Assembly: GCF_000373485.1 (NCBI RefSeq)
Contig: NZ_KB891586.1
Span: 324,734-388,733, forward strand
DNA from: Dasania marina DSM 21967
Lineage (GTDB): Bacteria > Pseudomonadota > Gammaproteobacteria > Pseudomonadales > Dasaniaceae
Length of the DNA: 64,000 nt
Direction of reading: 5' to 3'
The notes under the pieces are model-generated. The model ran no database searches and was not told the DNA's origin. It saw nothing but the letters and a program-made list of their open reading frames with translations. The number at the start of each line of letters is the position of its first letter. The first letter of the stretch is position 1. Positions 1 through 64,000 of this stretch are shown piece by piece. Position numbers and translations under genes: made by a program.

Positions 1-541
1 AGAAAAAGCCCTGCTGCATACGTACCTGGCCAGCACCACCACAAGTAGTACAGGTAACGGGCGCGCTGCCTTTTTTAGCACCAGAACCATCACAAGGCTT
101 ACATGCTACCAAGGTAGGTATGCGAATTTTTGTGGTGGTGCCTTTTACCGCTTCTTCTAAATCTATATCTAGGTTATAGCGCAAATCAGATCCGGGCTGT
201 GGCCCGCGATGCCTGCCGCCTCCGCCGCCTCCAAAAATATCACCAAACACATCGCCAAAAATATCGCTGAAATTACCGGCACCGGCGCCACCACCATAAC
301 CACCACCCGCATTACCATCCACACCGGCATGGCCGTATTGGTCGTAGGCAGTACGTTTTTGGCTATTAGAAAGAATCTCGTAAGCCTCACTGGCTTCCTT
401 GAATTTTTCTTCAGAGGCTTTGTCATCGGGGTTGCGGTCGGGATGATGCTTCATCGCCACACGGCGATAGGCTTTTTTCAGATCCGCCTCTGAAACATCC
501 TTACTAACCCCTAAAATTTCGTAATAATCGCGTTTTGACAT
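1..541 (-). CDS. dnaJ: Chaperone DnaJ, C-terminal part outside the window
   Basis: Co-chaperone that stimulates the DnaK ATPase and delivers unfolded clients in the cytoplasm. The visible 180 residues start [12 protein letters not shown] and hold the J-domain with the HPD motif (HHPDRN near residue 33), a Gly-rich linker around residues 75-105, and the first two CxxCxGxG zinc repeats (CKPCDGSG and CTTCGGAG). An in-frame ATG 9 nt upstream (550) is a possible alternative start, but family members usually begin MSKRDYY. It lies downstream of dnaK on the same strand, the usual grpE-dnaK-dnaJ order. Only the left window edge truncates it; no damage is visible. Confidence 0.97.
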
Positions 542-634
542 AGTTTTCATTCAGCCTGTTTCGGCTGCTACTTCTGGCTTTTTAAATGAATAAAAGCGCA
601 GCTTAAATGCCGCGCTTCAAAATAATATGGCTGA

Positions 635-697
635 AGCTACAAGCCGTAAGCTACAAGAAAAACTCTCTTGCAACTTACCGCTTACAGCTTGCCGCTG
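635..697. repeat. AGCTACAAG-type heptad repeats between dnaJ and dnaK
   Basis: The 165-bp dnaK-dnaJ gap carries degenerate 7-bp units built on AGCTACA/AGCTTGC (635-657 and 667-697). The same unit is seen cleanly at 5443-5502 and 54318-54343. No clear terminator was found in the gap, so dnaK and dnaJ may be cotranscribed through it. Confidence 0.5.
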
Positions 698-715
698 TCG
701 ATAAAAAAGCTGCGC

Positions 716-2638
716 TTATTTATCGTCCTTCACTTCTTCAAACTCGGCATCCATTACGTCATCGGCAGACTCAGCTTGTTCAGCACCAGCGTCACCGCCA
801 GCAGGCTGGGCTTTCGCTTGCTCTTCGGCGTATAGCTTTTGCGCTAATGAGCCAGACGCTTCCGTCAGCTTTTGGGTAGCCGCGTCCATCGCTTCTTTGT
901 CACCGCTGCCTACAGCCTCTTCAGCCTCTTTTAGCGCTTCTTCTATCGCCGCTTTCTCAGCGTCGTCAGCTTTGTCGCCAGCTTCTTCTACGGTTTTCTT
1001 AGTCGCGTGGATTAAGCCTTCTAACGTGTTACGAGCCGTTACCACTTCTTCAAACTTTTTATCCGCTTCGGCGTTAGCTTCAGCATCGCGCACCATGTTT
1101 TCGATTTCGTCGTCAGACAAACCACTAGAAGCCGTGATGCGTATAGACTGTTCTTTACCGGTTGCCTTATCTTTGGCGCCCACATGCAGAATACCGTTGG
1201 CATCTATGTCGAAGGTTACTTCAATTTGTGGCATGCCACGCGGTGAGGGCGGAATATCAGCCAAGTCAAAACGACCTAGTGATTTGTTTTGTGCCGCTTG
1301 CTTGCGCTCACCCTGTACTACGTGAATCGTCACTGCTGATTGATTATCTTCAGCGGTAGAGAAAGTTTGCGATTTCTTAGTAGGAATCGTGGTGTTCTTT
1401 TCAATCAAAGTCGTTGCAACGCCGCCCATGGTTTCTATACCTAGGCTTAATGGGGTTACGTCTAGCAACAATACGTCTTTAACATCACCGCTTAATACCG
1501 CACCTTGAATCGCCGCGCCCATGGCTACTGCTTCATCAGGGTTTACATCTTTGCGTGGAGCCTTACCGAAAAATTCAGCTACTTTCGCTTGTACCATAGG
1601 CATGCGAGTTTGGCCGCCCACTAAAATGATGTCATCAATTTCAGAGGTTGATAAATCAGCATCTTTAAGCGCTTGCTGTACAGGTTTTAAAGAATTAACA
1701 ACTAAGTCTTCAACCAAAGATTCAAGCTTGGCACGGGTTAACTTAACCACTAAATGCTTAGGCCCAGTCGCGTCAGCAGTAATGTACGGCAAGTTCACTT
1801 CTGTTTGCTGGCTAGAAGACAACTCGATCTTAGCTTTTTCAGCAGCTTCTTTTAAGCGCTGTAGGGCTAGCGGATCGTTGTGTAAATCAATGCTGTTGTC
1901 TTTCTTAAATTCAGCGGCCAAATATTCGATTAAACGCATATCGAAATCTTCACCACCTAAGAAAGTGTCACCATTGGTAGAAAGTACTTCGAACTGATGC
2001 TCGCCATCAACTTCAGCAATTTCGATAATAGAGATATCGAAAGTACCACCACCTAAGTCATATACCGCAATGGTGTGGTCGCCTTTAGATTGATCCATGC
2101 CGTAGGCTAATGCGGCTGCGGTAGGCTCGTTGATAATACGTTTAACATCTAGGCCCGCAATTTTACCGGCATCTTTAGTAGCTTGACGTTGTGAATCATT
2201 GAAGTAAGCCGGAACAGTTACAACCGCTTCGGTTACCGCTTCACCTAAATATTCTTCAGCGGTTTTCTTCATCTTTTTCAAGACTTCCGCAGAAATTTGT
2301 GGAGGCGCCATTTTCTCGCCATTCACTTCTACCCAAGCATCGCCATTATCAGCGGCTGAGATTTTATAAGGCACCATGGAGATGTCTTTTTGTACCACAT
2401 CATCTTTAAACTTACGGCCGATTAAACGCTTAACCGCATATAAGGTATTGTGAGGGTTGGTAACAGCTTGACGCTTAGCGCTTTGGCCTACCAAAATCTC
2501 ACCGTCAGCCGTGTAAGCCACGATAGAAGGCGTAGTGCGATCGCCCTCTGCGTTTTCAATTACTTTGGCTTTGCCGTTTTCTAGCACAGATACACACGAG
2601 TTAGTTGTACCTAAGTCTATACCGATTATCTTACCCAT
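716..2638 (-). CDS. dnaK: Molecular chaperone DnaK (Hsp70)
   Basis: ATP-dependent Hsp70 working with DnaJ and GrpE. The N-terminal nucleotide-binding domain opens with the phosphate loop [10 protein letters not shown] and contains [10 protein letters not shown]-type and VGGQTRMP signatures. It is followed by the substrate-binding domain (after about residue 385, linker DVLLLDV) and an acidic C-terminus ending in EFEEVKDDK, typical of proteobacterial DnaK. About 640 residues, the normal length. I chose the second ATG (2638) because GGAG lies 7 nt before it and the protein then begins [10 protein letters not shown]; the ATG at 2644 is too close to that Shine-Dalgarno. A sigma-32-like promoter lies at 2712-2739. 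Confidence 0.98.
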
Positions 2639-2711
2639 TGTCATACTCCATCGTTCAATTTCATGGCGGCCTGTCTGAGAGCTACAAGCCTTTACTATTC
2701 AGTTGTTATCT

Positions 2712-2739
2712 ATATTGGCGCATTTACGCCCTTTTCAAG
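2712..2739 (-). promoter_or_regulatory. Sigma-32-type promoter for dnaK
   Basis: On the minus strand a perfect -35 element CTTGAAA (2733-2739) is followed after 13 nt by GCCAATAT (2712-2719), 5 of 7 defined positions of the RpoH -10 consensus CCCCATNT. It lies about 75 nt before the dnaK start. This allows heat-induced dnaK transcription separate from grpE. Confidence 0.6.
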
Positions 2740-2797
2740 GGCTGCAGCCATTTATTTTGTGTTGTTTAGCCGGACATTAGCCGACCCGCTCGTCCAG

Positions 2798-3376
2798 CTA
2801 GGCGCCGGGCGCTTTCGAGACCATAACCATAGCCGGGCGCAATAAACGACCGCTTAAGGTGTAGCCTTTTTGCATGACATGGAGAACCGTATTGGGCTCC
2901 ACATCGGGGTTTTCAACCATAGACATAGCCTGATGTACTTGCGGGTCAAATGGCTCGCCATTAGGGTCAACCTGTTCAACCTTGAATTTTTCCAAAGCGG
3001 CCATGAGTGATTTTTGGGTGAGTTCCACCCCTTCTATCAAAGGCCTTAAGGATTCATTGCCTTGATCGGCGGCCTCTAGAGCGCGCTCTAGGTTATCGGC
3101 AACCACCAACAACTCACCAGCAAACTTCTCTAATGCAAACTTGCGGGCCTTATCCACCTCGGCCTCGGCGCGACGTTGGGTGTTATGGGCATCAGCCACA
3201 GTGCGCAGGGCATGCTCTTTGGTGTCGGCCAACTCTTGCTGAGAGGCCTCTAGCTGCGCTTTTAGGCTATCCACTTCGCTAAGCTCTGCACCAAACTCTG
3301 TGGCCTCGGCGCTATCGACTACCGTTTCGGGCTGGGCTGAGTCTAACTCGGGGTTTGTTTGATCATCTTTTGACAC
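2798..3376 (-). CDS. grpE: Nucleotide exchange factor GrpE
   Basis: Releases ADP from DnaK to reset the chaperone cycle. About 192 residues: an acidic, low-complexity N-terminus, a long coiled-coil region (LKAQLEASQQELADTKE onward, residues about 40-90) and a C-terminal beta domain with the GVELTQKSL and VHQAMSMVE-type motifs. I prefer the GTG at 3376, which has GGAG 10 nt upstream and gives MSKDDQTNPEL; the in-frame GTG at 3385 is only 1 nt from that site. It is upstream of dnaK on the same strand with its own sigma-32 promoter. Confidence 0.96.
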   Translation of the reverse strand: MSKDDQTNPELDSAQPETVVDSAEATEFGAELSEVDSLKAQLEASQQELADTKEHALRTVADAHNTQRRAEAEVDKARKFALEKFAGELLVVADNLERALEAADQGNESLRPLIEGVELTQKSLMAALEKFKVEQVDPNGEPFDPQVHQAMSMVENPDVEPNTVLHVMQKGYTLSGRLLRPAMVMVSKAPGA

Positions 3377-3470
3377 TGCGTACACTCTCCAATTACCGCT
3401 GAGATTAATGGCTACAAAAAGGCACTAACAGCGCCACCTTTTCACCTATAACATTACCTATTGTGCTCAG

Positions 3471-3498
3471 ATATGGGGGCGCTCAGCGTCATATCAAG
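3471..3498 (-). promoter_or_regulatory. Strong sigma-32 promoter for grpE
   Basis: Minus-strand CTTGATA (3492-3498), then a spacer, then CCCCATAT (3471-3478), a full match to the RpoH -10 consensus and 6 of 7 at -35. It lies about 95 nt upstream of grpE and should drive heat-shock expression of grpE, possibly also the genes beyond. The rest of the 312-bp grpE-recN gap holds the recN control region. Confidence 0.8.
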
Positions 3499-3622
3499 GT
3501 TTTAGACATAAAAAATTAATTCTTATATATCAATAAGTTATTCAAAGGTCACGGCAACAGCCACACAGCAACAGCCAGCCATAAAATAAAAACTAGACAA
3601 AACACTGTACAAATAACCATAA

Positions 3623-3642
3623 TACTGTGTATAACAACAGTG
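3623..3642 (+). promoter_or_regulatory. LexA (SOS) box of recN
   Basis: A perfect CTGT-N8-ACAG core (3625-3640) inside a 20-bp sequence close to the gammaproteobacterial LexA consensus, 46 nt before recN. A weaker CTGTACAAATAACCAT half-match lies just upstream (3605-3620). A possible promoter, TAGACA (3594-3599) and CATAAT (3618-3623), overlaps it. RecN is a classical SOS gene, so repression by LexA is expected. Confidence 0.85.
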
Positions 3643-3688
3643 GTTAAACGCCAGCGCCTTAATAAGACTTGATACAGAGATAAACAGC

Positions 3689-5353
3689 ATGCTCAGCCAT
3701 TTAAATATCAATAATTTTGCTATTGCCTCTCATTTGGATATAGAGCTACACCGCGGCATGACCGTAATTACCGGCGAAACCGGCGCCGGCAAATCCATTA
3801 TGCTGGGCGCTTTGGGCTTGGCCTTGGGCGATCGCGCCGATGCCAGCATCGTCAAGCACGGCGCCGACCGTGCTGATATCCATGCCACCTTCGATATCAG
3901 TGACATTCCTGAAGCTCAACAATGGTTGGCCAGCCGTGAGCTTAACGCCGGCCACGAGTGCCTACTGCGCAGGGTCATCACCAAGGAGGGGCGCTCACGC
4001 GGCTTTATTAATGGCAGCCCCGCCACCCTCAGCGACCTGAAAACCCTAGGCAATATGCTCATAGACATACACAGCCAGCACGCCCATCAATCGCTGTTAA
4101 AAAAGGAGCAACAGCGTCGCCTGCTAGACGAATACGCCAATACCCAGGGCTTAGCCGATGACATCAAAACCACCGTTACCGATTACAATCAACTGGCACA
4201 ACGTCTAGCTACACTAGAGAGTAACCACAGCGAACAAACCGCCAGAGCACAGTTATTAAGCTACCAAGTGGAAGAGCTGGATCAACTGGCCCTAGAAGTA
4301 GGCGAGCTGGAAAAACTGGAAACCGAGCAAAAACAACGCGCCAATGCTGAAGCTATACTAGAATCCTGCCACCACGCCCTAGCGCTGTGCCAAGAAGGCG
4401 AACTTAACGTCAACAATATACTCAGCCAAGCCATACGCTCACTGGCCACTATACCCGCCAAAACCAAAGGCTTAAGCGAAGCCGAACAGCTATTAAGCAG
4501 CGCCCTGATACAAGCTGAAGAAGCCAGCCACGAAATTTCTGCCCATATAGACAGCTTCGAAGTCGACCCTGAGCGCCTGCTCTATGTAGAGCAACGCCTC
4601 AACCAAGTATTCGAGATAGCCCGTAAACACCGGGTAGACGCCAGCCAACTCAGCGAGCTACACCAGCAATTACAAACCGAACTCAGTGCCATCGCCGGCA
4701 GCGATGAGGAAATAGACAACTTGCACCGGCAAACTAACGAGCTGCGTCTGGAGTACCAGCAACTGGCCGCTAAACTCAGCAAAAAACGCCGTAGCGCAGC
4801 CCAAAAACTTGAAAAGCAAGTAGAAGCACAGCTACAAACCCTAGCCATGAGTAACTGCCGCTTTACCATAGCGCTAGCCGCCAGAGAGTCTCAACAGCCA
4901 CACCAGCACGGCCTAGAAGACATCCACTTTTTAATTAGCACCAACCCCGGCCAGCCCGCGCAAGCCCTATCGCGTACCGCTTCTGGCGGCGAACTCTCAC
5001 GCATCAGCCTAGCCATACAAGTGGTCACTGCTCAAACCAGCGCCATACCCACCATGGTATTTGATGAAGTAGATGTAGGTGTAGGCGGCGCCACCGCCGA
5101 AGTAGTCGGCAACCTACTGCAACAACTGGGCGAAAAAGGCCAAGTACTGTGCGTAACCCACCAGCCACAGGTTGCCTCCAAGGGACATCAACATTTATAC
5201 GTGAGCAAACAGAGTAATAAAAAAGCCGTCAGCACCCAACTACAGCAATTAACAGCGGAACAAAAAGTGGAAGAAATTGCCCGCATGTTAGGGGGCATAG
5301 ACATAAGCAAGCAATCGAGGGCGCATGCCAAACAGATGTTGGCAGTGCATTAG
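3689..5353 (+). CDS. recN: DNA repair protein RecN
   Basis: SMC-like ATPase of double-strand-break repair, acting on DNA ends in the cytoplasm. 554 residues, normal for the family. The Walker A motif GETGAGKS lies at residues 29-36. Long coiled coils flank a central hinge (about residues 150-390). The ABC signature TASGGELSRISLA is near residue 440, and Walker B TMVFDEVDVGVGG follows. It stands alone on the plus strand, divergent from grpE, under a LexA box. Downstream comes a heptad-repeat tract and the end of convergent fur. Confidence 0.97.
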   Translation: MLSHLNINNFAIASHLDIELHRGMTVITGETGAGKSIMLGALGLALGDRADASIVKHGADRADIHATFDISDIPEAQQWLASRELNAGHECLLRRVITKEGRSRGFINGSPATLSDLKTLGNMLIDIHSQHAHQSLLKKEQQRRLLDEYANTQGLADDIKTTVTDYNQLAQRLATLESNHSEQTARAQLLSYQVEELDQLALEVGELEKLETEQKQRANAEAILESCHHALALCQEGELNVNNILSQAIRSLATIPAKTKGLSEAEQLLSSALIQAEEASHEISAHIDSFEVDPERLLYVEQRLNQVFEIARKHRVDASQLSELHQQLQTELSAIAGSDEEIDNLHRQTNELRLEYQQLAAKLSKKRRSAAQKLEKQVEAQLQTLAMSNCRFTIALAARESQQPHQHGLEDIHFLISTNPGQPAQALSRTASGGELSRISLAIQVVTAQTSAIPTMVFDEVDVGVGGATAEVVGNLLQQLGEKGQVLCVTHQPQVASKGHQHLYVSKQSNKKAVSTQLQQLTAEQKVEEIARMLGGIDISKQSRAHAKQMLAVH

Positions 5354-5442
5354 TACCCAAAACAGGGTTTTGGGTAGCTACGAGTTGTAAGCGGCAAGCT
5401 TTAAGATAAAGATTGACTTTGAGAAGCCTGCACCAATAATTT

Positions 5443-5502
5443 TATAGCTTATAGCTTATAGCTTATAGCTTATAGCTTATAGCTTGTAGCTTGTAGCTTG
5501 TA
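5443..5502. repeat. Perfect heptanucleotide tandem repeat (TATAGCT)6(TGTAGCT)2
   Basis: Six exact TATAGCT units (5443-5484), two TGTAGCT units (5485-5498) and a partial ninth, between convergent recN and fur. The preceding bases 5381-5404 carry looser copies. Such AGCT-centred heptads can change copy number by slippage. It does not encode anything. Confidence 0.9.
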
Positions 5503-5526
5503 AAACCGAAGCAGCTACTGCTTCGG
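5502..5526 (-). terminator. Intrinsic terminator of fur, with the stop codon in the loop
   Basis: Minus strand: a 9-bp perfect stem CCGAAGCAG / CTGCTTCGG (5506-5514 with 5518-5526), loop TAG, followed by TTTT. The three loop bases are the fur stop codon, so the last fur codons form the upstream arm. Confidence 0.75.
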
Positions 5527-5928
5527 CTTTACATACAAAACAAGACTATGATCAACAATCTCATAGCCCATTTCATCGGCTATTTCATGCTGGCGTCTTT
5601 CTATCGTGGGGTCACAAAACTCTAATACTTGTCCGCTATCTAAGCACACCATGTGGTCGTGATGATCTTCTTTGGCCATTTCAAAAACGGAGTGGCCGCC
5701 TTCAAAGTTATGCCTAACCACTAGGCCGGCAGACTCAAACTGGGTTAATACCCGGTAAACCGTGGCTAGGCCTACGTCTTCACCAGTCTCTAATAAGGCT
5801 TTGTACACGTCTTCTGCGCTGAGGTGATGGCTGTCTTGTTCCGCGGCCTCTAATAGCTGCAAAATTTTCACTCTAGGCAGGGTGACTTTTAACCCTGCTT
5901 TACGTAATTCCTGATTTTGGATGGCCAT
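5515..5928 (-). CDS. fur: Ferric uptake regulator Fur
   Basis: Iron-responsive repressor of iron acquisition genes. 137 residues: an N-terminal winged helix (GLKVTLPRVKILQLLE, recognition region DVGLATVYRVLTQFE) and a C-terminal dimer/metal domain with the HHDHMVC motif near residues 88-94. The second Cys of the E. coli zinc pair is Ser here (CLDSG), as in Pseudomonas-type Fur, so the structural zinc site differs from E. coli. Divergent from bamE with 72 bp between them, an arrangement common in pseudomonads. Confidence 0.97.
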   Translation of the reverse strand: MAIQNQELRKAGLKVTLPRVKILQLLEAAEQDSHHLSAEDVYKALLETGEDVGLATVYRVLTQFESAGLVVRHNFEGGHSVFEMAKEDHHDHMVCLDSGQVLEFCDPTIERRQHEIADEMGYEIVDHSLVLYVKPKQ

Positions 5929-6000
5929 AATGTGGCTGCCTTAGCGTTAATTGCGAGTTTCGGGTATTATCCACAACCTCAAGCAACAGTGGAACCACCC

Positions 6001-6369
6001 ATGACTAAATATCTTTTACCTCTATGCTGCTTATTGCTTAGCTTAGCAGCTTGTACACCGCATAAAATCGCTATCGAGCAAGGCAATATTTTAAAAGCCG
6101 ATATGATCAAACAACTGGAAGTTGGCATGTCTAAAAGCCAAATCGAGTTTATTTTAGGCAGTCCCATTATTAAAGATAGCTTTAATGGCGACCGCTGGGA
6201 TTATATTTATGTTATGCGCCCCCATAAAATGCCGGTACGCAAGAAAACCCTAACCCTAGTTTTTAAAGGCGAGCATTTAGCCAGCATGAACGGTTCGGCG
6301 CTTAAGCTGCTAGAAGAGGATGAAGCTGAAGAGAACCCTGATGCTGAAACCCTTAGCCGCGACGACTAA
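6001..6369 (+). CDS. bamE: Outer membrane assembly lipoprotein BamE (OmlA/SmpA)
   Basis: Lipoprotein of the Bam complex that inserts beta-barrel proteins in the outer membrane. The start MTKYLLPLCCLLLSLAAC gives a signal peptide with a lipobox (LAAC) cleaved before Cys. The SmpA/OmlA domain follows, with the conserved QLEVGMSKSQIEFILGSP and WDYIYVMR elements. 122 residues, normal length. An upstream in-frame ATG at 5917 would lie inside fur and would spoil the signal peptide, so I reject it. Confidence 0.94.
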   Translation: MTKYLLPLCCLLLSLAACTPHKIAIEQGNILKADMIKQLEVGMSKSQIEFILGSPIIKDSFNGDRWDYIYVMRPHKMPVRKKTLTLVFKGEHLASMNGSALKLLEEDEAEENPDAETLSRDD

Positions 6370-6410
6370 ACCAGCAGGCCATTAATAACGCCAAACAGCA
6401 GAACATTACC

Positions 6411-6740
6411 CTAGCGCCGAGTATTCTTTTGCTCGGCCTTTTCCGCCTTAACCTTCTCGGCACGGGCTTTGCGTACCTCTTTCGGGTCTATTAATAAGGA
6501 CCGGTAAATCTCTACCCTGTCACCCTCACGCAGCAAGGCTTGCTGCGGCTTGGCCACCGTCTTGCCAAAAACGCCCAGTTTGGCGTCGGCGACACACAGG
6601 TCAGGGAAAAACCGCTCCATACCCGCAGCCAAAGCGCCTTCGTATACTGTGCTGCCCTCGGCAAGCTCTAGCGTAATAATTTTTTGCTTGGTAGGCAGGG
6701 CATAAGCCACTTCTATAGTGATAGTAGGCGTTGCTGGCAT
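6411..6740 (-). CDS. rnfH: RnfH family ubiquitin-like protein
   Basis: Small beta-grasp protein of the RnfH (UPF0125) family, function not established. About 109 residues, with the diagnostic ITIEVAYALPTKQ start and the GDRVEIYRSLLIDPKEVRKARAE end, then a Lys/Glu-rich tail. I prefer ATG 6740 because AAGAGA precedes it at good spacing; a GTG at 6797 would add 19 residues of low-complexity sequence. Downstream of ratA on the same strand, the usual pairing near smpB. Confidence 0.9.
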   Translation of the reverse strand: MPATPTITIEVAYALPTKQKIITLELAEGSTVYEGALAAGMERFFPDLCVADAKLGVFGKTVAKPQQALLREGDRVEIYRSLLIDPKEVRKARAEKVKAEKAEQKNTRR

Positions 6741-6815
6741 GACGTTCTCTTGATTCATTGCTCTTGATTGATCGGTATTGTTATCGATAGCGCTCACCCG
6801 TAATGACTCGGTAAC

Positions 6816-7250
6816 CTAGCCATACAGCTGTTGCGCGCGTTTGACTATGGCATCCACCAAATTATTAGCCATGGGCTCAAACACTTTTTTAGCAGCCAGT
6901 GATAGCACCGCCCCTCGCAACTCAAAATCCATCTGCAAGCTTACCTTACAGGCCTCATCACCCAAAGCCTGCAACTGCCATTCGCCTTGAAACTGTGAAA
7001 AGGGCCCATCCACCAAATGCATCACCACCTTTGTGGGGTAATACAACTCATTGCGGGTGGTAAAACTGTAGCTAAAGCCCAGCTTGGACAAGTCCAAGCG
7101 CGCCTGCATATGGCCCTCACTTTGCGATAGTAACTCAGCCCCCACGCAGCCATCCATAAATTGGGGGTAGGCGGTAACATCATTAATAAGCTGGTATATC
7201 TTATCAACAGCATAAGGCAATAACGCACTGCGCTGAATGGAAGTCATCAT
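6816..7250 (-). CDS. ratA: RatA family SRPBCC (START-like) protein
   Basis: 144-residue START/polyketide-cyclase fold protein of the RatA/Coq10 family. In E. coli RatA was reported to interfere with 70S ribosome assembly; Coq10 relatives bind quinones, so the cellular role here is open. Diagnostic sequence: LLPYAVDKIYQLINDVTAYPQFM at the N-terminus and VDAIVKRAQQLYG at the end. Paired with rnfH and located near smpB, as in many gammaproteobacteria, but separated from smpB here by a transporter gene. Confidence 0.9.
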   Translation of the reverse strand: MMTSIQRSALLPYAVDKIYQLINDVTAYPQFMDGCVGAELLSQSEGHMQARLDLSKLGFSYSFTTRNELYYPTKVVMHLVDGPFSQFQGEWQLQALGDEACKVSLQMDFELRGAVLSLAAKKVFEPMANNLVDAIVKRAQQLYG

Positions 7251-7284
7251 ATATAGTCGTTACTAAAAAGGGGGCTAAGCAGCA

Positions 7285-8652
7285 TTAAAACCAATGCCTA
7301 TACACAGGCACCAGCAAAATCACCAATACAGCAGGTGCGGCAATATAACGTAAAAGCCAATACCAAAGAACAAAAACAAAACCGCTGTGGCGATAAAACT
7401 CATCGCGCACCACCTCTAGCCGCATGCGCCAGCCCACAAACATCGCTATTAACAAGCCCCCTAAGGGCAGCAATATAGTGACGCTAACATAATCCAGCCA
7501 ATTAAAAATACTTCTGTCCAGCCAGCGCACATCACTCCACACATTTAGCGATAGCAACGCCGCTAAGCCCAGCAGCCACACCAACAAGCCCACGCTGATG
7601 GCGGCGAACAAGCGCTTAAACTTAGCCCGCTCAATCAGCCAGGCAACCGCCGGCTCCATTAAGGCTACGCCCGAGCTTAACGCCACCAGCGCCACCACGG
7701 TAAAGAAGGCACCGCCGAATAACTCGCCGTGCTCTATATGGCCAAAAGCATAAGGAAGCGCCACAAACATCAAGCCCGGACCCGTGCTGGGGGCAATATT
7801 TAAGCTAAACACCAAAGGGAATATGGCCAAACCGGCCAACAAGGCTACCGCGGTATCGATCAACACCACCACCGATAACAGCCCCGCCACTGAGCGGCCA
7901 TCGGGCATATAAGCACCAAAGGCCATCATCGCCCCTAAGCCTATGCTCAGCGTAAAAAAAGCCTGACCCAAGGCCGCTAACATAATCTCAGGGGTAATGG
8001 CCTGCCACTGAAAACTAAACAAAAACTGCTGGGCGGCGGCCATATCGCCCATGCGATTACTATAAAACACCACGATCAGCAGCAAAATCACAAACACCGG
8101 CAAGATAATACGGGCCATTTTTGCCATGCCCCACTCCACCCCTGTAGAGACCACCAACACTACCAAGCCTATAAACACGCTGTGCCACAACGCCAATTGT
8201 TGCGGGTCAGCCAGTAATTGATTAAACACCTCGCCCACTTTAGCCGCGCTTAACCCCTTATATTGGCCACTAAAAACACTCTCTATATGGGCAATACCCA
8301 GCCCCGCCATGACGCTGTAATAGGAAAGAATCAACAAGCCCGCTAAACAACCCAACCAGCCCATGCTCTGCCACAGCGTGGAAACGCCGGCCTCACGGGC
8401 CAAATTATGGCTGGCGGTAATAGGGTTAGCACGGCCACGGCTGCCTATCACCACCTCGGCAATCAGCACTGGCAACGACACCATGAGCACAAAACAGAGA
8501 TACACCAATACAAAAGCTCCACCGCCGTTGGCACCCGCCAAGGCAGAAAACTTCCATAAGTTACCCATGCCTACCGCAGCACCAGCGGTAGCCGCCACAA
8601 ACGTCCAACGGCTGCCCCATACGCCCTGGCTAGATTCCCTTAATAAAGACAC
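7285..8652 (-). CDS. Sodium-dependent transporter, NSS/SNF family
   Basis: Inner-membrane symporter of the neurotransmitter:sodium symporter (LeuT) family. 455 residues with about 11-12 hydrophobic segments. The N-terminal signature WGSRWTFVAATAGAAVGMGNLWKFS matches the unwound TM1 sodium/substrate site. Substrate is probably an amino acid or amine but cannot be read from sequence. The start is GTG. It sits between ratA and smpB, so it interrupts the common smpB-ratA neighbourhood. Confidence 0.9.
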   Translation of the reverse strand: MSLLRESSQGVWGSRWTFVAATAGAAVGMGNLWKFSALAGANGGGAFVLVYLCFVLMVSLPVLIAEVVIGSRGRANPITASHNLAREAGVSTLWQSMGWLGCLAGLLILSYYSVMAGLGIAHIESVFSGQYKGLSAAKVGEVFNQLLADPQQLALWHSVFIGLVVLVVSTGVEWGMAKMARIILPVFVILLLIVVFYSNRMGDMAAAQQFLFSFQWQAITPEIMLAALGQAFFTLSIGLGAMMAFGAYMPDGRSVAGLLSVVVLIDTAVALLAGLAIFPLVFSLNIAPSTGPGLMFVALPYAFGHIEHGELFGGAFFTVVALVALSSGVALMEPAVAWLIERAKFKRLFAAISVGLLVWLLGLAALLSLNVWSDVRWLDRSIFNWLDYVSVTILLPLGGLLIAMFVGWRMRLEVVRDEFYRHSGFVFVLWYWLLRYIAAPAVLVILLVPVYRHWF

Positions 8653-8822
8653 TGGCTCTGCACCTTCCCCTAAATACGCCCAAAAAATAAATACAGCTTA
8701 CCGTAAAGCCCTAGACTATGGCGATAAACAAGCCGCATAACTTAAAGGCGGCTATAGGCATCCCCTATATTCTCATCCCCCCCTATATTCATTAGCCAAT
8801 GAAATACCTATAATGCCGCCCC

Positions 8823-9305
8823 ATGAGCAAAAACAAACCCAAACATACCAGCAACACCATCGCCCTTAACAAAAAGGCCAAACACGATTACCAGCTTGAA
8901 ACCAAATTTGAAGCTGGCGTCGTGCTATTAGGCTGGGAAGTAAAAAGCTTAAGAGAAGGCAAAGTACAAATAGTCGACACCTATGTGCATATGCAAAACG
9001 GTGAGGCCCTGCTGATAGGCGCGCATATCACCCCACTAAACACGGTTTCTACCCACTATGTGGCAGAGCCCATGCGCACCCGCAAGCTGTTACTCAATAA
9101 ACGCGAGCTGGCCAAAATAATTTCCGCTACGCAACAAGATGGTCTCACCTGTGTGTGTACCGCCCTGTACTGGAAAGGCCATTTAGTTAAAGCCGAAGTT
9201 TGCATCGCCAAAGGCAAGCAAAAACACGATAAACGCGCTACCGAAAAAGATAGAGACTGGGGCCGCGAAAAACAACGCATAGTGCGCGACAACACGCGCC
9301 AGTAA
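8823..9305 (+). CDS. smpB: SsrA-binding protein SmpB
   Basis: Binds tmRNA and brings it to stalled ribosomes for trans-translation. 160 residues, with the typical N-terminal [20 protein letters not shown], the central [11 protein letters not shown] and the basic tail [16 protein letters not shown]. Followed on the same strand by ssrA about 355 bp downstream, so both partners of the rescue system are neighbours. Confidence 0.97.
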
Positions 9306-9578
9306 AAATCAGCAATACTTTTCAAAAATATCGAATGACTTTATAAAGCGCTTTTTTAGACGTAAACACTCTAACCACCGCATTGCAATTTAACCACTTC
9401 GGGGCCATATTAACAATGACACTTCGGTGCCACGACAGATCTCCCTCAGGGAGCATCAACTGGGGTGCGGACGCATAACCTACGGGTCGTCCCATCCCTG
9501 TTCTTCCCAAGCTATTCCATTCCCCACAGCTCTCAACGACACTTTATCGCCTTAATATCACTTTATGTAAATGAGGAG

Positions 9579-9607
9579 TAGCCGCAGACAAACACTCGCT
9601 CTATAAT
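9579..9607 (+). promoter_or_regulatory. Putative ssrA promoter in the smpB-ssrA gap
   Basis: A consensus -10 TATAAT (9602-9607) lies 54 nt before the mature 5' end of tmRNA, with only a weak -35 (TAGCCG, 9579-9584) 17 nt upstream. The rest of the 355-bp gap (9306-9660) holds no gene I recognise; a small CTCCC/GGGAG hairpin occurs near 9440-9460. Confidence 0.5.
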
Positions 9608-9660
9608 GAGCGAACCTTAAGTGATAACGGCTAACGCTAACCGCTATCAACAACAGTTTC

Positions 9661-10053
9661 GGGGCCGATTAGGATTCGACGACGGTTACAAAACTTAAGT
9701 GTGCATGTCGTGATGGTAGCCAATCACGTTAATCCAAAGCTGCAATTTATTAGTTGCCAACGACGACAACTATGGTGCTCAACTAGCTGCGTAAGTAGCT
9801 TTTTGTTGCATGACCTAGAGGTTCGCCTCTAGCGGTCTTTAGCAAGGTGCCAGTATCGCGCTACTGACTGTCATTTAGAACTGGATCGCTGTGAAGCCTC
9901 GCCCGGGGTGGATCTGCTAAATAATAATCGGGATCGCCAAACACGTCCTGCCCGTCGGGCTGTATGCGGCTAAATTAATTGACGGAATCTAAGCATGTAG
10001 AGCACTAAGCAGCGGACTGACGGACGGGGGTTCAAATCCCCCCGGCTCCACCA
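9661..10053 (+). ncRNA. ssrA: Transfer-messenger RNA (tmRNA)
   Basis: Rescues stalled ribosomes with SmpB. The 5' end GGGGCCG pairs with CGGCTCC before the encoded A-CCA 3' end (10046-10053), forming the tRNA acceptor stem. The TTCAAAT T-loop is at 10031-10037. The tag reading frame starts with GCC at 9756 and ends with TAA at 9792-9794, encoding ANDDNYGAQLAA, so the tag added to stalled proteins is A-ANDDNYGAQLAA. About 393 nt, one-piece type. Confidence 0.97.
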
Positions 10054-10057
10054 ATAC

Positions 10058-10091
10058 AAAACCCTGCCTTCGCAAGAAGGTGGGGTTTTTT
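10058..10091 (+). terminator. Intrinsic terminator of ssrA
   Basis: A 12-bp stem AACCCTGCCTTC / GAAGGTGGGGTT with two G-T wobbles and a GCAA loop, followed by a run of T, directly after the CCA end of tmRNA. The whole structure is copied again at 10231-10264. Confidence 0.9.
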
Positions 10092-10183
10092 ATTGGTAGT
10101 ACAGTAGGTATTGAGTTATAAACCCGGGTTCACAAAATTGACTGGATCAATTTTGGTCGGCCTTTAGGCCGCCGCGTAGCGGG

Positions 10184-10203
10184 CTTGCACATGGATGTGC
10201 AAG
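10184..10203. repeat. Hairpin with CAT-GG-ATG core
   Basis: Perfect 9-bp arms (CTTGCACAT / ATGTGCAAG) around GG, directly before the second copy of the ssrA 3' end. A related but degenerate hairpin (GGCACAT-GG-ATATGCC) lies at 10339-10354 before the third fragment, and a perfect one with a different stem lies at 54736-54755. Confidence 0.75.
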
Positions 10204-10207
10204 AACC

Positions 10208-10269
10208 AATCCCCCCAGCTCCACCAATACAAAACCCTGCCTTCGCAAGAAGGTGGGGTTTTTTATTGG
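10208..10269 (+). repeat. Second copy of the ssrA 3' end plus terminator (att-like)
   Basis: 62 bp that match 10035-10096 (T-arm 3' half, acceptor strand, CCA and terminator of ssrA) at 61 of 62 positions. The two copies are 173 bp apart. The 3' end of ssrA is a well-known target for tyrosine integrases, so this looks like the two att sites left by an element that has been lost, or a tandem insertion scar. No integrase gene remains between them. Confidence 0.85.
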
Positions 10270-10360
10270 CGGAATGGTGGCATGCAGAACCACCTAGCAG
10301 GAGCAGTTTTACACAGCCGCAGGCTGCCCGTAGGGCGAGGCACATGGATATGCCGAGTAA

Positions 10361-10373
10361 AATCCCCCCAGCT
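10361..10373 (+). repeat. Third, truncated ssrA-end fragment
   Basis: The 13 bases AATCCCCCCAGCT repeat the start of the copy at 10208, again preceded by a CATGGAT hairpin (10339-10354). This suggests that at least two repeat units of about 160-170 bp were added after ssrA and that the last one decayed. Confidence 0.55.
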
Positions 10374-10463
10374 AATCCCACCTAAAGTTTAATAACCCAT
10401 GAAAATAAGCTAACTTAACAGACTATAGCAGCGCTTTTAATTTCACATATCGATACTCTTACC

Positions 10464-11093
10464 ATGATCACCATACATAGCACCAAAAAACTTTACGCTA
10501 AGCTGCCCTTAGATGAGCAGGGCTTACTGGTGAATAAAACAGCACCCCAACATGGGTCACTTTGTGTTGATCCTAACCCACTCAGCGGCTGGCACGCTAA
10601 CCTAATCACCCTGCAGCGACGCAACTGCGTACTGCTAGTACACGATGCCACCCGTTTTCCGCTATTTATTAAAGGCTTACTAAAAGATGACTTTGCTAAT
10701 TTCAATTGGCTTTTTGAGGATGCGGTGATGAACACCTTATTGAAACTGGGAGCCAATCAACAACAACTAGACGCTGCTGCGGCACTACTCGCCCCTTGCC
10801 AGTTCGATACCAGTTGTAACCGCTCTGTACAAGGCACTATGAATCAAATGGCTGGCGACATTGAACATATGCTGCGCTTTGATAACGTCACGGTGGAAGC
10901 GGTTAGCGCTTATAAAACAGCTGTTTGGCTAGCGGACAGGCCCTGCAATGTTAAGGGGCGTAAAGAGTGTGTTTGGCCACAACAAGCTATGTTAGCGCTA
11001 TTGTCGGGCTCATCGCCTACTGCGCAGGCCGAAGAGAACACCCCTAAACAAAGCAATAACATCATTCAACTTTCCGACTATCGGCGACGCTAG
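10464..11093 (+). CDS. Uncharacterised protein, possibly DUF6933-like
   Basis: 209 residues, no signal peptide or membrane segment. It begins MITIHSTKKLYAKLPLD and contains GWHANLITLQRRNCVLLVHD-type sequence and the motif FPLFIKGLLKDDF. This resembles a family of uncharacterised proteins that I remember as DUF6933, but I could not check it. The C-terminus ends in a short IIQLSDYRRR tail. It is the first gene after the ssrA repeat scar, so it may be accessory cargo. Function unknown. Confidence 0.7.
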   Translation: MITIHSTKKLYAKLPLDEQGLLVNKTAPQHGSLCVDPNPLSGWHANLITLQRRNCVLLVHDATRFPLFIKGLLKDDFANFNWLFEDAVMNTLLKLGANQQQLDAAAALLAPCQFDTSCNRSVQGTMNQMAGDIEHMLRFDNVTVEAVSAYKTAVWLADRPCNVKGRKECVWPQQAMLALLSGSSPTAQAEENTPKQSNNIIQLSDYRRR

Positions 11094-11319
11094 CAATACC
11101 AGCCCAGCAAGCAAGTCATAGAGAAAATTTAAAGCTTTACCTAGCCGACTATGTTCCCCTTGTGGCTATTAGCACTTGTTTATTAATGCTACTTATCAAT
11201 ATGACAAAAATTCCATTCCCACACTTTTCCAAACGAGCTTTGTCACACTAACGCTCTGCACATCATCATGCCAGTAACAACAAAGGCCATGACTACAACA
11301 CATGGCTATGCTCAATATT

Positions 11320-11862
11320 TTACCAAGCAAATTTTTCAAACATTTTGTCTACCGGCGTTTTAGCTATATGATTGGTGTAATTACTAATTACTTTTTGTGA
11401 CAGCCCCAACACTATTTCCAATAACTGCTGCTTGCCATAGCCGGCAGCAAAAAATGCCTCTACCTCTACTGCCGAGATATGACCACGGTCGCGCACTATG
11501 CTCAGCGTCGTGTTATGTAATACCTGTAACTTTTCTGTAGGCATGGGCTGTTTGTTACGCAGGGCCTCGGTTAAAGCCGGATCTACCTTCATGGAGTGAG
11601 CAATGCCGGCGTGAGCAGGTACACAGTAGCCGCAAGCATGCTCTACATTAATAGTTTGCCATACCACGGTAAGCTCTTCGGCATTAAATGACGAGTTTGC
11701 AAATAACTCATGCAAGGTTTGATACGCCTCCAAGGTCTCGGGGGATTCTGCCAATACCGCGTGAAGATTGGGAATCATGCCGTAGGCTTTTTGTGAACGT
11801 TCCAACAAAGGCTTGCTAGCTGCTGGCGCTGAATCTAAATCGTGTAGGGTAAATTGGCTCAT
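11320..11862 (-). CDS. Carboxymuconolactone decarboxylase / AhpD-like family protein
   Basis: 180 residues with the AhpD-type redox motif CGYCVPAH (EHACGYCVPAHAG), where two Cys and a His form the peroxidase-reductase centre in AhpD relatives. This suggests antioxidant or alkylhydroperoxidase activity rather than true carboxymuconolactone decarboxylation. The start ATG has AGGAG 8 nt upstream. It stands upstream of no obvious partner; the gap to the next gene (12087) is 224 bp. Confidence 0.85.
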   Translation of the reverse strand: MSQFTLHDLDSAPAASKPLLERSQKAYGMIPNLHAVLAESPETLEAYQTLHELFANSSFNAEELTVVWQTINVEHACGYCVPAHAGIAHSMKVDPALTEALRNKQPMPTEKLQVLHNTTLSIVRDRGHISAVEVEAFFAAGYGKQQLLEIVLGLSQKVISNYTNHIAKTPVDKMFEKFAW

Positions 11863-12086
11863 ATATGCTCTCCTAATAAGAGTATGGTTAATTGCTTCAG
11901 TGATTAACTGATAAGTACATTATATAGATTGAGGCCTTTATCGCTCGGCAAATAGGGTCAATGCTTGAGCGTATTGGCTCAAAGAAATGAGCGGCCGTTA
12001 TTAAAATAAAAGCCGCCATGGGGAATAGGCTAACGAGATAGTTAAAAAATTCTTATGTGATCAACGTACGGGTATTCGCAGATCTA

Positions 12087-12755
12087 TTAATCTAGTACCT
12101 CGCACAAGCCTATAAGACTGCTCACTGTTGCTGTTGGCGGTATGTCCCAGGGGTCAAATACGGCAGCAGTACTTCTTTGCAGCCAGGCCGCGCGCCAACC
12201 CGAGGAGATAGCACCTATAACATCAAAGGGATTACTAGAAATTAACCATGTTGCATTGTTGTAGCTGCTAGCTTGCCGTAAAAAATAACTGTACACCGCG
12301 GGATTGGGTTTAAAGGACTGGATCTCGTTACAGCTAACAACCCCTGCAAAAAAATGGCCTATGCCAGCGTTATCTAGCAACTGCTCTACAGCCTGTTTAC
12401 TGCCATTAGAAAAGGCATAAAGCGTAGCATTTTTTTTCTTTAAACGGGCCAAGCCCTCTTGCACATCATCAAAGGCTGGTAGAGTTTGGTAGCTGTTAAG
12501 TAGTAGTTTTTTTTGCTGCGCACTTAGCTCCTCGCCATAAAATGCACAGGTATAATCCAAGGCTTGGCGGGTACAGGTGGCAAAATCTACATAGTGCTGC
12601 ATTAAGCCACGGCGAAAGGTATATTCCAATTGCTTTTCACGCCAGGTATTTGAAAACGTTGTAGCGTCACCCGCTACCACAGTTTCGAGAGCAGTAAGCA
12701 CGCCTTGTGTATCAATCAATGTGCCATACACATCAAAGGCCAAGGTTATTGACAT
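12087..12755 (-). CDS. Haloacid dehalogenase type II
   Basis: HAD-superfamily hydrolase of the L-2-haloacid dehalogenase group, which replaces the halogen of short 2-haloalkanoates with hydroxyl. 222 residues: the nucleophile motif FDVYGTLIDT near residue 8, AFSNGSKQ as motif II, FKPNPAVYSYF with the conserved Lys, and WLISSNPFDVIGA with SNPFD as motif IV. The substrate specificity is inferred; many family members act on other substrates. CAGGAG precedes the ATG. 47 bp downstream of the GST gene on the same strand, so possibly one operon. Confidence 0.88.
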   Translation of the reverse strand: MSITLAFDVYGTLIDTQGVLTALETVVAGDATTFSNTWREKQLEYTFRRGLMQHYVDFATCTRQALDYTCAFYGEELSAQQKKLLLNSYQTLPAFDDVQEGLARLKKKNATLYAFSNGSKQAVEQLLDNAGIGHFFAGVVSCNEIQSFKPNPAVYSYFLRQASSYNNATWLISSNPFDVIGAISSGWRAAWLQRSTAAVFDPWDIPPTATVSSLIGLCEVLD

Positions 12756-12802
12756 ATTTATCTCCTGATAGTAATTGTTACAGCGTTTGGTCTAATCCGA
12801 CA

Positions 12803-13558
12803 TTAGCCTAAATCGCTAGCGTCGTGGCGCTCGGCCAATTGCTCAGCCTCATCGCCCCAAACACGATTGACTCTGCGGCCTCGTTGCACCGCAGGCCGTG
12901 CGGCAATGTCTTCAGCCCAGCGCAGTACATTAGAGTAAGATTTCACATCTAAAAATTCAGCTGCCTCATAGAGTTTGCCTTCTACCAATACGCCATACCA
13001 TGCATAGTTGGCAATATCCGCTATCGTATAGTCCTCGCCACAAAGGTACGACCTTGACGCTAGGTTTCTATCCAACACATCTAATTGTCGTTTTACTTCC
13101 ATGGCGTAGCGATTAATTGGGTATTCCAATTTTTCTGGCGCGTAGGCATAGAAGTGACCAAAGCCTCCACCAAGAAAAGGCGCGCTACCCATTTGCCAAA
13201 ACAACCACGACATACACTCCGCTCTTTCGGCTGGGCTTTGCGGCAGTAAAGCATTAAATTTTTCCGCTAGGTAAACCAGAATCGCCCCGGATTCAAATAC
13301 GCGTATAGGCTCTTTTGCGCTTCTGTCTAGTAGTGCGGGTATTTTTGAGTTGGGATTGACCTCTATAAAACCACTACCAAATTGTGCCCCTGTTGAAATA
13401 TCAACCAGCCAGGCATCGTATTCTGCCCCGCGATGCCCCAGCGCTAATAACTCCTCTAACAACACGGTAACTTTTACACCATTGGGTGTTGCCATAGAGT
13501 ATAGCTGTAGAGGGTGCTTACCCTCCGGTAAGGGCTGCTCGTGGGTGGCGCCAGCCAC
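12803..13558 (-). CDS. yghU: YghU-like glutathione S-transferase / disulfide-bond oxidoreductase, 5' end frameshifted
   Basis: Cytosolic GST of the Nu class, which in E. coli YghU reduces disulfides with glutathione. The uninterrupted part (251 residues from GTG 13558) includes the thioredoxin fold (HPLQLYSMATPNGVKV, VNPNSKIPALLD) and the helical domain ending QLAERHDASD. The expected N-terminal extension is encoded too: ATG 13644 reads MTKAPQYTPP, and sequence from KVWTWQKENGG joins the main frame, but a run of seven G (13616-13622 on the plus strand) puts the two parts out of frame. No Shine-Dalgarno precedes GTG 13558. So the gene is either a recent pseudogene, slippage-controlled, or carries a sequencing error. 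Confidence 0.85.
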   Translation of the reverse strand: MAGATHEQPLPEGKHPLQLYSMATPNGVKVTVLLEELLALGHRGAEYDAWLVDISTGAQFGSGFIEVNPNSKIPALLDRSAKEPIRVFESGAILVYLAEKFNALLPQSPAERAECMSWLFWQMGSAPFLGGGFGHFYAYAPEKLEYPINRYAMEVKRQLDVLDRNLASRSYLCGEDYTIADIANYAWYGVLVEGKLYEAAEFLDVKSYSNVLRWAEDIAARPAVQRGRRVNRVWGDEAEQLAERHDASDLG

Positions 13559-13739
13559 AGGTCGGTTAGTGCTGGCAAAGGTGCCACCGTTTTCCTTCTG
13601 CCAAGTCCATACTTTGGGGGGGTGTACTGCGGGGCTTTAGTCATACCTATTAATACCTTATCGATAACGGGTCATTATCAATTATAATAATCCATAGCTT
13701 AGTCAGCCGCCCCGCAAAAACGTTCAACATCAAGGCAAG

Positions 13740-14564
13740 TTAGCCCAAGCGGTACTGGCTGGGTGTTTTTCCTGTTTGCGCCTTAAACGCGCGGTTAAAC
13801 GTAGATACGGAATCGAAACCGGTTTGAAAAACAATCTCTGAAATACGTAGATCTTGCTGTTTTAATAAAGGCAATGCTTTATCTATTTTCAAGCGGGTGA
13901 TATATTTTTTTGGGCTTTCAGTATAAACCTCACTGAATTTTCGTTTAAAGGTGGATAAACTCATATGGCACAGTTTCGCCAGTTCATCCAAACTCAGGTC
14001 GGCATATAAATTTTGCTGTATAACTTCTTCAAATTTAGCGAAATGGGGCTTGAACATAGAAGCAAGAAAGTCAATTTCGGAAGGCGCGCCAAGCTTTTTC
14101 GTCATTAAAATAACAAACTCTCGCAACTTATTTTCCACTAGCATTTCATCGGCTATCTCAGGCTCATCCAACAAAATATTAATGCTATCCCGGTAATGCG
14201 CTAGCAATCCATCTACCGCAAACTGCTTAAGATTAAAGGTAGTGTTGTGGGTAGAGCGAGTAAGATCAAAATTGAAAAGTTGCTGATAAATATCAGGGTA
14301 AAGAAATACGCCTATAACTTCCCCCTCCGGTTCCGACGCCATAGGGTACACATTACTTTCATAAAAATAATTGGTACATTTTGCTAACAAAGCGGTTTCC
14401 CGGTTTATATCCAGTAGCGAGTTTTGATCCCTCACTTTATATTCGCCTTGAGTGATAAAAGCGAAACAGGCTTCATTCTCATAATATTCACGGGCTATAC
14501 GTTTAAAGCTAGGCATAGGCATTTTTTTAAAAACCACGCGGCCTTTATAACTTATTGTCTTCAA
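13740..14564 (-). CDS. AraC family transcriptional regulator
   Basis: 274 residues. The N-terminal half (about 1-165) is a sensor domain without a known ligand. The C-terminal half has the two helix-turn-helix motifs of AraC proteins (LSLDELAKLCHMSLSTFKRKF and LRISEIVFQTGFDSVSTFNRAF), ending TGKTPSQYRLG. The start is TTG at 14564, supported by GGGGAGG 5 nt upstream. The gene upstream on the same strand is rimK, 340 bp away. Possible targets are the adjacent GST/dehalogenase genes; this is inference from position only. Confidence 0.92.
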   Translation of the reverse strand: MKTISYKGRVVFKKMPMPSFKRIAREYYENEACFAFITQGEYKVRDQNSLLDINRETALLAKCTNYFYESNVYPMASEPEGEVIGVFLYPDIYQQLFNFDLTRSTHNTTFNLKQFAVDGLLAHYRDSINILLDEPEIADEMLVENKLREFVILMTKKLGAPSEIDFLASMFKPHFAKFEEVIQQNLYADLSLDELAKLCHMSLSTFKRKFSEVYTESPKKYITRLKIDKALPLLKQQDLRISEIVFQTGFDSVSTFNRAFKAQTGKTPSQYRLG

Positions 14565-14904
14565 TGATACCTCCCCTAATATTATGGATATTTAATAGTA
14601 TCATAAGATCTTTACCCATAGCCGCTAAGCTTTGCTGCGTAAACTCTGTAATGGCACCAGCGCGGCTAAATAGACAATATAATTTTGTTTGAACATCAAT
14701 TGCAAACGATAGGAATTCACACCACTGGTATAGCGGCAATTAAGATAAGGTGAGGATAGCGGCTAACACACCGCTTTAATATCAGAGAAAGTAACAGCTA
14801 ACAATATCGGGGCAACATTTCACACTAAAACCCCGTTATCTGACAGCCAAAAAATTGAATCATAATTTGTAAACCACGCCCCCCCTAATGACCATAGGCA
14901 CTAG
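14565..14904. other. Gap between araC-type gene and rimK
   Basis: 340 bp of AT-rich sequence with no credible gene, RNA or repeat. It must contain the promoter of the AraC-type gene and the end of the rim transcript, but I see no clear signals. Confidence 0.5.
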
Positions 14905-16101
14905 CTACACGGACGGCTTCACATCCGACGGTAAATCTGTAATTTCAGGATTGCGACGACGACGCGTTTTTGCTGGTACCATGCCACGCATGGACTCCAA
15001 CTTACCAAAACAGAGTAGCTTGTCATTAGGCTCTAGCACACGCTCCGCCTTAGGATTTGGAATAACCTTTGCTCCGCGGTATAAGGTGAGCACGTTAATA
15101 TCTTGCTCTCGTAAGTTGGTGCCCTGAATAGTGCTGCCAACAAATTTAGAACCTTCGGGTATATAAATTTCGCTTACACCATAACCTTTGCTAACGGTCA
15201 GACGCTGTCGAACATCAATCTCTGGAAAATCTACCTGCGCAGCTATGTAATCGATAACCGCACCGGCTACATCTAGGCCGGTACACGTTTCTATACCTTC
15301 CAAGCCAGGTGAGGAATTAACTTCCATTATTTGAGGGCCATTCGCGCCCTCAAGCATATCCACACCTGCAACTTGCAGGCCCAGTATTTGCGCGGCTCTA
15401 ACCGCTGTTTCTATATATTCGGGGGAAAGATCTACCGCTTCGGCTACACCACCTCTATGAACATTACTGCGAAACTCCTGACCTTGTGCAACTCGGCGCA
15501 TGGCCGCAACCACACGATCACCCACAACAAAGGCTCTAATATCTTTGCCTTTGCTTTCCGCCACAAACTTTTGTATTAACACATTCTGTTTTTGGCTCTG
15601 TAGTAACTCAACAATTGATTCTGCAGCTTTTACTGACTCGGCTAATAAAACGCCTATGCCTTGAGTACCTTCTATCAGTTTAATAACAACAGGGGCACCA
15701 CCTACGCGCTCAATAGCAGGTAAAACATCGCGTTTATCACGCACAAAGGTAGTTTGAGGAATACCAATATGATGCCGACTCAGTATTTGCAAACTGCGAA
15801 GTTTATCCCTAGAGTTATTGATACCGTGGGCCGTATTGGCGCAAAACACATCCATCTCCTGAAACTGCCGCACCACAGCAGTACCATAATAGGTAATAGA
15901 CGCACCGATACGCGGCAACACCGCATCGTAGTGGCTCAATGGTTTTTGGCGAAAATAAAGATCGGGCACGCCTTGCTGTAAATCAATGGCAAATTTGAGT
16001 GTGTCTAGCACCTTAACATCATGGCCGCGTTGTAATGCCGCCTCTTTAAGACGCCTGGTGCTGTAAGATTTAGGGCCACAAGATAATATCGCAAGTTTCA
16101 T
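14905..16101 (-). CDS. rimK: RimK-type glutamate ligase fused to an RCK_C (TrkA-C) domain
   Basis: ATP-grasp enzyme that adds glutamates to the C-terminus of ribosomal protein S6. 398 residues; stand-alone RimK is about 300. Residues 1-300 are the full RimK enzyme (MKLAILSCGPKSYSTRRLKE, HGINNSRDKL, IKLIEGTQGIGV, VNSSPGLEGIE). Residues about 310-385 form an extra domain with the RCK_C/TrkA_C pattern: VSEIYIPEGSKFVGSTI, then REQDINVLTLYRG, then LEPNDKLLCFG. A basic tail (KTRRRRN) follows. RCK_C domains bind small ligands in potassium channels, so this may be a regulatory ligand sensor. TAGGAG precedes ATG. Downstream of rimB. Confidence 0.93.
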   Translation of the reverse strand: MKLAILSCGPKSYSTRRLKEAALQRGHDVKVLDTLKFAIDLQQGVPDLYFRQKPLSHYDAVLPRIGASITYYGTAVVRQFQEMDVFCANTAHGINNSRDKLRSLQILSRHHIGIPQTTFVRDKRDVLPAIERVGGAPVVIKLIEGTQGIGVLLAESVKAAESIVELLQSQKQNVLIQKFVAESKGKDIRAFVVGDRVVAAMRRVAQGQEFRSNVHRGGVAEAVDLSPEYIETAVRAAQILGLQVAGVDMLEGANGPQIMEVNSSPGLEGIETCTGLDVAGAVIDYIAAQVDFPEIDVRQRLTVSKGYGVSEIYIPEGSKFVGSTIQGTNLREQDINVLTLYRGAKVIPNPKAERVLEPNDKLLCFGKLESMRGMVPAKTRRRRNPEITDLPSDVKPSV

Positions 16102-16167
16102 AACAACTACTCCTAGAAAATATTTGTTTAATGTTCATGATACCAGTACAAACAAGGCTTACTCAGC

Positions 16168-16605
16168 TTAGGACAGAATAAACTCTTCACCGGGATCTAC
16201 CAAAATTCTATTTTTCATCGCTTCACGGCCTAACAACATTAAGCTAGTCATGGATGATCTATCGGTTAATGTTAACTTAATATTCCACGTTTTACCGCCT
16301 AAATTAATAGCGGTTTTAATCACTACACGCTTTTCTGTATCCGCCGACGAACTTTTCACTACTTTTTTCCCACTTAATGGCAATGTCTTCGAAACAACTT
16401 TCTCAACATTGTGTACATCTGGATGTATATCAAATTTCACATAACGCTTACCGTCTGTGCTAAATTCTTCAATATTATCTACATGCAATGATGAGGTTGT
16501 AGCACCGGTATCGACTCTCATTTGTAATTTGACGACGCCTAGCTCCGGAAGGTCACATAATTCTAGCGCACCGACGAGTAATTTATTAGCTTGTTTTTTA
16601 TTAAT
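16168..16605 (-). CDS. rimB: RimB-type ATP-dependent zinc protease, probable AUU start
   Basis: Retropepsin-like aspartic protease family (called ATP-dependent zinc protease; RimB works with RimK on S6 in Pseudomonas). The catalytic motif is VDTGATTSSLH. The first ATG (16521) lies immediately before this motif and would remove conserved N-terminal sequence KLLVGALELCDLPELGVVK, which is encoded in the same frame. No ATG, GTG or TTG occurs upstream before the in-frame stop, but ATT at 16605 has AAGGG 8 nt upstream. With it the protein has 145 residues. AUU starts are rare but known in infC and pcnB. 66 bp upstream of rimK, same strand. Confidence 0.8.
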   Translation of the reverse strand: MNKKQANKLLVGALELCDLPELGVVKLQMRVDTGATTSSLHVDNIEEFSTDGKRYVKFDIHPDVHNVEKVVSKTLPLSGKKVVKSSSADTEKRVVIKTAINLGGKTWNIKLTLTDRSSMTSLMLLGREAMKNRILVDPGEEFILS

Positions 16606-16965
16606 GACGTAAGCCCTTATAGTGAAACGCTGTTAGTAAGCGTGATTATAGTATTACTAAGGCACTGTATTATTGCAATATAGGGTCATTCTTTAGATAG
16701 GTTACACATGAGTTACACAAACATTTTAGTACTCTATAGAGGGACTTGCACCCCCTTTTATATGTATTAGATTACGGGTTTAAATAATTTTTTAAAGACT
16801 GCTAAGCACATGCCAGCGCCCCCAGTGTTACAGTAAAGTCACATAGTTAGCACGGTATATCGCCCATTACTAACACAGTGATTTTAGATATATAGAATGC
16901 TATAAAAAGACACACCTTCTCGCTCTCACGATTAACAGCTACTGGTCAATTATTCTATTAAGCTA
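16606..16965. other. Gap between rimB and cbpM
   Basis: 360 bp, AT-rich, no gene found. On the minus strand 16740-16765 can be drawn as a tRNA T-arm-like hairpin (GGGGG-TGCAAGT-CCCTC), but no other tRNA part is present, so I call nothing. Confidence 0.4.
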
Positions 16966-17271
16966 TCACTTTTCTATAAAGCGTTTTAATTGGTGGCGAT
17001 AGCGGCGATTTTCTTGTTGCAGATCTTCTTTTTGCTGCATCAAGTCAATGACCAAAGCGACTGCCACCCAGTCTATATCTAAATCTCTTTGTAGGCGGGC
17101 GGCTTTTTTTATCCAGTGTACCGTGCTGGCTTCAAACAGCCAGTCGGCGCTGCTATGCCCTGCTATGGGTTCGGCTATGCCATACTCGACGATATCTAAA
17201 ATCATGTCGCGCTCTATACATTCCAGCTGGCACAATTCGTTGATGGATAAGTGTAAGGTAATTTCAACCAT
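16966..17271 (-). CDS. cbpM: Chaperone modulator CbpM
   Basis: Small MerR-like helical protein that inhibits the DnaJ homologue CbpA. About 101 residues from ATG 17271 (MVEITLHLSINELCQLE), with the ILDIVEYGIAEPI and ARLQRDLDIDWVAVALVIDLM segments typical of the family, ending in a coiled-coil-like helix. The start is 1 nt after the cbpA stop codon, so the two are translationally linked. The longer frame from 17301 would overlap cbpA and is not supported. Confidence 0.92.
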   Translation of the reverse strand: MVEITLHLSINELCQLECIERDMILDIVEYGIAEPIAGHSSADWLFEASTVHWIKKAARLQRDLDIDWVAVALVIDLMQQKEDLQQENRRYRHQLKRFIEK

Positions 17272-17272
17272 G

Positions 17273-18187
17273 CTATTTGCTCCATTCAACTCTGGGATCA
17301 AAGCTAGTACTGCTGGCTAACTGCTGCCACAGCGCGGTGGTTTTTTCATCATTACTGGCGGGTATAACAATTTTAACCACGGCATAGAGATCGCCGGTCT
17401 CCTGCCCTGCTCCCGCCTTACTTTTTAAGCCCTTACCTTTAATACGCAGCTTTTTACCGGCCGATGTATTAGGCGCTATAGTGACATTCACCGAGCCTTG
17501 CAAGGTGGGTAACTGAACCTTGGTACCTAGTGCCGCCTCCCAAGGCGCCAAAGGCAGGGTCAGCATAAGATCATGACCTTGCACATCAAACAACGGATGC
17601 GGCACTAGGCGTATATGCAAATATAAATCACCTGCACCGCCTTGGCCGTGACCTGCGCCACCTTGGCCTTTTACCCGTATGCGTTCACCATCAGCGACCC
17701 CTTGTGGGATGGTGACTTTTAAATGCTTCTTATTGGCTGCACCCTGTAGCTGATACTCTACCGTTTTAACGGTGCTTTGCAGAATTTCTTCCAAAAAGAT
17801 AGGTATTTCTATTTCCACATCCTGCCCTCTTACGGAGCGCTGGCGCGCTTGAGAAAACCCATGGCTGCCGCCAAACATGGAATTGAAAAAGTCTGAATAA
17901 TCCCCACCCTGCTCGTAGCTTCCGTTAGTACCTTGCCAGCCCGGTGGTGGCGTAAAGCCGCCGCTTTGGCTACCGTATTTGCGCAGCTCATCGAATTCGG
18001 CACGGCGCTTATCGTCTTTTAATACTTCATAGGCTTCTGCAGCTTCCTTAAATTTATCTTCTGCGCCCTTATCGGGGTTCATATCAGGATGATACTGGCG
18101 TGCCAACTTTCTATAGGCTGTTTTTATAGTTTTGGCATCGGCATCGTCTTTAACCCCGAGAATCTTATAGTAATCTTTAAACTCCAT
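17273..18187 (-). CDS. cbpA: Curved DNA-binding protein CbpA (DnaJ homologue)
   Basis: Type II J-protein that works with DnaK and binds nucleoid DNA in stationary phase in E. coli. 304 residues from [13 protein letters not shown]-domain with HPD ([10 protein letters not shown]), Gly/Phe-rich linker (residues about 75-115) and two C-terminal beta-barrel substrate domains ([28 protein letters not shown]). There is no zinc-finger region, unlike dnaJ at the left edge. AGGA 6 nt before ATG 18187 supports this start. Operon with cbpM. Confidence 0.95.
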
Positions 18188-18337
18188 ACCGCTTCCTAAT
18201 AGCAAAATGAACCTGTTAATCATGGCAGCTAATGCCATTTCGGCAAATCATTATGTGCCTATGTCATGGCTTATGATAGTTTTTTGAAATTGTAATCACG
18301 ACTTGTCGATCTTGCTGAACTACCACCATAGCTGAGT

Positions 18338-18456
18338 TATCTACCCGCTGTGTCGAAGTAATAGTCTGCGCGCTGCTGTTTATCCTCATCATTTCCGTGT
18401 TTAAACCAATGCCAAGGATTGAGCTTTTCTCAGGTTGAATGTTTTTCAGTATTCAT
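18338..18456 (-). pseudogene. Broken small gene with in-frame TGA, perhaps an Hsp20 remnant
   Basis: ATG 18456 has GAGG 8 nt upstream and reads MNTEKHST, then TGA (18430-18432), then continues in frame EKLNPWHWFKHGNDEDKQQ and on to a TAA at 18338. The LNPWHWFKH segment resembles the N-terminus of Hsp20-type proteins often found in this setting, but nothing of the crystallin domain remains. It lies in the 360-bp gap between cbpA and the intact hsp20. Probably decayed DNA; the similarity is from memory. Confidence 0.4.
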
Positions 18457-18503
18457 CAGCAATACCTCATACACTTAAGCAATGAAGTATTGCTAACATC
18501 CAA

Positions 18504-18537
18504 GGCTGCCGGCAGAGCCTTACCGCTACCGGCAGCC
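18504..18537 (-). terminator. Possible terminator-like hairpin after hsp20
   Basis: Perfect 9-bp inverted repeat GGCTGCCGG / CCGGCAGCC with a 16-nt loop, 10 nt after the hsp20 stop on the minus strand. There is no T-run, so it may protect the 3' end rather than terminate. Confidence 0.45.
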
Positions 18538-18547
18538 CAGCTTTACG

Positions 18548-19030
18548 CTATGCAGCCTGCTCGTCTTTAGCGTCAGGCTTGTTTGCCTCCTTATGCTCTA
18601 AAACATTGCCACCTTTAGTAATAGCTATGGTTTTAGGTTTCATCGCTTCGGGTATTTCCTTAACCAAGCTAATACTTAACAGGCCATTATCAAGACTGGC
18701 ATCCACCACCTCTACCTGATCATCTAAATTAAACTTACGCTCAAAGCTGCGGTTGGCTATGCCTTGATACAGGTAATTGTGCTGCTCGGCATTGGTTTTT
18801 TCTCCGCGTACACTAAGCACGCCTTTTTCCACATTTATATCTAGCTCTTGCTCGGTAAAGCCCGATACAGCCAAGGTAATGGCGTAATGGTTATCTTCCA
18901 GTGCTTCGATATTATAGGGTGGATAGTTAGGGCTAACGGTATCAGCACGTAGCATATTATCTAATAAATTAGCCAATCTATCGAAGCCTATACTGCTGCG
19001 ATACAGTGGGGTTAAATCAACTGTGTTCAT
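18548..19030 (-). CDS. ibpA: Small heat-shock protein, IbpA-like Hsp20
   Basis: Alpha-crystallin-type holdase that binds unfolding proteins for later refolding by DnaK. 160 residues: short N-terminus (TPLYRSSIGFDRLANLLDNM), crystallin domain (YNIEALEDNHYAITLAVSGF, GVLSVRGEK, FERKFNLDD) and a C-terminal tail with an acidic end. AAGGAG lies 6 nt before ATG. The neighbouring cbpAM and the promoter at 19123-19148 fit a heat-stress cluster. The Shine-Dalgarno sits inside a small possible hairpin (ATTCT-TAAGG-AGAAT), which could act as an RNA thermometer. Confidence 0.93.
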   Translation of the reverse strand: MNTVDLTPLYRSSIGFDRLANLLDNMLRADTVSPNYPPYNIEALEDNHYAITLAVSGFTEQELDINVEKGVLSVRGEKTNAEQHNYLYQGIANRSFERKFNLDDQVEVVDASLDNGLLSISLVKEIPEAMKPKTIAITKGGNVLEHKEANKPDAKDEQAA

Positions 19031-19122
19031 CTATATTCTCCTTAAGAATCAACAAAAATAAACAGCTGTGTTTCAGCTAGTTACCGCACCCGCTCGCTAA
19101 GAACCTAGCCGGCAATCAATAA

Positions 19123-19148
19123 CTATGGACAGGAAATATGATTTCAAT
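19123..19148 (-). promoter_or_regulatory. Weak sigma-32-like promoter for hsp20
   Basis: Minus strand: ATTGAAA (19142-19148), then 11 nt, then GTCCATAG (19123-19130). The -35 is one mismatch from CTTGAAA and the -10 is partial. It lies about 95 nt before the hsp20 start. Confidence 0.4.
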
Positions 19149-19240
19149 AGGAAGAATTTATAAAAATTAATTATAAAAAATAGTATAAATATGCGAGCAA
19201 ACTATTTTGAAAGGCAGGGGCTAGCAGCCCCCCTAGCGCA

Positions 19241-19636
19241 TTATTCTTTATCGAAGCCATCAACCACTATAGCGCCCATAGAGGCGGGCATAGCAATGAT
19301 AATTAGCCGCTTGAGCGCCACTATGGGCTCTGTCAATATAGGTAACTTGTCCAAGGCCAATAGCACTAAGGCCACTACCAACATAGATATAACATAGGCA
19401 ATAACGATACGTGCCACATACACCGGCATTCGGTATTTTACATTGCTTTGGAACACGCCTTCGTAGGCAAAGAAGGCCAAGAAGATGATAGACAGAGAAA
19501 ATAACAGGGCGATATTAGCCATGGGTAAGGTTTTGCTTAACGACCAAGCCTCCTCCGAAAAAGAAATAGGCACCGCTAACACAAACGAACCAACAAAGAC
19601 TTGGCTGACATCTTCAAGATTAAAGTAGAGCTTCAA
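19241..19636 (-). CDS. Small integral membrane protein, DUF2391-like
   Basis: 131 residues with about four hydrophobic helices. The sequence QVFVGSFVLAVPISFSEEAW near the N-terminus matches my memory of the DUF2391 / TIGR02587 family of integral membrane proteins, with no known function. TTG start at 19636 backed by GGAG 7 nt upstream. It sits between hsp20 and the last gene of the ectoine cluster, with gaps on both sides, so it is probably its own unit. Confidence 0.7.
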   Translation of the reverse strand: MKLYFNLEDVSQVFVGSFVLAVPISFSEEAWSLSKTLPMANIALLFSLSIIFLAFFAYEGVFQSNVKYRMPVYVARIVIAYVISMLVVALVLLALDKLPILTEPIVALKRLIIIAMPASMGAIVVDGFDKE

Positions 19637-19718
19637 AGGCTATCTCCAGCAGGGTATCAAGGCATTAACCAACAGGGAGTATAAACTAAATGCCTTAGAT
19701 CTCGCTGTTTTATCAACC

Positions 19719-21152
19719 CTATTGACTGGTACCAGAGGCTTCTGGCAACTTTTCACCACTCAAATGTTTAATCGCGTTGCCTGCCAATAAAAACACTATA
19801 CCCATGACTATGCCGGGAAAACCTTCATACACATAGTTATGCCAGCCTAATGCGCGCCACAGCAAGGCAACGCTAAAGCCGATTAATACCGCCGCTATAG
19901 CCAGCCTCTCGCTAAACCTAAATCCTAGGCAGTACATTAATAATAAAGGCGCAAAGGCGCTGGCCAAACCCGACCAAGCCATGACCACCATGCCAAACAC
20001 CGACTGCTTATTAAACACCGCCAAGGCCAGAGCCAAGCCTGTGACTATTACCGACGATAGCTTCAACAGACTCACCCGCTCTATGTTGCCGGGTAAAATA
20101 TCATGAGTTAGCGCAGCTGAGCAGCTCAGCACTAGCGAGTCGGCGGTAGACATAGTGGCAGCAAAAATACCCGCCAGTATCAATCCCACCCAAACACCCG
20201 GTAACAGGGCTTGCGCCATAGTCGGCAAGGCCAACTCAGCATCAAAGTTACCGGTATCGCTTAATAAGATTTTTGCCAACAAGCCGACAGCCGTCGCCAT
20301 GCAATAAAAGGCGGTAAACCATAGGTAATACCATGTTTTAGCCTGACGCATATTGGCATTATTGTTTAGGGTCATAAAGCGCACCATCACATGGGGCTGC
20401 CCTATCACCGATAAACCGGCAAACAACCAGCCAACAACAAACAGTAACGCCCCCAGCACACCGGGAAACAATAAATCCTCGGGCATCCAGTTCATATAAC
20501 CCGGCACACTGTGCAACTGTTCTATCGCGGGCTGTATGCCACCCAAGCTACTCACCGCCGCGGTTAATAACACCGCCATCGCCACTATCATCACTATGGA
20601 TTGTGCTGCGTCAGTCCATATCGATGCCCGTATGCCACCGGAATAACAATAGATGCAAACAAATAAAGCACTCATGGCGGCGCCCGACCACAATGGCCAG
20701 CCTAGTAATACATGTAAGGCCTTACCGCCCGCCATTAACTGTGCCGCAGCATAGGTTAATAAAAACAGCAGCGAGATAACACCTATAAGACGCTGCAAGC
20801 CTACAAAGTTTTGCCCATGCCAATTACTCAGCACACCAGCATAACTAACCTCGCCATTGTTGCCAGCCGCGTTGCGCAAACGTTTATGCACATATAATGA
20901 GGCCAAGAAGTCACCGCTAATCCAGCCTATCATTAACCATACTGCCGATAAGCCTTGGCTATAGGTGTAACCAATAACCCCTATAAACATATAACCACTG
21001 TTATTGGTAGCCACTGCCGACAAACCCACCAACCAAGGCTTAACGCTGGCACTGGCCAGATAATAGTCCTGCTTGGTACCGCGACTCTTCCAGGCCGAAG
21101 CCGCACCCACAAGTACAAAGCCTAATAGGCAGAGAGCAAAAGAAATTAACAT
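19719..21152 (-). CDS. Sodium/solute symporter (SSS, PutP-like) of the ectoine cluster
   Basis: Inner-membrane sodium-coupled symporter, 477 residues and about 13 membrane helices. The SSS features include ATNNSGYMFIGVIGYTYSQG near residue 50, GGIRASIWTDAAQSIVM near 170 and GIFAATMSTADSLVLS near 335 (sodium site). The ATG overlaps the stop of the TPR gene (TAATG), so it is translated with it. Its place at the end of the ect cluster suggests uptake or recovery of ectoine, hydroxyectoine or proline; SSS transporters (EctI) are known from some ectoine clusters. Substrate not proven. Confidence 0.88.
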   Translation of the reverse strand: MLISFALCLLGFVLVGAASAWKSRGTKQDYYLASASVKPWLVGLSAVATNNSGYMFIGVIGYTYSQGLSAVWLMIGWISGDFLASLYVHKRLRNAAGNNGEVSYAGVLSNWHGQNFVGLQRLIGVISLLFLLTYAAAQLMAGGKALHVLLGWPLWSGAAMSALFVCIYCYSGGIRASIWTDAAQSIVMIVAMAVLLTAAVSSLGGIQPAIEQLHSVPGYMNWMPEDLLFPGVLGALLFVVGWLFAGLSVIGQPHVMVRFMTLNNNANMRQAKTWYYLWFTAFYCMATAVGLLAKILLSDTGNFDAELALPTMAQALLPGVWVGLILAGIFAATMSTADSLVLSCSAALTHDILPGNIERVSLLKLSSVIVTGLALALAVFNKQSVFGMVVMAWSGLASAFAPLLLMYCLGFRFSERLAIAAVLIGFSVALLWRALGWHNYVYEGFPGIVMGIVFLLAGNAIKHLSGEKLPEASGTSQ

Positions 21153-22042
21153 TAACTAGCGGCCTTTTTTATTGTGGTATTAAGTGCAAAGGTTGTTTTA
21201 AATAAGTCATGTTCTACCAGCAATGCTAAAGCTGGGTCGTGCTCTATTTCGTCGCGATAGTTTTCGCTACGATCAATCGCTTCATTTAAGTAACGCATCG
21301 CCTCTTCAAACTGCTGCATAGCAGTATAGGCACAGGCCAATTGATAAAAAGCATGACTGTTTTCAGGGTCAAATTTTAAGGCTTGCAGGCAGAGATTGGC
21401 AGCCCACTGTGGCTCGTTCAGTTCTAATACCGCATCGGCCTTATACGTTAAGGCCTCACAATCGTTAGGCCGTAATTTTAAAATCTCATCATAGGTGCTG
21501 ATTTTATTGGGTATGGCGATGTCTTGTTGCGCCCTAAGCCACAGCGCCTGTATCTCTTGGGTTAGGCCTATCTCATCGCGGTTTTCTTCTATGTGTTTGG
21601 TTTTTTGATGCAGCTGACGCTCTATCCCTTCTAAACGTTTTTCGTATTCACCCACCAATTTAGAAATTTCTTCATCGGCTAGTATATGTACACGCTCTTT
21701 AATATCGCGTATCGAAGTCCAGCCCACGACGACTAGCACCGAGGTGGCCGCGGCAATCAAATAAAAGAAATAGGTCACGGTGTCAGTGGCATAGCTAACC
21801 GCCCTATCGACTGAACGGTGCTCCCTATCTAATATTTGCTGCATCAACTCATGCTTGGTATTGGCCTGCTCTACCCGCAGCGCCTTAACTTCGTCTAGCA
21901 TATAGCGTTCGACAAAAGGGTTGTATAGCGGCTTAGTTAAAGCCTCTACCTCTTGTTTAGCCTTATCCGTTTGTTCGCTATTATTTTCTTGTGCGAAGGC
22001 TATAGAGCTAAAAAAAATACAGACAATTAAGAGGCGATACAT
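21152..22042 (-). CDS. Signal-peptide TPR protein with one membrane helix, ectoine cluster
   Basis: 296 residues. A likely signal sequence (MYRLLIVCIFFSSIAFAQ) is followed by a helical stretch, a hydrophobic helix at about residues 90-112 (VTYFFYLIAAATSVLVVVGW), a charged coiled coil (about 120-160) and TPR repeats (about 185-265: YDEILKLRPNDCEALTYKAD, ALKFDPENSHAFYQLA). This topology would place the TPR domain in the cytoplasm. The start overlaps the last 16 nt of ask; the stop overlaps the symporter start. A scaffold or sensor for the symporter is possible, but function is unknown. Confidence 0.85.
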   Translation of the reverse strand: MYRLLIVCIFFSSIAFAQENNSEQTDKAKQEVEALTKPLYNPFVERYMLDEVKALRVEQANTKHELMQQILDREHRSVDRAVSYATDTVTYFFYLIAAATSVLVVVGWTSIRDIKERVHILADEEISKLVGEYEKRLEGIERQLHQKTKHIEENRDEIGLTQEIQALWLRAQQDIAIPNKISTYDEILKLRPNDCEALTYKADAVLELNEPQWAANLCLQALKFDPENSHAFYQLACAYTAMQQFEEAMRYLNEAIDRSENYRDEIEHDPALALLVEHDLFKTTFALNTTIKKAAS

Positions 22043-23457
22043 ATAGCTAATCCATGATTATGTATTTCTACCAATGAGGCATGCAGACTTTTTACCGCCG
22101 CATCGTAGTCACATTGATTCACTACAAACTGCATATCCACTTGCCGCATAGCCTGGTGTATAGATAAGACATTAATATTGGCATTGGCAACAGCCTGTAC
22201 AGACTTAGCTAAGATACCGGGTATTTGCATATCGCTGCCTATTACCGACACAATAGCGACCTTTCTTTGATTAATATCCGCCTCTTTAAAAGTATTCTGT
22301 ATCGCAGTAATAATACGCTTGACGGTTTTTAAGTTGGTCGAAAGGTAATGGGTAATGGTATTGGCGTTGAGATCTTTAGAAACAACTTGCGCCTTATAAC
22401 GCTGAATAATTTCTAAAATGGCAATATCGTAACGCTGCAAACTGCCCGCCATATCCTGATCAAAAACCTCTAGGGCATAAACACCTCTGCAACCCGCAAT
22501 AATTTCTACGCAGGGCGAATCACTAATATACTCACTGGTGATCAGAGTGCCTGTATGCTCAGGTTCAAAGGTGTTTTTAACCCGCAGTGGAATATTGTTT
22601 TGTCGTAAACCTTTTGCTGCTTTAGGGTGTATGGCTTCCATACCTAAGTTAGCCAACTGATCGGCCACATCATAATTAGTACGACCTATAGGCACGGCAT
22701 TAGCTTCGCCCACTAAACGTGGATCGGCACTGCTAAGGTGAAACTCTTTATGTATTACCGCTTCGTACGCATGTGTGAGCACCGCTAAGCGACTAAAAAT
22801 CATTTCACTATAACCGCGATCAAAGGAAGACATGAGACCTTCCTCACTATGCGCGTAGCCGGTAACGATAGGCAGTTGTTGGCTGAAATCTATGTCTTCA
22901 AAAGCCAAATTAATACGTTCATCTAAAGAGATATGGGTATTGGCACGCCAACCGGTTAAGTCGATAAAGCAAGCATTGACGCCATCGCGCTGTAATAAGC
23001 GCGCAGTATTCCAAGCACTGTGCGCCTCACCGAGGCTGGCTAGCATTTCCCTAACCGTGTGCAAGTGCGAATCTAAAGAAAAGTGGCCATGCTGACAGAG
23101 GCTCTGTAAATCTAATAAGCAGTGTTTAGCATCGTCTAAACGGGTTTGCAAAAAACCATTAGCCTCGTGCAATAACTCTGTGTCGCCAAATAATTGCTGG
23201 TTAATATCTTGCAGCTGCTGACTAAGTTGTTCAAAGCGCTGTAGCCAGGTATCGCCACTCATACCGCCGGCAAATAGCGCGAATATACCCGGCTCGCCGG
23301 TTTTTTTGCTTTCTAACAATAAGTCCGTCACGCCGCCATAGGCTGACACCACAAACACTCGGCCATAGGCCCCGGCTTCGTTATTTAAAATAATATTATC
23401 CCTCACTGAGGAATAATCACTCATTGAGGTACCGCCAATCTTTTCAATCGTGTGCAT
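22027..23457 (-). CDS. ask: Aspartate kinase, ectoine-specific (Ask_Ect)
   Basis: Phosphorylates aspartate, the first step to L-aspartate-semialdehyde, the EctB substrate. 476 residues. The N-terminal EKIGGTSMSDY nucleotide/substrate motif is the form typical of Ask_Ect. A catalytic kinase domain (to about residue 290) is followed by two ACT domains (residues about 320-470, AIVSVIGSDMQ). Ectoine-linked kinases are usually less sensitive to feedback inhibition by lysine and threonine, which would keep flux to ectoine under salt stress. Between the DksA-like gene (21 bp) and the TPR gene (overlap). Confidence 0.93.
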   Translation of the reverse strand: MHTIEKIGGTSMSDYSSVRDNIILNNEAGAYGRVFVVSAYGGVTDLLLESKKTGEPGIFALFAGGMSGDTWLQRFEQLSQQLQDINQQLFGDTELLHEANGFLQTRLDDAKHCLLDLQSLCQHGHFSLDSHLHTVREMLASLGEAHSAWNTARLLQRDGVNACFIDLTGWRANTHISLDERINLAFEDIDFSQQLPIVTGYAHSEEGLMSSFDRGYSEMIFSRLAVLTHAYEAVIHKEFHLSSADPRLVGEANAVPIGRTNYDVADQLANLGMEAIHPKAAKGLRQNNIPLRVKNTFEPEHTGTLITSEYISDSPCVEIIAGCRGVYALEVFDQDMAGSLQRYDIAILEIIQRYKAQVVSKDLNANTITHYLSTNLKTVKRIITAIQNTFKEADINQRKVAIVSVIGSDMQIPGILAKSVQAVANANINVLSIHQAMRQVDMQFVVNQCDYDAAVKSLHASLVEIHNHGLAICIAS

Positions 23458-23478
23458 ATAATACCATCTTTGTTAGTG

Positions 23479-23811
23479 TTAGTTTGCTGCGCAGTTAATA
23501 CAAACCCGGATATGCGGCACTATCTCTAACCTAGCAACAGGAATCGTGGCGTTGCATAACTCGCAGTAACCGGCGTCATCACTTTTTAACCACTCAATAT
23601 TTTTAAGCAATTCAGATAATTCTTTTCTATGGCCTGCATCCACAGTTTCATCTACGGGTGCAGCTATGGTTAAGTCTAGACTGGCACTTTGATCACCTGC
23701 TTGTGTTTGTTTTTTAACCGACAAAGAGTCATTCTCTATTAGATCTTGCTTCAAAAAAGCAATTCTTTGTTCGACTTGACTTATTAACTTGTTTTTTTCA
23801 GTCTTATTCAT
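23479..23811 (-). CDS. TraR/DksA-family zinc-finger protein in the ectoine cluster
   Basis: 110 residues, shorter than DksA (about 150). An N-terminal helical region (IAFLKQDLIENDSLSVKKQ) is followed by a C4 zinc finger with CELC and CINC (residues about 85 and 104). DksA relatives enter the RNA polymerase secondary channel and tune transcription with ppGpp; others act without it. 5 nt downstream of ectD and 21 nt upstream of ask, so it is inside the operon. It may couple ectoine expression to nutrient or stress state. I know of no published ect cluster with such a gene. The acidic coiled-coil tip residues of DksA are not obvious, so activity is open. Confidence 0.85.
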   Translation of the reverse strand: MNKTEKNKLISQVEQRIAFLKQDLIENDSLSVKKQTQAGDQSASLDLTIAAPVDETVDAGHRKELSELLKNIEWLKSDDAGYCELCNATIPVARLEIVPHIRVCINCAAN

Positions 23812-23816
23812 TATGA

Positions 23817-24806
23817 CTACGCATTTGTTTTATGAGTTTTGATAGCGGTAACGGCCTCTCTAGTACAAACATATTCTGGTCGTGCAGGCCTATCACAAAA
23901 GGGTTTCTGCACCTGATTGCTTAAAGCGTTATACACAAAAAAGGCATTTGAGCGTGGGTAAGGGGTGATATTACTATTTGATCCGTGCATGGTATTACAA
24001 TCAAAAACAATAACACTGCCAGGCTTACACACAGCTGTTGCTATATCCCCTTGGTCTATCAACGTGCTTAGACAGGCATCAGATGGCACGCCATACTCCT
24101 GTTTTTTCAAAGAGATTCTATGATGATTGTCGGGGGTATAACCTTCACACACCGCATATTGTTGATGCGAATCAGGTACTAACATTAAAGGACCGTTATG
24201 GCCGTAGTTTTCAGTTAAGCTTATAGACATGCTCAACGCACGCATACGTGGCATACCATCTTCTACATGCCAAGTTTCAAAATCTGAATGCCAGTAAAAA
24301 TCTTTACCCCTATAACCCGGCTTATAGTTTAATCGCGACTGATGTATATACACATCGTCATCTAATATAAACCGCGCCAAATCTACTAAACGGGGATCTT
24401 CAGATAACTGTTTAAATAGCGCACTATGGTTGTGCACTGCAAAGATAGAGCGCACATCACCACTACTGTGCTCGGTAATGGTTTCACGAGCACTTTTTAT
24501 AGACTCACTTACACGGAGCTGCTGCAACTCGGCATTCAAGCGCTCAATTTCTTGCTCGCTAAACACATCATCCAACACCATGTAACCATGCTGCTGGTAA
24601 TGCTTTATGTGTTGCTCTGTTACAGGCGCCTGCGAGTAATCATCGCGGTATACAACGGGATCTTTTCTAGCAATCAATTGCGTTTTTTTACCATCCCTAG
24701 AAGCATAATCATCGCTGTTATGCGCAAAGCTATTATCCTGATTGTAGCTATTTCCTACTGCATCATCTTGGCTTGCGATGGCACAAGTCATCACTACATC
24801 AACCAT
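23817..24806 (-). CDS. ectD: Ectoine hydroxylase EctD
   Basis: Non-heme Fe(II)/2-oxoglutarate dioxygenase that makes 5-hydroxyectoine. 329 residues: a variable N-terminus of about 45 residues longer than many EctD, then the catalytic domain. The EctD signature FYWHSDFETWHVEDGMPRMR carries the HxD iron ligands (residues near 175), and the distal His is in NTMHGSNSN near 275, followed by the 2-oxoglutarate region (YPRSNAFFVYN). 15 nt after ectC; AAGGGG overlaps the end of ectC. Confidence 0.96.
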   Translation of the reverse strand: MVDVVMTCAIASQDDAVGNSYNQDNSFAHNSDDYASRDGKKTQLIARKDPVVYRDDYSQAPVTEQHIKHYQQHGYMVLDDVFSEQEIERLNAELQQLRVSESIKSARETITEHSSGDVRSIFAVHNHSALFKQLSEDPRLVDLARFILDDDVYIHQSRLNYKPGYRGKDFYWHSDFETWHVEDGMPRMRALSMSISLTENYGHNGPLMLVPDSHQQYAVCEGYTPDNHHRISLKKQEYGVPSDACLSTLIDQGDIATAVCKPGSVIVFDCNTMHGSNSNITPYPRSNAFFVYNALSNQVQKPFCDRPARPEYVCTREAVTAIKTHKTNA

Positions 24807-24821
24807 GTTGTTAACTACCCC

Positions 24822-25220
24822 TTATACTGTTTCTTCGTCTAACGCGTAGGCACCTTCTTTGTTGTGTACCTCGTTGCCATTAAGCGGCGGGTTAAATACA
24901 CAGGCCATAGACATTTCTTCAAAAGCGCGCAGCACATGTCTGTCGTGTTTATTAAGCACATATAACGTACCCGGCTCTATAGGATAGCATTTGCCATCAT
25001 CTAGGCTTTCTACCTCACCACGGCCTGAAACACAGTACACCGATTCCAAATGATTTTGATAATGCATTTTAAAATCAGCATCTTTATAAATAGTGGTGAT
25101 ATGAAAAGAAAAACCCATGCCATCACTTTTTAATAACATGCGCGTGCTTTCCCAGTTACCATCGGGCGATACGATTCTGCGTGGTGAGTTTTTAGCTTCT
25201 TGTAATTGTCTAACTATCAT
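24822..25220 (-). CDS. ectC: Ectoine synthase EctC
   Basis: Cupin enzyme that cyclises N-gamma-acetyl-L-2,4-diaminobutyrate to ectoine. 132 residues, the normal length, starting [21 protein letters not shown] with the core [19 protein letters not shown] and [23 protein letters not shown]. The metal-binding Glu/Tyr/His region is present. Its ATG overlaps the stop of the upstream 93-residue gene by 4 nt, so translation is coupled. Confidence 0.97.
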
Positions 25221-25498
25221 AAATATTCTTCCTCCGTTATCTCTTTAATCTCTATAGTCATAGTTCGCCTACCAGTAACTGTAGCTATCTCGCCGCCATC
25301 GATAATCAGATGATCACCGCTACGTAAAGGCTCTCTATGCGTATCTGACATAATGCGTAGATACCCCTCACCGGCAACACACTCCACTTTATATAAATTG
25401 GGCGCCTCACCGACTGGTAATAAACACCGCTCACCTGGCCATATATTGATATGTAGCTGCTTGGTTTTTTCGGGTGTAGATGTCATCGGGGTATACAT
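25217..25498 (-). CDS. Unknown 93-residue protein between ectB and ectC (orf93)
   Basis: A small soluble protein, 93 residues, predicted beta-rich by eye: alternating hydrophobic strands in [50 protein letters not shown] and TMTIEIKEI. This pattern of G-D/H-G turns recalls half-cupin or DUF2917-type domains, but I cannot assign a family. It starts 4 nt after the ectB stop and ends in a 4-nt overlap with ectC, so it is clearly part of the operon. GGAGG lies 12 nt before ATG, inside the end of ectB. ectB and ectC are normally adjacent, so this insertion is unusual. Role may be in EctC function or regulation. Confidence 0.85.
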
Positions 25499-25502
25499 AG
25501 TG

Positions 25503-26801
25503 TTAACTGGCCTCCGAGAAATAAACTTTTTCTTCAGGAATGCTACCCGCCTTAGCGCAAACTTCCTTAATGGCCTCCTCGACTATATCTATACCTTTTT
25601 TAAGGTTTTCATCACTGATAACTAAGGGGCATAAAAATTTTACTACCTGATCATCGGCACCACTAGTTTCTATTAGTAGATTATGTTTAAAGGCGGCGCG
25701 GGTAATTTTCCCAGCCAGCTCGCCATTGACACAGTTAATGCCCTGAAACATACCGCGACCTCTAGTAGTGAAATTACCTTCACCATAATTGGCCACAATT
25801 TCATTTAAGCGCTGCGACACATAGCGGCCTTTGCGCTTAATCGATTCAGAAAATTCATCATCTACCCAGTAATTCTCTATGGCTGCTTTGGCAGTAACAA
25901 AAGCGAGATTATTACCTCTAAAAGTACCGTTATGCTCGCCTGGTTTCCATTGATCTAGCTCAGGTTTTAACAGTACTACCGCAAAAGGCAAACCATACCC
26001 GCCTAAAGATTTAGACAAGGTAATAATATCAGGCTCTATACCTGCCTCTTCAAAACTAAAGAAGTCACCGGTGCGACCACAACCTGCCTGTATATCATCG
26101 ACAATTAATAAAATGCCATGCTTTCTACAGACTGCCTGTAAGTTTCTCAGCCACTGTGTGCTGGCAGCATTAATACCACCCTCACCCTGCACCACTTCAA
26201 CTAAAACTGCAGCTGGCGAATTGATACCGCTACTAGAGTCAGACAGCACTTTATCTAAATACTCGGTGGTATCTATGCCTTCGCCTAAGTAGCCATCGTA
26301 AGGCATGCGATGCACACCGTTGAGGCTAACACCCGCTGCATCACGGTGATGCGAGTTACCCGTTGCTGCCAATGAACCTAAGCTGACGCCGTGAAAGCCA
26401 TTGGTAAAAGTCACTATGTTTTGCTGACCCGTTACATTGCGCGCCACTTTCATAGCAGCCTCTACCGCATTAGTACCCGTAGGCCCCGTAAACTGCACCA
26501 TGTATTCCATGCCGCGGGGTTTTAAAATATGATCATTAAAGGACTGTAAAAATTCACCTTTGGCCTTGGTGTGCATATCCAGGCCGTGGGTAATGCCGTC
26601 GTTTTCTATATATTCCAATAACAGGGGCTTAAATATAGAATTATTGTGGCCGTAATTTAAGGTACCAGCACCCGCTAAAAAATCTAGGTACTGATTGCCA
26701 TCTTCATCCCACATAAACTCGCCTTTAGCGCGGTTAAACACACGCGGAAAAGACCTAGCATAACTCTGTACTTCAGATTCAATTTCTTCAAAAATTCTCA
26801 T
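25503..26801 (-). CDS. ectB: Diaminobutyrate-2-oxoglutarate transaminase EctB
   Basis: PLP class III aminotransferase that converts L-aspartate-semialdehyde and glutamate to L-2,4-diaminobutyrate. 432 residues. Motifs: FLAGAGTLNYGHNN near residue 44, GPTGTNAVEAAMKVARNVTG near 107, DDIQAGCGRTGDFFSFE near 235 and the PLP lysine in TLSKSLGGYG near 265. GGAG 7 nt before ATG. Follows ectA after 87 bp that contain a hairpin. Confidence 0.97.
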   Translation of the reverse strand: MRIFEEIESEVQSYARSFPRVFNRAKGEFMWDEDGNQYLDFLAGAGTLNYGHNNSIFKPLLLEYIENDGITHGLDMHTKAKGEFLQSFNDHILKPRGMEYMVQFTGPTGTNAVEAAMKVARNVTGQQNIVTFTNGFHGVSLGSLAATGNSHHRDAAGVSLNGVHRMPYDGYLGEGIDTTEYLDKVLSDSSSGINSPAAVLVEVVQGEGGINAASTQWLRNLQAVCRKHGILLIVDDIQAGCGRTGDFFSFEEAGIEPDIITLSKSLGGYGLPFAVVLLKPELDQWKPGEHNGTFRGNNLAFVTAKAAIENYWVDDEFSESIKRKGRYVSQRLNEIVANYGEGNFTTRGRGMFQGINCVNGELAGKITRAAFKHNLLIETSGADDQVVKFLCPLVISDENLKKGIDIVEEAIKEVCAKAGSIPEEKVYFSEAS

Positions 26802-26840
26802 ATATTCACTCCATTTTTATCAATTTTTTTATCGCGGTTA

Positions 26841-26862
26841 CTAGTCAGCTATGACTGACTAG
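26841..26862. promoter_or_regulatory. Hairpin between ectA and ectB
   Basis: Perfect 8-bp arms CTAGTCAG / CTGACTAG around a 6-nt loop in the 87-bp gap. No T-run follows on the minus strand. It could mark RNA processing, mRNA stabilisation or attenuation between ectA and the rest of the operon. Confidence 0.4.
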
Positions 26863-26888
26863 ACCACTGTTAGCATCTAGCTTGCGTA

Positions 26889-27413
26889 TTAATGCAAGGG
26901 GCCGATTTTGACCAAGGTTTCGGAATCATGCTGGCCGTCAAAATGCTCTAAGGCATCTAGCCAGTCCACCGCTTGTAAGTCCGCATTGACCAGCTTGGCA
27001 AAAACTTTAAACAAGCCCCATGAGGCATCGTTATCTTCGGTGATGGTGGTTTCTATATATTTCACACCGCTGCCACGCTGGCGATTAACAATATGCTGTA
27101 GCATTTTTTTGCCTAAACCACGGCCTCTGGCCTCTTCCGATACGGCTACCTGCCAAATAAACAAGGTGTTAGGACGATTGGGCAATAAATAACCGGAAAC
27201 AAAACCCACTATCTCGCCGTCTTTTTCTGCCGCCACCGAGGTGCTAGCAAAATGTCCGCACTGCAATAGGTTGCAGTAAGTGGAGTTGGTATCTAAGGGT
27301 TGGCAGCGCTCAACCAGGCTGTTAACGGCAACTCCGTCAGCTAGTGACGGCATACGCAATTCAATAGCGCTACTTTCAGGCCTTTCTTTATCTAGCATTT
27401 CTTTATTAAACAA
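26889..27413 (-). CDS. ectA: L-2,4-diaminobutyric acid acetyltransferase EctA
   Basis: GNAT acetyltransferase that makes N-gamma-acetyl-diaminobutyrate from acetyl-CoA. 174 residues, with the acetyl-CoA loop ARGRGLGKKML near residue 100 and the typical LFIWQVAVSEEA and YIETTITEDNDASWGLFK segments. Start is TTG at 27413 with GGAGG 4 nt upstream; an internal ATG at codon 6 has no suitable Shine-Dalgarno. First gene of the cluster, preceded by about 127 nt of leader from the predicted promoter. Confidence 0.95.
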   Translation of the reverse strand: MFNKEMLDKERPESSAIELRMPSLADGVAVNSLVERCQPLDTNSTYCNLLQCGHFASTSVAAEKDGEIVGFVSGYLLPNRPNTLFIWQVAVSEEARGRGLGKKMLQHIVNRQRGSGVKYIETTITEDNDASWGLFKVFAKLVNADLQAVDWLDALEHFDGQHDSETLVKIGPLH

Positions 27414-27543
27414 AGTGCCTCCAAACTATAATTTATTTACAATACTAAGCATTTAATAATAAAAAACTCCCGAATAAATCAAGGAGAACTGCGAATAACG
27501 GCAAAAGCACGCCATTTACCTCGCAAAATTGCTTAGTGCTGTA

Positions 27544-27561
27544 AACATAGTACACTAAATA
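27544..27561 (-). promoter_or_regulatory. Putative EctR operator
   Basis: Minus strand reads TATTTAGT-GT-ACTATGTT. As I recall, the EctR1 operator published for Methylomicrobium alcaliphilum is TATTTAGT-GT-ACTATATA, so 16 of 18 positions match, including the first 15. It covers the predicted -10 of the ectA promoter, as in that organism, which fits repression by blocking RNA polymerase. Confidence 0.8.
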
Positions 27562-27575
27562 ATTGTTGACGTAAA
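27547..27575 (-). promoter_or_regulatory. Predicted ectA promoter
   Basis: Minus strand TTTACG (27570-27575), 17-bp spacer, TACTAT (27547-27552), each 4 of 6 to the sigma-70 consensus and overlapping the EctR operator. The surrounding 416-bp gap (27414-27829) between divergent ectA and ectR also has a TATAAT (27781-27786) 44 nt before ectR as a likely ectR promoter. Confidence 0.55.
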
Positions 27576-27829
27576 ATCAGCCTACGGAAAGACAGATTGT
27601 TGACGCCTGATCCCGTAAGCCAAAAGCAGCACTGGCAAGGCAGTGCCACAGGCAGAAAAACGCGATTAATCGCTACCTCAGCACTCACCGAAAACGCGAA
27701 AAACGAGCCTATTTATGCCCACAAATATCGACATCAGCCCGGGCCGTAATTCCGCTTTAGTCACAGACCAAAATTGTCTATATAATCCGCCCATTACCCC
27801 CAAGCCCAGTAGCCTATAGCGAGCAGCCC

Positions 27830-28300
27830 GTGAATCAGATAGAAGAAGTACTTGTCGCCTTACGACGCGTAATCAGAGCAACAGACTTGCACTCTAAGCA
27901 CTTGGCCAAAACCACCGGCCTTACCGCGCCGCAAATTTTGCTACTACAGACCATTAGGGATAAAGGGGATGTCACCATAGGCGAAATAGCCAAAGACATG
28001 AGCCTTAGCCAGGCTACGGTAACAACGATTATTGATAGATTAGAAAAGCGCGAGCTGGTGTATAGGGAGCGCTCTAAGACCGATAAGCGCAAAGTGCATG
28101 CCCTACTCACTGATGAGGCCTATAACACCTTAAAAGAGGCACCCATCCCCTTGCAGGAGCAGTTTGCACGCCAATTTAATGATTTACAGGAATGGGAGCA
28201 GACTATGATCATCTCCTCGTTGCAGCGGGTCGCCCGAATGATGGACGCCCAGCATATTGATGCCTCGCCGGTCTTAGATATAGGCACGCTGGACCGATAA
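27830..28300 (+). CDS. ectR: MarR-family regulator EctR
   Basis: Winged-helix repressor divergent from the ect operon. 156 residues, GTG start. The MarR domain shows GLTAPQILLLQTIRDKGDV, the recognition helix MSLSQATVTTIIDRLE and wing RSKTDKRKVHALLT. EctR proteins repress ect genes at low osmolarity in methylotrophs; the operator at 27544-27561 supports the same role here. No sensor domain besides the MarR fold is present. Confidence 0.92.
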   Translation: MNQIEEVLVALRRVIRATDLHSKHLAKTTGLTAPQILLLQTIRDKGDVTIGEIAKDMSLSQATVTTIIDRLEKRELVYRERSKTDKRKVHALLTDEAYNTLKEAPIPLQEQFARQFNDLQEWEQTMIISSLQRVARMMDAQHIDASPVLDIGTLDR

Positions 28301-28326
28301 AGCACGCTAGCTAGGCATGGTGCTTT
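28299..28326. terminator. Possible bidirectional terminator between ectR and the efflux operon
   Basis: Inverted repeat AAAGCAC / GTGCTTT (28299-28305 with 28320-28326) with a 14-nt loop in the 47-bp gap of convergent genes; it overlaps the ectR stop. Stem is short, so confidence is low. Confidence 0.4.
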
Positions 28327-28347
28327 ACCGGCAAATAATTAAGCCAT

Positions 28348-29769
28348 TTAAAAAGCTAGAGTAACCCCAGGCTGCGCTGCAACGTCACCCAGCGCACCAC
28401 CAAAAGCCTGATACACCGCAACCAGATCCTTCATTACCTGCATCTGGCCATCAATATAACCACTCTGCGCATCCAATAAACTGCGCTCGGCATCTAATAA
28501 ATCCAATAAGTCAGACAAGCCCGCACGGTACTCAGCATCGGCCAACACCATAGAGCGCTGGGCCGCCGTCTGTTGATCGGCTAAGTGCTGCAAGCGCTGC
28601 TGGCTAAAACTGTAAGACGTCAGCGAAGACTGCGCCTCATTAACCGCCACCAATACCTGCTGCTGATAGCGCGCTAAAGCCTCACGCTGGCCAGCACTGG
28701 CAGCGCGTATACGCGCCTGCACCGACCCCCAATCCAAACCCTGCCAGCTCACACTAGGCGTTAGCGACCAAGCTCTAGCATCACTGTTTAACTGGCTACT
28801 TTGGCCGGTAATAAAACCTAAAAAACCATTAACATTTATAGCGGGATAGAGGTCTGCCTTGGCCACCCCTATGTCGGCAGTGGTCATGGCTAGGCGACGC
28901 TCGGCGGCGCGCACATCAGGGCGACGCTGTAATAGCTGGTCGGCATCACCTATGGCAACTGGGCCATTTAATGCAGGCATGGCAACAACCACAGCTACCG
29001 ACAAGTCCACCGGCAATTGATTGGGCTGGTAACCGCTAAGCAAGGCCAAGTCGTAACGCGCCTTTTGCAGCTGGCTATCTAGCAATACTATCGCCGCTTT
29101 CACCGCACTTTGCTGCGCCTTAATTCGGCTCAACTCAAACTCTGACGCCAAGCCTTCCTGCAAACGTAAATCTATTAACTGTAGCGTTTCCGCCAGTATG
29201 TTTTCATTGCGCTGAGCAACCACCCGCTTATTTTGCAAGCCGCGATAATCAGCATAGCGGCTAGCCAAACGGCTCACTAAGCTCACCCGCAGCGCCTGAA
29301 AATCGGCTTCAGCACTTTCAGCGCTAGCATAAGCAGACTCACTAGCACGGCGCAGCTTGCCCGCTACATCTACCGCCCAACGCAGATTGGCACCCGCTTG
29401 ATAGCGATGACTGTACACCCGCTCATTGCTAACCCCAGGCTGCTGGCCTTTGCTGTTAGTCACCTGCGCATCCAAACTGCCGGTGGGTGTAGCGTCATTA
29501 TCAACATCATCAAACTGTGCCATGGCACGCTCGACATTGGCCTGCGCCGCCGCCAAGGAATAATTGTTCGTTAGCGTTTGCTGCACCAGCTCGGTTAATA
29601 CCGGGTCGTCGAAGCGCTGCCACCACTGCCGCTCATAGGCCATGGTTTCAACATCTGCACCCATGCGCATATCCACCGCCAGTGCATCAGGCTTTTGATA
29701 GTCGGGGCCGACACTGGCGCAGGCCGTTAACAGCAAGGCAGTAGCGACTAAAAAAGAAGGCTTAATCAT
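28348..29769 (-). CDS. RND efflux outer-membrane factor (NodT/OprM-like lipoprotein)
   Basis: TolC-like channel that links the RND pump to the outside. 473 residues. The signal peptide ends in the lipobox LLTACASVGPDY, followed by two outer-membrane-efflux repeats rich in Ala/Gln coiled coil. Typical motifs are YERQWWQRFDDPVLTELV near residue 45 and the RRPDVRAAERRL segment near 300. The ATG overlaps the stop of the RND gene (TAATG), so all three pump genes form one operon. Confidence 0.93.
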   Translation of the reverse strand: MIKPSFLVATALLLTACASVGPDYQKPDALAVDMRMGADVETMAYERQWWQRFDDPVLTELVQQTLTNNYSLAAAQANVERAMAQFDDVDNDATPTGSLDAQVTNSKGQQPGVSNERVYSHRYQAGANLRWAVDVAGKLRRASESAYASAESAEADFQALRVSLVSRLASRYADYRGLQNKRVVAQRNENILAETLQLIDLRLQEGLASEFELSRIKAQQSAVKAAIVLLDSQLQKARYDLALLSGYQPNQLPVDLSVAVVVAMPALNGPVAIGDADQLLQRRPDVRAAERRLAMTTADIGVAKADLYPAINVNGFLGFITGQSSQLNSDARAWSLTPSVSWQGLDWGSVQARIRAASAGQREALARYQQQVLVAVNEAQSSLTSYSFSQQRLQHLADQQTAAQRSMVLADAEYRAGLSDLLDLLDAERSLLDAQSGYIDGQMQVMKDLVAVYQAFGGALGDVAAQPGVTLAF

Positions 29770-32700
29770 TATTCAGCAACCTCTGTTGTTAATGAATGCT
29801 TAGGCTGCTGTTGCGTTAAAGCAGGCTTATGTGAGGGGTCATGTGATGGATTGTGCAATGGCCCACGCCCTATATATTTACGCACCAACACATAAAACAC
29901 CGGCGTCAGTAACAGGCCAAATAGTGTTACCCCTATCATGCCCGAGAATACTGCCACCCCCATAGCCTGACGCATTTCCGCGCCGGCACCGGTAGAAATC
30001 ACCAGCGGTAACACCCCCATAATAAAAGCAATAGAGGTCATTAAGATGGGACGTAGGCGCTGATGGCTGGCTTCTAATATAGCCTCAACAATACCTTTGC
30101 CTTCTAGCTCCTGTTCGCGGGCAAACTCCACAATCAAGATAGCGTTTTTAGTCGCCAAACCCACCAACACGATAAAGCCTATTTGGGTGAATATATTATT
30201 GTCGCCGCCATAAATAACCACACCGACTATGGCTGACAACAAGGTCATGGGTACGATTAAAATAATCGCTAGCGGCAAACTCAAACTTTCGTACTGCGCC
30301 GCCAACACCAAAAACACTAACAACACCATTAAGGGGAATATCAACACCGCCGTATTACCCGCCAATTGCTGCTGGTAGGTTAGGTCGGTCCACTCATATT
30401 CCACCCCTGCAGGCAGGTTCTCAGCCAGCAATTTTTCCATCGCCGCCTGCGCTTGCCCCGAACTATAACCGGGCGCTGCCGAAGCATTAATTTCCGCCGT
30501 CATAAAACCGTTGTAGTGCATCACCCTATCGGGGCCAGCCGAATGTTTAACCTTAATAAAAGACGCCAACGGGATCATATCGCCCTGCTTATTACGCACT
30601 TTTAACTGGCCTATTTGCTCAGGCTGCTGCCTAAAGCTCTCTGCCGACTGTACATTCACCTGATAGTTACGACCAAATTTATTAAAGTCATTAACATACA
30701 TAGAGCCTAAATAAATCTGCATAGTGGAAAAAATATCATCCACCGCAACGCCCTGCATTTTCGCTTTTTCACGATCAACATCCACATCAATTTGCGGCGT
30801 ATTTACTTGAAAGCTAGTAAAGGCACCCGCCAATTCTGGTACCTGCCTAGATTTGCCAATCACTTCTTGTGTCGCTTTGTACAAGGCTTCGTAACCTAAG
30901 CTACCCTTATCCTGCAGCTGCAAACGAAAGCCGCCTATATTCCCCATGCCCCGCACCGGTGGCGGCGGGAATATCGCCATATAGGCATCTTGTATAGAGG
31001 CAAACTGGCCATTTAACTTGCCGGCAATCGCCTGGGCCGATAAATGCTCACCCTTGCGCTCTGCAAAGGGTTTTAAGGTTACAAAAATCACCCCCGAGCT
31101 AGAGCTGTGACTAAAGCCATTAATATTAAGGCCGGGGAACGCCACGGTATCTGCCACCCCTGGGTGCTCTAAGGCCAAGCGCGACATTTCGCGTATCACC
31201 GCTTCGGTGCGATCTAAAGAGGACGCATCAGGCAGCTGGGTAAACGCCACTAAATACTGCTTGTCTTGCGAGGGCACATAACCGGTAGGCGTGCTGGCAA
31301 ACTGCTGTGCGGTGAGCAGTAATAGGCCCACATACAACAACATCACAATACCGGCACTGCGTATGATTTTTTTAATCACCCGCGCATAGCCGTGGCTACC
31401 CCAATCAAACAAACGATTAAAAGGCGTGAATAACCAACCCTGTAACAGCCTATCTAAAAAACGGCTAAAGGCATCCTTGGGAGCGCCTTTGCTGCGTAAT
31501 AATAAAGCCGACAAAGCTGGGCTTAGGGTGAGCGAGTTTAACGCCGAGATAAACGTCGAGATCGCTATGGTTAGGGCGAACTGTTTATAAAACTGGCCGG
31601 TTAAGCCTGACATAAACGCCGCAGGAATAAACACCGCGCCCAATACCAAGGTGGTGGCAATAATCGGCCCGGTGACCTCTTTCATCGCCTGCTGTGCAGC
31701 CGCGACTGACGACAAACCTTTTTCTATATTACGTTCTACGTTTTCTACCACCACGATAGCATCATCAACCACTATGCCTATGGCCAACACCAAGCCAAAT
31801 AATGACAACGCATTCAGCGAAAAGCCCATGCCATGCATCACCGCAAAGGTACCAATTAAAGATACCGGCACCGCCGCTAAGGGGATAATCGCCGCGCGCC
31901 AGTTTTGCAAAAACAGCACTACCACTACTACCACTAGCAGCAAGGCTTCAAATAAGGTTGTCACTACCGCATCAATAGAACCGCGCACAAACACGGTGGG
32001 GTCATAAACAATGCGGTAGTCCATACCTTGCGGGAAGCTGGGCTTTAACTCAGCCATTTTCGCACGCACTGCATCCGACACTTCTATAGAGTTAGCACCT
32101 GCGCTTTGGAAAATAGGTAAGGCCACCGCCTGCTTATTATTAAGCAAGGAACGCAAGGCATAGGTTTTCGCCCCCAACTCGACTTTGGCCACATCCGCTA
32201 GGCGCACTAGTTGCCCCTGCTCGCCTACCTTAATTACTATCTCTTTAAATTCCTGCTCAGTGCTTAAGCGGCCCTTGAGATTAATTAGTAATTGGAAATC
32301 ATTTTGCTCGCTGGGTTGCGCACCCAAGCTGCCAGCAGCGGCCTGTACGTTCTGCTCACGTATGGCAGACACCACATCCATGGCCGTCATATTCAAGGCG
32401 GCAATTTTTTGCGGGTCTAACCATATGCGCATAGAGTAATCGTCAGAACCAAACACCCTAACATTGCCCACACCTTGTAAACGCGCCAATTCATCTTTAA
32501 CTTTTAGGCTGGCGTAGTTGGCTAGGTATAGCGAGTCATAGCTGTTATCCGGCGAGGTAATATGCACTACCATGGTTAAATCCGGCGAAGACTTTTCAAC
32601 CACCACCCCTAAACGCTGCACCTCTTGGGGCAGCCGTGGCAGGGCACGGGTGACTCGGTTTTGCACCAATACCTGAGCGGCATCAACATCGGTGCCCAGC

Positions 32701-32990
32701 TCAAAGGTAACGGTTAACGACAAACTGCCATCCGCGTTTGCTTGCGAGGACATATACAACATGCCCTCAGTGCCATTAATGGCCTGCTCTATAGGTGTAG
32801 CCACGGTGTCACCGATAACCGTAGGGTTAGCACCGGGGTAGCTAGCCGTTACCATCACGGTAGGCGGCACTACATCGGGATATTCCGAAATCGGCAGCTG
32901 AAACACCGCTATCGCTCCGGCTATGGTTATCATCAATGAGATAACCCCGGCGAATATGGGCCTAGATATAAAGAATTGAGAAAATTTCAC
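29769..32990 (-). CDS. RND multidrug efflux permease (HAE1, MexF/AcrB-like)
   Basis: Proton-driven inner-membrane transporter of a tripartite pump. 1073 residues with 12 membrane helices and two large periplasmic loops. It begins KFSQFFISRPIFAGVISL; the proton-relay Asp pair is in GIVVDDAIVVVENVERN near residue 405; the second half repeats the fold (FPLMVLLVFLVLAAQYES). The tail after about residue 1040 is His/Pro/Gln-rich. GTG start with AAGGG 9 nt upstream. Most like the MexF/OqxB group; substrates not predictable. Confidence 0.95.
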   Translation of the reverse strand: MKFSQFFISRPIFAGVISLMITIAGAIAVFQLPISEYPDVVPPTVMVTASYPGANPTVIGDTVATPIEQAINGTEGMLYMSSQANADGSLSLTVTFELGTDVDAAQVLVQNRVTRALPRLPQEVQRLGVVVEKSSPDLTMVVHITSPDNSYDSLYLANYASLKVKDELARLQGVGNVRVFGSDDYSMRIWLDPQKIAALNMTAMDVVSAIREQNVQAAAGSLGAQPSEQNDFQLLINLKGRLSTEQEFKEIVIKVGEQGQLVRLADVAKVELGAKTYALRSLLNNKQAVALPIFQSAGANSIEVSDAVRAKMAELKPSFPQGMDYRIVYDPTVFVRGSIDAVVTTLFEALLLVVVVVVLFLQNWRAAIIPLAAVPVSLIGTFAVMHGMGFSLNALSLFGLVLAIGIVVDDAIVVVENVERNIEKGLSSVAAAQQAMKEVTGPIIATTLVLGAVFIPAAFMSGLTGQFYKQFALTIAISTFISALNSLTLSPALSALLLRSKGAPKDAFSRFLDRLLQGWLFTPFNRLFDWGSHGYARVIKKIIRSAGIVMLLYVGLLLLTAQQFASTPTGYVPSQDKQYLVAFTQLPDASSLDRTEAVIREMSRLALEHPGVADTVAFPGLNINGFSHSSSSGVIFVTLKPFAERKGEHLSAQAIAGKLNGQFASIQDAYMAIFPPPPVRGMGNIGGFRLQLQDKGSLGYEALYKATQEVIGKSRQVPELAGAFTSFQVNTPQIDVDVDREKAKMQGVAVDDIFSTMQIYLGSMYVNDFNKFGRNYQVNVQSAESFRQQPEQIGQLKVRNKQGDMIPLASFIKVKHSAGPDRVMHYNGFMTAEINASAAPGYSSGQAQAAMEKLLAENLPAGVEYEWTDLTYQQQLAGNTAVLIFPLMVLLVFLVLAAQYESLSLPLAIILIVPMTLLSAIVGVVIYGGDNNIFTQIGFIVLVGLATKNAILIVEFAREQELEGKGIVEAILEASHQRLRPILMTSIAFIMGVLPLVISTGAGAEMRQAMGVAVFSGMIGVTLFGLLLTPVFYVLVRKYIGRGPLHNPSHDPSHKPALTQQQPKHSLTTEVAE

Positions 32991-33002
32991 GACGACTATC
33001 CC

Positions 33003-34250
33003 TTAACTGCGCTGATCTGAAGGTAGTTTGCTAAGCGCTATGGCGGTTTGCGCCTGTAACTCATCAACCCGCTGCTGCAATTGCTGTAATTGTGCCAACA
33101 GCTGTTTATCAGCCATCTCAACAAGTTGTGGCTGCACCGTGACACCGGAGCGCACACGCTGCACACCGTTAACAATAATGCGCTCGTGAGCGGCTAAACC
33201 CTGCTCAATAATGCGCAGGCCATTATGGGTTTCACCCAACACCACGGCGCGACGCTCAACCTGATTATTATCATCCACCACCCAGACAAACTTATGGCTA
33301 AGATCGGTAGCGACCGCTTTATCGTCTATTAATATGCCATCGTAGCTGGCGCTGCCCGCTACTTTAATGCGAGCAAATAAGCCCGGGGTAAAACGGCCCT
33401 CTTCATTTTCAAATACCGCTCGGCCACGTATGGTGCCGGTTTGCTGATCAATTTGATTATCGACAAAGTCCATATGACCGGCGTGGGGGTAACCCGCATC
33501 GGACACCAAGCCCATAAATACTGGCGATTGATTATCCCGCGAGCTGGGGCGGCTGCCCTCTCTAGCCAACTGGCTGTACTTAAGATAAGTCTGTTCATCG
33601 GCATCAAAATAGGCGTAGATCTTTTCGGTAGACACCACCGTAGTCAACAAGCTTTGACCCGCCGCCACATAGTTGCCCTTAGTGATTAAAGCCCGCGATA
33701 CACGGCCGCTAATAGGCGCCTTGACCCGGGTATAATCCAAATCCAACTGAATTTCAGCCAAGACTGCTTGCTTAGCATGTAAGGTAGCAGCGGCCTGTTG
33801 TTGATGGGCCAAACGATTATCCAAAACCTCTTGAGCTATAGCATTTTGCTTTTTTAAACGCTGGGCACGCTCTAATTCGCGCTGAGCTAAAAACAACTCA
33901 CTCTCAGCATGCGCCACATCAGCCTGCAAGCGTTTAAACTGTGCCTGCAGCGCCTTATCATCAATTAAAAACAGCACATCACCCTCGGTAACCAACGCCC
34001 CCTCTTTAAACACCACCTCGTCTATATAACCCGATACTCTGGGGCGCAGCGCAACGGTTTGAGGGGCCTCTAAACGACCGGTAAATTCATCCCACTCAGT
34101 AATACGCACATTAAGCACCTCGGCAACACTCACCTCTGGACCCGCTTTATTGTGCTGGCCAGCAGCCTGCTGCCCATCTGACGACTGGCAGGCCGCCAAG
34201 ACAGCCATAGCAGTAAAGAGCAAATAGCGTAGGGAATGTGGCGTTAACAT
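33003..34250 (-). CDS. RND periplasmic adaptor (membrane fusion lipoprotein)
   Basis: HlyD-type adaptor joining the pump and outer-membrane factor. 415 residues, signal peptide with lipobox VLAACQSSD, biotinyl-like beta domain split around a coiled-coil hairpin (residues about 105-175, ELERAQRLKKQNAIAQEVLD), then beta barrel and membrane-proximal domains (VRSGVTVQPQ). A Gln-rich C-terminal coiled coil (LLAQLQQLQQRVDELQAQ) ends the protein. First gene of the operon, GGAG before ATG. Confidence 0.94.
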   Translation of the reverse strand: MLTPHSLRYLLFTAMAVLAACQSSDGQQAAGQHNKAGPEVSVAEVLNVRITEWDEFTGRLEAPQTVALRPRVSGYIDEVVFKEGALVTEGDVLFLIDDKALQAQFKRLQADVAHAESELFLAQRELERAQRLKKQNAIAQEVLDNRLAHQQQAAATLHAKQAVLAEIQLDLDYTRVKAPISGRVSRALITKGNYVAAGQSLLTTVVSTEKIYAYFDADEQTYLKYSQLAREGSRPSSRDNQSPVFMGLVSDAGYPHAGHMDFVDNQIDQQTGTIRGRAVFENEEGRFTPGLFARIKVAGSASYDGILIDDKAVATDLSHKFVWVVDDNNQVERRAVVLGETHNGLRIIEQGLAAHERIIVNGVQRVRSGVTVQPQLVEMADKQLLAQLQQLQQRVDELQAQTAIALSKLPSDQRS

Positions 34251-34336
34251 GTTGTTTCTCCATGGGAAATTAATTTTGATCGAGGTATTCTAAGGCAACA
34301 GAAGCATCATTAATAATCATCAATTCATATGAAACG

Positions 34337-34350
34337 CATATAATTATATG
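34337..34350. promoter_or_regulatory. Palindrome in the efflux/LysR divergent promoter
   Basis: Perfect 14-bp palindrome CATATAATTATATG in the 182-bp region between the adaptor gene and the divergent LysR gene. A likely site for the LysR regulator or the overlapping promoters; it does not show a clear T-N11-A LysR box. Confidence 0.4.
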
Positions 34351-34432
34351 ATGCATTGGCTACAGGGCTAGCCAAACAACTCATACAGTGTAATGATGCA
34401 TCCACTTGACATTGATAGGCAGGGATAATGAT

Positions 34433-35371
34433 ATGCGCCCACAAGAGCTAAACTTAATGGTGATTTTTGACACCATCATGACCGAGAAATCCATTACCCG
34501 CGCCGCCGACCGGCTAGCCATGACCCAACCCGCAGTATCCAACGCCGTAGCGCGCATGCGCGATGCTTGGAAAGATGAGCTGTTTGTTAAAGATGGCCGC
34601 AATATCCAGCCCACCCTATACGCCAAAAACCTCTGGGACCAAGTCAAAGACCCGCTGCACCAGCTCAACCTAGCGATTAACCCCGGCCATTTTGACCCCA
34701 AAACCGCCCAGCGTACCTTTAGGGTGGCGGTTAGCGATATCGTGGTAGACACTATTTGGTTGCAGATGCGCCGCTTATTTGAGGCTGAAGCTCCGGGCAT
34801 CAACTTACACGCCGTGCCCTACACCATAGTTAACAGCCAGCAGGTATTGGATGATGCCGAAGTGGATTTGGTGGTGGCGGCCAGTAACCCCATGCAGGAA
34901 AACATACGCTCTAGTTATTTATTCGACTCCTGCCTGGTGTGTACCATGCGCAAAGATCACCCTCTGGCCAAGGCCGATTTAAGCTTGGAGGAGTTTGCCG
35001 CCGCCGACCATCTATTAATCTCGCTATCAGGTAACGCTGACGGCACTACCGATCAAGCCTTACTGCAACACGGTTTAAAGCGACGTGTCGCCATTACCGT
35101 CAATCACTTTGCCGCTGCCGCGCCACTATTAATAGGTAGCGATTTAATTGCCATGCTGCCCGCCGGCATTAACCAGCGTTATATTACCAGCGGCCAACTC
35201 TCTGTTACCAAGGCGCCTATAGATATCCCCCCTTCCGCCATATCCATGTTGTGGCATAAGCGCCAAGATAAAGACGCCGGACTACAGTGGCTGCGTATGC
35301 ACATACATAACCGCATGGTGACTACTTGGGAGAAGAACCGGCACAAGGTTTTTGACTGCCTGTGCTCATAG
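34433..35371 (+). CDS. LysR family regulator of the RND efflux operon
   Basis: 312 residues. N-terminal winged helix (LNLMVIFDTIMTEKSITRAAD, LAMTQPAVSNAVARMR), C-terminal periplasmic-binding-like effector domain. The N-terminus resembles the NodD/SyrM/MexT branch. Divergent from the pump operon, the same layout as mexT-mexEF-oprN. I chose ATG 34433 (MRPQELNL) with GGGATAATGAT upstream; an ATG at 34406 would add nine residues. It should activate or repress the pump; the inducer is unknown. Confidence 0.92.
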   Translation: MRPQELNLMVIFDTIMTEKSITRAADRLAMTQPAVSNAVARMRDAWKDELFVKDGRNIQPTLYAKNLWDQVKDPLHQLNLAINPGHFDPKTAQRTFRVAVSDIVVDTIWLQMRRLFEAEAPGINLHAVPYTIVNSQQVLDDAEVDLVVAASNPMQENIRSSYLFDSCLVCTMRKDHPLAKADLSLEEFAAADHLLISLSGNADGTTDQALLQHGLKRRVAITVNHFAAAAPLLIGSDLIAMLPAGINQRYITSGQLSVTKAPIDIPPSAISMLWHKRQDKDAGLQWLRMHIHNRMVTTWEKNRHKVFDCLCS

Positions 35372-35486
35372 ACTCAGTAATATATCCCCACTAAATATAG
35401 CCGCAGCAATAATCATAGAAAGCCAACGCTTACCGCTATCTTCACTATAATTAGTCTATTGTTTTTTATATGGTTAAACCTCCGCT

Positions 35487-36653
35487 ATGGTAGAAGTACC
35501 CGAACAACTCAGCATAATTTGCGACAGGGATGATTTCCGCTGCTGGCAAGATGGCCAAACTTTAAATATAGGGCTTAAGCGCGACTGGGTATTAAGCGAA
35601 GTGGGGCGTCTAGAGCGAGAGCTGGCAGAGCTTGCTATAGCCAGCCGCCCAATCAACAAGGTCGCTATTTTTTGTGGTGGTTTACGCAACCTAGACCTTA
35701 GTGGCGCCATGCTGCTATATCGCAGCGCAGAACAACTAAAAATTCTGGGTATGGACGCTGACTTTTCCGGTTTTAAGGCCGAGCATTTTAAATTCATTAA
35801 ACAGGTGCTCACCGTTAATGACCAGCCGGTGATCACAGCACCGCGCTATAGCTTATACCAACGCAGCCTGCAAAAAAGTACCGCCTTAATACAGAGCCTA
35901 AGCAGCAGCCTCAAGCAACGGCAGCAGTTTATGCACACACTGTGTCAGGAATTATTGCGCACCCTACAACAGCCACGTCGCCTGCGCTGGATAGCCACAA
36001 CAAGGCATATAGAAGAAGCCGGCGTAAACGCACTACCGGTGGTGGTGATGATGGCGTTTTTAATTGCGGTGGTATTAGCCTTCCAAGGGCAAAATCAATT
36101 ATCCCGCTTTGGTGCGGAAATTTTTACCATAGACCTAGTCGCCATTTCGGTACTGCGCGAAATGGGCGTACTGCTAACCGCCATCATGATTGCAGGTCGC
36201 TCTGGCAGTGCCTTTGCCGCCGAAATAGGCGTCATGCAACTCAACGAAGAAGTTGATGCCATGACCACCATGGGCATACGCCCCTTCGAAGTATTAGTGA
36301 TTCCGCGGGTGCTAGCGCTGCTAATCAGCCTGCCCTTGCTAAGCTTTATCGCTGACATAGCCGGCTTACTAGGCACTCTAGCGGTAGCCACCAGCTTGTT
36401 AGATATTCCCTTTAACCTTGTGATAGAGCGCTTTTTAAGCTTACAAATCAGCAGCCATTTTATGGTAGGCATGATTAAAGCACCCTTCTTTGCCATAGCC
36501 ATTGCACTCACTGCCTGCTATAGAGGGTTTTACGTTAGCAAATCTGCCGATGCCGTGGGCCGCAATACCACCCGCGCCGTAGTTGAATCCATTTTTATGA
36601 TTATTATGGTGGACGCTATTTTTTCGGTTATTTTTGCCCAGCTCAATTGGTAA
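35487..36653 (+). CDS. mlaE: STAS-MlaE fusion, MCE-type lipid ABC transporter permease
   Basis: Inner-membrane permease of a lipid-transport (Mla/MCE) ABC system. 388 residues: an N-terminal STAS-like domain (residues 1 to about 110, with LDLSGAMLLYRSAEQLKILG) fused to the MlaE permease (after about 150), with the conserved LREMGVLLTAIMIAGRSGSAFAAE region near 225 and EVDAMTTMGI. In E. coli the STAS partner is a separate protein (MlaB). Four genes follow in close order. Confidence 0.93.
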   Translation: MVEVPEQLSIICDRDDFRCWQDGQTLNIGLKRDWVLSEVGRLERELAELAIASRPINKVAIFCGGLRNLDLSGAMLLYRSAEQLKILGMDADFSGFKAEHFKFIKQVLTVNDQPVITAPRYSLYQRSLQKSTALIQSLSSSLKQRQQFMHTLCQELLRTLQQPRRLRWIATTRHIEEAGVNALPVVVMMAFLIAVVLAFQGQNQLSRFGAEIFTIDLVAISVLREMGVLLTAIMIAGRSGSAFAAEIGVMQLNEEVDAMTTMGIRPFEVLVIPRVLALLISLPLLSFIADIAGLLGTLAVATSLLDIPFNLVIERFLSLQISSHFMVGMIKAPFFAIAIALTACYRGFYVSKSADAVGRNTTRAVVESIFMIIMVDAIFSVIFAQLNW

Positions 36654-36658
36654 CCACG

Positions 36659-37435
36659 ATGCCACACGCGCACAAAAAAGAAATGATACGCATCACCGGT
36701 TTAGTCAATCGCTTTGGCGATCACCTAGTACACGATGGTATAGATCTCAATGTCTATGAGCACGAGGTGTTGGGCATAGTCGGTGGCTCAGGCACCGGTA
36801 AGTCGGTATTGCTTAATTGCATGCTAGGCTTGCGTACCCCCAGCGCTGGCGAGGTACGTTTATTCGGCCAAAACATTTGCCAAGATGAAAACGGCAAACT
36901 CAGTTTTTGCCAAACCCGCTGGGGCGTTTTATTCCAAACCGGCGCGCTATTTTCCGGCCTCACGGTGTTAGAAAACGTGATGACACCCATACAAGAGCAC
37001 AGCAATGCCAGCCTACTCTTAATAGAAGAAATAGCGCGGCTAAAACTGCATATGGTGGGTTTAAAAGAAACCGCGTTTAAAAAATTCCCGTCAGAACTGT
37101 CAGGCGGCATGATTAAACGTGCCGCCCTAGCCCGCGCCCTAGCTATGGAGCCCAAAATTATTTTTTTAGATGAGCCTACTGCAGGCTTAGATCCCATTAG
37201 CGCCGCCGAATTTGATGCGCTAATTTTATATTTGCGGGCCCATCTAAACTTAACCGTGGTGATGATTTCCCACGATATGGACTCACTGCTTACGCTATGC
37301 GATCGCTTTGCTGTGATAGTCGATAAAAAAGCGATAGTGGGTGAGCGCGATGATATTATTCACCACCCCCATCCTTGGATACAACAATACTTTGGTGGCG
37401 TGCGCGGACGTGCGGCCTTGGCCTCCACCTCGTAA
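36659..37435 (+). CDS. mlaF: MCE-type ABC transporter ATPase (MlaF-like)
   Basis: Energises lipid transport across the periplasm. 258 residues, Walker A GGSGTGKSVLLN near residue 40, signature SGGMIKRAALARA near 145 and Walker B IIFLDEPTAGLDP near 165. Start ATG 36659 lies 5 nt after the mlaE stop; a TTG at 36647 overlapping mlaE is possible. Confidence 0.93.
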   Translation: MPHAHKKEMIRITGLVNRFGDHLVHDGIDLNVYEHEVLGIVGGSGTGKSVLLNCMLGLRTPSAGEVRLFGQNICQDENGKLSFCQTRWGVLFQTGALFSGLTVLENVMTPIQEHSNASLLLIEEIARLKLHMVGLKETAFKKFPSELSGGMIKRAALARALAMEPKIIFLDEPTAGLDPISAAEFDALILYLRAHLNLTVVMISHDMDSLLTLCDRFAVIVDKKAIVGERDDIIHHPHPWIQQYFGGVRGRAALASTS

Positions 37436-37486
37436 AAGTTTCATAACACAATTTCACCTTAGCTATTGGCATAAGAGAAAACCATA

Positions 37487-38419
37487 ATGGAAAGACATGC
37501 GAAATTTATTCTGGTGGCGGGCTTTATACTCATCTCTGTACTGAGCTTAGTATTGTTTAAACTGTGGGTTACTCCCTCGGAGAATAGCGCCGACAGCCAG
37601 CTATACCGCATACTCTTTCGCGGCTCTGTTAGCGGCTTAGCAGTAGGCAGTGAAGTCCGCTACCTAGGTGTGGCAGTGGGACGAGTAAGTGATATTACGA
37701 TTAATCAACAACAGGCAGGCCATGTCAATGTCGCCTTTAACAGCGAGCAAACACTACCCACCTCGCAACTGCTAGCACAGTTGGAGCCCAAAGGTATTAC
37801 CGGCCTATCGGTGATAGAGCTGCGTTTAAAAAGCGAGGCTGACTCTGGTTTAAACAATGGCTTTAACAGCGGCCAAGGTATTATCCCCGGCTACCCCTCG
37901 CTATTGTCACAACTGAGCAGCTCGGCAGGCAATGTAGGTAATAACGCCAACCAGCTACTAAACAGTATCAATCAGATTTTTCAGCCCGATAATATCCAGC
38001 ATCTCAACAACAGCTTGCAACAGCTGGACTTGGCCAGTGCCAACCTAGCCCACGCTTCCGAGAATATGGCCGAACTAGTCAACAACCTCAACAGCAATAG
38101 CCAACAGTTACATAACACCCTAACTAGCTACCATCAGGCCGGCAAGCAACTGGACCAACAACTACTGCCCAGCCTACACGCCACCGCCGAACAATTACAG
38201 GCTGCTGCCAGCTCAGCTAGCAGCCTACTCAGCGATAAGCACGACGATATTAACCGCCTATTTAATCAACAAATACCCAGCATAGTGGGCATTAGTGATC
38301 AACTGTCCCTGTCGTTACAACGTATTAATGAACTTGCCAGTGGTTTAAGTAATCAACCCCAGCAATTACTTTATGGCAAGCCGCTACCGCAATTGGAGAT
38401 TGATCGTGAGTCTGAATAA
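37487..38419 (+). CDS. mlaD: MCE-domain substrate-binding protein (MlaD-like)
   Basis: Periplasmic, membrane-anchored lipid-binding ring subunit. 310 residues: one N-terminal membrane helix (ILVAGFILISVLSLVLFKLW), an MCE domain (residues about 40-115, LFRGSVSGLAVGSEVRYLGV), then a long Gln/Asn-rich helical region (about 140-300) that could form a coiled-coil tube as in PqiB/YebT-type proteins. 51 bp after the ATPase gene. Confidence 0.92.
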   Translation: MERHAKFILVAGFILISVLSLVLFKLWVTPSENSADSQLYRILFRGSVSGLAVGSEVRYLGVAVGRVSDITINQQQAGHVNVAFNSEQTLPTSQLLAQLEPKGITGLSVIELRLKSEADSGLNNGFNSGQGIIPGYPSLLSQLSSSAGNVGNNANQLLNSINQIFQPDNIQHLNNSLQQLDLASANLAHASENMAELVNNLNSNSQQLHNTLTSYHQAGKQLDQQLLPSLHATAEQLQAAASSASSLLSDKHDDINRLFNQQIPSIVGISDQLSLSLQRINELASGLSNQPQQLLYGKPLPQLEIDRESE

Positions 38420-39032
38420 TAAAAAATCTATGGGCGTATTACGCACTTTGGCTATAGCCCTGCCCATAACCTTGACCCTGTCCGGCTGTATCAATTTACC
38501 TGAGCACAACAACAGCGCACCGCAGCACTACAGCTTGCTAGCGGCCAATAGCGCATGCCAAGTCAACAGCACCAACCCGGTTAAGTTAGCAATTACCCGT
38601 GTCGCCGCAGGGCTGGAAAGCGATAGAATCATACAAAGCTCTGCTCTAAGTGGTGAAATTATTTACCTCAGTAATATGCGCTGGCCTAACAACACCCAAA
38701 CCATGTTAGAGCAACGCTTAGCGCAGGACTTAGAAAACGCAGGCTTTAGTATTATCACCAGCCATAAACAGCTAGCCAGTAACCCACAACTCAACTGCGA
38801 ATTACGCGCCCTCAACTTAGTCACTCAGGGCCAACAACAGTCTGCAGTTTTTGCGCTGTCCTGCGCCTTATATAAATCCAATGAAAAAACACAGCACAGC
38901 ATCCTTGTTAATCAACAGCTACCGCTGCCTCAGTTGAGCACTAACAGTATAGCTATAGCGTTAAGTCAAAGTTATAACTTAGGCTTTGAACAACTCTGTG
39001 ATCAACTCAAGCAAGCCTTACCTAACAAATGA
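38406..39032 (+). CDS. ABC-type transport auxiliary lipoprotein (PqiC-like)
   Basis: Outer-membrane lipoprotein partner of MCE systems (DUF330 / PqiC family). 208 residues; signal peptide with lipobox LTLSGC and the PqiC motif YSLLAANSACQ after it. Best start is GTG 38406, with GGAG 7 nt upstream, overlapping the last 14 nt of mlaD. Last gene of the operon. Confidence 0.88.
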   Translation: MSLNNKKSMGVLRTLAIALPITLTLSGCINLPEHNNSAPQHYSLLAANSACQVNSTNPVKLAITRVAAGLESDRIIQSSALSGEIIYLSNMRWPNNTQTMLEQRLAQDLENAGFSIITSHKQLASNPQLNCELRALNLVTQGQQQSAVFALSCALYKSNEKTQHSILVNQQLPLPQLSTNSIAIALSQSYNLGFEQLCDQLKQALPNK

Positions 39033-39247
39033 CATTAGCCAGTAACATCGCGAGTAAAAACCGCCAACAAGTACAGCTAGTAAACATATTGTTCGATAAG
39101 CACACAACCAACCCTCAGCGGCCGGCCTACGCCTATCATTAAACAGCGGATAAGCTAAAAACTATCAAGATCAACCCTTACCTTTGGCAAAATTTTGCCT
39201 ATAATGCGCGCCCTTTACGTATTCTCAATAGTCATTCGGGGTTTGCA

Positions 39248-39799
39248 TTGATTATTTACACCATTACTAACACCATCACCCAGCAAATTTATGTAGGTTC
39301 TACTAGGGAATGCGCGTATGAGCGCTGGAAGCAATACCTCGCCGCCCACAACAAAGATATAGACGCGGCGCTATACCGCGATATGCGGCAACACGGCGCG
39401 GAAAACTTCAGCATTAATGAATCTGGCTTTGCCTATGATATGGACGAAGCTAGGGAGATGGTCGCTGACACTATAGCGACTATGGATGCCATAAACCTGC
39501 AAGGCATGAAAACCTCGGCACCGGCACTAAAGGCCGTAATCAGTAAAAAAACCACTAGCGTGACTAGGGAAGCCAAAACCGCTAACAACAGTAGTGCCCG
39601 TAGTGAAAAACCTAAAATCGCCACCGGCCGCACCGGCTCTAGCAGCAAAGAAAAGAAAATACGCGACGCTATAGAGCAAGAAAAAGCCGATAGACAAGAG
39701 CAGCGCTATAGGCAGATAGCCGCCGAAGCCGATGAAATGAAAGCCATTATGGCCAAACTGGATGCGCGAACAAGCGGCCCGGCCAAACGCAGCCGCTAG
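39248..39799 (+). CDS. GIY-YIG domain protein
   Basis: 183 residues. The first about 70 residues form a GIY-YIG nuclease fold (IIYTITNTITQQIYVGST, HGAENFSI), similar to homing-endonuclease or UvrC-type domains; the rest is a low-complexity Lys/Glu/Ala-rich tail. TTG start with no clear Shine-Dalgarno, so its expression is uncertain. It stands alone between the MCE operon and a cytochrome gene. Function unknown. Confidence 0.75.
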   Translation: MIIYTITNTITQQIYVGSTRECAYERWKQYLAAHNKDIDAALYRDMRQHGAENFSINESGFAYDMDEAREMVADTIATMDAINLQGMKTSAPALKAVISKKTTSVTREAKTANNSSARSEKPKIATGRTGSSSKEKKIRDAIEQEKADRQEQRYRQIAAEADEMKAIMAKLDARTSGPAKRSR

Positions 39800-39840
39800 C
39801 CCTGTTAGCCTGCTTAATAATTAAAGGCAATTAAAGGCAA

Positions 39841-40302
39841 TTATTTAGGGTAGTTATACCGTGGGTAGCGGGTTTGAATAACAGGGTCCATCTCATACTG
39901 CGCTTGCAAAAACGCCACCAAATCAGTCAGCTGTTGCACAGTCATCACGCTATTGTAATTAGGCATTAACGATTGCTCACCGCTTTGTATCATGGCCTGG
40001 GGGTAACCTTTAGCTAAACGATGGGAAGGGTTAATAATAGACGTCACTAACTGGCCATAGTTTTGAATAATGCGTACGGTTCCGCCTAGCTTAACCGTAA
40101 TGGCGGCCTCTTCAGAATGGGGAATGTCAGCACGACCTTTAATAGCATGGCAACTATTACAATGTAACGCCAAAAAAGCGTCCTGCCCTTTTTGCGCGTC
40201 ACCCTCAGGTAAAGTAAAACCCCTGCCAGACTTAGTGGGGTCGCCACAAGCTACCAATAGCTGTGTAACGACTAAAACCAATACGGTATATATAATTTTC
40301 AC
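39841..40302 (-). CDS. Lipoprotein c-type cytochrome
   Basis: 153 residues from GTG 40302 (AGGG 8 nt upstream): signal peptide with lipobox LLVACG, then one heme site CNSCH near residue 50 and a Met-ligand region (SLMPNYNSV). A small monoheme electron-transfer protein in the periplasm, anchored to a membrane. No partner gene nearby. An earlier in-frame start at 40335 gives a worse signal peptide. Confidence 0.88.
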   Translation of the reverse strand: MKIIYTVLVLVVTQLLVACGDPTKSGRGFTLPEGDAQKGQDAFLALHCNSCHAIKGRADIPHSEEAAITVKLGGTVRIIQNYGQLVTSIINPSHRLAKGYPQAMIQSGEQSLMPNYNSVMTVQQLTDLVAFLQAQYEMDPVIQTRYPRYNYPK

Positions 40303-40418
40303 GATTATTCCCTCTTCGTAATAGGATGCTAACAACGGCTATCTACACAATAGCAGCCCCGTCGGCCGTAAAGTTTTGCGCTAAATCAACAATGCGCCAG
40401 AAAATAAGCCACTAATAA

Positions 40419-40928
40419 TCAGTCCGGTTCGTCCCAGCGTTTTTCTCTAGTTCTAGTTCGCCAGTTATTAAATTTACCCTGTAACTTACGCGAGTAGAAT
40501 GCGGTGAAATCTTCAAAGGTATCGATACCGTATAAAATAACCACCACTACTACAGACATTTTGATAGCAACAAATTCACCCGCTACCACTATACAAACGC
40601 CTATAGCGGCTAACACCCATATGGTAGCGGCCGAGGTAGCCCCCACCACCAGGCCCTCTTTAGCCAGCATAACACCTGCGCCTAAAAAACCTATGCCCGT
40701 CACCACTTGGCCTATCACCCTAGAGGGGTCGGCAGAGTCATTAAGCACCTGCATAGATAGGGCAATATATAAGTAGGTGCCCAACACGATAAGAGAAGAC
40801 GTGCGCATACCTACCGGCTTACCCCTGAGCTGCCGCTCTAAACCTATCAATGAGCCGCAAAAAAGTGCGGTGGCAACGGCACCCCAGCTTAGCGGCTCTA
40901 TGGCGAGTAATAGCTCGATATCCATCAT
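40419..40928 (-). CDS. MgtC/SapB family membrane protein
   Basis: 169 residues with about four to five N-terminal membrane helices; the family motif GSLIGLERQLRGKPVGMRTSSLI is near residue 25 and TGIGFLGAGVMLAKEG near 75. MgtC proteins help virulence and growth in low magnesium in pathogens; in marine bacteria the role is unknown. The ATG directly follows the stop of the oxidase gene (TAA-ATG). Confidence 0.88.
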   Translation of the reverse strand: MMDIELLLAIEPLSWGAVATALFCGSLIGLERQLRGKPVGMRTSSLIVLGTYLYIALSMQVLNDSADPSRVIGQVVTGIGFLGAGVMLAKEGLVVGATSAATIWVLAAIGVCIVVAGEFVAIKMSVVVVVILYGIDTFEDFTAFYSRKLQGKFNNWRTRTREKRWDEPD

Positions 40929-42215
40929 TTAGTTTCTCAGTGCATCGCGTATGGAATAATAATTTGCCCCCATAAATAACATGGGCACACGCAGTAATTT
41001 ACCGCCGGGAAACGGCATATGTTTAATGCTATTAAATACATCAAAACGCTCGGCGGTACCCGCCACCGCCTCAGCCACTAAGCGGCCGCCCAAATGGGCC
41101 AAGGCCACGCCGTGGCCAGAATAGCCTTGGGCATAAAACACATTATCCTGCGCCCGACCTATAGCGGGCATGCGGTTATAGGTAAAGCCCATAGTGCCGC
41201 CCCAGGCATAATCAATTTTAAAAGGTTTAAGCTGCGGAAAGGTTTTTAATAATTTCGGCAAGCGCCAGGCTACGATATCGCTGGGGTCTTTACCGCTATA
41301 ACGGGTACCGCCACCAAACAGTAAACGCTTGTCAGCCGACAGGCGGTAGTAATCCAATAGATAACGATAGTCAAAGGCAGAACAGTCTTTAGGTAGTAGC
41401 TTGCGATGCACCTCTTCCGGCAAAGGCTCTGTCGCCAAGATATAGCTAGTGACGGGTAAAATTTTTCGGCTAATCGCAGGGGCTGCTTTACCTTGCGCTA
41501 AATAGCCATTGCCACAAACGATGACATATTTAGCCTGCACCTGACCCTGCGCCGTTTTCACTACCGGTTGTTTACCATACTCTATGGCAATCACCTCCGA
41601 ACCTTGGTAAATAGCCGCACCCAAATCACTAGCGGCTTTAGCTTGGCCGCACACCAAATTCAAGGGATGCACATGGCCGGCATCGGCATCAAATAATCCA
41701 CCCACATACTGCGAGCAATCTGCGTAGTCGGCAACCTGCTGCTGCGACACGGCCTGTAAGTGGGGATAATTATAACGCTGCGCTTCGGCGATTTTATCTT
41801 GCATAAACTGTAGATGGGTTTTGTTATAGGCTGCCATAAACAAGCCCGTCGCTTTATAGTCGCAGTCTATCTTGTAGCTGTTGACCCGCTCTTTAATTAT
41901 GGCTTTGGATTCTTCATTCATAGCCCACAACTGTTGCGCCTGTTCCTGCCCCACCAATTTTTCTACCACAGCCATATCGGGACTATAGAACCCCGCCCAC
42001 TGCCCGCCGTTGCGGCCTGAGGCACCCCAACCCACGCGCTGCGCCTCAATTATGGCAACGCTATAACCGCGTTCAACTAGATGCAGCGCTGCCGACACCC
42101 CAGAGAACCCTGCCCCCACTATGCAAACATCGGCCTGTTGTGACCCCTTTAAAACGGGATACTCTATAGCCGTATTCTGGGTAGCGGCGTAATAAGACTT
42201 TGTGTGTTTGATCAT
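40929..42215 (-). CDS. FAD-dependent oxidoreductase, gamma-glutamylputrescine oxidase (PuuB)-like
   Basis: DAO-family flavoenzyme. 428 residues: FAD Rossmann motif CIVGAGFSGVSAALHL near residue 30, WGASGRNGGQ near 65, and the C-terminal FAD region (GHGVALAHLGGRLVAEA) near 375. It resembles PuuB of the putrescine degradation pathway, but no other puu gene is nearby, so substrate is uncertain. ATG 42227 is an alternative start. Confidence 0.82.
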   Translation of the reverse strand: MIKHTKSYYAATQNTAIEYPVLKGSQQADVCIVGAGFSGVSAALHLVERGYSVAIIEAQRVGWGASGRNGGQWAGFYSPDMAVVEKLVGQEQAQQLWAMNEESKAIIKERVNSYKIDCDYKATGLFMAAYNKTHLQFMQDKIAEAQRYNYPHLQAVSQQQVADYADCSQYVGGLFDADAGHVHPLNLVCGQAKAASDLGAAIYQGSEVIAIEYGKQPVVKTAQGQVQAKYVIVCGNGYLAQGKAAPAISRKILPVTSYILATEPLPEEVHRKLLPKDCSAFDYRYLLDYYRLSADKRLLFGGGTRYSGKDPSDIVAWRLPKLLKTFPQLKPFKIDYAWGGTMGFTYNRMPAIGRAQDNVFYAQGYSGHGVALAHLGGRLVAEAVAGTAERFDVFNSIKHMPFPGGKLLRVPMLFMGANYYSIRDALRN

Positions 42216-42345
42216 CAAAAAAACCATTAATTGTTGTGAGTAATAAATAGACAGCGTTTTTTGCTACGGCTTATAAAACTATAGCTCTATATTTTTTTCC
42301 AGCCATGGTAATTCTCCGCTAGATAGACCGCAATGTATGACAGCC

Positions 42346-42363
42346 TTGTCACTTTTATGTCAT
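42346..42363 (+). promoter_or_regulatory. Pho box
   Basis: TTGTCAC-TTTT-ATGTCAT, two direct repeats of the PhoB half-site (consensus CTGTCAT) with the normal 4-nt spacing, 43 nt before the PstS-OmpA gene. A TATAGG about 10 nt downstream could be the -10. Suggests PhoB-activated expression under phosphate starvation. Confidence 0.7.
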
Positions 42364-42405
42364 CAAATAATTATAGGCTTATGCTCTCAGTTAAAAGGAG
42401 CATCC

Positions 42406-43752
42406 ATGTTTAAAGTCACCTATATTACATGCATTATCTTATTCTCGTCACTTAGTCTAGCCGATGACAGCTATCTGTTTAAAATTTCCGGATCTAATAC
42501 TATAGGTGCGCATTTAGCCCCCGCCTGTGCAGTAGATTTTTTAAAAACCCAAGGTTTTACTGACCTGCAGATTAACAACAGCCCTAGAGACAATGAAAAA
42601 ATAATTACTGGCAACGACCGCCAAGGCCAAACACAGGCTATATTCATTGCCGCGCACGGATCCAGCACCGGTTTTCAAGCGTTACAAACCGCGGCCGCAG
42701 ATTTAGCCATGTCATCACGCCCCATCAAAGCCCAAGAACGGCAACGCTTGGCAGCATTAGGTGATTTACGCTCACCGCAGGCAGAGCACACCGTCGCCAT
42801 AGACGGGCTCGCGATTTTGCTTAACCGCAACAACCCTATTCAACAGTTATCGGTGCAACAGGTAGCCGCTATATTCTCGGGGGCTATCAGCAACTGGCAA
42901 GCATTAGGTGGCGCCAATTTAGCTATTAGTCTATACGCAAGAGATGAGCAATCGGGCACGTGGGATACCTTCAAAAACTTAGTATTAGGCAAACGCTATA
43001 CATTAGCGTCATCAGCGTTACGCTTTGAATCTAACGATCAGCTCTCCGACCAAGTAGCTCAAGACCCCGGTGCAATAGGCTTTACCGGTTTAGCGTCAGT
43101 ACGCAATAGTAAGTTGCTTGCTATCTCCGATGATAATACCCAAGCACTACTACCTGAGCGCCTGAGCATTGCCACAGAAGACTACCCACTCTCTAGGCGT
43201 TTATATTTTTACCAACCGCAAAACAATATAAAAAATGCCACTTGGGTGCAGCAGTATGTAGATTTCTGCCTATCTGAATCCGGTCAAAAGTTGGTAAAAA
43301 CAGCGGGATTTATTACCCAAAACATTATCGCGGTAGAGCAACCCCAGTATGACAACGCCCCCATCAGCTACTTGCAACTAGCCGATAAAGCCCTGCGCCT
43401 GTCGATTAATTTTAGATTTGATAATGGCAGCAGCCAATTAGACAACAAGGCCTTAAAAGACCTGGATAGGGTGAGCCAATTTTTAAACAAGGCCAAGTAC
43501 CGTAACCGCAATGTGTATTTAGTCGGATTTAGTGACAGCCACAAAAAACAAAAATACGACTTACTTATCGCCCACTTTAGAGCCCTAAGCGTGCAAGCTC
43601 AATTAATGAAGCAACAAATAGCTATAGCAAAGAGTTATAGCTTAGGCTCATTTATGCCAGTAGTCTCTAACAACAATCAGGCGGCCAAGCTAAAAAACTC
43701 TAGGGTTGAAATATGGATAGATAAAAAACAGCCTACGCCAACAACATTATAA
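42406..43752 (+). CDS. Phosphate-binding (PstS-like) protein fused to an OmpA domain
   Basis: 448 residues. Signal peptide (FKVTYITCIILFSSLSLA), PstS-like periplasmic binding domain (residues about 25-320; FKISGSNTIGAHLAP, DEQSGTWDTF), then an OmpA-like peptidoglycan-binding domain (about 345-440; INFRFDNGSSQLDNKAL). The binding protein would thus be tethered to the cell wall. ATG 42406 has AAAGGAG upstream and gives a clean signal peptide; ATG 42337 is rejected. Its Pho box suggests a role in phosphate scavenging, without Pst permease genes nearby. Its end overlaps the convergent next gene by 6 nt. Confidence 0.88.
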   Translation: MFKVTYITCIILFSSLSLADDSYLFKISGSNTIGAHLAPACAVDFLKTQGFTDLQINNSPRDNEKIITGNDRQGQTQAIFIAAHGSSTGFQALQTAAADLAMSSRPIKAQERQRLAALGDLRSPQAEHTVAIDGLAILLNRNNPIQQLSVQQVAAIFSGAISNWQALGGANLAISLYARDEQSGTWDTFKNLVLGKRYTLASSALRFESNDQLSDQVAQDPGAIGFTGLASVRNSKLLAISDDNTQALLPERLSIATEDYPLSRRLYFYQPQNNIKNATWVQQYVDFCLSESGQKLVKTAGFITQNIIAVEQPQYDNAPISYLQLADKALRLSINFRFDNGSSQLDNKALKDLDRVSQFLNKAKYRNRNVYLVGFSDSHKKQKYDLLIAHFRALSVQAQLMKQQIAIAKSYSLGSFMPVVSNNNQAAKLKNSRVEIWIDKKQPTPTTL

Positions 43753-46700
43753 CGATTTTAAAATATCTTCTGCCGACATAGTATGACTGTATAAATAGCC
43801 TTGGTGATAGTCACACTTATTTTCATCCAGAAACTGTAACTGCTGTTGAGTCTCTACCCCTTCAGCAACAACTTCAATATTTAAGTTATGCGCTAAATCA
43901 ATCAGAGCTGGCACTATTTTCTTATCCTGACTCGCACTGTCGGTGCCTTGAATAAAACATTGATCTATCTTTATACCATCTATGGGTAGGTCTCTTAAAT
44001 AATTTAACGCTGAATAGCCCAAACCAAAGTCATCCACAGAGAGATAAATACCCAATGCTTTTAAGCTATTTAATACCAGTGCCAAATTTTCAGGCTGGGC
44101 AATAATAATACTCTCAGCTATTTCTAGGTGTAAGGCTAACGCAGGCAGCTGATATTTTTGTAGCATGCTGGCTATATAAGCCACCGCCCCCTCACTAAAC
44201 AAAAAACTATGGCTAACATTGATACAAACCGGCATAGAGGGCGCCGGCCTATGCTGCTGTAAGGTGGCAGCAAAGCTACAGGCTTTATCCAACACCTGCT
44301 GTTCTATAGCCACTAAAAGCCCTAACTCTTCGGCGCTATCAATAAATGATTCTGGGGATAGCAAGCCTTGCTGAGGATGCTGCCACCTAAGCAAAGCTTC
44401 TACTGACACCATATTATGGTCGCAGCTCATGATAGGCTGGTAATGTAAAATAAACTCATCACGCTTTAGTGCCAGCCGTAAATCGCTGTCTATATGTAAT
44501 TGTTTGGCGCTATCGACTTGTAAATCTTTGCTATAAAATTGATAGTTATTTCGGCCTAGGCTTTTCGCTTGATACATAGCTAAATCGGCATTTTTCATTA
44601 GATCTGAAATCAATACACCATCATCAGGCACCATAGTGACACCTATACTTACAGTCACAACAACCTCTTCATTAGCGAGCTGTATAGGCTGGGATAAGGC
44701 GTTAATAATACGCCTAGCTATCGTATCGACATAGTCACGTTCCTTATTATTAATATTTTTTAAGATAATCGTGAATTCATCACCCCCTAACCTAGCCACA
44801 TTATCATTGGCATCAACACAGGAGGATAAGCGCTCCGCCACAGTAATAAGTAATTGATCACCGGCATCATGCCCTAAAGTGTCGTTGATAATTTTAAACC
44901 TATCTAAATCCAAAAACAGCAAAGCACAAGAGGCCTTACTATCAGCCATTTCTTCAAGTAAACACTCCAGTCCGTCTCTAAATAAACGCCTGTTTTCCAA
45001 ACCTGTTAATGTGTCGTAATAGGCCAGCTGTTCCATTTGTTGCTGATGGTTTTTATGCTCAGTGATATCTTCACAAACAGCGACAAAATGCGTTAAGCGA
45101 CCGATATCATCACGTATAGGTGAGGTAGACAACAACACCCATACATCATCACCATGCTTGGCATGCAGCTCTAACTCACCATGCCAGCTCTCACCACTAT
45201 CTATCGCCTGCAACATGGCACTGAAGTTTTTATGGCTGTGATCAGCCACTTTAATCTGATAAACATCACCACCCAGCAACTCACTTTCATCATAACCGGT
45301 CATAGCAATAAACGTGGGGTTAACATACTCTATATATTGTTTATTATTCACAATAAACACACCACTGGCGCTATGCTCTACCGCTCTAGATAACATCAAT
45401 AATTTATGCGCATCTTCTTTACGCTCAGTAATATCACATAGCACACCATGGTAATGACTTACCTCGCCATTCTTATCACGATGTATTTTGCTACGTTCCT
45501 CAATCCAGCGCCACTCGCCTGCTTTAGTAACAACCCTATATTCAACAGTGTATTCATTGCTATCTCTAGCATCCTCTGCCGCATTAATGATATCTAAATT
45601 ATATTGATAGTCTTCTTGAAATATTATTTTTCTATAGAGATTTTTATCTTGATAAAAATCTTCAGGACTGTAACCAAACTGAGCTATATTCTCTGAGATA
45701 AACTCTACGGGTGAATTGCTGCCAACGCCCCATTCCACCACAATAAAACGACTACCATTAATAATAGCGTCCATCTCCTCGCGCCGCTCAGCCAATGCCT
45801 TATAGCGCTGTTGCGATTTTTTTCTTTCATCATTCATAATCGCATGGGCCATAATATCGGCCAAACCACCGCAGACAGCTATCTCCTCATTACTCCACCG
45901 CCTCTTTTCACCTTTATGATCCAGATTAATAGCGCCCACCATTTTACCCTGCACACGTATCGCACTTTCCAATGTTGAAGAAATATTTTCAGGAATGTAA
46001 AATAGCTCAGCAAAAGAACTGGCCAAAGGGTCATTTAAGGTATCGTTAATAGCTACCGTACGCCTGCGCCTTAACTCAGTATAAAAAACATCATACAAAT
46101 CTGCATCATGAGAAAACTGCTGCAAATTTTCTTCATAGTAATCGCCCTCTAAAATGTAAGAGCTTAACAACCAAGCATGACGCCCTTCATAATCAAACAT
46201 CCATACACCGGCATTATAAACATTTAACAGCACTGCCATCTTCTTAGTTATTAAATCAGCAACCTTTTGCAAATTACCATTAATAACATCTTTGTGCGTC
46301 GCCAACTCAACCAACATTTCCTGTTTTTTTCTTAACCCTTCTCTAGCTTCTTGTGACCTTTTATCTTCTTCTATGCTCTCATTATTCATTAAAGCCTGAG
46401 TTATCTGATCACTCATACTAGAAACAAAAACAACTTCATCTTCGTCCCACAAACGTACTGTTTCACAATGTTCAACAGCCAATAACCCTAGGGTTTCACC
46501 CCGCACCCTAATAGCTACATCTATACCTGCAGTGATGCTTTTATCACGGATTAACTCGGCAAAACACATAGCTTCATTTTTATCTTTAGAAGAAGCATCA
46601 AAAATTATCTGCCTACCGGAGGTTAATAACTCATAATAGCCTGTAGAGTCTTTTAATCGATAGGGTTTATCTCTGTGATAATAACCTCTGGAGTTATCAT

Positions 46701-48801
46701 AACCTTGCTCGATATTGATATAACTACTTTCTTGGTCAAGCCACCACACTTCGGCTCGCTGACAACCCAATGCATCAACAACATTTTTGCATATCGCTTT
46801 TATTACCCCGCCAACATCCCCACTTGACAACTGCGAGCTAACAGCTATAGAAGAGAGTAAAATATTTTTATGATGCATTCTCGTTATTCGTTCCTGCTCT
46901 TGCTCTAATCGTAATATTTTTTCCTGCTCTTGTTGCCTATAGGATTTATTGGCTAGCATAAAGCCAATAATGTCAGCCACCGTACCATGAAATGCTATTT
47001 CATCTGCCGTCCACTCTCTAATATTTCCATAGTGCTCTACATTCAATATACCCACAATTTTTGCATGCAAACGTATGGCGCTATCCATAGATGAAGCAAT
47101 GCCATATACATTCTGCTCTTCATCTAAAAACTCCGAGGTCCTACTATCATTTTTCGCATCATCAGCGGCAATAGTTTTCTCTTTTTTTAATGATTTAAAA
47201 AACCGAGGGTAATTTTCTTGCGTATAGCTAACATCCACATAATGACGATTATTTGAACGCTCATAATAATCAACGCACGTAAGTTTATTAGCATCACTAT
47301 CACTGAGCCAAACACCACAACCTTCAACACCCAAGGTTTTGCTGACTAGTTCGTTAATATAATGTATCGCTTTTTCTACATTATTAGCGGCCACTATCCT
47401 GGAATCTAATGACAACTCGCTGACCACCTTTTGCAAATGGCCAGCATAAATAACTTGCTCGTTGATTTTTCTCTCGGCATCTTTAAGCTTTGAGTTAATA
47501 ATCAACTGCGACAGCTGTGCCGACAGCTCATGAACAACAGCTTCTTCATGAGGCTGCCAGCGATAGGAACTATCGCTTTTCTCTAAAACAAGAACTGCTT
47601 GTATATCACCGGCAATATAGACGGCACTTTCTAATACCGAAAAAAGCGTACCTTGATGTTGAAAAAGACCTTGGCATACCGATCTAGAATCAAACTCACT
47701 CGCCGCCACCTTCGACACCGAAGCAAGCTCGTGCATATACGTTAACGGGCATACCTCTTTATTAGCATTTCCAGCAGCTATATATTTTTTTCTTTTATTA
47801 TCATATCTGCCATCAAGACTGAAACATTGTTCCGCTTCATTCTTTAACCAAAAATTAGCTGCGGAAGCGTTAAAAAAACAAGCAATTTTCTTTAAGGTAT
47901 ATTTTAATGCCGAGACATAATAGCCCTGTCTAAAATCAGATTGATTAACCAACTCCATGATTAGTGCTTGCTGCTCTCTATCGCGCTGCTTCTGCAAGAT
48001 AAAGTCATCACTTAACAGCCTATACTGTTCGTTACGCAAAACTTCCGCCAACAGGACTGATATATGGCCATGAAAAGCGACTTCATCACTCGCCCATATG
48101 TGGTTAATCCTGCAATGCTCACTGCTCAGTATGCCAACAATTTCACCATCCACTTTAATAGGGCTATCCAGCGTTGAGGTGATGTCGTAACGCTCTATTT
48201 CTCCTGCGAACTCATGCTTAATTAAATTTGTGAGCGTCCCGCCTTCTTCCACCAGTGTTCTTACCTCTAATAAGTCAGAAAAAAACTGCGGATAATCATT
48301 GATGTGGTAATTATCTTCCGGGGCGTGACTTTTTTTACTCAGGGTGTATTCATCATGGGCAACCAGTAAGTCTTTTTCTTGGTTAAAAAACCAAACCCCG
48401 TTGTATTCGGTATTAAGCACTTCAGCCACGGCCTCAGTAATCAAGATTATAGCCTGCCGCGTATTACCGGTTTTAATATCAGGGTGCGTACTCAGGCGTT
48501 TGAGCACTTCATCTTGCTGACGCTCACGCTGCTGCTGTTTACTTTTGGGGCTATCCGACAGATTAAACTCTAAATCTAAGGCCTTGATAACCTGCAGCAC
48601 CTTACCCATCTCAACAGTAGACTTGCCGTTTTCCAGCTCGGATAAAAACCTAACACCCACATGACAAAGTTCTGCAACTTCAGCCTGCGTCAAACCTTTA
48701 GCTCTGCGAAAGGTTTGTATTTTTTTACCGAACTCAATAAAAAAGTGATCACTCTCAACGCTAGCGAGGCTAGATATAGTCATATAGCGGTCTTTACCCA
48801 T
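43747..48801 (-). CDS. HipB-like HTH - 5x GAF - 2x PAS - GGDEF - EAL protein
   Basis: 1684 residues, no membrane helix. Residues 18-80 are a HipB/Y4mF-type XRE DNA-binding domain (FGKKIQTFRRAKGLTQAEVA, RFLSELENGKSTVEMGKVLQ). Then five GAF domains (about 105-255, 285-435, 455-617, 645-805, 830-990) with a repeated motif of the type SAIRV-x-G-x2-VGxLxxEH, two PAS domains (about 1010-1128, 1135-1250), GGDEF (residues 1339-1343, intact motif) and EAL (1468-1470, with VAEGVET near 1645). Both c-di-GMP synthesis and degradation motifs look intact; usually one dominates. A DNA-binding domain on such a protein is rare. It could read several small molecules and act on transcription and c-di-GMP. The family partner (HipA toxin) is absent. 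Confidence 0.93.
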   Translation of the reverse strand: MGKDRYMTISSLASVESDHFFIEFGKKIQTFRRAKGLTQAEVAELCHVGVRFLSELENGKSTVEMGKVLQVIKALDLEFNLSDSPKSKQQQRERQQDEVLKRLSTHPDIKTGNTRQAIILITEAVAEVLNTEYNGVWFFNQEKDLLVAHDEYTLSKKSHAPEDNYHINDYPQFFSDLLEVRTLVEEGGTLTNLIKHEFAGEIERYDITSTLDSPIKVDGEIVGILSSEHCRINHIWASDEVAFHGHISVLLAEVLRNEQYRLLSDDFILQKQRDREQQALIMELVNQSDFRQGYYVSALKYTLKKIACFFNASAANFWLKNEAEQCFSLDGRYDNKRKKYIAAGNANKEVCPLTYMHELASVSKVAASEFDSRSVCQGLFQHQGTLFSVLESAVYIAGDIQAVLVLEKSDSSYRWQPHEEAVVHELSAQLSQLIINSKLKDAERKINEQVIYAGHLQKVVSELSLDSRIVAANNVEKAIHYINELVSKTLGVEGCGVWLSDSDANKLTCVDYYERSNNRHYVDVSYTQENYPRFFKSLKKEKTIAADDAKNDSRTSEFLDEEQNVYGIASSMDSAIRLHAKIVGILNVEHYGNIREWTADEIAFHGTVADIIGFMLANKSYRQQEQEKILRLEQEQERITRMHHKNILLSSIAVSSQLSSGDVGGVIKAICKNVVDALGCQRAEVWWLDQESSYINIEQGYDNSRGYYHRDKPYRLKDSTGYYELLTSGRQIIFDASSKDKNEAMCFAELIRDKSITAGIDVAIRVRGETLGLLAVEHCETVRLWDEDEVVFVSSMSDQITQALMNNESIEEDKRSQEAREGLRKKQEMLVELATHKDVINGNLQKVADLITKKMAVLLNVYNAGVWMFDYEGRHAWLLSSYILEGDYYEENLQQFSHDADLYDVFYTELRRRRTVAINDTLNDPLASSFAELFYIPENISSTLESAIRVQGKMVGAINLDHKGEKRRWSNEEIAVCGGLADIMAHAIMNDERKKSQQRYKALAERREEMDAIINGSRFIVVEWGVGSNSPVEFISENIAQFGYSPEDFYQDKNLYRKIIFQEDYQYNLDIINAAEDARDSNEYTVEYRVVTKAGEWRWIEERSKIHRDKNGEVSHYHGVLCDITERKEDAHKLLMLSRAVEHSASGVFIVNNKQYIEYVNPTFIAMTGYDESELLGGDVYQIKVADHSHKNFSAMLQAIDSGESWHGELELHAKHGDDVWVLLSTSPIRDDIGRLTHFVAVCEDITEHKNHQQQMEQLAYYDTLTGLENRRLFRDGLECLLEEMADSKASCALLFLDLDRFKIINDTLGHDAGDQLLITVAERLSSCVDANDNVARLGGDEFTIILKNINNKERDYVDTIARRIINALSQPIQLANEEVVVTVSIGVTMVPDDGVLISDLMKNADLAMYQAKSLGRNNYQFYSKDLQVDSAKQLHIDSDLRLALKRDEFILHYQPIMSCDHNMVSVEALLRWQHPQQGLLSPESFIDSAEELGLLVAIEQQVLDKACSFAATLQQHRPAPSMPVCINVSHSFLFSEGAVAYIASMLQKYQLPALALHLEIAESIIIAQPENLALVLNSLKALGIYLSVDDFGLGYSALNYLRDLPIDGIKIDQCFIQGTDSASQDKKIVPALIDLAHNLNIEVVAEGVETQQQLQFLDENKCDYHQGYLYSHTMSAEDILKSL

Positions 48802-48824
48802 ATTATTTTAATATCGATTACAAC

Positions 48825-48840
48825 TTACCCGTACGGGATA
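48825..48840. promoter_or_regulatory. Palindromic operator candidate before the HTH-GGDEF-EAL gene
   Basis: On the minus strand TATCCCGTACGGGTAA, with a perfect CCCGTACGGG core (48828-48837), 24 nt before the start codon. E. coli HipB binds TATCC-N8-GGATA; this site has similar half-sites with closer spacing. It fits autoregulation by the HipB-like domain. Confidence 0.5.
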
Positions 48841-49047
48841 ATTTTCAGTGTAGCAGTAGATAAGATATCTGTAGGAATAAAAGCTAAATAGCTACGGCGA
48901 CCTGAAAACACAGATAATAAGCAAGGTTATAGCGTTTTTTATTCACATTCCCGAATATCGCTGCACTCCACGCTTGTACACCTTAGCTTTTGGATAAACC
49001 GCAAGGCCTGCTAAACTACTTCAAAACATGCCACATCGGAACTTGTA

Positions 49048-50034
49048 ATGACCCAAGCCGCAGATAGCAACAGCAGCCACTCCCTGAGAAAAGCCATACC
49101 CGTAGGCCTCAGCGCCTGCTTGGCCGGCCAGCCAGTACGTTATAACGGCGGCCATAGCCAATCACGATTATGCCTAGACACCTTAAGTCAGCACTTCGAC
49201 TTTAAAACCTTCTGCCCCGAAGTGGCGGCAGGCTTTGGCACGCCTAGGCCCACCATGCGCTTAACCGGCGACCCCGCCAACCCGCGCCTACAGCTTAGTA
49301 ATGATGATCAACAAGATTTTACCGAGCAACTACAACAGGGTTTTAGCGAGCAACTGGCGCAATTTGAGCACTTGGATGGTTATATATTGATGAAGAACTC
49401 GCCCAGCTGCGGCTTAAAGCGCATCAAGATTTATCAAGCCAATGGCTATCCACACACAGAACGAGGCCAAGGCCTGTTTACCGCAGCCTTAATAGAACGC
49501 TACCCATTGCTGCCAGTAGAAGAAGAAGGCCGCCTACAAGACCCTCATCTGCGCGAAAACTTTATTTTGCGGGTCTATGCCCATCACAACTTCAGAGCCG
49601 ACGTTAGCTTGGCACCCAGCCATCACACGCTATTACAATTTCACAGCAGCTATAAATATGTGCTGATGGCGCACAACCAACCACTATACCGCGAGCTGGG
49701 ACGCATGCTAACCAACGCCAAGCAAAGCGATCTCAGCCCATTAATGGCGCAATATTTCAGCCTATTTATGCAAGCCTTAAGCGAGCCAGCAACGGTCAAA
49801 AACCACTGCAATACCTTGCTACATATTTTAGGATACTTAAAAAAATCCGTGCCTTCCGAGGCCAGACAACATATCGCCGCCGTAATACACAAATACCGTG
49901 TAGGGCAATTGCCACTAGTCACTCCCATGACCTTGCTGAAACACTATATAGAGCAGTTCGGCAGCGACTATATAAAAGGCCAACGCTATTTTGAGCCTTA
50001 CCCAGAAACGCTATGCCTCAGCAATAACATATAA
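49048..50034 (+). CDS. ybgA: YbgA-like DUF523-DUF1722 protein
   Basis: 328 residues: DUF523 at the N-terminus (IPVGLSACLAGQPVRYNGGH, FCPEVAAGFGTPRPTM, NSPSCGLKRIKIY), DUF1722 at the C-terminus (HHTLLQFHSSYKYVLMAH). Function unknown; conserved Cys residues (CLAG, CPE, SPSCG) suggest metal or redox chemistry. E. coli ybgA also precedes phr; here only 15 bp separate it from phrB, so both are probably cotranscribed. Confidence 0.9.
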   Translation: MTQAADSNSSHSLRKAIPVGLSACLAGQPVRYNGGHSQSRLCLDTLSQHFDFKTFCPEVAAGFGTPRPTMRLTGDPANPRLQLSNDDQQDFTEQLQQGFSEQLAQFEHLDGYILMKNSPSCGLKRIKIYQANGYPHTERGQGLFTAALIERYPLLPVEEEGRLQDPHLRENFILRVYAHHNFRADVSLAPSHHTLLQFHSSYKYVLMAHNQPLYRELGRMLTNAKQSDLSPLMAQYFSLFMQALSEPATVKNHCNTLLHILGYLKKSVPSEARQHIAAVIHKYRVGQLPLVTPMTLLKHYIEQFGSDYIKGQRYFEPYPETLCLSNNI

Positions 50035-50049
50035 GCGTCCCCTACCACT

Positions 50050-51480
50050 ATGCCTACAACAACTATGCCCACACCCATAGCCATACACTGGTTCAGACAA
50101 GATCTGCGCCTAGCGGATAACCCCTCACTTCAGTACGCAGCCCAACAGGGCAGCGTATTACCCATTTATATTTTGGATGAGATAAATGCAGCCGAGCAGG
50201 CTACTACAGGCGCAGCGCGCTGCTGGCTGCACCATTCACTGCAAGCCCTCAACGACAGCCTAGGCGGCAAACTACAACTCTACCGCGGCGACGCCAAACG
50301 CATTATTGCCCAGCTCTGCCAGCAGCATGCGGTGACCAGCATCAACTGGAACCGCTGCTACGAACCCTGGCGCATAGGCCGTGACAAAGCCATAAAGGCC
50401 GAACTACAACAGGCAGGCATAGACTGCCACAGCCACAATGGCTCACTACTATGGGAACCTTGGCAAACGCTAAAAGCCGATGGCAGCGCCTATAAAGTGT
50501 TTACCCCCTATTACAAAAACGCCAGGCTCAACGGGCCAACGATACGCCAACCACTGGCCGCACCCAAAAACCTTAAGCTAGCGACGGGGGATTTTGGCGC
50601 GCAAAGCATCACCGAGCTAGCACTACTACCCAAGCAAAACTGGCACAGCCCACTGCTAGCACATTGGGCGGTAGGTGAAGCCGGCGCGCAAAAAGCCTTA
50701 CACCGTTTTATAGAACGCGGGTTAAACGGTTACAAAGAGGGCCGAGACTTTCCAGCCCAAGAACATGTGTCGCGCTTATCCCCTCACTTACACTGGGGCG
50801 AAATCTCACCGCAACAAGCTTGGCACTACAGCCAACTGGCGGGTGACAACGTAGACGTAGCCCACTTTCACAACGAGCTAGCCTGGCGCGACTTTTCCCA
50901 CGGCATGCTCTACCACTATCCCGACCTGCCCCACCGCAACTGGCAAAGTAAATTTGACCGCTTTGCTTGGCAGCACAATGACGAGCTACTAAAGGCATGG
51001 CAGCAAGGCCGCACCGGCTACCCCATTATTGATGCCGGTATGCGCGAGCTATGGCAAACCGGTTATATGCACAACCGCGTGCGTATGTTGGTAGGCTCTT
51101 TTTTAGTTAAAAACCTGTTGATTGATTGGCGCCACGGCGAGCGTTGGTTTTGGCAAACCTTGGTAGATGCCGACTTGGCCAACAACAGCGCCAGCTGGCA
51201 GTGGGTGGCAGGTTGCGGTGCTGATGCCGCCCCTTACTTTCGCATTTTTAACCCGGTGATTCAGGGCGAAAGGTTTGACCGCGATGGCAGCTATACCCGA
51301 CGCTATGTACCCGAGTTGGCGGCACTACCTAACAAATATCTATTTAAACCTTGGCTAGCCAGCCCCGAGATACTGCAAAAAGCAGGCGTTGTTTTGGGTG
51401 AAAGCTACCCCCAACCCATCATCGACTTAAAATTATCACGCGAATTAGCCCTAGATAGCTTAAAAGCGCTGTCGCCATAA
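50050..51480 (+). CDS. phrB: Deoxyribodipyrimidine photolyase
   Basis: Repairs cyclobutane pyrimidine dimers with blue light, using FADH and an antenna cofactor. 476 residues (an ATG five codons later is equally possible). N-terminal alpha/beta domain (IHWFRQDLRLADNPSL) and C-terminal FAD domain with GRTGYPIIDAGMRELWQTG, MHNRVRMLVGSFLVKNLL and DADLANNSASWQW near residues 320-395, typical of class I CPD photolyases. Confidence 0.95.
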   Translation: MPTTTMPTPIAIHWFRQDLRLADNPSLQYAAQQGSVLPIYILDEINAAEQATTGAARCWLHHSLQALNDSLGGKLQLYRGDAKRIIAQLCQQHAVTSINWNRCYEPWRIGRDKAIKAELQQAGIDCHSHNGSLLWEPWQTLKADGSAYKVFTPYYKNARLNGPTIRQPLAAPKNLKLATGDFGAQSITELALLPKQNWHSPLLAHWAVGEAGAQKALHRFIERGLNGYKEGRDFPAQEHVSRLSPHLHWGEISPQQAWHYSQLAGDNVDVAHFHNELAWRDFSHGMLYHYPDLPHRNWQSKFDRFAWQHNDELLKAWQQGRTGYPIIDAGMRELWQTGYMHNRVRMLVGSFLVKNLLIDWRHGERWFWQTLVDADLANNSASWQWVAGCGADAAPYFRIFNPVIQGERFDRDGSYTRRYVPELAALPNKYLFKPWLASPEILQKAGVVLGESYPQPIIDLKLSRELALDSLKALSP

Positions 51481-51968
51481 ATTGGCGTAGCGCTTAAAAA
51501 GCCAACAACAATAACCGCAAGAAACAGCACGTTTCCCCTAAAAAGTCACAAAAACAACCATTTTTACAGTCTTTTTTTATCAGTCATTTAGCCTGATTGT
51601 TTCTATATAGCTATTAATAATATGACTTTTCCCCTATTTCGCCCCCCGATAGGCCGTAGTAACCCCACCACAATAGCCCTTTTACGCTAGTTTTTGTTCG
51701 ATTTATAATCAGCAGCCGTCAACAATCAACATTCACCAAAAAAATAGCGAACATTTACAGTGGTTATAATGGTGTGTAGTATTCGTGACACTGTATTTAT
51801 CAGGAATCAATAAAACAGTATATAAACCCGTTGTTCTTCAACGAAGACAATAGGGCCGTTTTTTTCTGGTAGAGTCATTTCAGTTAAAAAAAGACCACCC
51901 CATACCACCCCCAGTATCGGGTTCGTTTTAACCATAACAATTAAAAAATAAAAACTAAGGACACATAC
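51481..51968. other. Long leader region before the CoA-ester lyase
   Basis: 488 bp, AT-rich, no gene or RNA I recognise. A TATAAT (51765-51770) is the best promoter -10 candidate. Downstream runs of T and A leave about 190 nt of possible leader before the lyase gene. Confidence 0.45.
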
Positions 51969-52928
51969 ATGGCTGTTAAAAATAGATTACACCGCAGTGA
52001 GCTTGCCGTACCAGGTAGTAACCTACGCATGCTTGAAAAAGCACCCTCCTCCGGTGCCGACGTGGTCTTTCTCGATTTAGAAGATGCGGTAGCCCCCGAC
52101 GACAAAGAACAGGCGCGTATCAACGTCATCAACGCCCTAAACAATTACGACTGGTCCAAGTGCGCCGTCTCGGTTCGTATCAACGGCTTAGACACCCACT
52201 ACATGTATAGGGATTTGGTAGACGTGATGGAACAGGCCGGCGACAAGCTGGACACCATCTTAATACCCAAAGTAGGCTCCGCCGCCGACGTGCATTTAGT
52301 CGCCACCCTAATGGAGCAAATTGAAGCAGCCATGGGCCACAAGCAAGTTAACATCCACGTGCTCATCGAAACTGCCCAAGGCATGTACAACGTCGATGAA
52401 ATAGCCGCCGCCTGCCCCCAGCGTATGGAAGCCATGGTATTTGGCGTGGCCGACTACGCCGCCTCTATACGCGCCCGCACCACCCAAATAGGCGGCGCTA
52501 ACGCCAACTACCAAGTGCTATCTGGCGAGCCTAACGATGCCAACCGCCAATATTTTTGGGGCGACCCATGGCACTACGCCATCTCACGCATGGTAGTAGC
52601 CTGCCGCGCCAACGGCCTGCGCCCAATCGATGGCCCCTTTGGCGCCATAGACGACCCCGAGGCCTTTAGAGCCGCCGCCAATGCCGCCGCCGCGTTGGGT
52701 GTGGAAGGTAAGTGGGCGATACACCCCTCGCAAATTGAACTGGCCAACGAAATTTACACCCCCAGTGACGCCGAGCTAACACGCGCCACCCGGATTTTAG
52801 AAATGATGAAAGAAGCAGCAAAAGCAGGCAAAGGTGCCGTCACCTTAGATGGGCGTTTAATCGATGCCGCATCGATACGCCAAGCTGAAGTTGTGGTGGC
52901 ACAACACCAGCAAATCACCAATCGCTAA
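51969..52928 (+). CDS. HpcH/HpaI-family CoA-ester lyase (malyl-/citramalyl-CoA lyase-like)
   Basis: TIM-barrel Mg-dependent aldolase that splits or forms C-C bonds next to CoA-thioesters, such as malyl-CoA, beta-methylmalyl-CoA or citramalyl-CoA. 319 residues; DVVFLDLEDAVAP near residue 30 and IETAQGMYNVDEIA near 140 (acid residues for Mg), GVADYAAS near 165, WAIHPSQIELAN near 250. It precedes a CoA-transferase, which would supply the CoA-ester. Exact substrate not predictable. Confidence 0.9.
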   Translation: MAVKNRLHRSELAVPGSNLRMLEKAPSSGADVVFLDLEDAVAPDDKEQARINVINALNNYDWSKCAVSVRINGLDTHYMYRDLVDVMEQAGDKLDTILIPKVGSAADVHLVATLMEQIEAAMGHKQVNIHVLIETAQGMYNVDEIAAACPQRMEAMVFGVADYAASIRARTTQIGGANANYQVLSGEPNDANRQYFWGDPWHYAISRMVVACRANGLRPIDGPFGAIDDPEAFRAAANAAAALGVEGKWAIHPSQIELANEIYTPSDAELTRATRILEMMKEAAKAGKGAVTLDGRLIDAASIRQAEVVVAQHQQITNR

Positions 52929-53046
52929 TCACTCAATAGCGTTTGCGTAGCTACCCCAACAAGTAGCCTGCAAGTAGACACCCCAACAATAAGTGACTCG
53001 TCTTGCCCCCCGCAACGGGTCACATACAAAAAACGGGAGATACTCT

Positions 53047-54315
53047 ATGTGTCGTACCAAACCTGAGCTGGATGCGTTTATCGCCTCACAGCGCTTATCC
53101 GATTGCTTTGCAGGCTTACCCCTGCAGGGCAAGCGCGTGCTAGATATGTCCACGGTAATAGCAGCCCCCTACGCGGCTGCACTGCTGGGCGATGCTGGCG
53201 CAGAAGTGATAAAAATTGAAAACCCAAAAGTGCCCGATGGCCTACGTCAGTGGGGCACCCTAAAAGACAGCGGCATAGAACCCTACTACGCGGTAATAGG
53301 TCGCAATAAATTACCGGTTACCGTTAATTTAAAAAACGAACACGGCAAAGCCCTTTTTATGGACTTGGTAAAACAAGCCGATGTGCTGATAGAAAATATG
53401 CGGGTAGGCGCTATGGAGCGTTTGGGCCTATCACCCGATGAGCTATTAGCCGTTAACCCCGGCCTCATCATTGCCAAAGTCTCAGGCTATGGCATGGACG
53501 GCCCCAACGCCGAGCAACCCGGCTTTGGCACCTTGGCCGAAGCCTATAGTGGTTTCACCTACTTAAATGGCAGCGTCGACAGCGGCCCCACCAGCCCACC
53601 TATTGCGCTGGCCGATTTAACCACCGGCGTGCATTTAGCTTTTGCTGTTAGCCTAGCGCTGGCCAGCCAAGAACGCGGCGTAAAAGGCGGCCAGCTTATC
53701 GATATCTCATTGTATGAGCCTTTGCTGGGCTATTTAGGCGGCGAGTTTTTACACTACAAACTCACCGGCGAAAACCCCGAGCCCATAGGCAATGAATTAC
53801 GCGCTGCCTCACCGCGCAATAATTATCAAACCAAAGATGGTAAGTGGATAGCGCTCTCCTGCTCTTCACAAAAACCTTGGGAAAAACTGGCGCAAGTAAT
53901 GGGACACGATAATTTAATTAAAGACCCACGCTTTCTCACCAACAACGAACGCATAGAACCCGCCAACCGCGAAGCCTTAAACGGTATTATTCAAGACTGG
54001 CTTAAAAGCCACACCAAGGCTGAAGCCATGGCAATATGCCGCCGCGAAAATATTACGGCCGGGCCTATCATGGCCATGAAAGATATAGACGTAGATGAGC
54101 ATATCGCCGCGCGTGGCTCTTTTGTCACTATGGAAGACCCCGCCACGGGCATAGAGCTGAAGTTTCCCAACGTACCCTTCCGCCTCACCGCTCAACCTAC
54201 CCGTATACGTTTTCCAGGTCTGCCTCATGGCTCGGCTAACGATACCGTTTATAAAGAGCTGTTAGGGTTTAGTGATGGGCAGTTGAGTGAGCTAAAAGCG
54301 ATGGGGGCGATTTGA
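53047..54315 (+). CDS. CaiB/BaiF (class III) CoA-transferase
   Basis: Moves CoA between carboxylic acids through an enzyme-aspartyl anhydride. 422 residues, GKRVLDMSTVIAAPYAAALLGDAGAEVIKIE-like N-terminus (split here: LLGDAGAEVIKIENP near residue 55) and the catalytic Asp in PIALADLTTG near residue 200. ATG 53047 has GGGAG 7 nt upstream; an ATG-like start at 52993 is rejected. Together with the lyase it likely handles a C4-C5 dicarboxylate (malate, citramalate, mesaconate or itaconate type). Confidence 0.9.
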   Translation: MCRTKPELDAFIASQRLSDCFAGLPLQGKRVLDMSTVIAAPYAAALLGDAGAEVIKIENPKVPDGLRQWGTLKDSGIEPYYAVIGRNKLPVTVNLKNEHGKALFMDLVKQADVLIENMRVGAMERLGLSPDELLAVNPGLIIAKVSGYGMDGPNAEQPGFGTLAEAYSGFTYLNGSVDSGPTSPPIALADLTTGVHLAFAVSLALASQERGVKGGQLIDISLYEPLLGYLGGEFLHYKLTGENPEPIGNELRAASPRNNYQTKDGKWIALSCSSQKPWEKLAQVMGHDNLIKDPRFLTNNERIEPANREALNGIIQDWLKSHTKAEAMAICRRENITAGPIMAMKDIDVDEHIAARGSFVTMEDPATGIELKFPNVPFRLTAQPTRIRFPGLPHGSANDTVYKELLGFSDGQLSELKAMGAI

Positions 54316-54317
54316 TT

Positions 54318-54343
54318 TTAAGCTTCAAGCTTCAAGCTTTAAG
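54318..54343. repeat. Heptad repeat TTAAGCT-TCAAGCT-TCAAGCT
   Basis: Three full 7-bp units and a partial fourth right after the CoA-transferase stop, of the same family as the tract at 5443-5502. Confidence 0.7.
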
Positions 54344-54345
54344 AA

Positions 54346-54552
54346 AAGCTTATCGCAATCACTGTTATAGATAGCAGCGAGCTGAGCTACGCACTTTATT
54401 TTAGAGCATTCACTTTTCTTTAACGTTGTCACTCCGGCGAAAGCCGGAGTCTAATTACGCTATATTAATTTTAAAAAAAGACTGTCTTAATAGTGATTCA
54501 GGTTTCAAAAAAGCTTGTCGTAATCACTGTTATAGATAGTAGCTATCTGAGC
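54346..54552 (+). repeat. Direct repeat pair of 42 bp, 165 bp apart
   Basis: 54346-54387 and 54511-54552 agree at 37 of 42 positions (both contain AATCACTGTTATAGATAG). The start overlaps the AAGCTT end of the heptad repeat. Coding role unlikely. Confidence 0.75.
54431..54450. repeat. CCGGC-GAAA-GCCGG hairpin
   Basis: Perfect 8-bp arms (ACTCCGGC / GCCGGAGT) with a GAAA loop. It resembles short dispersed hairpins with (C/G)CCGGC arms seen also at 60368-60388 and 62186-62200 of this window. Confidence 0.75.
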
Positions 54553-54570
54553 CAAGTATTACATTACAGG

Positions 54571-54786
54571 ACACGCCGTAAATACTTCCATGTACCCAAA
54601 GCACTCGTGGGGCAGGCTCTAGGACAGGCAATACTTAACTCATTGCATCACGCTTATCTTTCTTACAAAATATTTTTTAAAACTTGCTACGGAGCGCTTA
54701 CTCTTAGGAAGTAAGCCATCTTGGTTCAAGACAGTCGCAGGCATGGATGCCTGCGCCTAGCCTACATGGAAGTATTTACGGCGTGT
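54571..54786. mobile_element. 216-bp MITE-like element with perfect 24-bp terminal inverted repeats
   Basis: Perfect inverted ends (54571-54594 and 54763-54786; ACACGCCGTAAATACTTCCA then TGTA). Inside lies a hairpin with 9-bp arms around GG (54736-54755). A second inverted pair, AAGCCATCTTG / CAAGATGGCTT, overlaps the right side. No transposase gene, no clear target duplication. The end sequence resembles short repeats of marine gammaproteobacteria as I remember them. The 568-bp gap 54316-54883 has no gene. Confidence 0.7.
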
Positions 54787-54883
54787 CTTGAAACAAGATG
54801 GCTTGCTTACCCATCGGCTAGAAGGGAAAAGATAAACTAACTTAACACCGTCATATTTTGGCTAAATATTTATGATGTAATAC

Positions 54884-55774
54884 CTAAGCCACAGTATTAA
54901 CTAAAGGCTTAACCCCAGTAACTTCTACCACCACCTCATCGCCTGCTTTTAAATAACGTGGCGGTGTCGAGCCCATACCTACCCCTTCCGGCGTGCCGGT
55001 AGCGATGATATCACCGGACTGCAGCGTCATACCCGCCGACAAGGTTTCTATCATCGTGGGTATATCAAAAATCAAATGATCCAAAGTATCTTGCTGGCGC
55101 ACTTCACCATTAATGGTGCACTTTACGGTTATCTGATCAGGGCTGGGCATCACACTGTGGTGTACCACCACCGGCCCCATAGGGCCAAAGCCATCGAGGC
55201 TTTTCGCTTTAAAAAATTGCTTGTGGTTTTTTTGCAAATCTCTAGCAGTAACATCATTAAAAGCGGTGTAACCAAACACATGTTGCCAAGCATTAGCGGC
55301 ACTAATATCGCGACCACCTTTGCCTATGATAATAGCCAACTCGGCCTCGTAATCCAGCTTTTGAGTGTATTGCTCACTAGCGGGAATCGTGTCGCCTGGG
55401 CCTATTACGCAGCTGGGAGCCTTGGTAAAAATAATGGGATATTCGGGTAAGTCGGTAGAGGTATTGGTTTTTAACGCCACCTCAATTAAGTGGCCGGCAT
55501 AGTTTTTACCTAGACACATAATATTGCGGGCTGGGGTGGGGAATGGCGCGATGATGTCAGCCTGAGCATAAGCCTGGCAGGCCAAATTTTGTGCCGCCGC
55601 TGCGGTTGCTATAGCCCACACCTGCTTGGCCGCCTCATCACCCAGCGCGACTAACTGCGCCAAAGTGCTGGCTGGTGCCGCTTGCCCTAAGGCTAGTGCC
55701 GCCGCAGCGATATCAATGACTTGCTCATCTACTAAGGCCGCTAACTGACCCGACGCCAAGGTAACAAACTTCAT
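54884..55774 (-). CDS. Fumarylacetoacetate hydrolase (FAH) family protein
   Basis: Metal-dependent C-C hydrolase, decarboxylase or isomerase; 296 residues. The metal site is in KLDYEAELAIIIGKGGRD near residue 140 with D in the FNDVTARDLQ segment near 170; SLDGFGPMGP near 195 and IIATGTPEGVG near 250 are typical. Members act on acylpyruvates or 2-hydroxymuconate-type compounds. Same strand as the LysR gene 20 bp upstream, which suggests one operon. It may act in the same pathway as the lyase and CoA-transferase on the other side of the repeat gap. Confidence 0.87.
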   Translation of the reverse strand: MKFVTLASGQLAALVDEQVIDIAAAALALGQAAPASTLAQLVALGDEAAKQVWAIATAAAAQNLACQAYAQADIIAPFPTPARNIMCLGKNYAGHLIEVALKTNTSTDLPEYPIIFTKAPSCVIGPGDTIPASEQYTQKLDYEAELAIIIGKGGRDISAANAWQHVFGYTAFNDVTARDLQKNHKQFFKAKSLDGFGPMGPVVVHHSVMPSPDQITVKCTINGEVRQQDTLDHLIFDIPTMIETLSAGMTLQSGDIIATGTPEGVGMGSTPPRYLKAGDEVVVEVTGVKPLVNTVA

Positions 55775-55794
55775 AACAGGCTCAACCTCGCGGC

Positions 55795-56679
55795 TTACAC
55801 CGCATTATCACTTTGAAAATACTCAATTAAAAAATCTACCAACATACGTACCTTAGTCGATAAATGACGGTTATGAGGGTACACCGCCCAAGTAGACGTA
55901 TCAAAACCATTGTACTCGGGTAACACCTCTACCAGCGCGCCGCTGGCGAGCTGTTCCTGCACATAAAAATGCGGCAATTGTACTATACCTATGCCTTTTT
56001 CGGCAGCGACTAACAAAGTATTACCATTATTAGTACGCCAGTTGCCCGACACCTTGTGATTAACTATTTCCTTATCCACTTCAATTTGCCAGCTGGACAA
56101 AAAACCGCGCAGGCAATTATGTTGCTTTAAATCTTCCAACTTTTCAGGGCTGCCGTATTTTTTTAAATACGCGGGGCTGGCGCACATATACAATCGGCGC
56201 GGGGCGATTTTGCGGGCGATTAATGAGGAATCTTGCAGGCGGCCAAAGCGTATCGCTAGGTCGTAACCCTCTTCTACGATATCCAATGTGCGGCTGGTAA
56301 AGTTAATCTCTATAGACAGCTCCGGGTACTTGGCTAAAAAGTCTGCCACTGCTGGCCCTATATACTTTTCGGCAAAAGTGCCCGCCGCGGTAATTTTTAA
56401 ACCGCCACGCGGGGTTTGCTGCAAATTATTGATGGCCATTTCGGCTTCTTCTAAATCAGCCAAAATTTGCGCGCAGCGGCTGTAATAACCCGAACCCACA
56501 TCCGTGAGCTTGACCGTGCGGGTGGTGCGGTTTAATAAGCGCGCACCCAAGCGATCCTCTAAACGGGCAATTTGTTTGCTGACATGTGATTTAGATACAT
56601 TTAATTTATCGGCTGCCATGGAAAAGCTTCCGCAATTAACCACCTCAACAAACGTTTCTAGGCCTTCATAGCGCGCCAT
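55795..56679 (-). CDS. LysR family transcriptional regulator
   Basis: 294 residues: winged helix (CGSFSMAADKLNVSKSHVSK), effector domain with GGLKITAAGTFAEKYIGP near residue 90. Belongs to the group with RALLN-like motif LGARLLNRTTRTVKLT, typical of CrgA-like LysR proteins. GAGAGGG precedes ATG. Upstream of and cotranscribed with the FAH gene; a palindrome at 56731-56757 may be its binding site. Confidence 0.92.
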   Translation of the reverse strand: MARYEGLETFVEVVNCGSFSMAADKLNVSKSHVSKQIARLEDRLGARLLNRTTRTVKLTDVGSGYYSRCAQILADLEEAEMAINNLQQTPRGGLKITAAGTFAEKYIGPAVADFLAKYPELSIEINFTSRTLDIVEEGYDLAIRFGRLQDSSLIARKIAPRRLYMCASPAYLKKYGSPEKLEDLKQHNCLRGFLSSWQIEVDKEIVNHKVSGNWRTNNGNTLLVAAEKGIGIVQLPHFYVQEQLASGALVEVLPEYNGFDTSTWAVYPHNRHLSTKVRMLVDFLIEYFQSDNAV

Positions 56680-56730
56680 GGCACCCTCTCTTTGATATCG
56701 TTATCATTATTTCACTTATTTAAAACAACA

Positions 56731-56757
56731 CACTAATGAATAAACATTCATTTAGTG
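56731..56757. promoter_or_regulatory. Palindrome before the LysR gene
   Basis: CACTAATGAAT (56731-56741) and ATTCATTTAGTG (56746-56757) are inverted, with one bulged base, 52-78 nt upstream of the LysR start. This is a suitable position for LysR autoregulation. Confidence 0.5.
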
Positions 56758-56931
56758 AAAGGAGAGCTAGCATAAACCGACTCCACCAGAAAAGCCACAC
56801 CTTTGATGGGCCAAACCGAAGCTATAGTGGCATAAACTATCCCCCCATATAAGCCCGTCAAATAAGCAGTTTTATGCCTATATACAGCGACTACACTATA
56901 CTCAACCCCCCCCTAATCACGAGGCTTAGTT

Positions 56932-57831
56932 ATGAACATAGTCATTACCGGGGGCACGGGATTTATTGGTATAGCCCTGTGCCGCCACTACCTACAAAAG
57001 CATCAAGACGCGGTAACCCTGTGGGTGTTAAGCCGCCAAAGCAGCGAGCAGGTTAAACAGCTATGTGGCGATGCCGTGCTCGCCATCAACCACATGGACG
57101 CGCTAAACCAACCCATCGATATCATCATTAATTTAGCTGGCGAGCCTATAGCTGATAAGCGTTGGAGCGCGGCACAAAAACAGCGCCTGCTAGCCAGCCG
57201 CCTTAACATCACCCAACAATTAATCGATTACATTGCCTGCGCCAAACATAAACCTCACTGCCTCATTAGTGGCTCGGCAATAGGTTATTACGGTGACCAA
57301 GGCAGCAGCCCCCTCACTGAAGATAGCCCGCCGCAGGATGAATTTACCCACCAACTCTGCGCGCAATGGGAAGCCTGCGCCCTGCAAGCCCAACAATACG
57401 ATGTAAGAGTATGCCTATTAAGAACAGGCTTAGTGGTAGGCCCCGACGGCGGCTTTTTAGCCAAAATGCGTTTGCCTTTTCAGCTGGGTTTGGGTGGCCG
57501 CATAGGCTCGGGGCAACAGATAATGTCGTGGATACACAGGGATGACTTGCTGGCCATCATAGAATTTTTGGTGAATCAAGAGCAGCTACAAGGCGTCTTT
57601 AATGGCACCGCTCCCAACCCGGTGAGCAATCAAGAGTTTAGCAAAACCTTGGCTAGGCTATTACATAGGCCAGCAGTCATGCCCGTATTCAGTTGGACGC
57701 TAAAACTAGCTTTAGGTGAAATGTCGCAGCTGTTATTAACCGGGCAAAAAGTATTACCGGCCCGCTTACAGCAGGCTGGCTTTCGCTTTACATACCCGGT
57801 GTTAGCGGATGCGCTAAGCGCTAGTTTGTAG
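56932..57831 (+). CDS. TIGR01777 family NAD(P)-dependent epimerase (SulA/YfcH-like)
   Basis: SDR-type Rossmann enzyme, 299 residues, NAD(P) motif ITGGTGFIGIALCRHY at residues about 4-20, HPxxLISGSAIGYYG-like segment near 110 and DUF1731 C-terminal domain (ARLLHRPAVMPVF). Function unknown in most bacteria. GAGG 7 nt before ATG. Its last 11 nt overlap the end of the convergent fusion gene. Confidence 0.9.
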   Translation: MNIVITGGTGFIGIALCRHYLQKHQDAVTLWVLSRQSSEQVKQLCGDAVLAINHMDALNQPIDIIINLAGEPIADKRWSAAQKQRLLASRLNITQQLIDYIACAKHKPHCLISGSAIGYYGDQGSSPLTEDSPPQDEFTHQLCAQWEACALQAQQYDVRVCLLRTGLVVGPDGGFLAKMRLPFQLGLGGRIGSGQQIMSWIHRDDLLAIIEFLVNQEQLQGVFNGTAPNPVSNQEFSKTLARLLHRPAVMPVFSWTLKLALGEMSQLLLTGQKVLPARLQQAGFRFTYPVLADALSASL

Positions 57832-60178
57832 CGCTTAATTGGCTGAGGCAATTATCCAAGGCGGCGATAAAGATATCGACATGCTCAGGTTGAAACACCA
57901 ACGAGGGCCGCAGTTTTAAGCTGTTTTTTAAGGGGCCTGAGCTGCCTATTAACACTTGCTGCTCGCGCATTAACTCTAACAGCTGGCCGGTTTGTTCGGT
58001 GGCCGGTGCCTTGCTAATGCGGTCGGTCACAAACTCTACCGAAGCCAACATGCCCCTGCCCCGCACATCACCAATTAAGGGCTGGGTTTCGGCCAACTTG
58101 TGCAGCTGCGCGCGTAGGTAGTCGCCGGTGCTATTGGCATTGGCGATGAGGCTTTCATTTTCGATGACATCCAGCACCGCCATACCCGCCGCGCAAGACA
58201 CCGCATTGCCACCAAAGGTGCTAAACAATTCCGTCGTTTCCATAAATTGCGCCAGCACTTTTTTATTGAGCATGACGACACCTAAGGGATGGCCATTACC
58301 CACAGGCTTGCCCAGGGTAATCATATCGGCCTTCATACCACGTGCTTCGTGGCCCCACATTTGTCCTAGGCGACCAAAGCCCGCTTGCACTTCATCGGCA
58401 ATAATCAAACCACCGGCGGCGCGCACCTTAGCCTCAACTTTGGCCAAGTAACCTTCGGGCACATCCACTACGCCGCTAGAGCAATAAGCGGTATCCACCA
58501 TAAAGTAACTGGGTTTAAAGCCGCGCTGGTCTAACTGTGCAATGGCCTTATCGGCATCCTGCGCATACAGCTCGGCCATATCCGGTTTACCGGCATGCGG
58601 CCCTCTATAGGGGCAAGGCACACCTAGATAGGCGACATAATCGGGGCGGCGACCTTCGCAGGGGGAGAGATCCATCGTAGCGTCGGTGACGCCGTGGTAG
58701 GCATCTTCTACTATTATGGCGCCGCGCTCACCGGTAATCACCCGCGATATTTGCACCGCTAAATCATTGGCCTCGGAACCTGAGTTTACAAAGATACAGG
58801 CATCGATATGATCGGGGGTGAGAGCGACTAAACGCTCAGCATAATCCAACACACTTTGATACATATAGCGGGTGTTAGTGTTTAACACTTTGGCCTGCCG
58901 CCCTATGGCGCGCGCCACATGGGGATGGCAGTGGCCTACCTGCGGCACATTGTTATACAAATCCAAATAGGCTTTACCGTTCACCTCATACAACCACGGG
59001 CCACGGGCGCGTTCAAAATGCAAAGGCTGTTGATAGAAATGCCAAGGGTCGCCCAGTAACTCTTTACGCTTGGTTTTTAATTGCGCCTCAGCTTGTGGGT
59101 TAGGCTCTTGGTATTCACCTATGGCGGGGCTGTATACGGGGAAACAGCAAGCCTTTCTAAAACGGGCGGTGATTTCTGCACGGCCTATAGTATGTAAGCG
59201 CGTGATTAGGGTTTCGTATAAATCTATATCGTCTACATAGGGGGGCTCATCGGGGCTCATGGCCGCGCGCCAAGCCGACACGGCTAGGGTAATGGCATTG
59301 CGCACCATAATCATATCGTAGAGCAAATCCAGCTCTTGCTCCTCTAGCTCCAACTCACTGTCGAAACCGGCGACAATGTCGCTCATATCCCTCACCGGAT
59401 CGGCCACGCGATGCATCATTAAATCGCAGGCCACCACCAACTCCATCATTAAGGGGCCGTAGAGCATATCGCCAAAATCAATAATGCCCGCCACGTGGTC
59501 GGGCTGCTCGGGGTTGATTAATAAATTGCCGCTGTGGGCATCTTGATGCACCACCTGATGACGCAATGCGGTTAACTTAGGCATAAGGCTATTAGCACGG
59601 TCGAACACCGCCTCTACCAAGCTACGTATTTCAGGGTTGGCGATATGATGGGTGTGCTCGCGGTACACCATGAAATTCATCATGTCCCAGGGGTGGCTGT
59701 TACGCGCATTAGGATGAAAAAATCCGCGCAGGGCATGGCCCAAACGGGCCACCGTTGCGCCCACATTACGACGTAACACCGTGGTATTTAACTCGGCACG
59801 CTCGCCTATCATAATGCCTGGCAAGAAACTGAGCAGGCGCACCACGTGTTGGTCGTCACCCTGCCCGGCCACTATGGCGCAGGGCTCGGCGTTTACCGTA
59901 GGCAGAATGCGCGGCACCGGTAGTGCATCGTTTTGCTGGGCTATGTGTAGCAGCGCTTGGGTTTGAAAGTCTATGTCAGCGGGGGCATCTTGGGCGTTAG
60001 ACACTTTAAAAATATATTGCTCACCATCATCGGCGGTTAAGCGATAACTCTGGTCGCGCTCGCTGGGCAGGCGTTTAAACTCACCCTGCACGTTAAAATA
60101 TTGTAACGCGATGCGCTTAATGTCCTCTAATGAAAACGCAGGCACATTACGATCTAATAACTGGGCAACTTCTAACAT
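57821..60178 (-). CDS. Fusion: APH-type kinase + class III aminotransferase (phospho-lyase-like)
   Basis: 785 residues. N-terminal aminoglycoside phosphotransferase/choline-kinase domain (about 1-330) with catalytic VHQDAHSGNLLI and metal GIIDFGDM near residues 220-245. C-terminal PLP class III aminotransferase (about 380-785), with NSGSEANDLAVQI near 470, DEVQAGFGRLG near 590 and PLP lysine in ITLGKPVGNG near 622. The same two activities occur separately in human hydroxylysine kinase and phosphohydroxylysine or ethanolamine-phosphate phospho-lyases. So it likely phosphorylates an amino alcohol and eliminates phosphate. ATG 60178 has AGGAG 7 nt upstream. Confidence 0.88.
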   Translation of the reverse strand: MLEVAQLLDRNVPAFSLEDIKRIALQYFNVQGEFKRLPSERDQSYRLTADDGEQYIFKVSNAQDAPADIDFQTQALLHIAQQNDALPVPRILPTVNAEPCAIVAGQGDDQHVVRLLSFLPGIMIGERAELNTTVLRRNVGATVARLGHALRGFFHPNARNSHPWDMMNFMVYREHTHHIANPEIRSLVEAVFDRANSLMPKLTALRHQVVHQDAHSGNLLINPEQPDHVAGIIDFGDMLYGPLMMELVVACDLMMHRVADPVRDMSDIVAGFDSELELEEQELDLLYDMIMVRNAITLAVSAWRAAMSPDEPPYVDDIDLYETLITRLHTIGRAEITARFRKACCFPVYSPAIGEYQEPNPQAEAQLKTKRKELLGDPWHFYQQPLHFERARGPWLYEVNGKAYLDLYNNVPQVGHCHPHVARAIGRQAKVLNTNTRYMYQSVLDYAERLVALTPDHIDACIFVNSGSEANDLAVQISRVITGERGAIIVEDAYHGVTDATMDLSPCEGRRPDYVAYLGVPCPYRGPHAGKPDMAELYAQDADKAIAQLDQRGFKPSYFMVDTAYCSSGVVDVPEGYLAKVEAKVRAAGGLIIADEVQAGFGRLGQMWGHEARGMKADMITLGKPVGNGHPLGVVMLNKKVLAQFMETTELFSTFGGNAVSCAAGMAVLDVIENESLIANANSTGDYLRAQLHKLAETQPLIGDVRGRGMLASVEFVTDRISKAPATEQTGQLLELMREQQVLIGSSGPLKNSLKLRPSLVFQPEHVDIFIAALDNCLSQLSATN

Positions 60179-60730
60179 CTGAACACTCCTGGCCATTTCT
60201 CTAGCTGGCATTTTTTCACATCAATAAGCATAGCGTGCACACTATCAGGGACCACACTATAGATCAGTTCCCCATATGGGTAGGTGATTTTTTAGCGGGT
60301 TAAATAGGGGATAAAAGCGGGTTGTCGTGGTTGCAACGTTGCTTTTGATCAACTTCATATCACCGTCGCACCGGCCTTGAGCCGGTGCCTATCGTTTTAA
60401 TTATTAGAGCTTAGCTTGTAAGCTGCTAGCTAAGCGCATACCGTCCAATAGCTAAACCGGGAATAAGTTACAAGGTAATAGCTAGGCACGGGGATTTAGA
60501 CCTGTGTATATTTGGGCAGAAACGCGAAGATATAGGCTTGGATTTTACACCTGACTCTTCTAGTTAATAACACTGTTAGGGCATATATGAGAGATAAGCC
60601 AGATTTCATAGGACATCAGAAGTTCTCGCTGGGGAATCTTCATCAAGATTCATGAACCTCCCCCGATAATGTAGACACCACCTATAGTTATCATTGTTAA
60701 ATTTCAAAAACATAAGGCCAAAAATAACCA
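60179..60730. other. Gap with dispersed hairpin, no gene
   Basis: 552 bp between the fusion gene and a small membrane-protein gene. A hairpin GCACCGGC-CTTGA-GCCGGTGC lies at 60368-60388. AGCTTGTAAGCTGCTAGCTAAG (around 60411-60435) recalls the heptad repeats. No coding sequence recognised. Confidence 0.5.
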
Positions 60731-60934
60731 ATGGATACCACAGTCGTACTATGGAGCCTACTCTTCGGCTCTATCGGCCTAGGCTACTTCATCTACGGCA
60801 AGAAGCAGTCTCACGCAGTTGCAAAATATAGTGGCATTGCCTTAATGATATACCCCTACTTTGTTTACAATTCGACGCTATTGGTTATTGTGGGGATTAT
60901 TTTGTTACTGCTACCGAAATTCGTAAAGATATAA
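60731..60934 (+). CDS. Small two-helix membrane protein
   Basis: 67 residues with two hydrophobic segments (VVLWSLLFGSIGLGYFIYG and NSTLLVIVGIILLLLP) separated by a short charged loop. Similar short proteins are common in gammaproteobacteria, without a known function. Weak Shine-Dalgarno (AAGG 13 nt before ATG). It is likely real because of the even helix pattern and its position before a cupin gene. Confidence 0.6.
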   Translation: MDTTVVLWSLLFGSIGLGYFIYGKKQSHAVAKYSGIALMIYPYFVYNSTLLVIVGIILLLLPKFVKI

Positions 60935-60982
60935 TAAGCCTTCTTGCATAGGAATAAGCGATAGCACCCAAAAGGAATTAAC

Positions 60983-61306
60983 ATGGCCGGAAAATATCCT
61001 AGCAGAATAAAATCCCTACCCTTATACGATGGCCGCTTTGACGCCTATAAACTTGAAGCGAAAAATAGCGATGTGTTATTTGCCTCTTACCCTGCGGGCA
61101 CCGAAATACCAGCCCACAGCCACGATACCGACAACCATGGAGTTATCACCCGGGGCGAACTCATACTCACCATGAACGGCCAAACCATCAAAATCAGCAC
61201 CGGCCAGTGGTACCACGTGCCCGCTAATATTGAGCACTCAGCCAAGTTTGAGATTGAAACTGATGAGATAGAGTTTTGGTTTCATCAGCCCAGTACCGGA
61301 AAATAA
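60983..61306 (+). CDS. Cupin-domain protein
   Basis: 107 residues forming a single beta-barrel cupin: motif 1 includes IPAHSHDTDNHGVITRGE (residues about 38-56) and motif 2 ends VPANIEHSAKF near 87. Three His could bind a metal. AAAAGGA 7 nt before ATG. Function not predictable. Confidence 0.88.
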   Translation: MAGKYPSRIKSLPLYDGRFDAYKLEAKNSDVLFASYPAGTEIPAHSHDTDNHGVITRGELILTMNGQTIKISTGQWYHVPANIEHSAKFEIETDEIEFWFHQPSTGK

Positions 61307-61360
61307 GCCATTACCTGCATATAATTATTAGTAACACCGTAGCTTTCTGACTATTTCACC

Positions 61361-62101
61361 ATGGAGCTTAGCAGCCTACCCGCCACTATGACGACGTATA
61401 AACAAAAAAACAAAGAGCTGATATTTGCCCATCAAATGGCAAACGCACTAGGGCAGGCGTGGGATATAGCAAGCTCACCCAATGAAAGGGAATGGCCTGA
61501 TTTAATTGTTACTGACGGGCGCTCTAAATTTGGTCTAGAGGTTAGGGAATTCACCAAAGATCGTGAATCCAACGAGGGTTCAAAACTAAGAAAGCTAGAA
61601 AGCAATAACAGCCTATGGATGAGACAACTGGTAAGCCAATATTACTCACATTCCACTAGACCTATTAAAGTTGAAATACTGGGCAAGCTAGCATCTAGGG
61701 ATGACATACTTCCAATGCTGCTCAATTTTTCCAAAACAGCCCATGAATGGCAACACCAATGCCTAAAACTAGATACTAAGGCAATCATGCACATCACTAA
61801 GCTACCCAATCAATTTAGCCGCTATGGTCATTGGAAGTATATTAGCGATCGCACTGGCTGGATTAGAAAAATGTGTGTTAATGATCTAAAACCCATGATT
61901 GCCAGCAAAGAGAAAAACTTGGCGAAGTATCGAACACATTTAAACGATGTCAGGTTAATGCTAGTCGCAGACCCCACCTTTAACTCTGGCATGGTGTCAT
62001 TTGCAGACGAACAGATAAACCTCCCTAGTACGTTCAACCAAGTGTATTTATTTATCTACCCCAAAGAGGTCCACAAGCTTAAAGCCAGCAGCAATATCTA
62101 A
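61361..62101 (+). CDS. Unknown protein, possible PD-(D/E)xK-like fold
   Basis: 246 residues, no signal peptide or membrane helix. Residues about 44-62 read EWPDLIVTDGRSKFGLEVR, a P-D ... E-x-R spacing that recalls restriction-endonuclease-like (PD-(D/E)xK) proteins, with Arg instead of the final Lys. Rich in Lys and Asn and more AT-rich than nearby genes, so possibly acquired. No methylase partner nearby. Fold assignment is speculative. Confidence 0.65.
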   Translation: MELSSLPATMTTYKQKNKELIFAHQMANALGQAWDIASSPNEREWPDLIVTDGRSKFGLEVREFTKDRESNEGSKLRKLESNNSLWMRQLVSQYYSHSTRPIKVEILGKLASRDDILPMLLNFSKTAHEWQHQCLKLDTKAIMHITKLPNQFSRYGHWKYISDRTGWIRKMCVNDLKPMIASKEKNLAKYRTHLNDVRLMLVADPTFNSGMVSFADEQINLPSTFNQVYLFIYPKEVHKLKASSNI

Positions 62102-62185
62102 GTCGAGTAACAATGGACACCGGATCAAGCCCGGCGTGACAGATAAATAAATCCCGCCTCAACTCCTGCGCCACATATAAAAACA

Positions 62186-62200
62186 CCGGCACTAGGCCGG
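62186..62200. repeat. CCGGC-ACTAG-GCCGG hairpin
   Basis: Perfect 5-bp stem CCGGC / GCCGG, longer with flanking ACA..CGT pairs, in the 193-bp gap after the unknown gene. A looser relative lies at 62117-62139. Same family as 54431-54450 and 60368-60388. Confidence 0.6.
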
Positions 62201-62294
62201 CGTAACAAAACTAAAATCTTTAATCTTACCTCTTGCAGCTTGCCTCTTATCGCTGCCCCTCTAGCGACTAGCGACTTTCAACTAGAGACTGTAG

Positions 62295-63497
62295 CTACAT
62301 CGGCGCAGGCACCTGCGTACGACGATCAAAATTAACAAACGGCAGTGCGCAAATAGTAACCGCCACTGGCTGATCATTAATAAGCACAAAACCTTCGCCC
62401 ACTTCGGCATAGGCTACGCGTAAGGACGATAGGCCCAACCAATGCTTGGCGCTGTATGACCAGGACACCGAAGGTAAGGTGCCTATTTGTACGGTTTCGC
62501 CGCTGATAGTGGCGTAGAGCTCGGCGCCGTCCTCCAGCTCGCATTCGTCTTTGATGATGAAGCCTTTCATAGTAAAGCGTGAGCCTTGTGCTCTTTCCTG
62601 TAGCAGCGCGGCTTTGCCTACGAAGTCATCCTCTCTATCCCAGCCTACGTTCCAGCTCATGCCTAGCTCTAGCGGGCTGCGTTCAAACTCTGGGTCTTCG
62701 AAGGTTTGTAGAGTGTCCCAACCGGGTACCACCAAGCCGCCTTCCATACGGCATAGCTGTATAGCGGTGAGGCCATAGCCGGCGATTTGTATGCCGAAGA
62801 GTTTCTCGGCGTTGATAAAGGCTTGCTCTACCGCTTTGCCCAGTTCGGGTTTAAACCAAATTTCATAGCCTAGGTCGGCGGTAAAGCCGGCTCGGGTTAC
62901 CATCACTTGGCCGCCATTAAAGTCATAATTAATAACTTGGAAAGGCTTCATATTGGCGATGCCGTCAAAACCAAAGCTATTAAGCACCGCGCAGGACTTA
63001 GGCCCCTGCACCGCAAAACCAGCCAGAGAGGGGGTTTCTTCGGTGACTTGGACATCGCCCCCTACTTTTGCTTGGCAGTTGGCGAAGTGCTCGTCGTGGT
63101 CCATTTCGGCCACCATAAGCAAATAATCGTCTTCGGCTAATTTATACAGCAGGGCATCGTCATTAAGCATACCGTCTTCAGTACACCAAATGGCATAGGT
63201 AGAGCGCATGGTGGGCAAGGCGCTCATTTTGCGGGTAAACACATAGTCCATAAAGGCACCGGCATTGGCGCCGCGTATGCGGTATTTTTTAACCGGCGAG
63301 GCGTCGAATAAGGCACAGCCATTGCGTACGGCGTTGTACTCTTTTTCTTCGTCCTCATACACGTGAGGCAAGCAGTGGCCATGCCAGTTTAAATAGTCTT
63401 CATCCTGTACCGCGCTGGCTATATAGGTATCAAAGTCGGTGTTTACATAACGGGAGACAAAATCGTAAAAAAAACTTTTCTTGGCGGTGTCACTCAT
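62295..63497 (-). CDS. GcvT-like tetrahydrofolate-dependent methyl/aminomethyl transferase
   Basis: 400 residues of the GcvT / YgfZ / demethylase superfamily. N-terminal folate-binding region (about 40-300), with RNGCALFDASPVKKYRIRG near 60, FTADLGYEIWF near 205 and GLTAIQLCRMEGG near 245; C-terminal barrel (about 320-395). Relatives include glycine-cleavage T-protein, sarcosine/dimethylglycine dehydrogenases, DmdA and LigM, so it likely transfers a methyl or methylene group from a small organic compound to folate. It is not the canonical GcvT, and no gcvH/gcvP are near. AGGAAA precedes ATG. Confidence 0.82.
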   Translation of the reverse strand: MSDTAKKSFFYDFVSRYVNTDFDTYIASAVQDEDYLNWHGHCLPHVYEDEEKEYNAVRNGCALFDASPVKKYRIRGANAGAFMDYVFTRKMSALPTMRSTYAIWCTEDGMLNDDALLYKLAEDDYLLMVAEMDHDEHFANCQAKVGGDVQVTEETPSLAGFAVQGPKSCAVLNSFGFDGIANMKPFQVINYDFNGGQVMVTRAGFTADLGYEIWFKPELGKAVEQAFINAEKLFGIQIAGYGLTAIQLCRMEGGLVVPGWDTLQTFEDPEFERSPLELGMSWNVGWDREDDFVGKAALLQERAQGSRFTMKGFIIKDECELEDGAELYATISGETVQIGTLPSVSWSYSAKHWLGLSSLRVAYAEVGEGFVLINDQPVAVTICALPFVNFDRRTQVPAPM

Positions 63498-64000
63498 ACT
63501 GCTGTTTCCTTGCTTATTATCGTGTGCATGCTTGCTCAGTAACCACGATATTGAACAAACGTATATTTAGATTTAACAGGCTAACACAGCCACCAGATCT
63601 GTCAGCTATAAACTTGTGCTAAAGCCTCTGACTATGTAAACAAAGCCCTCAGAGAATATAAAATAACTCATTAATATCAATCACTTAACTAGCCACCCCG
63701 GTATTGTCGCCATAAGAACACACTGCGTTAACCATGGGAACAAATACCCAAGCCAGGCAACAGTAATAACCAGCAATAACTTGGACAAATATTGCTAATT
63801 GCCGCCAAAGCAGGTCAAAGCCTAAAAAAGCGGCTATAATCCCCCGCCATAGCTTTTTGAACACCACGTTTAACCATAACAATAATAAATGAAGCGCATA
63901 GCCGTACTATTAGCCTCCTTTTTTGCTAAGCGCTCACTGTCTACCCCAAGGCTACCTTGACGCTAATGCTAAACATTAATACCTCCATTGCTGTGCTCGC
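63498..64000. other. Right-hand gap, possibly with the first codons of a gene at the edge
   Basis: AT-rich sequence upstream of the GcvT-like gene, about 500 bp. A possible start at 63966 (plus strand, MLNINTSIAVLA, cut by the edge) has no clear Shine-Dalgarno. A minus-strand 65-codon reading frame at 63685-63882 with a TTG start is probably spurious. Confidence 0.3.

Follow-up and report, generated by a model that had tools for sequence, protein, structure and literature searches.

The nearest precedent for the protein analysed here, in the following called the fusion, is PdeL (YahA), the trigger phosphodiesterase of E. coli, which likewise combines an HTH with an EAL domain and targets a palindrome in the promoter of its own gene (PMC5052742); for the fusion, action at such a site is predicted. 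PdeL differs in its LuxR-type HTH, in having neither a GAF array nor a GGDEF domain and in activating its own gene from a far-upstream site. The second group for comparison are the Y4mF/HipB antitoxins of hipBA (TIGR03070), which have the HTH family, the recognition-helix class and the operator class in common with the fusion. They are, however, small, stand-alone proteins that pair with HipA and often have two or three operators, whereas the fusion contains a large sensor/c-di-GMP part, lacks HipA and has a single operator. By analogy, the mode of action of the fusion would resemble that of PdeL and also that of an autorepressing antitoxin. For HipB of the Legionella HipBST system (structure 8ezt), gel shifts have proven binding to three evenly spaced operators, one of them 24 nt before the start codon (PMC10653801). 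Unlike the fusion, this is part of a tripartite toxin-antitoxin system, and its inverted repeats were reported to be unlike those of hipBA operons. In Streptomyces, the transcription factor BldD requires c-di-GMP for DNA binding (PMC4151990); such a control may be supposed for the fusion as well, although BldD contains no cyclase or phosphodiesterase domain. Inverted repeats at intervals have been noted for Caulobacter hipBA (PMC7029023). Among open papers, none on Y4mF operators was found, and a limited search of such papers yielded no description of an XRE/HipB-GGDEF-EAL fusion.

The fusion gene and its HipB-type domain

The window, i.e. the whole stretch of 64 kb that was analysed, contains an ORF for a protein with the domain order HTH-GAF array-PAS-PAS-GGDEF-EAL (Pfam; Table 1). 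The neighbours of this ORF are a PBP/OmpA-type gene in convergent and a 2-thiouracil desulfurase/DUF1722 gene in divergent orientation. An earlier reading made from the letters without database searches (the sequence-only reading) had described a 1684-residue HTH-GAF-PAS-GGDEF-EAL fusion, which the ORF call and the Pfam domains confirm. Its count of five GAF domains holds for four units, which exceeded the Pfam cut-off in a piecewise scan, and the second unit was weakly recognised (14.7 bits). In the orthologue of Dasania sp. GY-MA-18 (L031:1213-5499), which has the same neighbours as in the window, five GAF stretches score. Since the start of the orthologue aligns to ATG 48783 and not to the ATG of the longest ORF, the former is probably the start codon, which would give 1678 aa and make the longest ORF six residues (18 nt) too long at its N-terminus. 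Both the GGDEF and the EAL domain carry catalytic signature motifs, so that the fusion can be assigned to the GGDEF-EAL c-di-GMP proteins on sequence grounds. The inhibitory (product-inhibition) RxxD is absent from the GGDEF domain, with DAND in its place. The sister orthologue stops right after GGDEF and lacks EAL, and the same gene follows.

Table 1. Coordinates of the fusion gene, its domains and its promoter region in the window, and related loci.
Feature	Position	Strand	Basis or remark
Whole ORF	43747..48801	(-)	1684 aa / 1684 codons from first ATG
HTH_3 / Y4mF (HipB-type) DNA-binding domain, residues 28-79	48565..48720	(-)	Pfam HTH_3 E 4e-8; TIGR03070 63.7 bits
Recognition-helix region GVRFLSELENGK, RF class	48622..48657	(-)	alignment; helix/operator association
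Five-unit GAF array	45787..48501	(-)	Pfam, whole and piecewise; second unit weakly recognised
Two PAS domains, residues 1034-1248	45058..45702	(-)	Pfam
GGDEF domain	44545..45024	(-)	Pfam E 1.5e-51; signature ARLGGDEF intact
EAL domain	43783..44484	(-)	Pfam E 1.1e-67; signature motifs present; absent from sister orthologue
Candidate operator ATCCCGTACGGGTA	48826..48839	(-)	palindrome reported 48825-48840; conservation, matrix, motif match
Perfect 10-bp core CCCGTACGGG of palindrome	48828-48837	(-)	
Extended -10-like element TGCTACACT	48847..48855	(-)	sequence; conserved in orthologue; promoter assignment inferred
Conserved promoter-operator block, 37 nt	48821..48857	(-)	34/37 identical to Dasania sp. 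GY-MA-18
Paralogues	L028, L029, L030 (window genome); L032, L033, L034 (sister)		progressively decayed HTHs

The N-terminal HTH, in which the motif SELENGKSTVEMGKVL was found, has TIGR03070 (Y4mF family) as its best NCBIfam match, with the fusion (63.7 bits) and the orthologue (70.3 bits) not reaching the cut-off of 71.65. Its closest solved relative by sequence is the Legionella HipBST HipB (8ezt, E 9e-6). The comparison supports a HipB-type domain closest to the Y4mF/HipB antitoxin family and just below its cut-off, in agreement with the type first proposed. A profile search, for which a control search works, detected no HipA_C domain anywhere in the window genome; the earlier remark that no hipA is encoded nearby therefore extends beyond the locus. 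Lacking the HipA kinase, the fusion is not a hipBA module.

Three paralogues with the order GAF-PAS-GGDEF-EAL, of about 1000, 1000 and 1375 aa, are present in each Dasania genome. In the window genome the best NCBIfam match of their N-termini is also TIGR03070, at only 16-25 bits, and the operator site is absent from the three paralogues with decayed HTHs. No HTH-GAF fusion outside Dasania was found in a sample of 392 genomes of the order. In 369 genomes of the class, the open frames with HTH matches beyond the gene itself were about 80-136 aa long, and the matches outside the own genome in 399 genomes of the phylum were mainly HTH-only or GAF-only, with no other HTH-GAF fusion in either set; all three sets are samples, and distant fusions may exist. 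The same applies to a scan of public genomes with two narrow peptide patterns, which returned Dasania sp. GY-MA-18 as the sole match.

The palindrome at the promoter and the Y4mF operator class

Allowing ≤ 3 mismatches, the palindrome occurs once in the window (0.36 expected by chance), and with ≤ 2 mismatches at one further place in the genome. Its bare presence proves little; conservation and operator match carry the weight. The intergenic DNA of the two Dasania species is ~37% identical outside a 37-nt block, which contains the extended -10-like TGCTACACT together with ATTATCCCGTACGGG and is identical at 34 positions. Because it lies in such a block amid diverged DNA, the palindrome is, on this comparison, not a chance occurrence. 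The sequence-only reading had named missing conservation upstream of orthologues as evidence against its proposal, and the palindrome is kept in the one orthologue available. The distance to the start, given there as 24 nt, is 23 nt from the ATG of the longest ORF, with the real start probably 18 nt further in. Judged from the position of the -10 element, transcription would start near 48840 and the operator would begin within a few bases of +1. A transcript hairpin at the palindrome was set aside, as the stem would be 3 bp.

For comparison, homologues of the HTH were gathered and the upstream DNA (220 bp) was inspected for motifs. Stand-alone Y4mF-type hipB genes have TTMCCGNNCGGKAA upstream, often in 2-3 copies ~50 bp apart; 29 of 30 pairs, from a wide range of families (L071-L095, L129-L134, L145-L154), have a spacing of 48-51 bp. 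The core CCCGTACGGG is identical in the operators of L071, L072, L086 and L095, and HipA domains were confirmed downstream of L071, L075 and L095. The operator motif goes together with the recognition helix 'RFxSxLE', also present in the fusion: using the strict pattern, it was present at 28/36 RF-class and 0/9 non-RF loci outside Dasania (31/39 RF-class with three Dasania entries included), compared to 0.08 loci expected in shuffles. As the motif had been recognised on part of this locus set, the loci fetched after its definition are the cleaner test. Here, the motif was found at 12/14 RF-class loci and not at the single non-RF locus; this includes all five of L129 and L131-L134, and plasmid loci, most of them annotated hipBA operons, with 7/9 RF-class and 0/1 non-RF.

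When the 64 kb were scored with a matrix derived from the stand-alone loci, the window site came first with 15.4 bits, ahead of a match with 11.0. The operator of the orthologue reaches 21.4 bits; a random 4-Mb sequence gave five matches as good as the window site, about 3e-4 per 250-bp region. An operator of the Y4mF family class is thus present at the fusion's own promoter. The resemblance to HipB half-sites claimed by the sequence-only reading applies to the Y4mF-type operator TTMCCGNNCGGKAA and does not extend to the E. coli K-12 HipB site, which has a wider spacing and which the window palindrome does not fit. Conservation in the orthologue and the motif upstream of stand-alone Y4mF hipB strongly support, as far as sequences can, a HipB-class operator with autoregulation; of the autorepression suggested earlier, the direction is read from the operator position. 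Against the operator model count the single orthologue, one operator versus the two or three often seen in hipBA promoters, the imperfect symmetry and the RF loci without motif. With GGGTA on one side, the window operator falls short of the symmetry of typical operators, and no second operator was found ~50 bp from it. Both its single copy and its imperfect symmetry in the window genome would suit a disused relic of an ancestral hipBA promoter, but the site was preserved while the intergenic DNA around it diverged, and we regard a relic as highly improbable.

The strict motif is missing from the 220 bp upstream of four RF-class hipB-like genes (L074, L076, L077, L078), which are unexplained exceptions.

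Proposed binding and regulatory role

We consider it likely that the fusion, probably dimeric, uses its RF-class recognition helix to bind ATCCCGTACGGGTA immediately downstream of the -10 element, and that binding at this promoter-proximal operator represses its own transcription. The fusion would have arisen in the Dasania lineage, where a Y4mF/HipB-type antitoxin DNA-binding domain was joined to a GAF-PAS-GGDEF-EAL c-di-GMP protein; a matching operator lies at the promoter of the fusion gene. An antitoxin DNA-binding domain would thereby have entered second-messenger signalling and retained its operator class.

In the two Dasania genomes, no RF-class HTH other than that of the fusion was detected, and the other XRE-type matches examined differ in the helix. 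HTH and operator are co-conserved, being kept in the Dasania sp. GY-MA-18 orthologue despite the loss of EAL. Between the species, identity is 83% for the HTH, 93% for the recognition region, 80% for GAF5 and 67% for GGDEF, compared to 80-92% for GGDEF in the paralogues. Selection seems to favour the DNA-binding end, since the HTH and its recognition region are conserved while GGDEF has diverged and EAL is missing in the sister; sensing may also be of importance, because GAF5 is well conserved. Operator binding by the fusion being a prediction, a different regulator might occupy the palindrome and the fused HTH might serve elsewhere, e.g. in dimerisation; the paralogues, which keep HTH-like N-termini without an operator, indicate that the domain can persist without the site. 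This is nevertheless improbable, given that the site is of the operator type that goes with the fusion's HTH class, that no second RF-class HTH was detected in either genome and that no other part of the protein is as well conserved as the HTH.

If the fusion is the binding protein, autorepression is the most likely outcome because the operator is just downstream of the extended -10 element. Self-activation would follow PdeL, the nearest functional precedent, which activates its own expression (PMC5052742). We hold it to be unlikely for the fusion, since PdeL binds at a site located far upstream within the promoter region whereas the window operator is downstream of the inferred -10, and HipB-family proteins autorepress.

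Both Dasania genomes were searched for further targets with the pattern WTMCCGNNCGGKWW; another pattern, TNMCCGNNCGGKNA, does not match the window operator. Among the WTMCCGNNCGGKWW matches of the two genomes there was no conserved intergenic pair and hence no conserved second target; apart from one beside a gene end (L125), the other matches fall inside ORFs. The predicted regulon is the fusion gene itself, as no conserved second target was found. A site common to L112 and L120 was rejected as a regulon target because it falls where a conserved coding sequence begins.

AlphaFold modelling of HTH-GAF1 (mean pLDDT 86.5, 25 sequences) places a long helix between the HTH and GAF1. Long helices between domains are a usual route for passing on a sensor state, and the modelled helix would allow the GAF state to alter the HTH geometry. 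A Foldseek search with the model returned generic GAF and phytochrome structures and was uninformative. Tentatively, and in line with the control of DNA binding by ligand state or c-di-GMP turnover that the sequence-only reading had proposed, the antitoxin repressor domain and its operator class could serve as the output module of a c-di-GMP protein with several GAF domains, in which GAF/PAS ligands or c-di-GMP turnover gate binding directly and the enzymatic part is being demoted towards a sensor; the latter is suggested by the loss of EAL in the sister and the absence of the inhibitory site in both. It is a serious possibility, if short of probable, that the HTH simply represses its own gene, GAF ligands and c-di-GMP have no effect on DNA binding and the fusion sets the protein dose only. 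All HTH-operator sequence evidence fits such a simple autorepressor equally well, as does the lack of a second conserved target; the long helix in the predicted model and the high conservation of GAF5 speak against it, neither of them being a test.

For Y4mF HipB in general, the association gives a helix/operator rule, RFxSxLE paired with TTMCCGNNCGGKAA repeated every ~50 bp; from this rule, the regulation of many uncharacterised hipBA operons can be predicted.

Two HipB-like genes, L097 and L098, encode recognition helices in which PF replaces RF (SLPFLNGLEQGK, SIPFFNAIENGK), and another repeated palindrome, AACGATCRTT, is found upstream of them, which may represent a natural specificity switch.
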